IMG/VR virus record: IMGVR_UViG_3300042460_002243
Span: 1-40,602 of that record
Direction: 5' to 3' (one strand)
Source of the DNA: a virus
Length of the DNA: 40,602 nucleotides
In this document: piece by piece, positions 1-40,602 of the stretch
How positions within the stretch are numbered: the stretch's first letter is position 1
Layout of the letters: every line of letters begins with the position of its first letter
The notes under the pieces: model-generated
What the model saw: the letters and a program-made list of their open reading frames with translations, nothing else
The model's database searches: none
What the model was told of the DNA's origin: nothing
Program-made: the position numbers and the translations under genes

Positions 1-498
1 CTACTTCGCCCCTGCCTCGGGAGTCCTCTGGGCCTCCAGGGCTTCCAACCCTCGCTGCAGGCCTTCGTCGCTGTTCCACGCCTGGGTGTACCAGGTGGGC
101 TCTCCGGGCGGGCCGGAATGCGTGAAGCTCCAGGCGGCCCTGTCGGTGCCGTGGACCAGTAGAGCGGCACGGTGGAGGGCCTTGCATCGGGCGCCCCCTC
201 GGTCCTTCAGGTAGGCCTCCATGAACCATTGGTCGATCCTGCCGCCGTGCCACTTGGTCATGTAAGCCGGGTCGCCTGGCCCTGCATACATCAGCCCGGT
301 CAGCACCTGGAGCAGCTGGCTGGTCTCGGTTGCCAGCTTCAGCCGCTCAGCCGGGGTGCGCTTGGTCCGGGTTTCCAGCGCGTCCCGTATCGCCCAGGTG
401 GCCTTGTAGAGGCCGTCCATGTCCAGATCGGCGAAGGGGTTGGGCGGTTCCTGGCCGTAACGAGGTGGACGGCGGGACTGGTTTTCTGCGCTTGCCAT
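1..498 (-). CDS. Hypothetical protein downstream of the tail fibre
   Basis: A 165-residue soluble protein, the last gene of the minus-strand late arm. Start chosen at the ATG at 498 (MASAENQ); a longer reading to 609 adds an Arg/Gly/Pro-rich stretch that looks non-coding. It has a Pro-rich N-terminus (PPNPFADLD), a helical middle and several Trp (WHGGRIDQWF, WSFTHSG, WYTQAW). No signal peptide or membrane segment. Genes in this position are often tail-fibre assembly chaperones in Mu-like phages, but I do not see the conserved pattern of that family, so the function is unknown. Its stop codon is the first base triplet of the window, so what follows is not visible. Confidence 0.6.
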   Translation of the reverse strand: MASAENQSRRPPRYGQEPPNPFADLDMDGLYKATWAIRDALETRTKRTPAERLKLATETSQLLQVLTGLMYAGPGDPAYMTKWHGGRIDQWFMEAYLKDRGGARCKALHRAALLVHGTDRAAWSFTHSGPPGEPTWYTQAWNSDEGLQRGLEALEAQRTPEAGAK

Positions 499-591
499 CG
501 GGAGGACCCCATTCGGGGTAGCCGCATGGCGACGGTTGCGGCCGTCTGCCGATGGGACTACCCGGTTACTTCCTCCAGGCGCCCAGTCTAC

Positions 592-622
592 CCCCGGTCC
601 GGCCGGCATTGCCGAACCGGGG
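592..622 (-). other. Stem-loop after the tail-fibre gene
   Basis: CCCCGGT at 592-598 pairs with ACCGGGG at 616-622, with a smaller inner stem. It lies just downstream of the tail-fibre stop codon on the minus strand. There is no T-run after it, so it is a weak candidate for a terminator or an RNA-stabilising hairpin. Confidence 0.3.
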
Positions 623-632
623 ATCAGGCGGG

Positions 633-1418
633 CTACAGCTTGATCATCACGTTCCAGAAGGCCGTAGGCTGCATCAGCTCGGTAGCCTCACCGTCGCCGA
701 GAGGCGCCGTCAGGGACTGGCTTTGGGGCGACCCCGGATCGACGGAGCCGATAAAGCCGGTGGCGTCACCAGGCGTGTCATCGGTGGTGCTGCCGTAGAT
801 GTCGAGGCCGGGGTTTGTGCCACCCGAGCCGATACCGGTCGGGATACCGACTGCCGGCAGATTCGCCCGCGTCAGGACAACCGACTCCGCACCCACCACC
901 GAGCCCAGGGTACGGGCCGTCAGCCCGGCACCTGCGCCGGCAATGGCGATGGCCCGGCCGAGCGCCTTGGTCAGGGCAATCGGCTTGTTGGCGGCCCAGT
1001 CGGCTGCGGCATTGGCACCTCGGCCGCCGGTGACCGGAGCATGCGCATCGGCGACATTGGTCCACAGAAGCGTATAGAGGGCCTGGGCAGAGGCGTGCGC
1101 CAGCGTAGTGGCTCCCGAGCCCGCACTGCCGATGGTGCCGTCATTGGCCATGACCCAGCCGGGATCGGCCGCGGCGCGTAGGGTGATCTTGCCGTCGCCG
1201 GTCCTGAACCCGTTGCCCTGCGCCAGCGCGATCACCGCCGCCAGGACCTGGGAATGGTTGCCCTCCACCAGGGCGATGCCGGCGCCCAAGACCAGGTTCT
1301 GCAGCTCGTCCTGGATCATGTTCAGCCAGTCCGCGCCCAGCACGCTGCGGGGGGTCGGCGGCGACGGGTCCTGGAATTTGCCGTCCAGGGTTGCGCCGGT
1401 TCCTTCGTTCTTCCACAT
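633..1418 (-). CDS. Short tail fibre / tail-collar-type receptor-binding protein
   Basis: A 261-residue protein in the place of Mu gene S. The N-terminal part (MWKNEGTGATLDGKFQDP, then SVLGADWLNMIQDELQNLV) is the kind of baseplate-attachment segment seen in short fibres of contractile phages. The C-terminus has the tail-collar pattern: GAESVVLTRANLPAVGIP, then Gly/Ser/Thr-rich loops and the final FWNVMIKL, which closes many collar-domain fibres. Likely trimeric and involved in host contact. It starts 5 nt after the stop of gp48. Much shorter than the long Mu fibre, and no invertible second copy of its C-terminus is present, so there is no sign of G-segment type host-range switching. Confidence 0.8.
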   Translation of the reverse strand: MWKNEGTGATLDGKFQDPSPPTPRSVLGADWLNMIQDELQNLVLGAGIALVEGNHSQVLAAVIALAQGNGFRTGDGKITLRAAADPGWVMANDGTIGSAGSGATTLAHASAQALYTLLWTNVADAHAPVTGGRGANAAADWAANKPIALTKALGRAIAIAGAGAGLTARTLGSVVGAESVVLTRANLPAVGIPTGIGSGGTNPGLDIYGSTTDDTPGDATGFIGSVDPGSPQSQSLTAPLGDGEATELMQPTAFWNVMIKL

Positions 1419-1423
1419 GGCTT

Positions 1424-1963
1424 TTACTCGTAGTTGAAAAAGACTTCGGTGTGCTCCGGGAGGATCTCGCCCAGGGCGCATTCCAGGAGTTCGCGGCGGG
1501 CCGCGGCGGTGCCGGCCGGCGCGTGCACCGTCCAGCGGAACTGCCAGTCAATCTCGCCGATGGGATCGCCGCAGCCGTGGACGCCGACATAGAAGGGCTT
1601 GTGCTCCTCGATCTCGATCACGATGCCCAGGCCGGCCGCCACGCCGATGTAGTAGCCGCGGGACTGGCCGCCCACCTGCAGGCGCTTGGCGGCAATGGCG
1701 GCGCGGCGGTCATCCAGGGTCTGGGCCTCGGTAATGCAGGCCGAGGGCAAGTCGTACTCGCGCTCCCAGTCCTCCAGCATCTCGTCGGCCGTGGCCGGGT
1801 GAGCCTCGTCCAGCAGCTTCGCGGCGCGGGCGTAGACGCGCTCCAGCTCATCGCCGCTGGCCAGCAGCAACTTGGCCAGGAAAGAGCCCTCAGTGCGCGG
1901 CCAAGCCGCGCCCTGGGGCAGCAGCTTGACCAGCTGACGGGCGATGGTGGCGGCTACAGCCAC
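1424..1963 (-). CDS. Baseplate protein gp48-like (DUF2313 / YmfQ type)
   Basis: A 179-residue protein matching Mu gp48. Features are LPQGAAWPRTEGSFLAKLL near the N-terminus, the helical LLDEAHPATADEMLEDWEREYDLP region and a C-terminus ending in LPEHTEVFFNYE. In Mu this protein sits at the baseplate, next to gp47, and helps attach the fibres. The start is a GTG at 1963, overlapping the last 10 nt of gp47, with GGGAG about 8 nt upstream; no ATG is available at the right place. Family length is normal. Confidence 0.85.
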   Translation of the reverse strand: MAVAATIARQLVKLLPQGAAWPRTEGSFLAKLLLASGDELERVYARAAKLLDEAHPATADEMLEDWEREYDLPSACITEAQTLDDRRAAIAAKRLQVGGQSRGYYIGVAAGLGIVIEIEEHKPFYVGVHGCGDPIGEIDWQFRWTVHAPAGTAAARRELLECALGEILPEHTEVFFNYE

Positions 1964-3012
1964 GTCACGACTCCCATGACCGGCAACTGGCCCGCGGCGG
2001 GGGCGATGTCGCCGGCCGGCACGGTCATCTCGTGACTGTCCTCGCCTTCGGCGATGGAGATGGCCTCGCTCAGCTTGGAGCGCGGGATCACCTTGCCAGG
2101 CTCGGCGTAGCGGCGCAGCAGATCGGCCAGCTCCGCCTGTACGGCCGCGCGGACCGGCGCGGTGTTGGGTACCAGCTCGATGCTGAAGTTCACCACCAGC
2201 GGTGCCGGGGCGAAGACGATGACCTCGGCGGTCACCGGGCGACGGTCGGCAGCATCGATGTAGTCCTGCACGTCGTCCACCATGCCGGCGTCGGGGATGA
2301 TGTTCACCTCGTCGTCTTGCACGAAGGTCACGCCCACGGTGCCGGCGCCAAGCCATTGCGGCAGCACCCAGACGCGGGTCACGCCGGGCACTTCCTTGGC
2401 CCAGCGGATGTAGTCGGCCTTCGAGCCGCCCTGGGGCGACTGGCGCTTGCGCTCCAGGATGCGCTGGCGCCAGCGCTCGACGCTCTCCTGGTCCACGCCG
2501 CCGGTGATGCCGCCGGCCGCCACCGAGGCGGACGACACAATGCCGGGGATCGGCGAGACCAGGGCCAGTGCCACGCCCTCGGCCGCGTTGCCGGCGGCGC
2601 CGCTGGTGGTGCAGACCAGGCTGACGGTGGCGGTGCCGCCCACGATGGTGGCCTCGGCCTCCACCTCGTACTGCAGGCCGTCCGCGCGCTGCCACAGGCG
2701 GCCGGCCGGGATCACGGCGCCGTTGGTGCCGGTGACCGTCAGCGGGCCATCGGCCTTCGAGCCCGACAGGCGCGTTACGGCCATCTCGGCGCCGTGGCGC
2801 GGCAGCTCGGATTCGTCGGCCGTCGCCGCGAGCAGCTGGCGGGAGTTCCATTCCAGGTGGCCGTGGACTTCATGGACGGCGCCGCTCCAGACGCGGGGCA
2901 GTACGCGGACCACGGCGCGGCGCAGGACGGCGCTGGCGATCTCCAGGCGCGAGACCAGGTCGGTGGTGGTGCGGGCGATCAGGTCGGGGAGCGAGGTGCG
3001 GGCGAAGGGCAT
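1954..3012 (-). CDS. Baseplate wedge protein gp47-like (Baseplate_J family)
   Basis: A 352-residue baseplate J protein like Mu gp47 and P2 gpJ. Typical signs are the N-terminal LPDLIARTTTDL, the hand-shaped domain with LTVTGTNGAVIPAGRLWQRADG, the GGITGGVDQESVERWRQRILERKRQ segment, and the central PGVTRVWVLPQWLGAGTVGVTFV stretch. It forms the wedge of the contractile baseplate around the spike. It overlaps gp48 by 10 nt. Its upstream neighbour is not gp46 as in Mu but the SPRY-repeat protein, which begins its stop 7 nt away. Confidence 0.93.
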   Translation of the reverse strand: MPFARTSLPDLIARTTTDLVSRLEIASAVLRRAVVRVLPRVWSGAVHEVHGHLEWNSRQLLAATADESELPRHGAEMAVTRLSGSKADGPLTVTGTNGAVIPAGRLWQRADGLQYEVEAEATIVGGTATVSLVCTTSGAAGNAAEGVALALVSPIPGIVSSASVAAGGITGGVDQESVERWRQRILERKRQSPQGGSKADYIRWAKEVPGVTRVWVLPQWLGAGTVGVTFVQDDEVNIIPDAGMVDDVQDYIDAADRRPVTAEVIVFAPAPLVVNFSIELVPNTAPVRAAVQAELADLLRRYAEPGKVIPRSKLSEAISIAEGEDSHEMTVPAGDIAPAAGQLPVMGVVTWL

Positions 3013-3019
3013 GGGAGCC

Positions 3020-5137
3020 TCAGACGGTGACGGTGGTGCTGGCCGGGTTCAGCGACACGTTCACCGGATTGGTGAAATCGACGGTGAACTGGAGATCCTC
3101 CTCGGCCCAAGGGGTGAACCCTGCCGGGACGCTGCCGGCGATCCTGGCGTTCGGCGACGCCGGGTAGATGTCGGCCGTGGTGCTGCGCAGCCATAGCTTT
3201 TCCCGGATGCCCAGAATCGCTCCGCCGGCAGCATTGATACCGCCGCCCCGATACAGCTTGACGCCCGCCAGGGCGAGGCCCGAGAGATGCGCGCCCGCGC
3301 CGGTTGCGGGGTCACCACCTCCCCAGTTGGAGTCGTCGGACCCAAACCACACCTTGCCCCCGGCGACATCGACGCCGATCCGGAAGTAGCCGGTGCCGTT
3401 GACGTCGTATGTCACCCCCGTCGAAACCCCGGTGGAGACGTCGTCCTCGAAGATCACGCCCGCCGGGGAGATGCCGTAGCGCTTGCCGCTGGGCAGGATG
3501 ATGCCGAGGTTGTAGGCAGTCGGTGCATAGCTGCTGTTGCTCTCCTGGAACATCTCGGCATACCACTTGCCGCCGGCCTTCGGCAGCGTCGAGCGCACCT
3601 TGGGGTTCACGAGAGAACCATAGTCGTTGTCGCAGATGGCTCGGCCGTTGTCCGTGAACATGTAGGACCGGGAATCCGAGTTGGCCTGGTCCCATTGCGC
3701 GATCTTCGGGAGGACGTCCACCACGATGCTCTTGCTGGCCTCGCCATCGGCCAGGCTGAGGGTGCCGGCCTTGTCCAGGTAGTTGCCACGGGAGCGGACG
3801 TTGCCCCAGGCTGCGAAGCCAGCGGGCGCCGCGTAGGCCTGGCTCGATGCGAGGAAGCGGCCCTGCATTGATCCGCCGGTGCCCGGTGAGCCGGCCGGGG
3901 CAGCTCCGTCCCGGACAGAGAAGGGCTGGCCGTTGAGGCCGGTGGCCGGGTCCGCGCCGACGCCCAGCCAGGCGCCATTCTTGCCGGCCCAGAACAAGCC
4001 CTTGTCGAAGTCACCCGCGAACATGAGCACATCACCATCGACCCAGCCTGCGCCGAACACACCGGCGACCGTGACGTTCTGACGGACCCGCGAGCCGTCC
4101 TTGCGCATGCCGATGGCGCCGCAGTCCAGCGTGTTGGAGCTGGCCAGCACGGCATTGAGCGGCGAGAATGGGCCGGCAAGGCCCATGATGCTGCCGGCGG
4201 CCGAACTGGACGTAACCACCTCCCAGTACCACTTGCCCGAGCGCCGATAGCCCGCCGCCTTGGCGATCTGCCCCGAGCCGGTGGCCGTGGCCACCAGGTT
4301 GCCGGCGGACAGCGTCATGGCCTCGGATTTCTCCTCGGTGCTCCAGGTCGTGGCTGTCTCCGAGGCGGCTGCAGGCGACGCGGTGTCGGCGGTGGTGGTG
4401 TAGTCGGCCGACGCCAGGCCCTTGGTATCGGAGCGCTGCGCCGTGACGGTGGCGCTGGGGCCTTCGTCCTCGACGAACGCCGTGAACCCGGCCGGGACGG
4501 CAAACTTAAACTCCGACGCGCGCATTGCAAAGGTGGCCAGGAAGCCAAGGTTGAAGGAGCCATCACCGTAGATGGCGGGCTGTCCAGCCGTGGTGATGGC
4601 GCCGATGGTGCCGGCGGGATTGGCACCCGTAGCGGGATTTCCGCCGCCTTGCCACACGCCGTCGTAGGCGACCCAATACTTGCCGGTGGCGTACTCCAGG
4701 GCGAATCCCAGCGTCTTGCCGTCTATGCTGCCGAAGGTGGCACCGTTGACCTGCACGTTGCCGGGCGTGCGATGCGAGATTCCGCCGACCGGGCCGATGC
4801 CGAAGGAACTCGCGCGGGTAACGACGCCACCGGTGGGCGTCGGCGCTGCGTCGTCCATGTAGCCGATCTGGCCGTTGTTGCTGAGCGCGTGGACGTCCAC
4901 TTCCCAGTAGACCTTGCCGACCGTACCCGGCCGGGTTCTGTTCACGCGGCAAACGCGCGCCGTGGTGAGGCTGTAGACCGTGCGTCCGCCGTTGGACGAG
5001 TACCAACCCGCCGTCGATTTGGCGGCATCCATCATCGGCTGCACGTACGCCTGCGCGTTGCTGGTGAACCCAGGCTGTGTCCAGCCCAGGACCACGCTCG
5101 GGCGGCGCATACCAGCCGAGACGATGCCGGGGATCAT
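3020..5137 (-). CDS. Large tail protein with three SPRY-like domains
   Basis: A 705-residue protein built from three related domains of about 215-230 residues. Each has a strand motif GK(V/W)YWEV or GGKWYAEM (residues 74-81, 301-308, 523-529), a later motif with Trp followed by DPATG or NPATG (152-171, 380-400, 594-613) and a closing PAGFxxW/F (215-221, 438-444, 671-677). This order fits SPRY/B30.2-like beta-sandwich domains, known in phage tail proteins as carbohydrate- or surface-binding modules. It sits inside the baseplate operon between the gp46 block and gp47, where Mu has no gene, and overlaps the gene upstream by 4 nt (ATGA). I infer a virion surface adhesin. The C-terminus (residues 680-705) is a separate short beta-rich tail. 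Confidence 0.8.
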   Translation of the reverse strand: MIPGIVSAGMRRPSVVLGWTQPGFTSNAQAYVQPMMDAAKSTAGWYSSNGGRTVYSLTTARVCRVNRTRPGTVGKVYWEVDVHALSNNGQIGYMDDAAPTPTGGVVTRASSFGIGPVGGISHRTPGNVQVNGATFGSIDGKTLGFALEYATGKYWVAYDGVWQGGGNPATGANPAGTIGAITTAGQPAIYGDGSFNLGFLATFAMRASEFKFAVPAGFTAFVEDEGPSATVTAQRSDTKGLASADYTTTADTASPAAASETATTWSTEEKSEAMTLSAGNLVATATGSGQIAKAAGYRRSGKWYWEVVTSSSAAGSIMGLAGPFSPLNAVLASSNTLDCGAIGMRKDGSRVRQNVTVAGVFGAGWVDGDVLMFAGDFDKGLFWAGKNGAWLGVGADPATGLNGQPFSVRDGAAPAGSPGTGGSMQGRFLASSQAYAAPAGFAAWGNVRSRGNYLDKAGTLSLADGEASKSIVVDVLPKIAQWDQANSDSRSYMFTDNGRAICDNDYGSLVNPKVRSTLPKAGGKWYAEMFQESNSSYAPTAYNLGIILPSGKRYGISPAGVIFEDDVSTGVSTGVTYDVNGTGYFRIGVDVAGGKVWFGSDDSNWGGGDPATGAGAHLSGLALAGVKLYRGGGINAAGGAILGIREKLWLRSTTADIYPASPNARIAGSVPAGFTPWAEEDLQFTVDFTNPVNVSLNPASTTVTV

Positions 5138-5574
5138 GCCGCCGCCTTGGTGGAGCCGATCAGACGGAAGACGTTCTCCCCCAGGCGCTTCAGGGTCACA
5201 ACATCGCCCTGCTCCAGGATCAGCGTTCCGCCCTTGGGGGGCTTGATGGTGACCCCGACTTCGGCCACGAAGGTCGCCAGGCCGGCGCCGTCGTTGTCGA
5301 AGTGCTGCTGGTAGTTCTCCGGCAGAGTGTGGTTCGCCTGCAGCCGCACGTTGATGGTCTTGGCGGCGGCATCGCTGAGATAGCGGTAGCGTTCGGCGTC
5401 GGCCGCCTCGACGTTGTAGACGACGCCGGCGTCCGGGAGCACCGCGGCGAGGCGGTTGATCGCTTCGCCCACCTTCGTGAAGTTCGCATTGATCCTCTGC
5501 CCACCAGCCCGGAGGTTGGTGCCATTGCCGGAGTTGGGCGTGGAAAGGTCGATCTGTTCGAGTTCAATCGTCAT
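5134..5574 (-). CDS. Small tail-associated protein of unknown function
   Basis: A 146-residue protein between gp46 and the SPRY-repeat protein. It opens with LSTPNSGNGTNLRAGGQRINANFTKV, an N-terminal pattern seen in phage tail or fibre-attachment proteins, and ends in beta-rich GGTLILEQGDVVTLKRLGENVFRLIG. It has no signal peptide. It overlaps gp46 by 11 nt and the SPRY protein by 4 nt, so it is translated with them. I infer that it may be an adaptor linking the SPRY protein to the tail; the function is not known. Confidence 0.7.
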   Translation of the reverse strand: MTIELEQIDLSTPNSGNGTNLRAGGQRINANFTKVGEAINRLAAVLPDAGVVYNVEAADAERYRYLSDAAAKTINVRLQANHTLPENYQQHFDNDGAGLATFVAEVGVTIKPPKGGTLILEQGDVVTLKRLGENVFRLIGSTKAAA

Positions 5575-6604
5575 GGGTCTGATCCCAGGTATAGAGGGTG
5601 CTGTCGAAAGTGATCAGCGTGCTGTCGAAAGTCGGCGGGGGCAGGCCCAGCGCGCCGCCGCAGCCCACTTCACCGCCCAGGCCTGTCGGAGGCGGCGCCC
5701 AGGGGTCGGCATCAATCGCGGTATCGCCCGCGGCGCCCTGGACCTCGCCCGGCTTGCCCGCTTCGGCTGGCGCCCAGGTGTCGGCCTCGACAGGCGGCAT
5801 GCCGCTGGTGCCGCTAACTTCGCCGGGCTTGCCGCTGGGCTCGGGGCCCCAGCTGTTGGCGACGAGGGGCGGTGTGCCGGCGGTGCCGCGGATCTCGCCG
5901 GGCTTGGACGGCGTCTCCGGCTCCCAGGCGTCCGCGGCCACGGCCGGCACGCCGCTCTCGCCCTGAATCTCCGCGCTGCTGCCCACGGCGCCAGGCGCCC
6001 AGCTGGTGGCCACCACCGGCGCGGTGCCGGGCGTGCCCTGGACCTCGCCTGCAGGGCCGGCCGAGGGTGCGGCCCAGCTGCTGGCCACCAGCGGAGCGGT
6101 GCCGGGCGTGCCCTGGATCTCGCCGGGCACGCCGGGCAGCTCGTCGAAGGGGTTGGGCGCGGCGCCCGGCGTGTACGGGAAGCGCAGCGTGCTCTGCTGC
6201 CCGTTCGGCTGCGTGATGGTCACCTGCAGCAGGCGGGTGCCCGGCGCAGGGATGCTGGCCTGCACATCCACCTCGGTGGCCACGCCATCCTCGATCAGCC
6301 AGCGCAGCGCCTCGCGGGCATAGATGCGCGTGCGCTCCAGAACTTCCTGGGTTTCCTTCTCGCGGTCCAGCAGCCACAGCAGCGAGCCCAGCTCGTCGCC
6401 CTCGCGGTCGGGGTAGCTGTCGCCCCACCAGCCGCGGCGGTCTTCTCCAGCCGGCAGCTCCACGTCGGCCGGCGCGCGGCGATCCGTGAAGAGGGAGATC
6501 AGAATCGCCGTCTCCAGATCGTCGGACACCACCAGGTCGGCGCCGGCCACGCGCAGATCCGCATGGCCGGTCTGGTTGTCCCAGAAGAGCGCGAGGTCCG
6601 TCAT
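5564..6604 (-). CDS. Baseplate protein gp46-like with repeat-bearing C-terminal extension
   Basis: A 346-residue protein. Residues 1 to about 150 are a Mu gp46 domain, a small baseplate wedge protein: DLALFWDNQTGHADLRV at the N-terminus, RRGWWGDSYPDREGDELGSLLWLLDREK, then the helical YAREALRWLIEDGVA. Mu gp46 ends about there. Here six 25-residue repeats follow (161-310), each with the pattern GE(I/V)xG, a small-residue stretch, a conserved W and P. A tail with FDSTLITFDSTLYTWD ends the protein. It overlaps gp45 by 4 nt. The extension is rich in Gly, Pro and Ala and should be extended and surface-exposed; I infer a decoration or linker role next to the SPRY tail protein. Confidence 0.9.
   Translation of the reverse strand: MTDLALFWDNQTGHADLRVAGADLVVSDDLETAILISLFTDRRAPADVELPAGEDRRGWWGDSYPDREGDELGSLLWLLDREKETQEVLERTRIYAREALRWLIEDGVATEVDVQASIPAPGTRLLQVTITQPNGQQSTLRFPYTPGAAPNPFDELPGVPGEIQGTPGTAPLVASSWAAPSAGPAGEVQGTPGTAPVVATSWAPGAVGSSAEIQGESGVPAVAADAWEPETPSKPGEIRGTAGTPPLVANSWGPEPSGKPGEVSGTSGMPPVEADTWAPAEAGKPGEVQGAAGDTAIDADPWAPPPTGLGGEVGCGGALGLPPPTFDSTLITFDSTLYTWDQTHDD
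5675..6124 (-). repeat. Six in-frame 75-bp repeats within the gp46 gene
   Basis: These encode the six 25-residue units at residues 161-310 of the gp46-like protein. At the DNA level each carries a version of CCCTGGAYCTCGCC (plus-strand reading) at 75-bp spacing. The units have diverged from each other, so the array is not a recent expansion. Confidence 0.8.
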
Positions 6605-7200
6605 GACATGCTCGTGTCGGGCGGCGGGCTGTCGCCGTGCCGGTGCGGGTTGAAGGCGGTACGCATCCCCTGCATCGAGCCGACGCTGTCGGACACCTGC
6701 GTGTCCGAGTGGATGTTGCCGCCGGCATGGATGCCGCCGCTGACCGACAGCAACGGGGTGTTCAAAGTCACCTTCACGCTGCAGTTAAACACCGCTTCAG
6801 GGGCGGTTAAGTCCACCTTGTTGCCGGCGACCACCTGGACGATGCGGCCGTTGTGGAAGCGGATGAAGTCGCCCAGGTGGTTGTAGAGCACGCTCTCGCC
6901 CGCCTGCAGGCCCTTCGGGCGGTAGCGGGCGTCGTCCACCGCGATGGCCACCAGGTGGTTGCGGTTGCCGCCCACGGCCACCATCACAGCCTGGGCGCCG
7001 GCATGCGGGACGCTGGCATGGCCGTAGTTCTGGTAGCGGTTCACGCCGTCGCGCAGCTCGCCCGGCAGGCCGCTGATCTGCAGCACCTGCAGGCCGCCCG
7101 CGTCGTTGACCATCCGGACGATGCCGGTACCGATGGCCAAGCGGATGCGCCGGGAGATCGGCGCCAGCAGCTTCGACAGATCGCCCACACGGACCCTCAC
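6601..7200 (-). CDS. Baseplate spike protein gp45-like (gpV type)
   Basis: A 199-residue membrane-puncturing spike like Mu gp45 and P2 gpV. It has an N-terminal OB-fold region (GIVRMVNDAGGLQVLQISGLPGELRDGV), then LYNHLGDFIRFHNGR and short beta-helix-like strands. Near the C-terminus it has NPHRHGD, corresponding to the metal-binding HxH tip of trimeric spikes. The start is a GTG at 7200 overlapping the stop of P by 4 nt. Family length and operon position are as expected. Confidence 0.92.
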   Translation of the reverse strand: MRVRVGDLSKLLAPISRRIRLAIGTGIVRMVNDAGGLQVLQISGLPGELRDGVNRYQNYGHASVPHAGAQAVMVAVGGNRNHLVAIAVDDARYRPKGLQAGESVLYNHLGDFIRFHNGRIVQVVAGNKVDLTAPEAVFNCSVKVTLNTPLLSVSGGIHAGGNIHSDTQVSDSVGSMQGMRTAFNPHRHGDSPPPDTSMS

Positions 7201-8240
7201 TGCAGCGGCTCCGTGGCGGGGTCCGGCATCGGGATGCGGTCGTAGGCGGCCGGCAGGGTCAGCGACAGGATCGTGGTTTCACCGCCACCGCTGAGGCGGT
7301 AGTTCACCGCCTGGATGAACAGGTCGGCCTCGATGCGCATCCAGGCATCGCGCACGGGCACCCGGCGGTTCGGAATCCACAGGCCTGCGGCGTGACGCCA
7401 GCCCTTCACGGTGTACGCCACCTGGACGGCCGCGCCAGCCCTAGTGCTGCGCTCCCAGTCGGCACGCTGCTGCGCGGTGCCCAACTGGACGTTGTCCTCG
7501 GCCACCACGACCAGTGGCCGGTAGCGGCCGACCGCACGATCCTTGGCCACGGCAGCCACCTCAGTGGCGCCAGTGTCGAAGCCGGCTTCGTCGTCCATCG
7601 GCTGCTGGCCGATGATGCGGTACTCCGAGTAGCGGTCGCGGTGGCTGCGTTCGCCGCTGGCGGACACGATGTTGACACCCAGCTCCAGCACCGTGGCCAC
7701 GCGCTTGGCGGACGCCCGGCCGATGATCAGATCTCCCAGGCCGTTCGAGTACAGCAAGACGCCGCGCTGCAGCGCCGCGCGCTGCAGGTTGTCGTTCACG
7801 GTCTCGCCTTCCTGGATCTGCCAGGTGCCGAACGGCTCCCCGACGTCGGTCTCGGCAATCACCCGAATCCCGAAGGGGCGGCACAGGTCGGCCGCGATCT
7901 GCGTCAGTGTCTGCCCCGACCACTGGCCCCCGCCATGGACCGCCGAGCAGTCCACCAGGTCCCCGGTCGCATCCCGGCCGCTGACGGTCAGCGAGCGATG
8001 CTCGTCGTCGTAACCGGGGCGCACGTCGTCCACCCACCCGGTGATCACCGTCTCGCCGTCGATGCGGACCGCACAGCGCGCGCCGACCGGGATCTCGCGG
8101 GCCTGCGCCTGGCCCGGCCACTTCTCGCTCAGGGTCAGCTCGAACGTGCCGGCCAGGCACTCCACCGAGGACCGTACGTCCACCTCGGTCCAGCCGCCGT
8201 AGAGCTGGCCATTCACCAGCAGAGTCACCTGGCTAGGCAT
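7197..8240 (-). CDS. P: Tail baseplate hub protein P (gp44-like)
   Basis: A 347-residue protein like Mu gpP/gp44, structurally related to the gpD/gp27 hub that links tail tube and spike. Recognisable segments are LLVNGQLYGGWTEVDVRSSVE, SLTVSGRDATGDLVDCS, and LWIPNRRVPVRDAWMRIEADLFI near the C-terminus. The ATG at 8240 overlaps the end of N by 8 nt. It lies between N and the spike exactly as in Mu. Confidence 0.92.
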   Translation of the reverse strand: MPSQVTLLVNGQLYGGWTEVDVRSSVECLAGTFELTLSEKWPGQAQAREIPVGARCAVRIDGETVITGWVDDVRPGYDDEHRSLTVSGRDATGDLVDCSAVHGGGQWSGQTLTQIAADLCRPFGIRVIAETDVGEPFGTWQIQEGETVNDNLQRAALQRGVLLYSNGLGDLIIGRASAKRVATVLELGVNIVSASGERSHRDRYSEYRIIGQQPMDDEAGFDTGATEVAAVAKDRAVGRYRPLVVVAEDNVQLGTAQQRADWERSTRAGAAVQVAYTVKGWRHAAGLWIPNRRVPVRDAWMRIEADLFIQAVNYRLSGGGETTILSLTLPAAYDRIPMPDPATEPLQ

Positions 8241-9426
8241 CGAGCGCCTCCAGCGGCACGCCCGATGGGACGAACAGGGGGTCGGCCAGGCGGTTGCGCT
8301 CCGCCAGCTCGTCGGCCCGGCTGGCATCGCCGTATAGCGACCAGGCCAGCACCAGCGAGGGCATCGTCTCCGGCAGCTGGATCTTGCGCAGGCGGGCCAG
8401 GTCGGCACCGCGGGTGCCAATGTCGCGGGCGGTCGCGGCGCGGGTAGCGACCAGCGCGCGGTAGACCTGGTCGCTGATGTCCTGCTCGCACAGCAGATCG
8501 AACTGGTCGGTGAGGATCTCGCGCACCGCCTGGGCATCATCCAGGCTCGGGAAGTCGGTCTGGGACGCGGCTCGCGCCGCCTCCAGCGTCGCCAGCTGTT
8601 GCACCACTTGCACCAGGGCAGCCTGGTTGTCCGCCTCGCGCTGGCGTGTCGGCGTCGTGGCCGGCACCGCGTCCAAGTCGCTGCCGAAGCCGAACAACGC
8701 CTGAAGAGCGTCCAGCGCACCGCGCGGGCGCTCCGCAGCCACTACCATCTGGCGCAGCAGATCCCCGACCCGGTCCACCAACACGGTGGGCGCCAGCACC
8801 AGCGAGGAGGCCGCAGCGCTGAGCTGGTCCACCGCATCGGTCAGGACGGAGATCTCCGCCGGCAGCGTGGTGACGGTGGCCACCGCGCCCTTCACCTGGG
8901 CCGCCACTTCCCGCACGCGGGCAATGGCAGCGTCCACCACGAATTCCGGCTGCCCGTCCACGCCGAAGTCCTCGGCAAAGGCCTCTGCAGCCTCCTGGCT
9001 GGCCGCATCGACCGCGGCGGCGGTCTGGGCCTGGGTGTCGGGTTGCACGCGCGGATAAACCGCGCCAGTGGCCATCCAGCACTCGATGTCGAAGGTGGCC
9101 ATGCCACCCTCTCGGCTGCTCTCGGAAAAGCTGACGTCCCCGATCTGGACGTCCATCTCGCCCAGGTACGGATGCACCAGCGTGCCGGGGCCGTCCGCCT
9201 CCAGCGCTTCCATCAGCGCGTCCCGAACCGCCATGTATTCCGTGCCGATCACGAAGGCCTGGAAGCGCATCGAGCGAGCGCGGCGGCCGAGGTCATCGGT
9301 CTGCGGGTCGTTGCGCAGGGGGAACTCGGTGATGTCGGCGCGGCGTCCCCCGCGGTTCTGGACAGACTCCACCTCGAAGGGTACGCCCCGGAAGGATGCA
9401 CGGCGCAACTGGTCGCGCCAGCTCAT
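8233..9426 (-). CDS. N: DNA circularization / tail protein N (gp43-like)
   Basis: A 397-residue protein of the Mu gpN family. The N-terminal domain is clear: SWRDQLRRASFRGVPFEVESVQNRGGRR, then TEFPLRNDPQTDDLGRRAR and LVHPYLGEMDVQIGDVSFSES. The rest is mostly helical. Family members carry the DNA-circularization name because Mu gpN was linked to circularising injected DNA, but N is also a baseplate/tail component. It overlaps the tape measure by 4 nt and P by 8 nt. Confidence 0.93.
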   Translation of the reverse strand: MSWRDQLRRASFRGVPFEVESVQNRGGRRADITEFPLRNDPQTDDLGRRARSMRFQAFVIGTEYMAVRDALMEALEADGPGTLVHPYLGEMDVQIGDVSFSESSREGGMATFDIECWMATGAVYPRVQPDTQAQTAAAVDAASQEAAEAFAEDFGVDGQPEFVVDAAIARVREVAAQVKGAVATVTTLPAEISVLTDAVDQLSAAASSLVLAPTVLVDRVGDLLRQMVVAAERPRGALDALQALFGFGSDLDAVPATTPTRQREADNQAALVQVVQQLATLEAARAASQTDFPSLDDAQAVREILTDQFDLLCEQDISDQVYRALVATRAATARDIGTRGADLARLRKIQLPETMPSLVLAWSLYGDASRADELAERNRLADPLFVPSGVPLEALDA

Positions 9427-11246
9427 CGCGGCAGCCTCATCGGGCCGGCATACACATCGACATCGACGCCGGGCTGGTTGGTGCCTGGCACCTGCGCCAG
9501 GCGCACGCCGCGCTCGTCCAGGATGAGGCGGATGGTGCCTTCCAGCTCGGCCTTGGCCTTGGTGTGTGCGGTCAGCCGGGACTGCGCCTCGTCGTTGCCG
9601 AAGAACGACAGCAGGCGATCCACGCTGCGGCCGAACTTGTCCGCGCCTCTCATGAACGGATCAGTGTCGCCGAAGCGGTCGTAGGCGGCATCGCCGAGCT
9701 GGTAGCCGCCGTAGCCCGCGAGGCCGGCTGCTGCTGTCCAGCCGGCGAACTTGGCGTAGCCCATCAGGCGGGCCAGCGCCATGCCTCCCGCACCGGCGCC
9801 GCCGGCACCGATGATCCCGCCGCCAGCCGCAGCCGCTGCCGCTGCGCCAGCAGCACCGGCGCCTCCGCCAGTGCCCCCCACCGGCCAGTTGGTGACGAAC
9901 ACCGGAGTGACGCCCGCCATCTCCTGCAGCACCTTGCCCTGGGCTACGCCAGCCGCCGTGGTGGCGGTGCCGCCGAGCACGCGGCCGAGGGGCCCGAGGT
10001 TGCCCAAGGTGCTACGCGCCAGCTCGGCGACCACGCCGCCGGCTAGCAGGGTACCGAGCCCATAGCCAAGAACCTCGCCATTCGTCATGCCGAGGCCGCC
10101 GCTTTCCTTAGAGTTCAGAGAAACGGAGATCAGATCGGCAACCGTCTTGTTTATTGGCTTCGTGAACTCCTCGGACGCCTGTCGCAGGACCGATTTCAGT
10201 CTCCCGCCCTGGGAGATCGGGTTATCCAATGCCGTAGTCAGGTCATTCGCGATGGTCCCGCTTGCACGCTCGATGTCGCGGATCTTGGCGCGCGCTTCGG
10301 CAAGTGCCCCGCCAGAAAGTAGCGTGCGGAGCCCCTTCATCGTGTCCAGGTCGGTCTCGCCGAACGCTTTTGCGATGTAGCGATCCTGAGACTGCTTATC
10401 TCCCAGCGTTCGATAGCCGGCGGCAATGTCGTCCAGCACGCTGAGCGGTGATCGTGCTGCTCCATCGGCATCGTAGAACCGCACGCCGGTAGCTTTAGCA
10501 GCGTTGTCCTTGTACTTCTGGTTCGTGAAAAGTCGGAGGGTGCTTTCAGCCAGGGTCGCCAGCCTCTCCGGGTTCTTCTCGATCAGTGATAGCTGCTCGA
10601 TGAATCCGAGAGTTTCCGCGAATTCCAAGTTGGCAGACTTCGCGTTGACGCCCACACGCGAGAATATGCCGCTCAGATCCTCAAGCTCTGCGTTTCCCTG
10701 GCGGCCAGCAACGGTCATCTGATCCAGCAGCCTGACGGCCATGCCGGACTGCGAAAGATCGAACTCGAACGCCTCCGCTGCAACGGTGAGTCCACCCGCC
10801 AACGTCCGTGCGCCGGCGCCGGTCACGGCCATTGCGTCGTCGATTGCATCAATCGTCGGCAGCATGCTCCGCCAGCTAAGTCCCGACGCCAGCAGATCTG
10901 CAGACCCTTCCTTGAGCTGGTCCAAATCCTCGCCGGTGTCGCGCGACATACGGAACAGCTCTTCGCGCAGGCCGGTGACCTGCTGACGAGAGGCCCCTGC
11001 GGATAGGCCGATGCGATTGATCGACTGATCCAGGCGAGCGGACTGCACAAGCGTGGCGACGGCCCCCACGCCAACGCCGAGCTTGCCCAGGTTGCCAGCT
11101 ATGCCGTCTATCGAGCGACGGACAGAATCGAACTGACGCCGGGCATTGCGGCTGAAGTTGTCCACCTGGCGCCCACCCACCTGGAGCCCCTGGCCGAGGC
11201 CGCGGGACTCCAGGAACAGCTTCATGGCGATGGTCAGTTCAGTCAT
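9423..11246 (-). CDS. Tail tape measure protein
   Basis: A 607-residue tape measure protein that sets tail length. The N-terminal third is coiled-coil and helical (VGGRQVDNFSRNARRQFDSVRRSIDG). The middle matches the TP901/PhageMin tail domain (LFRMSRDTGEDLDQLKEGSADLLASGLS; MAVTGAGARTLAGGLTVAAEAF). A hydrophobic Gly/Ala-rich segment (roughly residues 450-520) is the usual membrane-interacting part of tape measures. It follows the tail-chaperone frameshift gene, whose -1 product ends 8 nt inside it, which is the universal order in siphoviral and contractile tails. Confidence 0.95.
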   Translation of the reverse strand: MTELTIAMKLFLESRGLGQGLQVGGRQVDNFSRNARRQFDSVRRSIDGIAGNLGKLGVGVGAVATLVQSARLDQSINRIGLSAGASRQQVTGLREELFRMSRDTGEDLDQLKEGSADLLASGLSWRSMLPTIDAIDDAMAVTGAGARTLAGGLTVAAEAFEFDLSQSGMAVRLLDQMTVAGRQGNAELEDLSGIFSRVGVNAKSANLEFAETLGFIEQLSLIEKNPERLATLAESTLRLFTNQKYKDNAAKATGVRFYDADGAARSPLSVLDDIAAGYRTLGDKQSQDRYIAKAFGETDLDTMKGLRTLLSGGALAEARAKIRDIERASGTIANDLTTALDNPISQGGRLKSVLRQASEEFTKPINKTVADLISVSLNSKESGGLGMTNGEVLGYGLGTLLAGGVVAELARSTLGNLGPLGRVLGGTATTAAGVAQGKVLQEMAGVTPVFVTNWPVGGTGGGAGAAGAAAAAAAGGGIIGAGGAGAGGMALARLMGYAKFAGWTAAAGLAGYGGYQLGDAAYDRFGDTDPFMRGADKFGRSVDRLLSFFGNDEAQSRLTAHTKAKAELEGTIRLILDERGVRLAQVPGTNQPGVDVDVYAGPMRLPR

Positions 11247-11391
11247 CGGCCTTCTGGGTCAGACGTTCGAGGTAGTGGTAGAACTCCGGCAGCGGGATCT
11301 TCAGGATCTCGGCGCGGCTCCAGCCGGTCTTTACTGCGAGGAAGAGGACGGCGTCCCAGTGCCGGCTACGTCGCCCTCCGGCGCTTCCCCC
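11239..11391 (-). CDS. gp42-type tail chaperone extension made by -1 frameshift
   Basis: After the end of the gp41 reading frame, the -1 frame is open from about 11391 to the TGA at 11239-11241. It encodes HWDAVLFLAVKTGWSRAEIL, continued by KIPLPEFYHYLERLTQKADD, a typical chaperone C-terminus. There is no start codon or ribosome site in this stretch, so it must be reached by frameshifting from gp41, as is known for tail assembly chaperones of lambda and Mu. The fused product would be about 142 residues. The stop overlaps the start of the tape measure. Confidence 0.75.
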   Translation of the reverse strand, partial: GGSAGGRRSRHWDAVLFLAVKTGWSRAEILKIPLPEFYHYLERLTQKADD

Positions 11392-11666
11392 TGCGCGTCC
11401 AGCTCCTTCTGCTTGGCGCGCAGGATCATCAGATCAATCGGCTTGAGCTTGCGGACCTGCTCCAGCAGGACCGGGCCGGTGTAGTCGCCGATCGACATGA
11501 ACTGGCGGCAGGCCAGCGCGGCGTCGAAGGTCAGCACCTGGTTGGTGGCGGCGTCGGCCTCGGCGTCGAACAGATCGCCCGCTTCCGCCTCGCGCAGCAC
11601 GAAGGTCTTGTGGACCTTGTCGCCGATCTTCAGGCCATGCTTCCAGGTACCTTTAACGGTGCGCAT
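11331..11666 (-). CDS. Tail assembly chaperone gp41-like
   Basis: A 111-residue protein like Mu gp41: GLKIGDKVHKTFVLREAEAGDLFDAEADA, then LACRQFMSIGDYTGPVLLEQVRKLKPIDLMIL. It binds the tape measure during tail assembly and is not kept in the virion. It lies 3 nt after the tube gene. The last 25 residues are low-complexity (QGEAPEGDVAGTGTPSSSSQ) and overlap the -1 frame that makes the extended product. The longer protein is expected at a minor ratio. Confidence 0.88.
   Translation of the reverse strand: MRTVKGTWKHGLKIGDKVHKTFVLREAEAGDLFDAEADAATNQVLTFDAALACRQFMSIGDYTGPVLLEQVRKLKPIDLMILRAKQKELDAQGEAPEGDVAGTGTPSSSSQ
11385..11391 (-). promoter_or_regulatory. Candidate -1 frameshift site
   Basis: On the minus strand the sequence reads CAG GGG GAA in the gp41 frame, giving the run GGGGGAA. 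A -1 slip of the glycine tRNA on GGG re-pairs perfectly and enters the gp42 frame, which is open from there. It is the only homopolymeric run in the region where both frames are open. It is not the textbook XXXYYYZ form. Confidence 0.5.
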
Positions 11667-11669
11667 GGA

Positions 11670-12029
11670 TCAGGCCTCCTGGGCTTCTTCGCCTTCGAAG
11701 GCGAAGGGCACGTTGCCGCTCTGATCGTCCATCTCAGGCGGGTCCATCCAGTCGGCGTGGGCCACGGTGTAGAGCTGGCCGGTGTCGGCCTGGAACAGGA
11801 CGGTGATGTCCTCCAGGGCCTGCAGCTCCTTGACCTTGATCCCGGCCTTCAGCGGGAAGCTGCCTTCCACGCGGCCGGCGGTCTGCTCCTGCTGATTGCC
11901 GGCGCGGCCGTGCGCCGTCATGACGCTGGAGCGCTTGACGCCGCCGACCATCAGCTTGGCGCCCTTGTTGCTCTCGATGCGGCGGCCGTTGGCGGTGATG
12001 ATCGCCCGGCCGAGTACCTTGCCTGCCAT
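11670..12029 (-). CDS. M: Tail tube protein M (gp40-like)
   Basis: A 119-residue Mu gpM-type tube protein. It has the N-terminal VLGRAIITANGRRIESNKGAKLMVGG, then HGRAGNQQEQTAGRVEGSFPLKAGIKVKELQALEDITVLFQADTG. It polymerises inside the sheath. It begins 24 nt after the sheath stop and is followed closely by the chaperone gene. Confidence 0.95.
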   Translation of the reverse strand: MAGKVLGRAIITANGRRIESNKGAKLMVGGVKRSSVMTAHGRAGNQQEQTAGRVEGSFPLKAGIKVKELQALEDITVLFQADTGQLYTVAHADWMDPPEMDDQSGNVPFAFEGEEAQEA

Positions 12030-12053
12030 GTCTGTCTCCTTTTGGGGATGGTC

Positions 12054-13514
12054 TTAGCGGAACTGGATCGCGGTCGCGCTGATCAGGAACTGGTTCACCA
12101 GGTCCGGCGGCAGCAGGATGTCGACGCGGTCGCGGTCCTCGGTGTTGCGGACCACCTGGATGTCCTGGATGAACTGCTCGATGTTCTCGACGATGCCGGC
12201 GCGCACCAGGTCGCGGAACAGCGCGATCAGTTCCGCCTTGATGATGCTGGGCGTGGCAATCGCCTGGAGCGGGTCGTAGTCGCCGCCGTCATCCGCCAGC
12301 TTGTGCCGCGGGAACACCTGCGAGAGGCGCGCGCGCACCATGAAGCGGATGTAGGACAGCGAGCGCATCCGCTCGATGCTCTGGTAGCTGGTGTCCGGGA
12401 TGCCCTGTTCGTTGGTCTTGTAGGTCGTCACCAGGCGCTGGATGCGGCAGACACCGCCGTCATCCACGTAGAAGGTCGAGATGCCGTCCGCCAGGTGCAG
12501 GCGCAGCTCGGACCACAGGTAGCGGTCGGCCACGCTCGGCGCCAGGACGTCGCGCAACGCCAGGGTGTGGCGCGGGCGGGCCGGATCGGGCTCGGCCGCG
12601 TCAGCCGCCGCCGCCTGGACGGCGATGATCGGCCCCCAGGTCGGCGACTTCTGGACGCCCAGGATGCTCACGTGCGGGGCGTTGCGGCTGTCGCCCAGGG
12701 TGGAGCCATCCGCATGAGTGCCGGGCACCGTGGTGACCAGGTGGCCGTCGTTGGCGTGCAGACCATCCCAGCGCAGCGCCAGCTCGGCTTCCAGGGCGGT
12801 GAGGTTGGTGGCGTCGATGTACGGCGCGACGATGGTCGTGTACTGCACCGCGCCGATGGCGGCGAGCGCCGCGCTGACGACAGGGTTGGTGGTACCACCG
12901 GTCGGGCAGACGATGGCGATGCCGATGCCGGCCGGCAGGGTGTCGCCCTGGTTGTAGTTGGCGCGCACGTCGATGCTGTTGCCCACCTCGCCCTTGTGGC
13001 GCGCGGTGATATCCACCACGGTGGGCGTGCCGCCGGCCACCGCCGCGGTGATCGGAAGCTTGGTGTCGGCGTTGATGGCCGCCGCGGTGGCCGTGGCCAC
13101 CTGGGCCGCGGTCGCTGCCTTGGGCACCAGCACGGAGATCTTCCGGCCGGTGACGTAGAGCTGCAGCGTGCCCGCGGCGGTGGAAGGGCCGGTGAAGGTG
13201 ATGGTGCCGGCCGCCGCCACGCCCGCGCCGTTGTCGTTCAGCGCGACGGCCCACAGCTCCACCGTCTCGGTCTGGCGCAGCCAGTACTCGCACATCTCGG
13301 CCAGCATCGAGCCGTAGCCGAAGGCCGCCCAGGCGGTCTCCTTGCGGGTGATGCGGGTGGGCACCGCGGCGGCCACCGTACCGGCCGCCAGGCGCTGCCC
13401 GATGATCAGCGCGCGCTTGGGCTGGGTGAGCAGGCGCGGCTGCGCCTGGCTCTTGTTGAACTCGACGTAGTGGCCAGGTACACCGACCCAGGCAGGAATC
13501 GTATCGAACGCCAT
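12054..13514 (-). CDS. L: Contractile tail sheath protein L (gp39-like)
   Basis: A 486-residue sheath of the Mu gpL family. The N-terminus is FDTIPAWVGVPGHYVEFNKSQA, the middle has PYIDATNLTALEAELALRWDG, and the C-terminus ends ILLPPDLVNQFLISATAIQFR, the handshake region of this family. It shows that the virion is a myophage. Length is as in Mu. It lies 12 nt downstream of gp38. Confidence 0.96.
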   Translation of the reverse strand: MAFDTIPAWVGVPGHYVEFNKSQAQPRLLTQPKRALIIGQRLAAGTVAAAVPTRITRKETAWAAFGYGSMLAEMCEYWLRQTETVELWAVALNDNGAGVAAAGTITFTGPSTAAGTLQLYVTGRKISVLVPKAATAAQVATATAAAINADTKLPITAAVAGGTPTVVDITARHKGEVGNSIDVRANYNQGDTLPAGIGIAIVCPTGGTTNPVVSAALAAIGAVQYTTIVAPYIDATNLTALEAELALRWDGLHANDGHLVTTVPGTHADGSTLGDSRNAPHVSILGVQKSPTWGPIIAVQAAAADAAEPDPARPRHTLALRDVLAPSVADRYLWSELRLHLADGISTFYVDDGGVCRIQRLVTTYKTNEQGIPDTSYQSIERMRSLSYIRFMVRARLSQVFPRHKLADDGGDYDPLQAIATPSIIKAELIALFRDLVRAGIVENIEQFIQDIQVVRNTEDRDRVDILLPPDLVNQFLISATAIQFR

Positions 13515-13526
13515 GTCAGCGGCTCC

Positions 13527-13718
13527 TTACTTCTTGGCGGCGGGCTTGGCCGCCTTGTCGGCGCCCTTCGGCGCGTCGGTGGTGATGTCGCCGTCGTTCA
13601 GGCGGCGCAGCCAGTAGATCTCCGAGAGATCCACCTCCTGGCCTTCCTCCGGAACCTTGGCGCCGGTGAGCGGATCGCGGATCACGCGGCCGGCAGTGGG
13701 ATAGACGCGGGTTTTCAT
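13527..13718 (-). CDS. gp38-like small protein (DUF2635)
   Basis: A 63-residue protein like Mu gp38: YPTAGRVIRDPLTGAKVPEEGQEV, then a Lys/Ala-rich tail. Always found just before the sheath in Mu-like phages. Function not known. Overlaps gp37 by 4 nt. Confidence 0.85.
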   Translation of the reverse strand: MKTRVYPTAGRVIRDPLTGAKVPEEGQEVDLSEIYWLRRLNDGDITTDAPKGADKAAKPAAKK

Positions 13719-14281
13719 GTGCCCTCCTCGGGGCGAAGCTGGAGCTTGTCGGTGCCCAGGGTCTTGCCACCCTTGGGTGCCGGGTCGTAGGTCTGGTAGG
13801 ACTTCAGGAACTCGCCCAGCTCGGATTGCGTCGGCTTACGCGGTAGCTCGCGCACCAGCTCGAACGCGACCCGGTAGCCGGTGATGCCGTTGGCATGCAG
13901 GAAGTCGCTGAACAGGTTGTCGGTGCGCAACCACTTCAGGGCCTCTTGCCCGGCCACCTCGCGGTTGTCGAAGTAGCTCACCAGCGTATCCACCAGCTGG
14001 TAGGCACCCAGGGCGAGCTGGTCACCGCGGCGGCGCTGCTTCTCGTCGTTGCCGGCGCCGGTGAAGACGTAGCCATGGAACACGCCCGTCTCGTAACCGT
14101 CACGCTGGGGGTGGCGCTTGCCGCCCAGGTAGGCCCAATACACGGCCGGCGCGTTGGTGGCCATGCGCCGGAGCGTCTGGTCGTTCCATTCGCCCGGCAG
14201 ATGATCCACCGCCTTCAGCTTGTTGCCGTAGGCCGCCTGCGTGTCGGCGATCAGCGCGTCCTCGATGCTTGCCAGCGACAT
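13715..14281 (-). CDS. gp37-like protein (DUF1834), tail terminator type
   Basis: A 188-residue protein in the gp37 place: SIEDALIADTQAAYGNKLKAVDHLPGEW, AVYWAYLGGKR and LGAYQLVDTLVSYFDNREV. This family is thought to act at the head-tail connector or tail terminator. It overlaps gp36 by one nt and gp38 by 4 nt. Confidence 0.88.
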   Translation of the reverse strand: MSLASIEDALIADTQAAYGNKLKAVDHLPGEWNDQTLRRMATNAPAVYWAYLGGKRHPQRDGYETGVFHGYVFTGAGNDEKQRRRGDQLALGAYQLVDTLVSYFDNREVAGQEALKWLRTDNLFSDFLHANGITGYRVAFELVRELPRKPTQSELGEFLKSYQTYDPAPKGGKTLGTDKLQLRPEEGT

Positions 14282-14787
14282 CAGAAGCCGTCCCAGTCGA
14301 AACCGCTGCGGGCCTGGCCATGGCGGATACTGCCGCCGGTCGGTGCGGTGCTGCCGCCGCCCTCGGCGCCGATCAGCTGGGCCTTGCCGTCGCGGATCTC
14401 TCGCAGCCAGGTCATGTCGTCCTTGTAGCGGTGGCGGATCTCTTCGGTGGCGCGGTCATCGTGCAGCAGGTAACGGCCGATGTTCAGGCAGCGGGTGCGC
14501 AGGCCATTGGCCTCCACCACGTCCGGCGACAGTGGCAGGGTGAAGCGCACGCCCAGGTAGGAATCCATGGTCCGGGACGACTGTACGAGCGCGTCGCCCG
14601 CCTTCTCGATAGCCGCCGCCACTGCGGCCTCTTCCTCCGGCGTGGTGCCGCCCGGCAGCGACTCACCCTTGGCAGCCGCCGAGAACAGCTCGGCGGTGAC
14701 CAGGAACGGCGCGGCATCGCCCTGCGAGACCCTTACGGTCTCGACGATGCCGAACGCGTTGATGAGCTGGAGGATGGTGGCGTACAT
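14281..14787 (-). CDS. gp36-like protein (DUF1320), head completion
   Basis: A 168-residue protein of the Mu gp36 family. It has QSSRTMDSYLGVRFTLPLSPD and CLNIGRYLLHDDRATEEIRHRYKDDMTWLREI, the typical core. These are believed to be head-tail connector proteins. The C-terminal 30 residues are Gly/Ser-rich. Confidence 0.9.
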   Translation of the reverse strand: MYATILQLINAFGIVETVRVSQGDAAPFLVTAELFSAAAKGESLPGGTTPEEEAAVAAAIEKAGDALVQSSRTMDSYLGVRFTLPLSPDVVEANGLRTRCLNIGRYLLHDDRATEEIRHRYKDDMTWLREIRDGKAQLIGAEGGGSTAPTGGSIRHGQARSGFDWDGF

Positions 14788-14802
14788 GCACGGTGCTGAG
14801 GG

Positions 14803-15219
14803 CTACTTCTTGGGCTTGGGCTTCTTGGCGGCGGTCTTCTTGACCTTGGCCTTGACCTCGGACGCGGCAGGCTGCGGGGTCGGCGCCGGCACGATTGCCG
14901 GCGCCTCACCAGGTGCTTCCTGCTTCAGGGCGCTCTCGGGGTTGTCGGGTGACCCGGCGTCGGCGGTCTGGCCATCGGCCGGAGCGGCTGCAGCAGCATT
15001 GGCTGCGGCCGCCCCGGCGTCGGGCTTACCACCGGCTTCGGGGTTGAATGCGGGGGCGACCTTCTTGCTGGGCTTGGGCGCCGGCTCCGTCAGCGGTGCG
15101 ACGGCACCGAGCACCAGCAAGGGATCGGCCTGTGCCTGCTCCAGCTCCACCGTGGCGCCGTACTCGTAGCGCTCGCCGTTGAAACGGAGCAGTTCACGGA
15201 GGACCTGGTAGCGGGCCAT
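14803..15219 (-). CDS. gp35-like / HI1506-related protein with low-complexity tail
   Basis: A 138-residue protein. The first 45 residues (YQVLRELLRFNGERYEYGATVELEQ, then DPLLVLGAVAPL) match the small domain found at this position in Mu-like prophages. The rest is Ala/Pro-rich and ends in a Lys-rich stretch (KVKKTAAKKPKPKK). The basic tail could touch DNA or capsid, but this is inference. It lies 3 nt after the capsid gene. Confidence 0.8.
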   Translation of the reverse strand: MARYQVLRELLRFNGERYEYGATVELEQAQADPLLVLGAVAPLTEPAPKPSKKVAPAFNPEAGGKPDAGAAAANAAAAAPADGQTADAGSPDNPESALKQEAPGEAPAIVPAPTPQPAASEVKAKVKKTAAKKPKPKK

Positions 15220-15222
15220 GGC

Positions 15223-16296
15223 TTAGGCGACCACGTTCTCGAAGAAGTAGCCGGCGCCCTTGGCCGCCACCAGCTCCTTGACCTGTTCGCCGACGCGGAT
15301 CGTGTTGCCGCCCTTGAGACCGCGCTTGGGCTCCGGAATGGCACCGGCGAACTTCGATCCGAACTGTGCCGTCCAGCCCCAGGTCGGCTGGAAGGTCTGC
15401 GCCGCGATCTTGCTGCTGTAGATCAGCGCGCAGTGCTTGCCCCAGGTACGGACGAAATTCGCCGCCTGGCCCTTGCGTGCGGTGTTCACGCGAGCGCCGC
15501 CCACCACCACCTTCTCGATCTCCAGCACTTCCGCGAGCTGCTGGCGGGTGACGGTGCCGGCACCGGTGGCGTTGATGTGCACCGCCTGGACGATCTTCGG
15601 GTGCTGCCGGAGCTTGGTCCAGGCCAGGCCGCCGATGATCATCTTGTTCGGGCGCACCAGCGGCTTGTCCAGCGCATCGAGCAGGTCCTGCAGCGGATCG
15701 CTGTCGTCATAGTCGGACCACTGGTCGTTGCCCACCAGCGTCTCCTTCAGGCCCGCCTCGTAGTTGGCCGGGTTGAACACCACGCCGGCTACACGGACCT
15801 CGCGGCTCAGCAGGATCAGGTTGGTCAGGCCCATAGTGGCGACCATCTCGGGGCTCACCGGGCCACCGCCGGCCGGCTTGGGCATCGCAGCCCAGACGTC
15901 CATGTCACGCTGCGGGACGAAGTCGTCCAGGCCGTGATCCTCGACCTTGTCCTGCACCTGCTCGCTGGTGAAGGTGACCTGGTTGGGTTCGCTCTTGCGG
16001 CCCACTTTCGTGTCCGGCACGGTGAACTGCTCAGCCGTGTCGTATTTCGTCCAGGCAAAGGTTTCGGCCGTATCGACGCGCGGCAGCACCTCGTCGGCGA
16101 TGAGGGAGTCCTCGGTGTTGCGGAATCCGACCGCGACGGCGGTCAACTCCGGGTTCACCGCGAACGGCACCGTGGAGAGGGTCGCGACGCCCAGCCAGCC
16201 GTGGCCGGGGTCCGGGATGATGCCGACGTGGACACAGGCCGCGGCGACCAGCACCAGGCAGAGCATCGTCCACTTCGAGGTCAGGATATTGCGCAT
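15223..16296 (-). CDS. T: Major capsid protein
   Basis: A 357-residue HK97-fold type capsid in the place of Mu gpT. It has VAVGFRNTEDSLIADEVLPRVDTAETFAWTKY near the N-terminus. The ATG at 16296 is preceded by GGAG on the minus strand. Unusual is the first 30 residues: a basic start (MRNILTSKW) followed by a hydrophobic stretch that looks like a signal or membrane segment (LCLVLVAAACVHVGII). No later Met could serve as start before residue 100, so the segment is real. It may be a short delta-like region removed by the protease encoded two genes upstream. The decoration protein gene lies just upstream. Confidence 0.9.
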   Translation of the reverse strand: MRNILTSKWTMLCLVLVAAACVHVGIIPDPGHGWLGVATLSTVPFAVNPELTAVAVGFRNTEDSLIADEVLPRVDTAETFAWTKYDTAEQFTVPDTKVGRKSEPNQVTFTSEQVQDKVEDHGLDDFVPQRDMDVWAAMPKPAGGGPVSPEMVATMGLTNLILLSREVRVAGVVFNPANYEAGLKETLVGNDQWSDYDDSDPLQDLLDALDKPLVRPNKMIIGGLAWTKLRQHPKIVQAVHINATGAGTVTRQQLAEVLEIEKVVVGGARVNTARKGQAANFVRTWGKHCALIYSSKIAAQTFQPTWGWTAQFGSKFAGAIPEPKRGLKGGNTIRVGEQVKELVAAKGAGYFFENVVA

Positions 16297-16323
16297 GTAT
16301 TGCTCCAGGGATGAGGGTCCGGC

Positions 16324-16701
16324 TTAAGCGGCCGGAGTGGTGATGAAGCCGGGGGCGAGCAGCATCGCCTCGATGTCACCCGCCACCGCGCTGACCTCGG
16401 CATAGCCGATGATCGACACGCGGGTGCCGGCCGCGGGGTTGGCCTTGATGGCCTTGCCGTCGGCGTCGGAGGTGAGCGGATCGCCGCGGGCGACGTTGCC
16501 GCCGTACTCGACGAGCACGATGCCGATGCGTTCGACGTCGACGCGCTCACCGAGCGCGGCGCTCAGCTCGGAGAAGACGCCGATCAGGGCGTCCGTGGCC
16601 GCGGCGGCCTGTACGACGACGCGATCCGCATTGCCGAACTTCGCGATGCGGTACTTGGTGGCAGCAGCACCGGCGACGTAGTTTTTGGAAAGGGTGGACA
16701 T
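16324..16701 (-). CDS. Capsid decoration / cement protein (DUF2190)
   Basis: A 125-residue protein of the DUF2190 family: YVAGAAATKYRIAKFGNADRVVVQAAAATDALIGV, then RVDVERIGIVLVEYGGNVARGDPLTSDADGKA. These trimeric proteins stabilise the outer head surface. Found between protease and capsid genes as usual in transposable phages. Confidence 0.9.
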   Translation of the reverse strand: MSTLSKNYVAGAAATKYRIAKFGNADRVVVQAAAATDALIGVFSELSAALGERVDVERIGIVLVEYGGNVARGDPLTSDADGKAIKANPAAGTRVSIIGYAEVSAVAGDIEAMLLAPGFITTPAA

Positions 16702-16728
16702 GACTGTTCCTCTATGGACGGACGCCGA

Positions 16729-17883
16729 TCAGGCGTGCTTCGCCTTGATGTGGGTGACGGCCTGCGCGATGGTGATCTCGCGCCCGGCTTCCTTCTCGCT
16801 GGCGACGAACTCGCTGGCGGCCTTTTCGAGGGCTACCGCATCGTTCAGGTCCAGCTTGTTGTCCTGCCGCACCTGCTCCTGGCCGAGCTTCAGCTGCACA
16901 GGCAGATCAGCCAGCTTGCCCTTCAGGAACTCGTAGACGCTGAGCTTCTTCTCGCTCTGGTCCCCGGCAGTGAAGCTGAACTCGAGGGCATTGCCCTCGG
17001 CCAGCTGGGCGAAGGTCAGGCACTCTGCCCAGCCCTCGGCCTGGGCCGGCGTCAGGCGGACATTGCCCTTCTCGTCCTGCGAGATGCCGGTGATGAAGGC
17101 GCGGTTCTCGGCCATGTGGCCGCTGAACTCGGCCGCGCGGAGCTTGAGCACGGTGGCGTTGTGCTTCGCCTGCTCCTCCTGACGGGCCTTGGCGACGGCG
17201 TCGTCAAGCTGCTGCTGGGTGAAGGTGCTCACAGTGGTCTCCGGATTCGGGGGGGTATTGAAATGGTTGAGGCGCTTCTCGGGGTCGGACTTCTCTTCGG
17301 CGGCGGCGCGCTCCAGGTCCTCGACCTCGTAGAGCGGGACGAGGTTGTCCGCGTCTTCCTGGCCCCACTTGAGCAGGGCGATCTCGCGCATGCGGCGCAT
17401 CATTCGGGCGACCAGGCCAAGGCGATAGCCGTCCGCCCAGCCGAACTCGTAGGTGTCGCCCTCGGCGTCGGCGGCGAACTCCAGCGCCTCCATGCCCTCG
17501 ACGGCCGGCGCCATCGCGCCCAGGAAGCCGATGTGTCCCACGCGGAAGCCCTTCGGGGTCTTCAGGATCTTCACGCTGCGGTTGTGGATGTGCCCGGCCT
17601 CGCCCCACTCGATGAACTTGGAGTGGACCTTGTCGAACTTGGCGAACAGCGCCTCGCCCTCGCGCTTCAGCGCGCCGATCCAGCCCCAGGCGGGGGAATC
17701 GTGCTTCGGGTGGCCGATGACCATCGGCGCCAGATCCTGGGCGTTGTGGTTGGCCACCATCTCGTCCAGGTCGGACGTCGTCCATTCCTTGGTCTGGCCC
17801 TTCGAGTCGGTGTGTGTACCGGCCGCGAAGATCTGGACCCAGTCGGTCACGATTTTCGAGAACTTGCTGGTGCGCTTCGTCAT
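16729..17883 (-). CDS. I: Prohead protease / scaffold protein I
   Basis: A 384-residue Mu gpI-type protein: the N-terminal half is the maturation protease and the C-terminal half the scaffold (helical, Glu/Lys/Gln-rich). The protease signature is WVQIFAAGTHTDSKGQTKEW and the GHPKHDSPAWGWIGAL motif at residues 57-71; HNRSVKI follows. Start taken at the ATG at 17883 (MTKRTSKF); upstream residues in frame are low-quality and include the promoter element. There is no Shine-Dalgarno before this ATG. It is the first gene of the minus late arm. Confidence 0.92.
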   Translation of the reverse strand: MTKRTSKFSKIVTDWVQIFAAGTHTDSKGQTKEWTTSDLDEMVANHNAQDLAPMVIGHPKHDSPAWGWIGALKREGEALFAKFDKVHSKFIEWGEAGHIHNRSVKILKTPKGFRVGHIGFLGAMAPAVEGMEALEFAADAEGDTYEFGWADGYRLGLVARMMRRMREIALLKWGQEDADNLVPLYEVEDLERAAAEEKSDPEKRLNHFNTPPNPETTVSTFTQQQLDDAVAKARQEEQAKHNATVLKLRAAEFSGHMAENRAFITGISQDEKGNVRLTPAQAEGWAECLTFAQLAEGNALEFSFTAGDQSEKKLSVYEFLKGKLADLPVQLKLGQEQVRQDNKLDLNDAVALEKAASEFVASEKEAGREITIAQAVTHIKAKHA

Positions 17884-17936
17884 GACCCGCAGTTTCGGGC
17901 CGCGCGCGCGTGGCGTCAGGGACTGAAGTATTTCAC
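17884..17936 (-). promoter_or_regulatory. Late promoter element, copy 1 (protease arm)
   Basis: Read on the minus strand, GTGAAA, three variable bases, then TTCAGTCCCTGACG occupies 17936-17914. This is followed by 30 nt and the protease ATG. The same core, with the same 30-nt gap, precedes the lysozyme gene on the other strand. The bases TGAA and TTCA form a dyad. The last 14 nt before both ATGs are also similar (CGAARCTGCGSGYC). It lies right behind the terminator of the early operon. I infer a Mor-activated late promoter. Confidence 0.7.
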
Positions 17937-17941
17937 CCAAC

Positions 17942-17964
17942 AAAAAGCCCGCTTGAAGCGGGCT
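17942..17964 (-). terminator. Intrinsic terminator of the early operon
   Basis: On the minus strand AGCCCGCT TCA AGCGGGCT is followed by five T. It begins 1 nt after the stop of mor and ends just before the late promoter element. A perfect 8-bp GC-rich stem with a T-run; it separates early from late transcription. Confidence 0.9.
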
Positions 17965-17965
17965 C

Positions 17966-18388
17966 TCAGAACGGCATCGACGACTGCGGGGATGGTATGT
18001 CGCACTCCGCCTGGCGCCTTCGCATGTTGCGGATGTTGATGACCTGGCGCGTGGTCAGATGATAGCGGCTGGACTGGTCCGCCGCGCTCACGCCCTGGTC
18101 CATCTCAGCCCAGATGGCCGCGTTGCGGATCTTCGCCTCGATCTTGTCCGGCATCGGCATCATGATCCGCTCGCCGCCGCCGAACTCGGCAGTGAGCTTG
18201 CGGACGTTGTCGGCGCCGATCAATGCCACCAGCTCGGTGTCGGTTCCCTCAGGCACCTTGAGGAAGCGCCCACCGCAGTGCCGCAGCAGGCTCAGCGTTG
18301 CCGGACCGCCCAGGACACGTAGCAAGCGCCGCAGCCGCGTGAATTGCGGCGGAAGCTGCAGCTCCGGCATGTCCTGGACGTCGGTCAT
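17966..18388 (-). CDS. mor: Mor-type middle/late transcription activator
   Basis: A 140-residue Mor/C-family activator. The dimerisation part contains LVALIGADNVRKLTAEFGGGERIMMPM and the C-terminal helix-turn-helix is GVSAADQSSRYHLTTRQVINIRNMR. It binds dyad DNA upstream of target promoters and recruits RNA polymerase. The start at 18388 overlaps gp16 by 4 nt (ATGA). It is the last early gene, and there is no separate C gene, so it probably controls both late arms directly. Confidence 0.9.
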   Translation of the reverse strand: MTDVQDMPELQLPPQFTRLRRLLRVLGGPATLSLLRHCGGRFLKVPEGTDTELVALIGADNVRKLTAEFGGGERIMMPMPDKIEAKIRNAAIWAEMDQGVSAADQSSRYHLTTRQVINIRNMRRRQAECDIPSPQSSMPF

Positions 18389-19029
18389 CGTTGGGCGGCC
18401 ACCGCGATCTGGTAGCAGGCGGTGCAGCAGCGCGGGTTGTCCGGGTTCACCGGGCGCTCGCAGTAGGCCTCGACCTTGCCATCCCACCAGCGCAGCACCT
18501 TGGACATCGGCTCGCTGTAGCTGCCGATGTTGCGGTGCTGGCCGTCGAAGCCGAACAGGACGGTGGCGATCTCGCTGGCCCGCTGCTCCCAGTGCTCGCC
18601 GAAGAGCTGCTCCAGGTCTGCCCGATGGCGCCGGATCGCGTCCTTGTCCAGCGCGGCCACGATGCCAGCCAGCTCGCCGGGCGAGCAGAACTCCAGGGCC
18701 TGCTTCTTGTACATGCGCAGCGCCAGGGTCTTGCCGTAGTCCCAGGGCCGGCCGGCGTCAGCCAGCAGCGCCTCGATGCGGGTCAGCTCAGCACGGCCGC
18801 GGACCTTGAGGTTCTTGGGCTGGCGTGGCGGCTGGGCCGAGAACCCGGACTTGCGCATGTGGTCCAGGAGCTGCGTCATCTGGCCCAGGCTCAGCGACTT
18901 GAGCGAGACGTGCCCGGCAGTGTCCGGCTTGCCGCCGAACTTGGCCAGGGTCTGGCGGTACAGATCCTCGTCCCAGCCGAGCTTGCCTCGGCCGACGTTG
19001 ATCACGCGCATGAGCTGGGCCTGGTTCAT
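18385..19029 (-). CDS. gp16-like protein (DUF1018 / GemA family)
   Basis: A 214-residue protein of the Mu gp16/GemA family. It begins with NQAQLMRVINVGRGKLGWDEDLYRQTLAKFGG and contains a central LDHMRKSGF segment. In Mu, GemA alters host gene expression and DNA supercoiling. The C-terminal part here carries Cys residues in CERPVNPDNPRCCTACYQ, a possible zinc site. Always just upstream of mor. Confidence 0.9.
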   Translation of the reverse strand: MNQAQLMRVINVGRGKLGWDEDLYRQTLAKFGGKPDTAGHVSLKSLSLGQMTQLLDHMRKSGFSAQPPRQPKNLKVRGRAELTRIEALLADAGRPWDYGKTLALRMYKKQALEFCSPGELAGIVAALDKDAIRRHRADLEQLFGEHWEQRASEIATVLFGFDGQHRNIGSYSEPMSKVLRWWDGKVEAYCERPVNPDNPRCCTACYQIAVAAQR

Positions 19030-19035
19030 AGCCGA

Positions 19036-19245
19036 TCAATCGTCTGAGAGGTGATAGACCGAACCGCCATCGAAGGCGTCGGGGGTCTCTTCAACGTCCA
19101 TCGAGAACAGGTTGGCCACGTTGTCGCAGCCCATGGCGAACGGAGAGCCATCGTCCTCGAAGCCGACCACGAAGTGGTGGCGCGTGGCCTCGGCAACGAA
19201 TTTCTCCTCCAGCTCGGTTAGCGGTCTCTTGCGATCAGGCGACAT
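19036..19245 (-). CDS. Small early protein of unknown function
   Basis: A 69-residue acidic protein (RKRPLTELEEKFVAEATRHHF, ending FDGGSVYHLSDD). The ATG at 19245 has AAGGAG about 7 nt upstream, a good ribosome site, and lies inside the end of the previous gene. Not recognised. Confidence 0.7.
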   Translation of the reverse strand: MSPDRKRPLTELEEKFVAEATRHHFVVGFEDDGSPFAMGCDNVANLFSMDVEETPDAFDGGSVYHLSDD

Positions 19246-19747
19246 TGGCAGCTCCTTCTCTCTTGCCCAACCCCTTCGGAAACTCAGCCCAGCGACGGAC
19301 CTTGGGCGCAGGAGTACCGTTGGCCAGCCGCCAGACATCCCCGTCGTGGTAGCCGGGCCACACGGGCTCATCGGTGGCTTCCGGCATCTCCAACAGCACG
19401 GTCTCATCGCTTTCGGGCAGGATCAGGTCCGCGTCGATCCAGGTGATGATCTCGTCCTGGGGCGAGACGCCGTCACGGAGGTTCCAGGCCTCGATGGCAA
19501 TCCACGCGGCTGCCTGGTGCTTCTCCGCGCAGGCCTTACGGGTCTTGATGGGCCCGCCCTCGGTGGAGTGGCCGTGCATCTCCGCCCCGCACGCACAGGT
19601 CACCGTGTAAGACGGCGTGTGGGTGTTCGAGATCTCCAGGTCGGTGGAGCCGCAGTGAGGGCAAGGCTTCAGCGGTGGATCAATACCCGGCTCATATTCG
19701 CCGCTGGCGCTGTAGTGGCGGCGGTCGCCCCAGATCTCCAGCTTCAT
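19235..19747 (-). CDS. Lar-like zinc-ribbon protein with DUF551-like C-terminus
   Basis: A 170-residue protein. Residues 25-90 match the Lar restriction-alleviation family: LKPCPHCGSTDLEIS (Cys29, Cys32), VTCACG (Cys51, Cys53) and the closing AAWIAIEAWNLRDG. Residues 100-160 resemble a DUF551 module (ITWIDADLILP, DGDVWRLANG, WAEFPKGL). Lar proteins soften type I restriction by acting on the host enzyme; here the fused second domain makes the exact role uncertain. It starts 4 nt inside the end of the upstream gene. Confidence 0.75.
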   Translation of the reverse strand: MKLEIWGDRRHYSASGEYEPGIDPPLKPCPHCGSTDLEISNTHTPSYTVTCACGAEMHGHSTEGGPIKTRKACAEKHQAAAWIAIEAWNLRDGVSPQDEIITWIDADLILPESDETVLLEMPEATDEPVWPGYHDGDVWRLANGTPAPKVRRWAEFPKGLGKREGAANVA

Positions 19748-19938
19748 CTGGCACCTCCTGCCTGGTGTGCGGCTATCTCGGCGCCGACCAGGGCGAAGGC
19801 GATCACGCCGCACTCCCCGTCTTCCTTCAGCATGGCGCGCAGCTTGTCGGTGCACGCCGCGACCTTGTCCTTGTCTGCGGGAGAGAGGTCGTGGATCAGG
19901 CCCTTGATGGCCAGTACCGTGACTTGTTCGTTGCTCAT
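19744..19938 (-). CDS. Small early protein of unknown function
   Basis: A 64-residue protein with helical LSPADKDKVAACTDKLRAMLKEDGECGVIAFALVG. It is coupled by ATGA to the Lar-like gene downstream and lies 12 nt after DUF3164. Not recognised. Confidence 0.7.
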   Translation of the reverse strand: MSNEQVTVLAIKGLIHDLSPADKDKVAACTDKLRAMLKEDGECGVIAFALVGAEIAAHQAGGAR

Positions 19939-19950
19939 GTCGGGCGATCC

Positions 19951-20628
19951 TCAGGCCGCCGCCACGTCGAGCACGATGGGGTTGTACTCGCCGGTCTTGT
20001 CGTCGCGCTCGTAGAACCGGACATACATCTTCGAGAACGCTACCGACAGGCTGTCGCTGATGGCCTGCATGGCCTGCTGCCAGCGCTTGTCCCTGATGTC
20101 CAGGCGCTTCAGGGCCAAGACGCGGGCAATGTTGATCTTGCCCTTCTTATCGACCTGGAAGGCGTCGTTGACCAGGGCCTGGATCTCCGGACGGCTTCCC
20201 TGGCTCCAGTCGCGGATGCACTGGTCGATCAGCTCCTTGGCGGCGAGCATGCGCTCGTCGTAGGTCATGGAGTCCTGGTTGGCGCGGATGATCTTGTAGC
20301 GGCCATCGAAGGACGTCAGCGTGACGTTGCCCTTGTCGCCGCCGGCCTTCAGGCCGTATTCCTTGAAGCTCATCTCCAGGAAGCCGGAGATCACGCTGAA
20401 GGTGTCGCCCTTGAACGCGGCGATCTCGGCCGACTTGGCCTTGGCGTTGTTGATGAGGTCCACCACCACGTCGTGGCGGATGCGGTCGATGGGCTTGATG
20501 GCGGACTCGGGGATCATGCGACCCTGGGCGTCCTGCCAGAACCCGGCCGGCACCTGGTTGGCCGGAACGAGGCGCGCGGCCTGGCGGCGCTTCGGGGCGG
20601 GCTTGGTCTTGAGATTGGACTTGGACAT
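19951..20628 (-). CDS. DUF3164 family early protein
   Basis: A 225-residue protein of the DUF3164 family typical of Mu-like early regions. It has FWQDAQGRMIPESAIKPIDRIRHDVV, KGNVTLTSFDGRYKIIRANQD and WQQAMQAISDSLSVAFSKMYVRFYERD, ending PIVLDVAAA. Function unknown. The ATG has a good CAGGAG site 7 nt upstream. It probably heads its own transcript, since a weak terminator and a 208-bp gap lie just upstream. Confidence 0.92.
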   Translation of the reverse strand: MSKSNLKTKPAPKRRQAARLVPANQVPAGFWQDAQGRMIPESAIKPIDRIRHDVVVDLINNAKAKSAEIAAFKGDTFSVISGFLEMSFKEYGLKAGGDKGNVTLTSFDGRYKIIRANQDSMTYDERMLAAKELIDQCIRDWSQGSRPEIQALVNDAFQVDKKGKINIARVLALKRLDIRDKRWQQAMQAISDSLSVAFSKMYVRFYERDDKTGEYNPIVLDVAAA

Positions 20629-20707
20629 GGTTACTCCTGGTGGTACTGCGGGGGTGAAAAGGGTGTTTTGGTGAAAGTGCGGCTGGGGGTCGGGTCGCCA
20701 GCCCCCG

Positions 20708-20737
20708 AAAACCGCTTCAAAACCGCTTCAAAAAGCG
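20708..20737. repeat. Tandem 11-bp repeats with hairpin
   Basis: AAAACCGCTTC occurs twice back to back (20708-20718, 20719-20729), followed by AAAAAGCG, so that CGCTT CAAA AAGCG forms a small hairpin. It sits in the 208-bp gap between DUF3164 and the upstream gene, a likely control region. It recalls the CGCTTCA-type bases in Mu transposase binding sites, but spacing does not match well. Confidence 0.5.
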
Positions 20738-20780
20738 CGAGGGGGCCGGTGCAGCGACCAGTGGAGCACCCACCCCCCTC

Positions 20781-20799
20781 AAAACGGCTCCTAGGGGCC
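20781..20799 (-). terminator. Possible weak terminator
   Basis: On the minus strand GGCCCC TA GGAGCC (one G-T pair) is followed by GTTTTG. It lies 38 nt after the stop of the gene at 20837. Confidence 0.35.
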
Positions 20800-20836
20800 T
20801 TTCCGGCGGAAGTCGAAAATCGGGCCTGGAACCGGG

Positions 20837-21517
20837 TCATGCGGACTCCGGGCGGCTGGCGAGCCGGGATTGGGCTTCACGGATGGCGGTATCGACCACG
20901 GCGTCCCCGAAGGTTCCGCGGTAGTCGTTGGCGTAGTCCTCCAGCTCGCGGACCGGGAGCTTGCGGCGGCGGTCCTCGTCCATGCGGCTGAGCAGCGTCC
21001 CGACCAGCCGGCGGGCCTGCCCGTAGCGCCGTTCCTCGTCGACCATCTGCGGCGGCTGCCCGATCCGGGCCGGCTCCGGTGCCACGCCGCTGCGCTGGCC
21101 GGTGCGGCGCTGAAGCTCGGTGGCCTGCTCGGCGGCGGCTTCCTTAGCATCCACCAGGCCGACGATGACCTCGTACAGGTAACCGTGGCTCTTCAGCGGC
21201 AGCTTTAGGCTCGCCCGCGGCTCCTGCATGTACTCCATGGCCTGCAGCCATACGGAGTCCGGCGCCAGCCAGTGCCGGCCGTCACGCTCGATTGCGCCGC
21301 GAGCGATGTCCGGCGCCAGCTGCTCCAGGAGCTTGCGGGCACGCGCCAAGGTCAGCTTGCGCTTCGCCGGGGCGAACAGGTTGATGTAGAACAGCGCCGC
21401 CCTGCCGACGCCTTTGGGCATCTGCGCGACCAGGTCGGCGATACGGCGCCCGTCCTCGTCCGCGGCATAGACCACGAAGGGCGCATGGAACCCACAGTCG
21501 GGACAGGTGAGGTTCAT
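20837..21517 (-). CDS. Hypothetical early protein with N-terminal CPDCG motif
   Basis: A 226-residue protein. It starts with NLTCPDCGFHAPFVVY (Cys5, Cys8), half a zinc ribbon, then GVGRAALFYINLFAPAKRKLTLARARKLLEQLAPDIARG. The rest is helical and charged (RYGQARRLVGTLLSRMDEDRRRKLPVRELEDYANDY). The start at the ATG at 21517 has GGGAG 8 nt upstream. It may bind DNA, but no known family is recognised. Confidence 0.75.
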   Translation of the reverse strand: MNLTCPDCGFHAPFVVYAADEDGRRIADLVAQMPKGVGRAALFYINLFAPAKRKLTLARARKLLEQLAPDIARGAIERDGRHWLAPDSVWLQAMEYMQEPRASLKLPLKSHGYLYEVIVGLVDAKEAAAEQATELQRRTGQRSGVAPEPARIGQPPQMVDEERRYGQARRLVGTLLSRMDEDRRRKLPVRELEDYANDYRGTFGDAVVDTAIREAQSRLASRPESA

Positions 21518-21693
21518 CGGGCGTCTCCCGCGCGAAAATGCTGCTCTTGGCCGCGCGGACAGTGAGTGTCCGGATGAATGTGGATGATCCACAGTGATCT
21601 ATGGTGATCTATTTGGGCACCAGAATCGGTCACAGATTGACGGCGTCGAAATCTGGTAGCAAATAGAGGGCGGACTTCAACACGAGACCGCCG
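21518..21693. promoter_or_regulatory. Intergenic control region with dyads and direct repeats
   Basis: A non-coding, less GC-rich stretch. It holds GGACA-N5-TGTCC (21557-21571), TGTGGAT G ATCCACA (21579-21593), and two GTGATCTAT direct repeats (21594-21602, 21604-21612). A TTGACG at 21637-21642 could be a -35 box on the plus strand. It looks like an operator region between two divergent reading frames. Confidence 0.5.
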
Positions 21694-21831
21694 ATGTTCA
21701 CCGCACAGATCACCCTGCAGTTCGATCCCGCCATGATCATGTTCCTGGCTCTGCACGCCTGGATTCAGTGGCCCGCCATTGCGCGGCAGCCGCCCAGCCC
21801 GCGGCGGAAGCGCCGCCGGGGCCAGGAATGA
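21694..21831 (+). CDS. Possible 45-residue plus-strand peptide
   Basis: A small reading frame opposite in direction to the early operon. The peptide MFTAQITLQFDPAMIMFLAL has a hydrophobic middle (PAMIMFLALHAWIQWPAIA) and a very basic end (PRRKRRRGQE). Upstream are dyads and a possible -35 box, but no strong ribosome site. It could be a small membrane peptide or an RNA-only locus. Coding status uncertain. Confidence 0.4.
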   Translation: MFTAQITLQFDPAMIMFLALHAWIQWPAIARQPPSPRRKRRRGQE

Positions 21832-21854
21832 CACCTGCAGCGAAAGGTGCCGGA

Positions 21855-22088
21855 TCACAGCAACGGCTCCAGGTGCTTCAGGGAGTTCACCGCGGCCTGC
21901 CGGGTTTCCCGGTATCGGGCAATCGCCTCCAGGCGGGTCTTGGAGGTGCCGGCCTTGCGGATCGCCGCCCAGGCGACGGTTACCTGGCGCTGCGTAAAGC
22001 TGGGAACCAGCTTCCAGTGCTCCAGGCACATCAGCTTGGTCTCCTCGATCTTCCAGCCGCAGCCGGGCACGGCGCAGACGTGGCTCAT
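21855..22088 (-). CDS. Small zinc-finger-like early protein
   Basis: A 77-residue protein with Cys5-x4-Cys10-x10-Cys21-x2-His24, a likely metal site, followed by a basic helix (TQRQVTVAWAAIRKAGTSKTRLEAIARYRETRQAAV). It is coupled by ATGA to the methyltransferase upstream. Possibly a DNA-binding partner of that gene. Not recognised. Confidence 0.7.
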   Translation of the reverse strand: MSHVCAVPGCGWKIEETKLMCLEHWKLVPSFTQRQVTVAWAAIRKAGTSKTRLEAIARYRETRQAAVNSLKHLEPLL

Positions 22089-22999
22089 GCGGCCTCCTTG
22101 ATCGCCGTGATGACGTCTCGCGCCAACGTCGGCGGGACCGCATTGCCAAGGAGCTTGATGGCCCGGTCCCGAGCGGCGGGCAGCACGTAGTTGGTCGGGA
22201 AGTCCATCGCCGCGACGTACTCGGGAACCTGGATCATCCGCATGCGATCCCCATTGACCAGCGCCCAGCGGTCATGGGTGGTGACCGTCCCCAGCGGACG
22301 CTCCAGGCTGCGTCCGGTAGTTCCACTGCCGCGTGAGTAGTACGGCATGACGAAGCGGTCACCGAAGCGTGCTCGGCCGGACCGGATGCGAGCGATGGTC
22401 TTCTCGCTGCGACCAGGCTTGTTGATCGGGCTCCAGCGATGCTGATCCCACTGGATGTGACCGGAGATCGGGGCGTGCGCGCGACGGGGCAGCTTCAACT
22501 TCAGGGGCGCCTTGGACCTGGTGCAGACCAGGATCAGTCGGACGCGATGCTGAGGGACACCCAGATCCGCGCAATCCACGATGTGGGGCTCGACGCAGTA
22601 TCCGAGCTTCCGCATCGAGAACTCCCAGGCCGGGTAAAGCTCCCAGGCCAGGAAGGCCGGGACGTTCTCGCCGACTACGACCTCCTGACGGTGGTACTCG
22701 GCACAGCTGACCACCGCCCAGGCGGTGCTACGGTCCTTGTCGTGATGGGGGCGGTCCTTGCCGCGCGCTGGGGTGTGCCCGGTACAGGCCGGAGCAGCGA
22801 GCAACACATCGTGCCTGGGGACCTGCGACCAGTCAGCCTGATGCAGATCCTGCTGCACGCACGGAACGCCAGGATGGTTGGCCCTGTAGTAGGCGACCGC
22901 ATCTTTATTGTGGTTCGCGGCCCAGACCACCTGGACGCCGGCCTGGATCGCACCAGTGGTCAAGCCGCCAGCACCCGAGAACATGTCCGCCGCCTTCAT
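22085..22999 (-). CDS. DNA cytosine-C5 methyltransferase
   Basis: A 304-residue C5-cytosine methyltransferase that transfers a methyl group from S-adenosylmethionine to DNA. Motif I is DMFSGAGGL (5-13), the catalytic Cys is in APACTGHT (Cys72), motif VI is GENVP (110-114), motif VIII is QHRVR (150-154), motif X is LLGNAVPP (283-290). Motif IV reads PAC instead of the usual PPCQ, but the nucleophile is kept. The target-recognition part (about 165-235) is short. No restriction enzyme gene is beside it, so it probably protects phage DNA from host restriction. It is coupled by ATGA to the DUF5131 gene. Confidence 0.93.
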   Translation of the reverse strand: MKAADMFSGAGGLTTGAIQAGVQVVWAANHNKDAVAYYRANHPGVPCVQQDLHQADWSQVPRHDVLLAAPACTGHTPARGKDRPHHDKDRSTAWAVVSCAEYHRQEVVVGENVPAFLAWELYPAWEFSMRKLGYCVEPHIVDCADLGVPQHRVRLILVCTRSKAPLKLKLPRRAHAPISGHIQWDQHRWSPINKPGRSEKTIARIRSGRARFGDRFVMPYYSRGSGTTGRSLERPLGTVTTHDRWALVNGDRMRMIQVPEYVAAMDFPTNYVLPAARDRAIKLLGNAVPPTLARDVITAIKEAA

Positions 23000-24063
23000 A
23001 CCGGCCCCTTCGGGAACTCGTCCCAGAAACGGAGATCCAGCAGACGCCCTGCCGCTGCCTTTCCCACGCGCGCCATGCGATACGCGCCGACGTCCTGCGG
23101 CGCCACATCGTGGGGGCACTCGGTGCCGTCCTTCATGATTGCGACCATTGGCTCGAAGCGACCGCCGCCCTGATGGCCGGTCCACAGCTCCCGAGGTTCC
23201 CACCCACCCCACTGCTTGAAGTGGAAAGCCACGCCAGCGGCGGCGCATTCGTCGCGCAGGTTCCGCACCCAATCTGGGTGCATGGGCCGGGCCTTAGTGC
23301 CGGACTCGCCACCGGCGATGACCCAGTCGATTGCACCACCTGGGCTATGCACGTCCGCCTGCCGGTTCGGCCAACGAGTAATGTAGTCCGCCCGTAGGCT
23401 GACCGGCCCCAGCAGCGGCTCCATGCTCACGAAGCGCACCGCTGCCGGTGTGCACAGCAGCTTCGGGATGTCCCGGTCAGCCTCGTCCTGGTTGACGACA
23501 GTCGCCCCGATCCAGACGTTCGGCCAAGGGATGTCAGCCCAACGGGTCAGGCCGTGGGACAGGACGTCCAGTGCCTCATCCAGCATTCGGTGAGCGTTGC
23601 CGATCCGCTTGGTCAGCAGCAGCCAGTCCAGGTTGGGCGTATTGGCGATCAGCCGCAGCAGCTCCAGGCGCCATTGCCGCGGCACTTCGTTGTCGAACAC
23701 GTCAGCGAGGGAGGCGCAGAACACGCGGCGACGGGTCGGCCGCGCCGCCTCCGTGGTGTCGCAGGCTGGACAGCGCCGATGCTTGTATGGAAGACCACAG
23801 CACGGCTTGGTGTGCTTCTCCTCGCCGCGCCAACCGCAAGACCCACACTCGTAGAACTCGGTACTGTTCCACTTCAGCGGCAGGTTCCAGTTCTTCGCCC
23901 CGGTGCGCACGCGCGGCTGCCCGGCTCCCCACTTCACCCGGCCCAGGCGCTTATCCATGTCGCGCTCGGCATAGCAGTGGTCACAGGCCGGGCTCACCTT
24001 CGTGCAGCCCATCCAGGGATTGAAGGTGCTGTCGGCCCAGCTGATCTCGGTACGGTCGCTCAT
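22996..24063 (-). CDS. DUF5131 (phage Gp37/Gp68 family) protein with zinc-ribbon insert
   Basis: A 355-residue protein of the Gp37/Gp68 family. It opens with ISWADSTFNPWMGCTKVS and has Cys20-x6-Cys27-x2-Cys30, then VFCASLADVFDNEVPRQWR, LDWLLLTKRIGN, WIGATVVNQDEAD, VSMEPLLGPV, WVIAGGESG and FHFKQWGGWEP. The fold is thought to be related to radical-SAM barrels; the three Cys may hold a cluster. Extra Cys at 73, 76, 88, 89, 98 and 101 suggest an inserted zinc ribbon. The molecular role of the family is not settled. It is coupled at both ends by ATGA, next to the methyltransferase, so both probably serve DNA modification or anti-restriction. Confidence 0.88.
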   Translation of the reverse strand: MSDRTEISWADSTFNPWMGCTKVSPACDHCYAERDMDKRLGRVKWGAGQPRVRTGAKNWNLPLKWNSTEFYECGSCGWRGEEKHTKPCCGLPYKHRRCPACDTTEAARPTRRRVFCASLADVFDNEVPRQWRLELLRLIANTPNLDWLLLTKRIGNAHRMLDEALDVLSHGLTRWADIPWPNVWIGATVVNQDEADRDIPKLLCTPAAVRFVSMEPLLGPVSLRADYITRWPNRQADVHSPGGAIDWVIAGGESGTKARPMHPDWVRNLRDECAAAGVAFHFKQWGGWEPRELWTGHQGGGRFEPMVAIMKDGTECPHDVAPQDVGAYRMARVGKAAAGRLLDLRFWDEFPKGPV

Positions 24064-24272
24064 ACCGAGTTCTCCCGGACGTCGATGGGAGCGGGCGCGA
24101 CCACCAGGCCGTGCTTTGCAGCGGCGGGGCTACCGAGAAACTCCAGGACAGCAGAACAGCTCGCGTCTGCGCCGTAGTACGGCACGCCGCGGTCGGAGGA
24201 GTACTCCTCCAGCGCCTGCAGCAGCTGCTCGCGCGTGAACAGGTAGTACAGGGTGGAGGTGACCTGGCTCAT
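24060..24272 (-). CDS. Small early protein of unknown function
   Basis: A 70-residue acidic protein (STLYYLFTREQLLQALEEYSSD, then GADASCSAVLEFLGSPAAAK). Coupled by ATGA to genes on both sides. Not recognised. Confidence 0.7.
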   Translation of the reverse strand: MSQVTSTLYYLFTREQLLQALEEYSSDRGVPYYGADASCSAVLEFLGSPAAAKHGLVVAPAPIDVRENSV

Positions 24273-24544
24273 GCCGCCGCTTCCTGCGCCTTGAGCGCGG
24301 CACGGCGTGCACGCCAGACCTCCGGCATGCTGCCGTGGCGAGCGGTGGTGTTACCCGGCAAGCGGATGACGCCGCCGGAGCTGTGGACGTAGCCCCCCAC
24401 CTGCAGCTCCCGGACCGCGGAACGGAAGCGGACGGCACTGGCCACCGTCAGGCGCTCGCGCACGGTCTCCGTCTCCAGGGCACCCTCCTTGCTCACCAGC
24501 TCGTGGATGTCGGCCGCCAGCTGCGAAACCTTGGCGGCGCTCAT
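24269..24544 (-). CDS. Small winged-helix-like early protein
   Basis: A 91-residue protein. The pattern LAADIHELVSKEGALETETVRERL, then FRSAVRELQVGGYVHSSGGVIRL, looks like a winged helix (helix, helix, recognition helix, beta hairpin). Probably DNA-binding; no family name can be given. Coupled by ATGA to both neighbours. Confidence 0.7.
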   Translation of the reverse strand: MSAAKVSQLAADIHELVSKEGALETETVRERLTVASAVRFRSAVRELQVGGYVHSSGGVIRLPGNTTARHGSMPEVWRARRAALKAQEAAA

Positions 24545-24864
24545 ACCGACCCCGCCAGCGCTTCGCCGGTGGGCCAGCAGAGGTCCACGTCCATGAAGCG
24601 GCCGATGACCTCGGCGCCCGAGTCGCCCACGCCGTTGCAGACGCTGACCAGCCTGGAGCGAAGCTTCTCGTCGCCACGCTCCAGGCGCAGCAACGGGCGC
24701 TTGTTGCTGCCCTGGCGCAGGTGCTGGCCCACGATGCGGTAGCCCTGCGCGCTGAGCACGCGGTGGGCCGCATTGGCGGCGGACAGGCGCTCGCTGAGAT
24801 TCAGGGTGAGCACCACCAGCGGCAGGCTGACGTTAGCGGTGTACAGCTTCTGATGCTGTTGCAT
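24541..24864 (-). CDS. Early protein of unknown function
   Basis: A 107-residue protein starting at the ATG at 24864 (MQQHQKLYTANVSL), with AGGAGT 6 nt upstream. It is alpha/beta in look (LPLVVLTLNLSERLSAANAAHRVL, LLRLERGDEKLRSRLVSVCNGVGDS). Not recognised. Confidence 0.7.
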   Translation of the reverse strand: MQQHQKLYTANVSLPLVVLTLNLSERLSAANAAHRVLSAQGYRIVGQHLRQGSNKRPLLRLERGDEKLRSRLVSVCNGVGDSGAEVIGRFMDVDLCWPTGEALAGSV

Positions 24865-24866
24865 GG

Positions 24867-25187
24867 TTACTCCTTCTTGATCAGGGAATGCGGGCAGCCG
24901 CCGCGGCAGGCCCTGTAGAGCTGCACGGCGGTCGGGTTGGCGAAGCTGCGGGGCGCGCGCTGGTGCTCGATGCACTTCTGCCGCGCCAGGTCGCCGATCA
25001 CCGGGCAGTCCACCGAAATGCCCTGCAGGGCACCTTCAACGGCGCTTTGAATGGCCTTTGTATCGGCGGTGTACTTGCCGCTGAGGACGGCGCTGACGGT
25101 CGGGGCCGCGTAGCCGATCTTCTTGGCCACCGCCTTCTGGCCCAGTGCGTCGCAGGCCGTGCGCAGCGTTTCGATCCAGGGTTCCAT
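24867..25187 (-). CDS. Helix-turn-helix early regulator
   Basis: A 106-residue protein. Residues 8-50 form a lambda-repressor-like helix-turn-helix: LRTACDALGQKAVAKKIGYA, then APTVSAVLSGKYTADTKAIQSAVEGAL. The C-terminal half has Cys in DCPVIGDLARQKCIEHQRAP and CRGGCPH, a possible zinc site. Such proteins occur downstream of B in BcepMu-like phages. The start overlaps the stop of the gene upstream by one nt. Confidence 0.75.
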   Translation of the reverse strand: MEPWIETLRTACDALGQKAVAKKIGYAAPTVSAVLSGKYTADTKAIQSAVEGALQGISVDCPVIGDLARQKCIEHQRAPRSFANPTAVQLYRACRGGCPHSLIKKE

Positions 25188-25645
25188 CAGGCGTCCTCCT
25201 CGTAGGCCTGGAGGACGTCGCGCCCTTGCTTGATGGCGGGTCCCAGGGCCTTAGAGTTCGGCCCCTGTCCCACCGCATCGAGCAGCTCGCGCAGCGCCTT
25301 GTGGAAGGCATGCGCGTGCTTGGTCACCCGCTTGTGCGGCGGCAACCCGTAGGGGTTGGTCAGGTTGTGGTCGAGGAGTCCGTTCGCCGTGACGCGCGGG
25401 GCCACCGGTCCGGTGTTGCGGATCAGCCGGTAGATCGCGCGCTGGCCCAGCTTTCCCCTGACACCCGATTTGACCTGGACCAGGTACTCCGCGGCCTCCA
25501 GCGCCAGGACGTAGCGCATGGCGTGGTTTCGCGACACGTCGGCCGTGGCTTCCAGGTCCCCCGTGTCGAACCGCGGCAGCTGGCGCATGGTGTTCCACAT
25601 GCGCTGGCGCTCCGAGTCGGACGGCGGTGCGATGCTAGGCACCAT
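25187..25645 (-). CDS. Early protein downstream of B
   Basis: A 152-residue protein. The start is the ATG at 25645, sharing one base with the stop of B (TGATG). The segment RFDTGDLEATADVSRNHAMRYVLALEAAEYL looks like a winged helix, and KLGQRAIYRLIRNTGPVAPRV its wing. The C-terminal half is helical. Conserved in BcepMu-like phages after B; function unknown. Confidence 0.78.
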   Translation of the reverse strand: MVPSIAPPSDSERQRMWNTMRQLPRFDTGDLEATADVSRNHAMRYVLALEAAEYLVQVKSGVRGKLGQRAIYRLIRNTGPVAPRVTANGLLDHNLTNPYGLPPHKRVTKHAHAFHKALRELLDAVGQGPNSKALGPAIKQGRDVLQAYEEDA

Positions 25646-26379
25646 CAGGCAGCCTTCCCGACCGGATGGGCTTCGCCGGTGAACAGCGCGCGCTGCTTCT
25701 GGCTCCACTCGGCCTTGGTGATGCGGGTCAGGCCCAGGCTGCGGGCGGTCTGCTCGATGCGCCCCAGGGCCACCACGATCATGCGGATGTTGCCGCGCGT
25801 GGCTTCGTGGACCTGGGCGACCAAGTCCTCGGCGACGGTCACCTCGCACAGTTCGCGGGCGACGACGGCGGTGTCCTGCAGATCCAGCGCCTCGAAGGTG
25901 ACGTGCTCGGCGATTCGGCTGGTGAAGCGGTGCATGTGCTGCAGCCGGGCCTCGATGCCCAGCTCGCCGATCAGGATGACCGGCGCCTCGGTCATGTCGT
26001 GGAGGTCGCGGAACGTATTGATCAGCCGCTTGTTGTCGACGATGTAGTCCGCCTCGTCCACGAAGATGCTGCGGCCGGACTCGGCCAGCTTCTCGGAGAT
26101 CCGCGTCACCATTCCCGCGTTGCTGCCGCCGGGCTGCACGCGCAGCTCGGCGCAGAGTTGGGTCAGCATGGAGGCCGGCGTGGACACGGCCATGGCGCGC
26201 AGGAAGACGCTCGGATACTCCGGGCGGTTGGTCAGCCAGGCGATGGCGCTGCTCTTGCCGACACCGGCCAGGCCGTCCACCAAGCCCAGGCCGGGCGCGC
26301 CGGGCGCGCGCGACGTCAGGGCCTTGGCGGCGGAGGAGAGACGCGCGATGTTTTTGACGGGTACGGTCTTGCTTCGCAT
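25645..26379 (-). CDS. B: Transposition ATPase B (AAA+ target-DNA activator)
   Basis: A 244-residue AAA+ ATPase that, like MuB, binds target DNA and stimulates the transposase, and gives target immunity. Walker A is GLAGVGKS (36-43), Walker B is IFVDEAD (105-111), sensor 1 is VILIGE (134-139). MuB has an extra N-terminal helix-turn-helix domain; this shorter protein lacks most of it, as in BcepMu. The ATG is 2 nt after the stop of A. Confidence 0.95.
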   Translation of the reverse strand: MRSKTVPVKNIARLSSAAKALTSRAPGAPGLGLVDGLAGVGKSSAIAWLTNRPEYPSVFLRAMAVSTPASMLTQLCAELRVQPGGSNAGMVTRISEKLAESGRSIFVDEADYIVDNKRLINTFRDLHDMTEAPVILIGELGIEARLQHMHRFTSRIAEHVTFEALDLQDTAVVARELCEVTVAEDLVAQVHEATRGNIRMIVVALGRIEQTARSLGLTRITKAEWSQKQRALFTGEAHPVGKAA

Positions 26380-26381
26380 AA

Positions 26382-28274
26382 TCAGGACTCCAGGTTGTGC
26401 CCAGTGGTATCGGAAGGCCCCGTTGCAGCGGGGCCTTCCTCGTTTGCGAGGCCCGGCAGGTAGCCGAAGGCCTCGAAGACATCGAGCTGGCCCTGGCACT
26501 CGGAGCTGTCGCTGTACTGCCGGTACCAGTTCTGCTCCTGCAGGCCGAGCGTCTCGCCCGCCTGCTCCTTCTTGCGCAGGGAGAGCCAGTGGCCGAAGCG
26601 CTGCTCCGGCGTCTCCTCGGATTGCTCGGAGGCGCGGATCGCGGCGCGCACCTCTTCCAGGTCGATCACCTGGCCCTGGCGGGCTGCAGGCTGGCTTGTG
26701 ACGGCCTTGGGCGGGTTGAAGCTGTGGCCCATGGCCAGCATCTCCTCTCCGCCGCTCGGCAGTTCGGCCGGCGCCGGGCCGTCCAGAGCGGCCACCATGT
26801 CGGCCGCGGTGAGCGGCATGCGCGCCCGCTGGTTGATCTCGTCGATCTGGTTCTGCTTGCGGGTGACCGCGGCCTGGCGCGACCTCTCGCGCACGTCAGC
26901 CGCGACGTTCTCCTTGGCCCAGCCGATCTTCTCCACCAGCGGCGCCACGCAGATCAGGCGGTGCTTGTGGTCGCGAATCCAGACCTTGCTGTCTTCGTGC
27001 TCGTCGTACTGGTAGATGACCTTGCGGCCCTCGTAGGCCTTGAGGTCGGCGTGCCGGTAGAAGCGGTTGCGGAAGCGAATCTCCCACTGGCGCACCGTGG
27101 CCACCCCGGAGGGGCGCAGCAGATCCGCCACCGGCATGGAGAGCGGGTTCTTCTTCAGGTTGCCGATCAGGTCGTTCGGCGCCTTGCCCTTGAGTCGGTC
27201 GCTGGTGGGCTGGGGCCAGGCGTTGTAGGCGTTGCGGAAGCGCTCCAGCGCCTCGCGCAGCTCGGCCAGGTCCGGCACGTACAGCTCGCCGCGCTTCACC
27301 TTGGTACGCATGCGCGCCAGGGCATCGTCGGTGCGGTCATCGCCGCAGAAGGTGTCGTACTGCTTGCTGAAACGCTTGTTGAAGATGCGGAAGAAGCCTT
27401 CGCCGAAGTCCTTGCCGCGGGCGTTGCCCTTGCGCGTGGGGACGTGCTCGATGCCCAGGCGGCTGAGCAACCCGGCCACGCGCTTGTTCTTGAAGCCGGG
27501 GCCGGGGTCGGTCTGGAACCAGGTGGGCACATGGTCGTAGCGCGCCATGACCGAGCACAGGGCGTAGACCGTGTCCATCGCCGACTCGTTGGCGGCCACC
27601 CAGAAGCCGTAAAGGTAGTTGCTGGCCTTGTCCACGACCGGCGTGATCTCGACGCGGAACAGGTCCTGCGTGTTCGGGTGACGCGACACCAGCTTGATGC
27701 GGTGACCGTCCGAGACCCAGACCTCGCCTACCGCCACGTCGTCCAGGTTGCGGCGGTGGTGCGGCCGGATGTTCTGGTCGTAGTAGTGCTGGCCCAGGCG
27801 CTTCGGCGAAGTCTCGGCGAGGTTGCTGGGCAGCGACTTGAGATAGCGCCTGATCCAGTGGCGCGGAACGTCCAGGTTGTGATCCTGCTTCAGCCAGAAC
27901 GAGATGTCGCCTGCGTCCGGCTGGCTGGGGCGCTGGTAGTACTCCAGGATCAGCGCCTCGCAGCCCTTCTGCTCGCGCTGGCGACCCTTGTACTGGGGCA
28001 CCAACGCCATGATGCCGCCCTCCAGGTAGGCGTAGAGGCGGCGGCGCACGGTGCTCGCGCTCACTCCCAGCTGCGCGGCCTGGGTCTTGGCCAGCCAGTC
28101 CGCCGCGGTGCGCGTGCTGATGCCCATCTGCCGCACCTTGAGCACAGCCGGCATCAACGCGGATTCGAGAGCCATGGCCTGCTCGCGCTGGGCGTCGGTC
28201 AGCCGGGACCACTCGTCCTGCTGGTGCGGCGCCAGCTCCTGCATCTGCGGCAGGGCCTTGAGGAGCGCGCTCAT
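26382..28274 (-). CDS. A: Transposase A (DDE, Mu/Tn552 family)
   Basis: A 630-residue DDE transposase that joins phage ends to target DNA. N-terminal DNA-binding helices (VRQMGISTRTAADWLAKTQA, then VSASTVRRRLYAYLEGG) are followed by the catalytic domain with VWVSDGHRIKLV (Asp189), WFQTDPGPGFKN (Asp256) and GKDFGEGFFRIFNKRF (Glu292), i.e. D, D and E with 35 residues between the last two. The mu-type beta barrel follows (FRNRFYRHADLKAYEGRKV). The C-terminal region is helical and should bind B. It overlaps the upstream gene by 4 nt. Confidence 0.97.
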   Translation of the reverse strand: MSALLKALPQMQELAPHQQDEWSRLTDAQREQAMALESALMPAVLKVRQMGISTRTAADWLAKTQAAQLGVSASTVRRRLYAYLEGGIMALVPQYKGRQREQKGCEALILEYYQRPSQPDAGDISFWLKQDHNLDVPRHWIRRYLKSLPSNLAETSPKRLGQHYYDQNIRPHHRRNLDDVAVGEVWVSDGHRIKLVSRHPNTQDLFRVEITPVVDKASNYLYGFWVAANESAMDTVYALCSVMARYDHVPTWFQTDPGPGFKNKRVAGLLSRLGIEHVPTRKGNARGKDFGEGFFRIFNKRFSKQYDTFCGDDRTDDALARMRTKVKRGELYVPDLAELREALERFRNAYNAWPQPTSDRLKGKAPNDLIGNLKKNPLSMPVADLLRPSGVATVRQWEIRFRNRFYRHADLKAYEGRKVIYQYDEHEDSKVWIRDHKHRLICVAPLVEKIGWAKENVAADVRERSRQAAVTRKQNQIDEINQRARMPLTAADMVAALDGPAPAELPSGGEEMLAMGHSFNPPKAVTSQPAARQGQVIDLEEVRAAIRASEQSEETPEQRFGHWLSLRKKEQAGETLGLQEQNWYRQYSDSSECQGQLDVFEAFGYLPGLANEEGPAATGPSDTTGHNLES

Positions 28275-29356
28275 GCCTCAGCCTTGATCTTCTTGGGGCG
28301 GCCGCGGCCACCCTTGTCGTTCTGGCGCTTGGCGTCGCGGTTCTCGGCCGAGGTCTGGTGGCGCTTGAGGATGATGTCCAGCGCGCCCTTGGCCACCAGC
28401 AACTCGCCGTCGCTGAGGGTGTGCTCGAAGTCCAGCTTGCCGGTGACGTCCTTGCCGAAGTCGTCCTGGATGCGCTGCAGCAGGCCCTGCAGTCGGGCCT
28501 GCACCGACAGAGCAGTGTGGAACACCGTGCCGGCCGCACGCTGCGCCCACTCCGGGAAGTTCTTGGCGTCCGTGTTGTCCTGCAGGCGGTCGCTGACCAG
28601 GTCCTCCAGGGCGGTGACGGCCAGCATCATCTGCTCGCCCAGGGCCACGCCCTCCTGGCGGGCATGCGCCGCGAAATCCGGCATCTTGATGCTGTCGTAG
28701 CGGTGGCGGAGCTGGCCCTTCAGATCCTTCAGCTCGGCCTGCAGGCCTTCCTTGGCTGCTTCCAGCGTGGCGATCTTCTTGTCCGCCTTCACCAGCTCCG
28801 GGTCGCGGATCTTCTCGTCGAACTCGCGAGTAGACATCTCCACCGCAGCGTCCAGGGTGATGCCGCGCACGGCTTTTCCGCTGGCCAGGGCCTGCTGTTC
28901 CTTGCGGTCCCATGCCTTGATGGCCATGGCCTTGGTGATGCCGAGCTGCGCCAACGCCTGGACGACATGCAGGTCCGGCAGGGCCGCAAAAAACTCGTAC
29001 ACCTCGATGGCGTCGTAGGCGCTACGGCGGGCGATCATGCGGCTGGCCAGCTCGGCACTGAACTGGCCCGGCAGCAAGCTGTTCTTCAGCTCCTGGAAGG
29101 CGCGGCCGGCCAGGATCTTGCCGGCCGTCTCCATCAGCAGGCCGCGCTTGCCCGCCGCCCACAGGGTCTCCACGTCGCCGGTGATGGTCTCGAAGTGCCC
29201 GAGGGTCTGCTCCAGGTAGGCCTGGAGCTGCTGGGGCATTTCCAATTGAGAATGATTCTCACGGTGTGCGGGCGCCCGCACAACTCCCGGATGAGAATCA
29301 TTCTCGCCGTGTGCGGGCGCCCGCACACGCTTGTCGGTGGTTCTAGTAGTGCTCAT
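28271..29356 (-). CDS. Early protein upstream of transposase, with Fur-box-like repeats in its start
   Basis: A 361-residue helical protein, unknown function, in the place just before tnpA in BcepMu-like phages. Residues 11-40 are two 15-residue repeats (VRAPAHGENDSHPGV, VRAPAHRENHSQLEM). A core with ELASRMIARRSAYDAIEVYEFFAALPDLHVV, a coiled coil (KADKKIATLEAAKEGLQAELKDLK) and a basic tail (KGGRGRPKKIKAEA) follow; the last is AT-hook-like (RGRPKK). The start at 29356 has GAGAGGA upstream; the ATG at 29239 would skip the repeats and has a poor ribosome site. Confidence 0.82.
   Translation of the reverse strand: MSTTRTTDKRVRAPAHGENDSHPGVVRAPAHRENHSQLEMPQQLQAYLEQTLGHFETITGDVETLWAAGKRGLLMETAGKILAGRAFQELKNSLLPGQFSAELASRMIARRSAYDAIEVYEFFAALPDLHVVQALAQLGITKAMAIKAWDRKEQQALASGKAVRGITLDAAVEMSTREFDEKIRDPELVKADKKIATLEAAKEGLQAELKDLKGQLRHRYDSIKMPDFAAHARQEGVALGEQMMLAVTALEDLVSDRLQDNTDAKNFPEWAQRAAGTVFHTALSVQARLQGLLQRIQDDFGKDVTGKLDFEHTLSDGELLVAKGALDIILKRHQTSAENRDAKRQNDKGGRGRPKKIKAEA
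29247..29328. repeat. Two 45-bp repeats, each a Fur-box-like dyad plus an 18-20 bp palindrome
   Basis: TGAGAAT G ATTCTCA (29247-29261) and TGAGAAT C ATTCTCG (29292-29306) match the 7-1-7 Fur-box pattern. Each is followed, 3 bp on, by the palindrome TGTGCGGGCGCCCGCACA (29265-29282; extended by one base each side at 29309-29328). Period is 45 bp, in frame with the protein. They lie just after a terminator and just before transposase. Confidence 0.75.
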
Positions 29357-29586
29357 GGTCCTCTCGGAACGGCTTTGAAGGGGTTAAAAAGCCCCGGCCA
29401 CCGTCGTGGCCGGGGAGCTGGCAACCAGCCCGGCTGATGGGCTGGATGGAGGAGCAGTGCGAGCAGGCACTCCGCGTCGAGTGGATCGACGTGGGGGGCT
29501 GTCGCGTTGACGAAGGCGCGGCGCAGCTGGGCCTTGGCCGTGGAGCGGGCTAGGTGCTGGCGGCGGTGGCGGCGAGGCTTGATCAT
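29353..29586 (-). CDS. Possible small early protein
   Basis: A 77-residue frame coupled at both ends by ATGA (to the genes at 29583 and 29356). The first half is basic and helical (KPRRHRRQHLARSTAKAQLRRAFVNATA, DPLDAECLLALLLHP). The last 25 residues are coded by a strong terminator hairpin, which is odd for a real gene. Coupling supports it; composition argues against. Confidence 0.45.
   Translation of the reverse strand: MIKPRRHRRQHLARSTAKAQLRRAFVNATAPHVDPLDAECLLALLLHPAHQPGWLPAPRPRRWPGLFNPFKAVPRGP
29386..29415 (-). terminator. Intrinsic terminator inside the early operon
   Basis: On the minus strand CCCCGGCCAC GACG GTGGCCGGGG is followed by CTTTTT. A perfect 10-bp stem plus T-run. It lies 30 nt before the start of the 361-residue gene, so it could limit transcription into transposase. 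Confidence 0.85.
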
Positions 29587-30062
29587 CGGCTCAGCCTCTT
29601 GGTGAGCTGGGCCATGCGGCGGCGCTTCACGGCAATCTCGACTGTGGCCTGGCCGATCTCTTTGGCGGCAAGCTCTTCAGCGTCCACCATCTCATTGCCC
29701 AGGGCGCTGACCAGGACTTCCATGGCGCTGTGGTCCTCGACGGCCCAGCAGAAGGCTGGCAGGTAGATAGCGGGCAGCTGGTGGAACTCCTTGGAGTCCG
29801 CCATCCAGCTATCCACCATGCGCTTGGTGATCGGCTTCTTGAGGCCAGGCAGCGCCAGGTTCATGCGGTCGGCGATCCGGGCACGGCTGAGATTCCGGCT
29901 GGAGCAGGCCCGACGCATGGCGCCGTCCACCTTCCCCAGGAATTCGGCCGCGACCGTCAGGTCCGGAGCGTTCGGGCGGTGGATCACCGGAGGCTGATCC
30001 AGGCCGGGGAACAGGTCCCCCTGGTTGCTGGAAAAATCTCGTGGGCGTTTTGCCGGCGACAT
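29583..30062 (-). CDS. Early protein of unknown function
   Basis: A 159-residue protein after ner. It has GLDQPPVIHRPNAPDLTVAA, a helical RRACSSRNLSRARIADRMNLALPG, KKPITKRMVDSWMADSKEFHQLPAIYLPAFCWAVEDHSAM and a basic end. A helix-turn-helix-like part (LSRARIADRMN) hints at DNA binding. Common in BcepMu-like early regions. Starts 21 nt after ner. Confidence 0.8.
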   Translation of the reverse strand: MSPAKRPRDFSSNQGDLFPGLDQPPVIHRPNAPDLTVAAEFLGKVDGAMRRACSSRNLSRARIADRMNLALPGLKKPITKRMVDSWMADSKEFHQLPAIYLPAFCWAVEDHSAMEVLVSALGNEMVDAEELAAKEIGQATVEIAVKRRRMAQLTKRLSR

Positions 30063-30083
30063 GAACCTGGACTCGGGATACAG

Positions 30084-30338
30084 TTACGCCACTCGCTTGG
30101 CGCGCTTGCGCCGAGCGGCTGGGGTGTCCGAGTACTTGCCCGGCCAGAGGACAGACACAGGCGTGCCGAGGGCTTCGCTAATGCGCTTGGCAATGCGCTT
30201 GCTCTTGTTCTTACCGGCGATGACGCGGCTAACAGTGCCCTTTGAGACCTTCAGGTCGCGGGCGACCATGGCCGGGCGGTAACCGCACTTTTCGAGCGAC
30301 GCTTTGATGTCGGCGGGGTGCACAGTTTTTTGTTCCAT
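30084..30338 (-). CDS. ner: Ner-like early regulator
   Basis: An 84-residue helix-turn-helix protein of the Ner/Nlp type: HPADIKASLEKCGYRPAMVARDLKVSKGTVSRVIAG, then KRIAKRISEALGTPVSVLWPGKY. The final WPxxY pattern is typical of Ner. Ner turns down both the early and the repressor promoters after infection. Start taken at the ATG at 30338; a GTG at 30344 inside the operator is possible. The first early gene. Confidence 0.88.
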   Translation of the reverse strand: MEQKTVHPADIKASLEKCGYRPAMVARDLKVSKGTVSRVIAGKNKSKRIAKRISEALGTPVSVLWPGKYSDTPAARRKRAKRVA

Positions 30339-30380
30339 GAGCACAACTTGTTGTGCTGATACTGAACAGGTATTTGTGCA
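30339..30380. promoter_or_regulatory. Lysis/lysogeny switch region with palindromic operator
   Basis: A 42-bp gap between divergent ner and repressor genes. It contains AGCACAAC TT GTTGTGCT (30340-30357), a perfect 18-bp palindrome, and a further half site TTGTGC at 30375-30380. For ner, a consensus TTGACA (minus strand, 30387-30382) sits 17 bp from a weak -10 CAGTAT (30364-30359), which puts the start inside the palindrome, so repressor or Ner binding would block it. The -35 lies within the repressor gene. Confidence 0.75.
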
Positions 30381-31088
30381 ATGTCAAGCATTAGAGCCCA
30401 AGAAATTGGTGAACGACTTAAGGAGGAGGTCAACCGCTTAGGCGGCCCCTCCGTTATGTCCAAAATTTTGGGCGTCCACCGGAACACCATTAACAATTGG
30501 TTTACGACTGGTGCGGCGGATGCGGAGGCACTCTCCCTCATGGCTGAGCACGGGATCGATGTGGTCTACGTGCTGCAGGGCAAGCGCGAGCTGAGCGCAA
30601 GCCTCTTTTCCAAGGGGGTCGGCGGCGGCCAGATCAGCGTGCGCTTCGCGGAACGCGACTTCTGGATTTCTCCAGACGACTACCGCTGGATACCGGTGAT
30701 GAACGTCAAGGTGGCAGGCGGCTCAGGTGCGACCGCCAGCGCCGAGAATGTCGTGGCCTTTAACGCATACCGAAAGAGTTGGCTCGATGAGCAGGGACTG
30801 CTGACCGCCGAACTGAGCGAGGTCACCATCACTGGTCGTTCTATGGAACCGGTCCTCCCCGATGGAAAATCGGTGCTGGTGAACCATTCGGACACTGACC
30901 CGCAAGGCGGCTCGATATACGTGGTGCGTCAAGATGAGGATCTGATCGCGAAGTACCTGCAGAAGCTCCCAGGCGGCAGGCTTCAAGTCAGCAGTGAGAA
31001 CGGCGCAGCCTTCCCTCCGTACGAGGTGAAGGAATCCGACATTGCCGCAGGTTCGTTTGCCATCGTGGGGCGGGTGGTCCCGCGATGA
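30381..31088 (+). CDS. c: Phage repressor, S24 peptidase (CI/LexA-like)
   Basis: A 235-residue repressor. Residues 20-65 are a helix-turn-helix (GGPSVMSKILGVHRNTINNW). Residues about 105-235 are an S24 autoproteolytic domain with the nucleophile in TGRSMEPVLPDG (Ser154) and the Lys in DLIAKYLQ (Lys191). An Ala-Gly at 112-113 (VKVAGGSG) may be the self-cleavage site. It should therefore be inactivated by RecA during DNA damage, unlike Mu c. This differs from Mu c but resembles BcepMu and lambda-type repressors. It keeps the early promoter off in the lysogen. Confidence 0.95.
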   Translation: MSSIRAQEIGERLKEEVNRLGGPSVMSKILGVHRNTINNWFTTGAADAEALSLMAEHGIDVVYVLQGKRELSASLFSKGVGGGQISVRFAERDFWISPDDYRWIPVMNVKVAGGSGATASAENVVAFNAYRKSWLDEQGLLTAELSEVTITGRSMEPVLPDGKSVLVNHSDTDPQGGSIYVVRQDEDLIAKYLQKLPGGRLQVSSENGAAFPPYEVKESDIAAGSFAIVGRVVPR

Positions 31089-31615
31089 ACATCGCACTGC
31101 GAAAGTGTCCGTTTGCGATACTGGTGACGCTGTTCCCTGTATGCGCGTCGGCTCAGCCCCTGATGCCTTTACCCATGCTGCCCAATGCCCAGCCTCGGAC
31201 TCTGGTCCTCAACGCGGGCTATGTCACTGAAGGCCTTCCGCTTGCAGAGAAGAAAGTCGGCAAAAGTGACAACGGCCGGAAGAGAGTTCGCTGGTCGATC
31301 CCAGGCGCAGAACAGGGCGTTGTAGAGATCATCGGGGACATGGAAGACGACGCCGACGTAGTTGCTTGGCGCTGCGCAAATTACGACGAAGCAGGCCAGA
31401 TGATATGGCCCATGCCCGGCAACCCGTGTTACGACCTGTCTCTGAAGATCTACAGCAAGTTGATCGATAAGCCGGAGGAGACTCTGGCCGCGCTCTTGAG
31501 CAGGGCCAAGGCCAAGGGCGGTGATGCCGCAGTCGAATACGGCCCGCTGCGATTGGAGGTTGATGGACACTTTTTCTTCGTTCGACAGCTCCGCTTGGCT
31601 AAGGCGGCTCGCTGA
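31085..31615 (+). CDS. Exported protein coupled to the repressor
   Basis: A 176-residue protein with a signal peptide (basic start, hydrophobic AILVTLFPV, cut after ASA at residue 23). The mature part contains GYVTEGLPLAEKKVGKSDNG, EQGVVEIIGDMEDDADVVAWRC and two further Cys-bearing parts (Cys97, Cys114), which could form a disulphide in the periplasm. It starts inside the repressor stop (ATGA), so it must be made in lysogens. I infer a lysogenic conversion or superinfection-exclusion role; no family is recognised. Confidence 0.8.
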   Translation: MNIALRKCPFAILVTLFPVCASAQPLMPLPMLPNAQPRTLVLNAGYVTEGLPLAEKKVGKSDNGRKRVRWSIPGAEQGVVEIIGDMEDDADVVAWRCANYDEAGQMIWPMPGNPCYDLSLKIYSKLIDKPEETLAALLSRAKAKGGDAAVEYGPLRLEVDGHFFFVRQLRLAKAAR

Positions 31616-31666
31616 AAAACAGGCTTGCTGACTTGACCGCATGCAACCCGGAATTGGAGAGGCACT

Positions 31667-31960
31667 GTGTACGTGATGCTTACCGTTGATCTTAACAACT
31701 ACGTAACCGAAGAGCAGCGTGAAGTCTTCGGTGACAGGCTACAGGAACTGCTCTGGAATAGGATTTCGCTCACCACCACCTGGTGGGCAGAGTTCAATGA
31801 CGATGCTGAAGAAGACGAAATGATCAGGGTGACGATTGACGAGGTCGCCGACGCAGCTGCGCGTGCACAGATCGCCTCCTACGAGGTGGCCGCACAGGCC
31901 GGGCAGGAAGCTCCGACCATCCACACGGTGAGGCAAGGCCTGCGCGGACGCCCTCGCTAG
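31667..31960 (+). CDS. Small protein of unknown function
   Basis: A 97-residue acidic protein (TVDLNNYVTEEQREVFGDRLQELLW, TTTWWAEFNDDAEEDEMIRVTIDEVADAAARAQIASYEVAAQ). The GTG at 31667 has GGAGAGG 5 nt upstream; the ATG at 31676 is a later option. Downstream of the repressor gene, so it may also be made in lysogens. Not recognised. Confidence 0.7.
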   Translation: MYVMLTVDLNNYVTEEQREVFGDRLQELLWNRISLTTTWWAEFNDDAEEDEMIRVTIDEVADAAARAQIASYEVAAQAGQEAPTIHTVRQGLRGRPR

Positions 31961-31976
31961 CTGGGACTTCCCGGCT
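31959..31976 (+). other. Stem-loop in front of late promoter copy 2
   Basis: AGCTGGGA CT TCCCGGCT forms a stem with one G-T pair. It overlaps the stop of the gene before it and ends 2 nt before the late promoter element, matching the terminator placement in copy 1. No T-run. Confidence 0.4.
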
Positions 31977-31978
31977 GA

Positions 31979-32031
31979 GTGAAACATTTCAGTCCCTGAC
32001 GTGAGGTCCCGCGCGCGCGAAGCTGCGCGCC
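31979..32031 (+). promoter_or_regulatory. Late promoter element, copy 2 (lysis/head arm)
   Basis: GTGAAA, CAT, then TTCAGTCCCTGACG at 31979-32001 is the same element as before the protease gene, 20 of 23 bases equal. The perfect dyad TGAAA CA TTTCA is inside it. It is followed by 30 nt and the lysozyme ATG, exactly as in copy 1. Probably a Mor-dependent late promoter. No ribosome site precedes the ATG in either copy. Confidence 0.7.
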
Positions 32032-32583
32032 ATGGACACCGCGCTCAGCAACCCGCTAAACCTCTCGGCAGAGATCTGTGCCAAGCAGATCGGCCTGCCG
32101 CTTCCGCTGGTCCGCGCCATCATCCAGGTGGAGAGCAGCGGCGACATCTACGGCTGGAATCCCGAGCCGAAGTACCGCTACTTCTGGGACGTGCGGCTCA
32201 ACCGTCCGTTCCGCCCCGTCACGGCGCAGGAGATCGCCTCCGAGTCGCCGCCCCCTGACTTCCTCTCCGGCGCGGGCGACCGCGATGCCGAGTGGTGGGG
32301 CCAGGCCGCCAGCTGGGGGCCAATGCAGGTGATGGGTGGCGTGGCCCGTGAACTGGGCTTGAAGGGCCACTTCCCGCAGCTCTGCACCACGCACCTGGGC
32401 GTGGAGTACGGCTGCCGCCATCTCGCCCATCTCGCCCGCCGCTTCCGTGCTGACCACGGCTGGCGCGGCGTGGCCGCGGCCTTCAATGCCGGCTCGCCCC
32501 GCAAGGTGGCAGGGACCAGCCTCTACGAGAACCAGGCCTACGTGGACAAGATCGCCCGCGCGGGCGGCTTTGGGAGCGCCTGA
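32032..32583 (+). CDS. Endolysin, lytic transglycosylase (SLT type)
   Basis: A 183-residue SLT-type transglycosylase that cuts peptidoglycan. The catalytic Glu34 is in IIQVESSGD, the second motif is SWGPMQVM (95-101) and the third AAFNAGSP (149-156). No signal peptide, so it depends on the holin encoded next. First gene of the plus late arm. Confidence 0.92.
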   Translation: MDTALSNPLNLSAEICAKQIGLPLPLVRAIIQVESSGDIYGWNPEPKYRYFWDVRLNRPFRPVTAQEIASESPPPDFLSGAGDRDAEWWGQAASWGPMQVMGGVARELGLKGHFPQLCTTHLGVEYGCRHLAHLARRFRADHGWRGVAAAFNAGSPRKVAGTSLYENQAYVDKIARAGGFGSA

Positions 32584-32831
32584 TGGCTATCGTGAAGAAA
32601 CCCTCTCTAGTGCCCGACTGGCGCGATTGCTGGCGCTGGTTCTGCATGCACGCGATGTTCATTGCCATCGCGCTCCAGGGTGCCTGGCTGGAACTGCCGG
32701 ACGACATGCGCGCGGGTCTGCCGGACTGGTTCGTCCACGCCGTGACCGTCGCAATCCTGCTGCTGGGAATGATCGGCCGCGTCATCGAGCAGGCGCGGGC
32801 CCGCGCTGCGCCGCCGGAGCCCCCGCAGTGA
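32583..32831 (+). CDS. Holin-like protein (two membrane segments)
   Basis: An 82-residue protein with two hydrophobic helices (about 19-38 and 50-68), a WRDCWRWFCMHAMF start and a basic, Pro-rich tail. Fits the DUF7940 holin type of Xanthomonas-like phages. Shares one base with the stop of the endolysin (TGATG). Confidence 0.8.
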   Translation: MAIVKKPSLVPDWRDCWRWFCMHAMFIAIALQGAWLELPDDMRAGLPDWFVHAVTVAILLLGMIGRVIEQARARAAPPEPPQ

Positions 32832-33166
32832 TCGCGCGCCTTCGCGCCGCGGCGGCCTGGCTGCGCGCCCGCCTCTGGATTCTGGGCCTGCTGGCGCTTG
32901 CCGTCCTGGTGATCCTGCAGGGCCGCCATGCCCGCTCCAGGGCGGAAGCCGCGGCGCGGCAGAGCGACCTTCCGCAGAAGGTGCCCGGCACCTACGCCGA
33001 CCTGGAGCGCCAGATCCGGCGCCAGCACCAGGCGATGGACCGGCTCGACCAGCAGGCCGGCATCGCCAAGGCTGCCCGCGCGCAGGCGGCCGTGATCGTC
33101 CAGAAGCTGGAAGCGGCTGGCCACCCGTCTGTGGCTGAAACCATCCGGAGGTGGAACCGTGGCTAA
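32828..33166 (+). CDS. Rz-like inner-membrane spanin
   Basis: A 112-residue protein. One membrane helix (residues 17-32) near the N-terminus is followed by a long coiled coil (YADLERQIRRQHQAMDRLDQ). This is i-spanin build. The start is a GTG overlapping the holin stop (GTGA). Confidence 0.75.
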   Translation: MIARLRAAAAWLRARLWILGLLALAVLVILQGRHARSRAEAAARQSDLPQKVPGTYADLERQIRRQHQAMDRLDQQAGIAKAARAQAAVIVQKLEAAGHPSVAETIRRWNRG

Positions 33167-33674
33167 CCGCTGCCCCTACCAGGCCAAGCACGGCCTGCTG
33201 ATGTCGTTCGTGGTCCTGCTGCTGGCAGCCGTGGTGCTCTTCGCGCTGGTCGGCTGCGGCCTCTCTCCGGTTCAAGTGCCCGAGTCCCGCTACTTCGCGC
33301 AGCTGCAGCCGGCGGACGTCGAGATGGCGGAGCCGGCACCGCTGCCGCCGCGGCCGGAGGCGCGTTTGCTGTCCACGCCGGGTGGCGAGGTCATGGCCTT
33401 CGACGGCGGCACTGGCTCCATGCTGCTGGCCCGCGACGAGGTCGCCGAGGCCAACACGCAGATTGCCGGGGCCTGCTCGGTGGGGTTCGGCGAGCTGCAG
33501 GGCGCCTACAACGTGCTGCTCGACAAGGCGCAGGAGCAGGAGCGCTACACCAACCACGTCGGGCGACGATGGGCCGAGGCCGAGACGCAGCTGCGGCGCG
33601 ACCAGACAGCGCACGCCTGGGAGAACTGGTTCAACCGACTGTTGCTGGCAGCGGCCTTGGGCTTGGCGCTCTAA
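33159..33674 (+). CDS. Lipoprotein, possible Rz1-like outer-membrane spanin
   Basis: A 171-residue protein with a lipoprotein signal: hydrophobic 14-32 and lipobox LVGC (Cys33). A Pro-rich stretch (EPAPLPPRPEAR) follows, as in Rz1, but the protein is longer than usual o-spanins and has a helical end plus a second hydrophobic stretch at the C-terminus (LLLAAALGLAL). It overlaps the Rz-like gene by 8 nt. GTG start at 33159 with GGAGG upstream. Confidence 0.65.
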   Translation: MANRCPYQAKHGLLMSFVVLLLAAVVLFALVGCGLSPVQVPESRYFAQLQPADVEMAEPAPLPPRPEARLLSTPGGEVMAFDGGTGSMLLARDEVAEANTQIAGACSVGFGELQGAYNVLLDKAQEQERYTNHVGRRWAEAETQLRRDQTAHAWENWFNRLLLAAALGLAL

Positions 33675-33704
33675 AGCCACTTCAAAACAACTACGAGGGG
33701 CGGA

Positions 33705-34094
33705 ATGCCACCGGGACAGGAAAACGTGGGCAACGTGAACGAGCAATTTGCCAGGGACATGGGGGAGATCAAGGGCCTGCTGAGGGGCATCTCCGACCTG
33801 CAGGCGACCCAGTACGAGGCGCTCAACCGCCGCATGAACGACCAGCATGCGGCGAACACCCAGCGTCTGGACGACATCAACCGCAACGTGGGGCAGCGGC
33901 TCGATGATCAGAACAATCGCCTGCAGCAGGCGAAGGAAACGGCCGACGAGGCCCTGAAGCGAGCGAACTCCGCTCACGAAAAGATCGAGGGCCTGCGGGG
34001 GGAGAGCCGCAAGTCCAGCGTGGTGGTTGGCGGCGGTGCTGCCGGCCTGGTGACGATCACCGTCGAGTTCATCAAGCGGATGCTGTCTCCCTGA
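33705..34094 (+). CDS. Coiled-coil membrane-anchored protein (XhlA / DUF2730-like)
   Basis: A 129-residue protein: a long coiled coil (13-100) and a C-terminal membrane helix (104-122). Start ATG at 33705 with GAGGGG 5 nt upstream. A protein with this build is usual before the small terminase in Mu-like phages. It may help lysis or head assembly; not proven. Confidence 0.7.
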   Translation: MPPGQENVGNVNEQFARDMGEIKGLLRGISDLQATQYEALNRRMNDQHAANTQRLDDINRNVGQRLDDQNNRLQQAKETADEALKRANSAHEKIEGLRGESRKSSVVVGGGAAGLVTITVEFIKRMLSP

Positions 34095-34591
34095 TGGCCC
34101 ACGATCCCGACCTCCGAAAGCAGCTGCGGCGCAGCTATGTCGTGGACCGGCAGCCGCTCAATGCGGCTGCATCGCCGTTGGGCATCTCCTATTCCACGGC
34201 TCGCAGCTGGAAGGCTGCTGCCCTGGAGCGCGGCGATGACTGGGATCGTGCCCGGCATGCCGAGGACGTGGGCGACGGTGGCGTCAAGGCCCTGACGCGC
34301 GTAGTGCTGGAGGACTTCATCCCCCTGTTCCAGACCACGATCACCGCCATCAAGAGCGACAAGCTCGATGCCGTGGAGAAGGCCGAGGCCATCAGCCGAC
34401 TGGCTGACGCCTACGCCAAGACCGTGAAGGCCTCCGGCGCCGTGGACCCTGCTATCGCCAAGCTGGGCTGGGGCATGGACGTGCTGAAGATGCTGGCCAA
34501 GTTCACCATCGAGCACTTCCCTCAGCACCAGGCTGCGCTGCTGGAGATCATCGAGCCCTTCGGCGAGCAGCTGGCCGTGGAGTTCGGCTGA
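34094..34591 (+). CDS. DUF1804 small-terminase-like protein (Mu gp27 place)
   Basis: A 165-residue protein of the DUF1804 family. Helix-turn-helix at residues 20-45 (PLNAAASPLGISYSTARSWKAAAL), then GDDWDRARHAEDVGDGG. It is expected to recognise phage ends for packaging. Shares one base with the stop of its upstream gene. Confidence 0.9.
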   Translation: MAHDPDLRKQLRRSYVVDRQPLNAAASPLGISYSTARSWKAAALERGDDWDRARHAEDVGDGGVKALTRVVLEDFIPLFQTTITAIKSDKLDAVEKAEAISRLADAYAKTVKASGAVDPAIAKLGWGMDVLKMLAKFTIEHFPQHQAALLEIIEPFGEQLAVEFG

Positions 34592-34842
34592 TGGACGCCG
34601 CCCAGCTGATCCGCGACTACCTGCCCTGGCTGCTCAGCGCCATCACGCTGTGGCAGACCCTGCTCGCCGGCAACAAGCACCGGCACGCCTGGGCCGTTGG
34701 TCTGGCCAACCAGGCGCTGTGGCTGCTGTGGATCGTGGTCTCCCAGGCCTGGGGCCTGCTGCCGATGAACATCGGCCTGTGGGTGCTGTTCGCCAGGAAC
34801 CACTGGAAGTGGACGCGACCGGCAGGAGCTGGCCATGGGTGA
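34591..34842 (+). CDS. Small membrane protein
   Basis: An 83-residue protein with three hydrophobic parts (YLPWLLSAITLWQTLLAG; WAVGLANQALWLLWIVVSQAWG; LLPMNIGLWVLFARN). Such PnuC-like short proteins are frequent in phage genomes; role unknown. TGATGG coupling to DUF1804. Confidence 0.75.
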   Translation: MDAAQLIRDYLPWLLSAITLWQTLLAGNKHRHAWAVGLANQALWLLWIVVSQAWGLLPMNIGLWVLFARNHWKWTRPAGAGHG

Positions 34843-35179
34843 CGGTATCCATGTTGCGATCTACGCCACGGGTCTGGGCGTCTGGATCGCCATTGCCTTT
34901 GCTGTCGGCTGGGTCCTCTTCGAGATCGGAATTGGTGCCGTTGCCGCTACGAGCTGGTGTCGGTGGAGGGCAAAGGTCGAGCGCGTGAACGGACGGCCGG
35001 TGCGCCTAAAAGACATTGTGGAGGCCTTCCTTGCACGCTGGGTGGACTTCATCGGCTGGCGCAACAAAGGCCGCGTTGACTACTTCTGCCCCGGCAGCTA
35101 CTGGAAGGGCATCGGCAACTGGAAGGCCCGCCGTGAACCCAAGCTCTTCGAGCGCGAGCACTTGGGCGACGACGTATGA
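34835..35179 (+). CDS. Membrane protein of unknown function
   Basis: A 114-residue protein with an N-terminal hydrophobic region (10-41, perhaps two helices) and a basic, aromatic soluble end (YFCPGSYWKGIGNWKARREPK). Overlaps genes on both sides by 4-8 nt. Not recognised. Confidence 0.7.
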   Translation: MGDGIHVAIYATGLGVWIAIAFAVGWVLFEIGIGAVAATSWCRWRAKVERVNGRPVRLKDIVEAFLARWVDFIGWRNKGRVDYFCPGSYWKGIGNWKARREPKLFEREHLGDDV

Positions 35180-36828
35180 GGTCCATCGAGTTCCGCAAGC
35201 TGACCCGCAAGAAGTTCCTGCAGGAGCTGGCGCTCCTGGGCCAGGAACAGCGCGCGATGATCGAAGCCCAGGTGGACGGCTTCGAGGTCAACGCCGAGGC
35301 CAGCGCCCGGCGCCGCACGCGTGGCCGGACGGACTACCGGTTCTTCTGCGAGACCTACTTCCCGCACTTCATCGACAGCTCCAAGGAGCCGTCGATCTTC
35401 CAACTGCACGCCTACACCGTGCCGCCGATGATGCAGGACACGCCGGGGGCTCGCTGCGCCGAGGCGGCGCCTCGTGGCGAGGGCAAGTCCACGATCCTGA
35501 TCCAGCTCCACGCGATCTGGCGGATCTGCTACGGCCTCAGCCACTACATGCCGCTGATCATGGACGCCAAGGAACAGGCGGAGATGATGCTCGACGCGGT
35601 GAAGGCCGAGCTGGAAGTGAACCCGCGCCTGCTCCAGGACTTTCCGGAGGCCTGCGGCCGCGGCCGCATCTGGAACGTGGCGAAGATGGTCTCGGCCAGC
35701 GGGATCATGATCGAGGTATTCGGCGCCGGGAAGAAGATCCGCGGCCGCCGCTTTGGTGCCTACCGCCCGGACTTCGTGTTCATCGACGACTTCGAGAACG
35801 ACGAGAACGTGAAGTCCAAGGAGTGGCGCGACAAGCGCGAGGCCTGGCTGCGCAAGGTGGTGGCCAACCTGGGTCCGCCCGATGGCTCGATGCGGCAGAT
35901 CTACGTGGGCACGGTGCTCTACCCGGACGCGGTGTTCCTGCGCACGGTGAAGAATCCCCGCTGGAAGGCCACCTCTCACCTCTGGCCGAGCATCCATACC
36001 TGGCCGGACCGCATGGAGCTGTGGGACCAGTGGGAGGAGATCTTCCTTAACGACTCCGAGTTGGCGGCGGACGGCTTCTACCGGCTGCACCAGGCGGAGA
36101 TGGAGGCCGGCGCCAAAGTGAGCTGGCCCTCGGTGCGCCCGCTGCTGGTGCTGATGAAGCTGCGCGCCGAGGACCGCAAGGCCTTCGACACTGAGCATCA
36201 GCACAACCCGGTGGACCCGGAGGGGCACCCCTTCGTGGGGTCGATCCGCTACTACGTCCTGGTGAAACGGAACTGGCTCCACTTCGGTGCCCATGACCCT
36301 TCGATGGGCAAGGGTTCCAGCCGTGGTGATCCGTCCGCGACGGTAGTCGGCGCGATGGACCGCGACGAGGGCAAGCTCAACGTGGTGGAGGGCATTGTCA
36401 GTCGGCGTGTCCCGGACCGCCAGATCGAGGACATCACCCGCCTGCAGGGCGAATACCGCTGCCTGCTGTGGGGCGTGGAGATCGTGGCGTTCCAGGAGTT
36501 CTTCAAGGACGAGCTGGTGAAGCGCTCGGCCAAGGCGGGGTACCCGATCCCTGCGCGCGGCATCAAGTCGGCGGAGAACAAGGATCTGCGCATCGAAAGC
36601 CTGCAGCCGCACATGGCCAACGGCCTGATCCTGTTCAACCGGAACCACAGCACGCTCATCTCGCTGTTCGAGCAGTGGCCGGACGGCCACGACGACGGCC
36701 CCGACGCCGTGGAGATGCTGTGGCAGGTCGCCACCAAGGGCATGCGCGGCCTTCGCCTTCCCGGAAAGCGCGGCGGCGGTGGGCGAAAGCAGGAGTCGGG
36801 CGAGTTGCTCCAGGGGTACGGCTCGTGA
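35176..36828 (+). CDS. Large terminase subunit (Mu gp28-like)
   Basis: A 550-residue terminase that packages DNA and cuts it. Walker A-like APRGEGKST (98-106), Walker B VFIDDFEND (201-209), and a nuclease part with GAHDPSMGKG (Asp374) and DDGPDAVEM near the end. Mu-like headful packaging is expected, starting from a site near one phage end. Length as usual. Confidence 0.94.
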   Translation: MRSIEFRKLTRKKFLQELALLGQEQRAMIEAQVDGFEVNAEASARRRTRGRTDYRFFCETYFPHFIDSSKEPSIFQLHAYTVPPMMQDTPGARCAEAAPRGEGKSTILIQLHAIWRICYGLSHYMPLIMDAKEQAEMMLDAVKAELEVNPRLLQDFPEACGRGRIWNVAKMVSASGIMIEVFGAGKKIRGRRFGAYRPDFVFIDDFENDENVKSKEWRDKREAWLRKVVANLGPPDGSMRQIYVGTVLYPDAVFLRTVKNPRWKATSHLWPSIHTWPDRMELWDQWEEIFLNDSELAADGFYRLHQAEMEAGAKVSWPSVRPLLVLMKLRAEDRKAFDTEHQHNPVDPEGHPFVGSIRYYVLVKRNWLHFGAHDPSMGKGSSRGDPSATVVGAMDRDEGKLNVVEGIVSRRVPDRQIEDITRLQGEYRCLLWGVEIVAFQEFFKDELVKRSAKAGYPIPARGIKSAENKDLRIESLQPHMANGLILFNRNHSTLISLFEQWPDGHDDGPDAVEMLWQVATKGMRGLRLPGKRGGGGRKQESGELLQGYGS

Positions 36829-36832
36829 ACGG

Positions 36833-37030
36833 TCACATCCAGTCGTCCCAGAGCCGCAGTATCAGGTCGATCAGACGCGTCACATCGAGGAAGCGCTTCA
36901 GCGCTTCCCATTCATTTCGCCGGGGAACTTCGCTTTCCGGGGCTTTCGGGTTCTTCATGTCGCTACTCGCGTTGTGGAGACCCGAAGAGTGTCCCCCCGT
37001 TTTCTTGGCGTCCTCTAGCGGGTTTTCCAA
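36833..37030 (-). CDS. Possible antisense small protein between terminase and portal
   Basis: A 65-residue reading frame from a TTG at 37030. The last 41 residues from the ATG at 36958 look protein-like: KNPKAPESEVPRRNEWEALK, then an amphipathic helix FLDVTRLIDLILRLWDDWM. It runs against the late arm inside a 286-bp gap. TGAAA-N5-TTTCA at 37070-37084 could be a control site. A moron-type cargo gene is possible; coding status uncertain. Confidence 0.4.
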   Translation of the reverse strand: MENPLEDAKKTGGHSSGLHNASSDMKNPKAPESEVPRRNEWEALKRFLDVTRLIDLILRLWDDWM

Positions 37031-37114
37031 TTCCGCTGAAGCCGCGCGGAAGCGGCGTCTAGCACAAGTTGAAAGCGATTTTCAGGCGGTGTTTCCCGCC
37101 TCCAGGGTGATCCC

Positions 37115-38632
37115 ATGAGCAGCCTTCCGACCCCCGGCGAACTGGCCGGGCGCAATACCGACCCGCGGTTCTATGCCACTCTCGCGGTGCTGCCGAACCC
37201 CGATGCCGTCCTGCGCAAGTCCGGGCGCTCGGAGGAGGTCTACGACTCGATTGAGGCGGACGCCCACGTCATCGGCGAGCTGCGCCTGATCCGGGCCGAC
37301 CTGCAGCGCTTCACCCACACACTTTCGCCAGGTGGTGATTCTCCGGCGGATCTGCGGGCTTACGAGATATGCCAGTCCGTCCTGGACCGTGCTCCGGCGC
37401 CGGGCATGACCTGGGCGGACACGATCTGGAACATCGGCAAGGCACCGTTCCGAGGCCGGTCGGTGCATGAGATCGTCTGGGCCAGATCGGGTGGCCTGCT
37501 CCTTCCCGACCGCCTGCTCGACCGTCCCAATCGTCGGTTTGCCTACGGCAGCCAGGGGGAACTGCGACTGCTCACCCGTGAACAGCCCATGTTCGGGGTA
37601 CCGGCGGAGGAAGCCTACTTCCTTCAGAACCGGCACATGCCGAGCTATGACAACCCTTACGGCGTCGCCTTGCTGTCGTCCTGCCTGTGGCCCTCGATCT
37701 TCAAGAACGCCGGCTACCGCTGGTTCGTGAAGTTCTGCGAGCGCTTCGGCATTCCGTATCCGGTGGGCAAGGTACCGCGTGGCACCGGCGACGCCGAGGT
37801 GGCTGAGTTGTCGGAGGCCCTGGAGCAGCTCCTGGAAGCTGCTTTTGCCGTGGTCTACGACGATGAGTCCATCGAGCTGCTGGAGGCCAGGGGCACCACC
37901 CAGGGCGGCGGGAAGCTGGCTCAGCACCTCCTGATCGAGGCCTGCAACGCCGAGATCAGCAAGGCGCTGTCGTCCCAGACCCTTTCCACCGAGCAGCCCG
38001 GCGCCGGCTCCAGGGCGGCGGCAGAAACGGCTCGCGGTCGCTCCTCTGACGTGAACGAAGGTGACCGTAACAGCATCGCCTATACGCTGGACCACCTGTG
38101 GAGCCTGATCACCCGCTTCAATGTCCCGAATGCCAAACCGCCCACCAGCGAGTTTGCGAGCGAGGAGGCTGGCTCTAAGGAGCGCGCCGAGGTCTACGAA
38201 ATCTTCATCCGGAACGACGGCAACCCCAGCCGGAGGGCGATGGCGAAGGACTTGGGCATCCAGCTCGCCGACGCCACCGACGCCGAGGACCAGATGAAGC
38301 GACCCAGGCCGGCGCCGGCTGCCCTGCCGCCGCCGTCGCCCATCGCCGCTGCTGCGGCTGAGTTCGCACGCACGGATTCGGGGCTGTACCCCGACCAGGA
38401 CGCTATCGACGACGTGGATCTGGAGCAGCTGCTGCAGGGAGTGTCGAAGCAGCTGCTGCAGCCGGTCTTCGACCGGGTGAAACAGGGCGTTGACCCGGCG
38501 GAGCTGCTGACCGACCTCGCCAAGATTTACCCGCGGCTCGATGACCGGGCACTGGAAGATTTGCTGGCGCATATGATCTTCATCGCCGAGGTCTGGGGCC
38601 GGCTCAGCGCGGAGGCCGATTCGGATGGCTGA
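37115..38632 (+). CDS. Portal protein (Mu gp29-like, DUF935)
   Basis: A 505-residue DUF935 portal. Signs: SLPTPGELAGRNTDPRFYATLAVLPNPDAVLRKSGRSEEVYD, HEIVWARSGGLLLPDRLLDR, YRWFVKFCERFGIPYPVGK and RSSDVNEGDRNSIAYTLDHL. It forms the DNA entry channel of the head. It overlaps F by 8 nt. Confidence 0.95.
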   Translation: MSSLPTPGELAGRNTDPRFYATLAVLPNPDAVLRKSGRSEEVYDSIEADAHVIGELRLIRADLQRFTHTLSPGGDSPADLRAYEICQSVLDRAPAPGMTWADTIWNIGKAPFRGRSVHEIVWARSGGLLLPDRLLDRPNRRFAYGSQGELRLLTREQPMFGVPAEEAYFLQNRHMPSYDNPYGVALLSSCLWPSIFKNAGYRWFVKFCERFGIPYPVGKVPRGTGDAEVAELSEALEQLLEAAFAVVYDDESIELLEARGTTQGGGKLAQHLLIEACNAEISKALSSQTLSTEQPGAGSRAAAETARGRSSDVNEGDRNSIAYTLDHLWSLITRFNVPNAKPPTSEFASEEAGSKERAEVYEIFIRNDGNPSRRAMAKDLGIQLADATDAEDQMKRPRPAPAALPPPSPIAAAAAEFARTDSGLYPDQDAIDDVDLEQLLQGVSKQLLQPVFDRVKQGVDPAELLTDLAKIYPRLDDRALEDLLAHMIFIAEVWGRLSAEADSDG

Positions 38633-39932
38633 GACGCCGGACCTGACCCACGCCATTGGCCTGCCGCCGGCCGCAGCGATCCGCTACTTCGAGCAGAAGG
38701 GACACCGGATCAGCTGGAACTGGCAGGACACCTGGCAGGAGGCCCAGGCCCGCGCGTTCACCGTGGCCAAAGTCACGCGCCTGGACCTGATGGCGGACAT
38801 CCGCGGCGCTGTCGAACAGGCCCTGAAGGAAGGCAAGACGGAACGCTGGTTCGAGAACCAGCTGACACCGGTCCTGCAGGCCAAGGGCTGGTGGGGAAAG
38901 CAATTTGTGGTGGGGCCGGACGGCAGCGCAGAGCGGGTCCAGCTCGGCAGCCCGCAGCGCCTGCGCACCATCTACCGCACCAACCTGCAGACCGCCTACA
39001 TGGCGGGCCGGTACGAGCAATTCGTCCGCAACGCCCGGAACCGGCCCTACTTCCAGTACGTGGCGGTGATGGATGCCAAGACCCGGCCGACGCATGCGGC
39101 GATGCACGGCCGGGTGTTCCGCTGGGACGATCCGGTCTGGGCAACGCATTGGCCGCCCTGCGGCTTCAACTGCCGCTGCCGCGTGCGGGCGCTGTCGGAT
39201 CGGAACCTTGCCGACCGTGGCCTGGCGTTAGAGAAGTCCGAGGGCCGGCTCAGCACCCGCGAGGTGGATGCCGGCGTGGATCTGCGCACCGGCGAGATCC
39301 GTCGGGCACAGGTCACCGGCATCAAGGTGCTGGGCCAGAACGGCAAGCCGACCACCATGTGGACCGACCCCGGCTGGAACTACAACCCGGCCCGCGCCGC
39401 CTACATGCCCGAGCTGGACCGCTACCCGGCCGACACTGCCCGCCAGTTCGCCGAGGGCGTGGTAACCGGGCCGGAATTCGGCCGCTGGTTCCGGATCTGG
39501 CAGCGGTCGGTGGATGACGAGCTGAAGTTCAAGCCCGACCTGAAGCCCCGTGAGGTCGCGGCGCTGATGTCCCGCAACGGGAAGTCCTCCATGCAGTACC
39601 CGCTCGCGGTCCTGGACGACACGACGCGGGAGGCCCTGGGCACCAAGTCCCAGACCGTCTGGATGTCCACCACCACGCTGATCGAGCACATCGCCGCGCA
39701 TCCGGAGATCGGGCTGGCGGACTACCGGAAGCTGCAGGCCATCATCGACAAGGGGGAGGTTTACCGGGCGGCGGATCGCCGGGTGATCCTGCTGGCGCTG
39801 GAGGGGCGCCTCTATCGCGCCGCGGTGAAGGTCGATGAGAAGGGCGAGCGGGTTTACCTGCTGTCGCTCTTCGAAACCAACCAGGCGGCGGCGAACAGCC
39901 AGGTGCGCCGAAAGATGGAGAAGGTGAGGTGA
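38625..39932 (+). CDS. F: Minor head protein F (Mu gp30-like)
   Basis: A 435-residue head morphogenesis protein. The Mu F domain is at about 60-190: TIYRTNLQTAYMAGRYEQF, then YVAVMDAKTRPTHAAMHGRVFRWDDP and Cys179/183/185 (PPCGFNCRCRVRAL). The C-terminal half includes YPLAVLDDTTREALGTKSQTVWMSTTTLIEH, then YRAADRRVILLALEGRLYRAAVK. This last part resembles the barnase-EndoU-colicin type endings found on some F proteins; that is inference only. Confidence 0.93.
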   Translation: MAETPDLTHAIGLPPAAAIRYFEQKGHRISWNWQDTWQEAQARAFTVAKVTRLDLMADIRGAVEQALKEGKTERWFENQLTPVLQAKGWWGKQFVVGPDGSAERVQLGSPQRLRTIYRTNLQTAYMAGRYEQFVRNARNRPYFQYVAVMDAKTRPTHAAMHGRVFRWDDPVWATHWPPCGFNCRCRVRALSDRNLADRGLALEKSEGRLSTREVDAGVDLRTGEIRRAQVTGIKVLGQNGKPTTMWTDPGWNYNPARAAYMPELDRYPADTARQFAEGVVTGPEFGRWFRIWQRSVDDELKFKPDLKPREVAALMSRNGKSSMQYPLAVLDDTTREALGTKSQTVWMSTTTLIEHIAAHPEIGLADYRKLQAIIDKGEVYRAADRRVILLALEGRLYRAAVKVDEKGERVYLLSLFETNQAAANSQVRRKMEKVR

Positions 39933-40075
39933 CCCGGCACGGAGAATGCGCCTCCGCTAGACCTCATCATCTGCCTCGCTCCTTGGTCCGCCTTGGGCTC
40001 GGGGCGGGGAACCAGGTAGAAGGGCTCGGGAGCATCCCGACGCCGGGTGCAGCCATGGTACGCCGGAGGCCCTGA
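39929..40075 (+). CDS. Possible 48-residue coupled peptide between F and G
   Basis: A GTG inside the F stop (GTGA) opens a frame that runs without stop to a TGA sharing one base with the ATG of G. AAGG lies 6 nt upstream. The peptide is basic (TRHGECASARPHHLPRSLVR) with no known motif. The same stretch contains TCGGGA GCA TCCCGA, so it may instead be a non-coding spacer. Confidence 0.35.
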   Translation: MTRHGECASARPHHLPRSLVRLGLGAGNQVEGLGSIPTPGAAMVRRRP

Positions 40076-40602
40076 TGTCTCAATCGCTGGTTTTCCACAT
40101 CGACCGGTCGGAAGTGGATGCCTGGTTCCGCCGAGTCCACCAGCTGACGCAGGACGCCTCCGACCTGATGCGGGGCATCGAGGGTGTGCTGCTGGACGAA
40201 ACCGAGCAGGCCTTCGAAACCGAAAGCGACCCGGCCACAGGCGTTCCCTGGGCCGATCTGGCGGCCAGCACCATCGAATCCAGGACAGCCTCAGGCCATT
40301 GGCCGGGCAAAATCATGCAGCGCAGCGGCCAGCTCGCCGCCAGCTACGTGACGGACTCCGGCCCGGATTACTCGCGGATCGGCAGCAGCAAGGCCCAGGC
40401 CGCAATCCAGAACCTGGGCGGCAAGACCAAGCCGCACAAGATCGCCCCCAGGAACAAGAAGGCCCTGGCGTTCGGCGGGGGTATTTATCGAGAGGTGCAG
40501 CACCCTGGATCGGTGCTGCCAGCCAGGCCGCAGATGGGCATTTCCGAACGAGGCCGCGACGACATCGGCGCGCTGCTCGACAGCTATCTGGGGCGCCGTT
40601 GA
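40075..40602 (+). CDS. G: Virion morphogenesis / tail completion protein G (gp31-like)
   Basis: A 175-residue protein of the Phage_tail_S / Mu gpG family: DLMRGIEGVLLDETEQAFETESDP, GVPWADLAASTIESR, MQRSGQLAASYVTDSG and the ending RPQMGISERGRDDIGALLDSYL. It joins heads to tails. GGAGG lies 6 nt before the ATG. In Mu it is followed by I; here the window ends with its stop codon. Confidence 0.92.
   Translation: MSQSLVFHIDRSEVDAWFRRVHQLTQDASDLMRGIEGVLLDETEQAFETESDPATGVPWADLAASTIESRTASGHWPGKIMQRSGQLAASYVTDSGPDYSRIGSSKAQAAIQNLGGKTKPHKIAPRNKKALAFGGGIYREVQHPGSVLPARPQMGISERGRDDIGALLDSYLGRR

Follow-up and report, generated by a model that had tools for sequence, protein, structure and literature searches.

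Gene-internal palindromes in B3/BcepMu-like phages are candidate parS-like sites for the helix-turn-helix protein that the gene encodes

Results

A gene with two palindromic repeats precedes transposase A

The DNA analyzed here, referred to as the window, is a 40,602-base phage record from a B3/BcepMu-like transposable phage whose early genes, transposase A among them, lie on the minus strand (Table 1). The palindromes described below are located in a phrog_1748-type gene that encodes a relative of B3 ORF13, a DUF3102 protein. The window protein matched the phrog_1748 profile with E=8.9e-9 and the B3-type protein with E=5.9e-119. DUF3102 was matched by 21 of the 22 relatives in alignment A4, and the window protein itself did not reach the threshold for DUF3102 in a Pfam search. 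The family gene is directly upstream of transposase A in the window, B3, JBD25, Ps59, phiSHP3, KS10, TJ1, and others, with one short extra gene in between in PhiKM and TJ1. In every annotated relative examined it sits between the regulators and transposase A.

The start codon (ATG 29356) is preceded by a Shine-Dalgarno-like GAGAGG, and the start is identical in the closest related prophage (L003). An alternative downstream ATG at codon 40 is possible, with poorer upstream sequence. With a true start at codon 40, the 45-bp repeats would belong to the leader; most relatives have their palindrome deep within the gene. The preliminary description placed the repeats between an internal terminator and the transposase genes. 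Transposase A indeed follows directly, but the terminator-like hairpin is approximately 36 bp upstream of the start codon and not inside the gene. This hairpin amid the early genes is a possible attenuator. The two nearest relatives show a similar hairpin (L003 at about 593-634, and L004 at about 2907-2934).

The first 38 codons contain two units with a spacing of 45 bp (29247-29282 and 29292-29327; 92% identity over 36 nt), whose coordinates, dyads, GC palindromes, and symmetry are as first described. Along the gene the order is A1-B1-A2-B2, where A is a GC palindrome and B is a Fur-box-like dyad. The units are in frame on the minus strand and encode the peptides VRAPAHGEN and VRAPAHREN. Two perfect copies of TGTGCGGGCGCCCGCACA are located at 29265-29282 and 29310-29327, the latter widening to the 22-bp A1, and the window contains no third copy within 3 mismatches (0.13 expected). 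Considering the window alone, a palindrome of this length is only moderately unusual (2 of 20 Markov shuffles had a longest arm of 11 or more), and the strong evidence on the palindromes comes from the relatives. The repeat-encoded N-terminus (residues 1-36) is predicted to be disordered (pLDDT <50, AlphaFold2 model), which fits selection at the DNA level in the window gene.

Table 1. Features of the window, with coordinates, and palindromes of the related genes
Feature	Coordinates	Strand	Remarks
Transposase A	26382..28274	minus	rve and Mu-transpos_C domains; directly downstream of the 361-aa gene; domain match
361-aa phrog_1748-type gene	28271..29356	minus	carries the sites; translation and profile match
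Predicted ParB/Noc-like DNA-binding domain	28805..29182	minus	residues 59-184; AlphaFold2 model; HTH helices H98-105 and H110-124
VVQALAQLG segment	28940..28966	minus	residues 131-139; palindrome place in most relatives, none in the window
Fur-box-like dyad B2	29247..29261		TGAGAATGATTCTCA; perfect 7-1-7
Palindrome A2	29265..29282		TGTGCGGGCGCCCGCACA; perfect 18 bp; identical in L003
Fur-box-like dyad B1	29292..29306		TGAGAATCATTCTCG; one mismatched pair
Palindrome A1	29308..29329		CGTGTGCGGGCGCCCGCACACG; perfect 22 bp; codons 10-17; identical in L003
Intrinsic-terminator-like hairpin	29392..29415	minus	T-rich tail
S24-type repressor	30381-31088	plus
B3 palindrome			CAAAACGGACAACGTTGTCCGTTTTG
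Ps59 palindrome			CAAAAGCGCCAACGTTGGCGCTTTTG
Palindrome of Stenotrophomonas-type phages			CAAATGCGTCGACGTCGACGCATTTG
Mae-JY22 palindrome			CCAAAACGGGCGGCGCCGCCCGTTTTGG
KP12 palindrome			CCAAAAGCGCAAGCGCTTGCGCTTTTGG
L017 palindrome			CAAATGTCCGAGCGCTCGGACATTTG
L010 palindrome			CGAGTGCGCACGTGCGCACTCG
L015 palindrome			GAAATCGCCGGACGTCCGGCGATTTC
TJ1 palindrome			CAAATGTGCGTACGTCCGCACATTTG; one mismatched pair

The GC palindrome is the conserved element of the repeat

The combined dyad-plus-palindrome pattern had no match in viral contigs and a single match in GTDB genomes, which is the same gene in a related prophage of Solimonas sp. SE-A11 (L003; protein 82% identical to the window protein). 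It had been proposed that a scattered palindromic repeat was caught in the gene. Within 1 mismatch, the Solimonas genome contains two copies of the 18-mer, both in this gene, and with one GTDB match in all, a dispersed host repeat (REP- or RPE-like) was rejected. A comparison of relatives for absence of the repeat, also proposed earlier, found the N-terminal repeat missing in L004 (56% identical). L004 nevertheless has three TGTCCAARCGYTTGGACA-type palindromes, two in the gene and one upstream. The GC palindrome, secondary in the preliminary description, is the conserved element.

Palindromes within the gene are common and selected as DNA

We traced the gene family through genomes, viral contigs, and phage records. 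A tblastn search with the window, L004, and L013 proteins found no matches among phage records, and more distant members served as bridges. Perfect palindromes of 15-28 bp within the coding sequence are common among the relatives (phrog_1748/phrog_4623; DUF3102; B3 ORF13), and while their sequence differs by lineage, their design is common. Two types of position were found. One directly follows the predicted recognition helix, at the motif that aligns with the window protein's VVQALAQLG; the other is the N-terminus, as in the window, L003, L013, L015, and TJ1. A perfect long palindrome is missing in approximately 22 of the 54 non-redundant genes (about 40%). Clear degenerate or short palindromes are present in, for example, L016, L018, L027, L030, L032, and L087, and no palindrome was found in L060, L061, L064, and L092-L094 (PM105 and KS10 are among the palindrome-less genes). 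Two records stand apart. Klebsiella phage KP12 (L058; OM835952) is classified in Vequintavirinae, the part that was fetched contains a B3-type transposase operon, and a prophage or a mixed record could account for this. In the B3-like contig IMGVR_UViG_2675903566_000004 (L078), a frameshift at the palindrome, either a real lesion or a sequencing error, shortens it to 25 bp.

We found perfect arms of at least 9 bp in 32 of the 54 non-redundant genes, compared to 1.74 expected from synonymous codon shuffles that keep the protein. The downstream transposase genes contained such arms in 0 of 52 cases (1.35 expected). Furthermore, across seven divergent phiSHP3-clade genes, all 9 palindrome codons are identical at the DNA level in 7 of 7, while 62 of the 70 other invariant residues vary in codon (Fisher p=1.2e-7). 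Since the palindrome codons are frozen while the others vary, selection acts on the DNA palindrome and not on the peptide alone.

Sites co-vary with the helix-turn-helix region

We aligned 25 distinct even-length sites on their centre. They follow the common design CAAAW...CG...WTTTG, in which the outer CAAA/TTTG is frequent and C and G flank the axis of symmetry in 21 of the 25 sites. The inner positions vary symmetrically, with three pair types at position -7, four at -5, and three at -4, and zero mismatches at these positions. The paired fraction is 94%, compared to 55% in shuffles, partly by construction since symmetry across the 11 inner pairs guided the choice of sites. The window site matches the common design and has TGTGCG in common with TJ1. 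JBD25-type genes (phrog_4623) contain two odd-length sites with the core ACSGT and symmetric, allele-specific flanks; wherever both were found they are spaced by 26 codons, except in L024 (30 codons). Four IMG/VR source genomes of P. aeruginosa apparently contain two family prophages each (L067/L101, L075/L102, L076/L103, and L071/L106); judged by contig names only, each pair is one B3-type and one JBD25-type, never the same type twice.

Half-sites change symmetrically and co-vary with the helix-turn-helix region of their own gene. Once the rest of the protein is corrected for, half-site similarity tracks the similarity of this region (partial Mantel r 0.52, permutation p 0.0002, 34 sequences), part of which linkage alone could yield given that site and helix-turn-helix are close together in most members. 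In the reverse comparison, the remainder of the protein contributes next to nothing (partial r 0.07). The B3 and Ps59 proteins diverge strongly within codons 81-150 and are near-identical elsewhere, and the two genes have different sites. Together with L067 and L068, two further alleles with differing recognition helices and sites, they form a set of genes that are near-identical save for approximately 70 codons containing the helix-turn-helix and the site; each of the four has a different site. The same swap pattern is displayed in E. coli by PhiKM and L122. By these sequence comparisons, helix-turn-helix and site are exchanged as one cassette in Pseudomonas and E. coli phages. Such cassette exchange suggests, by analogy with plasmid incompatibility, selection for distinct specificities.

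The encoded protein is predicted to resemble ParB and Noc DNA-binding domains

AlphaFold2 models of the window and B3-type proteins each contain a helical DNA-binding domain; long helices come after it, and only helices before it. The best VIA matches of the window model were Spo0J-parS (Z 6.3), Noc-NBS (6.1), and Thermus Spo0J (6.1), and ParB or Noc chains comprise 10 of its first 13 VIA rows. Those of the B3-type model were Spo0J-parS (Z 7.4) and Caulobacter ParB (7.3), closely followed by the RuBisCO factor Raf1 (7.1). Several of the best-matching ParB, Spo0J, and Noc structures are site-bound complexes. These structural scores are moderate (VIA Z 6.3-7.4; Foldseek probability 0.91 and E 0.24 for the window model; no Foldseek E <0.2). 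When both profiles were searched against the sequences of solved structures, only coiled-coil and bZIP-type chance matches came up. A Pfam search of the window protein and 22 relatives for the N-terminal CTP-binding domain (ParBc) gave no match, and the annotations of the B3, JBD25, and phiSHP3 genomes list no ParA. With the CTP-binding domain not found and no ParA annotated in B3, we do not call the family protein a ParB. In ParB and Noc, specificity maps to the helix-turn-helix and the helices after it, which are residues 162-230 in Caulobacter ParB (PMC7383237).

Sites are few per phage and cassettes are rarely duplicated in one genome

The B3 site is the sole palindrome with arms of at least 9 bp in the 38.4-kb genome. 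phiSHP3 also contains one site, while JBD25 and the window contain one close pair each. We used one full-length E. coli gene as a query and found 690 places in 624 of 5426 complete E. coli genomes, leaving 66 extra copies. Two individual cassettes were found at 390 places in 388 genomes and at 90 places in 88 genomes, so a second copy of one cassette in a genome is rare. E. coli strain AREA_487 contains both tested alleles, at different places. The rarity of same-cassette pairs is only suggestive, as repressor immunity and clonal sampling could explain it.

Discussion

We consider it quite probable that the GC palindromes are dimeric parS-like sites for the ParB/Noc-type, CTPase-less helix-turn-helix protein of their own gene, inherited and exchanged with it as a cassette. 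We infer that the encoded protein binds the palindrome within its own gene. By keeping a parS-like site inside the gene of its reader, the family would have the site and its specificity determinant inherited and exchanged together. The family gene precedes transposase A among the early genes, which in a related phage, Fc02, are transcribed as the early lytic pE operon; the only functions assigned in that operon are those of the two transposases (A and B), gemA, and mor (PMC9936078). A complex bound inside the early operon, ahead of transposase A, could hold back read-through into the genes of the transposase. Allele-specific feedback on transposase read-through is the most likely consequence, which we put forward tentatively. 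Counterpoints to binding by the encoded protein are that the window sites are N-terminal and away from the usual place, that part of the family genes have no perfect long palindrome, and that the structural matches are moderate, with the ParB CTPase domain absent. Rather more doubtful is the alternative consequence that the complex marks phage DNA for transposition or for partition-like functions and segregation.

Other readers of the palindromes have to be weighed. Another phage protein, such as transposase A, a Ner-like or IclR-like regulator, or a CII-like protein, might bind the sites, for example as an internal transposition enhancer. Mu contains an internal enhancer bound by its transposase, and the constant position of the family gene between the regulators and transposase A in the annotated relatives would suit such a role. 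However, cassette swaps alter the gene's own helix-turn-helix segment together with the site and leave the rest of the gene unchanged, and no further palindrome copies were found in the B3 genome within 6 mismatches or in the window within 3, which makes this reading unlikely. Less probable still is a role of the palindromes at the RNA level, as hairpins of the early mRNA that attenuate translation or transcription, rather than as DNA-protein sites. A palindrome of 26-28 nt would form a strong hairpin, and an RNA stem also yields covariation of paired bases. Yet the central two base pairs, which a hairpin loop would leave unpaired, show the same degree of self-complementarity as the other positions: position -2 is paired in 25 of 25 distinct sites with four pair types, and position -1 in 24 of 25, counts partly biased by site choice. 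Nor does an RNA hairpin predict that site sequence tracks the helix-turn-helix region.

The preliminary description had raised iron-responsive control of transposition. On this reading, the operon of the transposase would be regulated by host Fur bound at the TGAGAATNATTCTCA dyads. Transposition control may be involved, given that the gene precedes transposase A family-wide, whereas the Fur part is very improbable. The perfect dyad has 2 mismatches of 15 to the 7-1-7 Fur consensus and the other has 3 of 15; two matches within 3 mismatches were seen in the window compared to 0.07 expected, and B2, the copy nearest the gene body, is also perfect in L003. The two dyad copies are one duplication, however, so one chance match is enough. 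Among the relatives read, the dyads are restricted to the window and L003, which has the same start and a degenerate B1. The dyads are within coding sequence, no promoter-like site was found in 28200-30500, and a secondary dyad beside the palindrome is not a family feature (1 of 27, compared to 0.72 expected). Fur control is therefore unsupported as a general explanation, and the dyads are a lineage-specific extra. In Ps59 (L054), an additional inverted repeat, AAAGAGC-AA-GCTCTTT, lies at 2873-2890, 23 bp away from the main palindrome's centre. Short dyads near the palindrome also occur in L031/L044/L045 and L017, and such dyads are not enriched overall.

A ParB-type protein without the CTPase and a single self-encoded parS-like site, joined in one cassette, may constitute an allelic incompatibility-like recognition system; of this we are a little less confident than of the feedback on read-through. 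If so, each phage would recognize only its own DNA or operon among co-resident prophages, acting on transposition or its control. Our literature search, of incomplete coverage, found no paper tying this gene family to an internal palindrome, and the pairing of protein and site seems not to have been noticed before. The family gene is one of the functionally unassigned pre-transposase genes of B3/BcepMu-like phages, for which a function and an exact DNA target are now predicted. The many natural protein-site pairs provide material for work on changes in DNA-binding specificity, and the family illustrates that a site located within its reader's gene can stay together with that reader.

Several known systems resemble parts of this arrangement. 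Rickettsia palindromic elements are palindromic DNA in frame in genes, as here, but are dispersed across many genes, whereas the phage sites are at a single locus and differ in sequence. KfrA of IncP plasmids has an N-terminal helix-turn-helix and a long helical tail, as is predicted for the phage family protein, and binds its own operator region; to our knowledge its site does not swap inside the gene as a cassette. The lambda origin consists of four dyad iterons inside gene O, bound by the protein of that gene. Dyad sites within the gene of a DNA-binding protein are the common element, with binding predicted in our case, but the lambda protein is unrelated and acts at a replication origin, whereas the phages described here transpose and mostly contain one site. 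ParB/Spo0J-parS and Noc-NBS differ in that the phage protein has no detected CTPase domain, with no ParA annotated in B3, and in that the phage has one site or one close pair, inside its own gene. Furthermore, the parS sequence is highly conserved, while the phage site diverges widely among close relatives. These systems are nonetheless the best structural matches of both models, and their specificity block is the block that is swapped in the phage family. parS is a 16-bp palindrome with a central CG (half-sites TGTTTCAC and GTGAAACA), the phage sites are mostly centred on CG as well, and one Bacillus subtilis parS sits inside spo0J.
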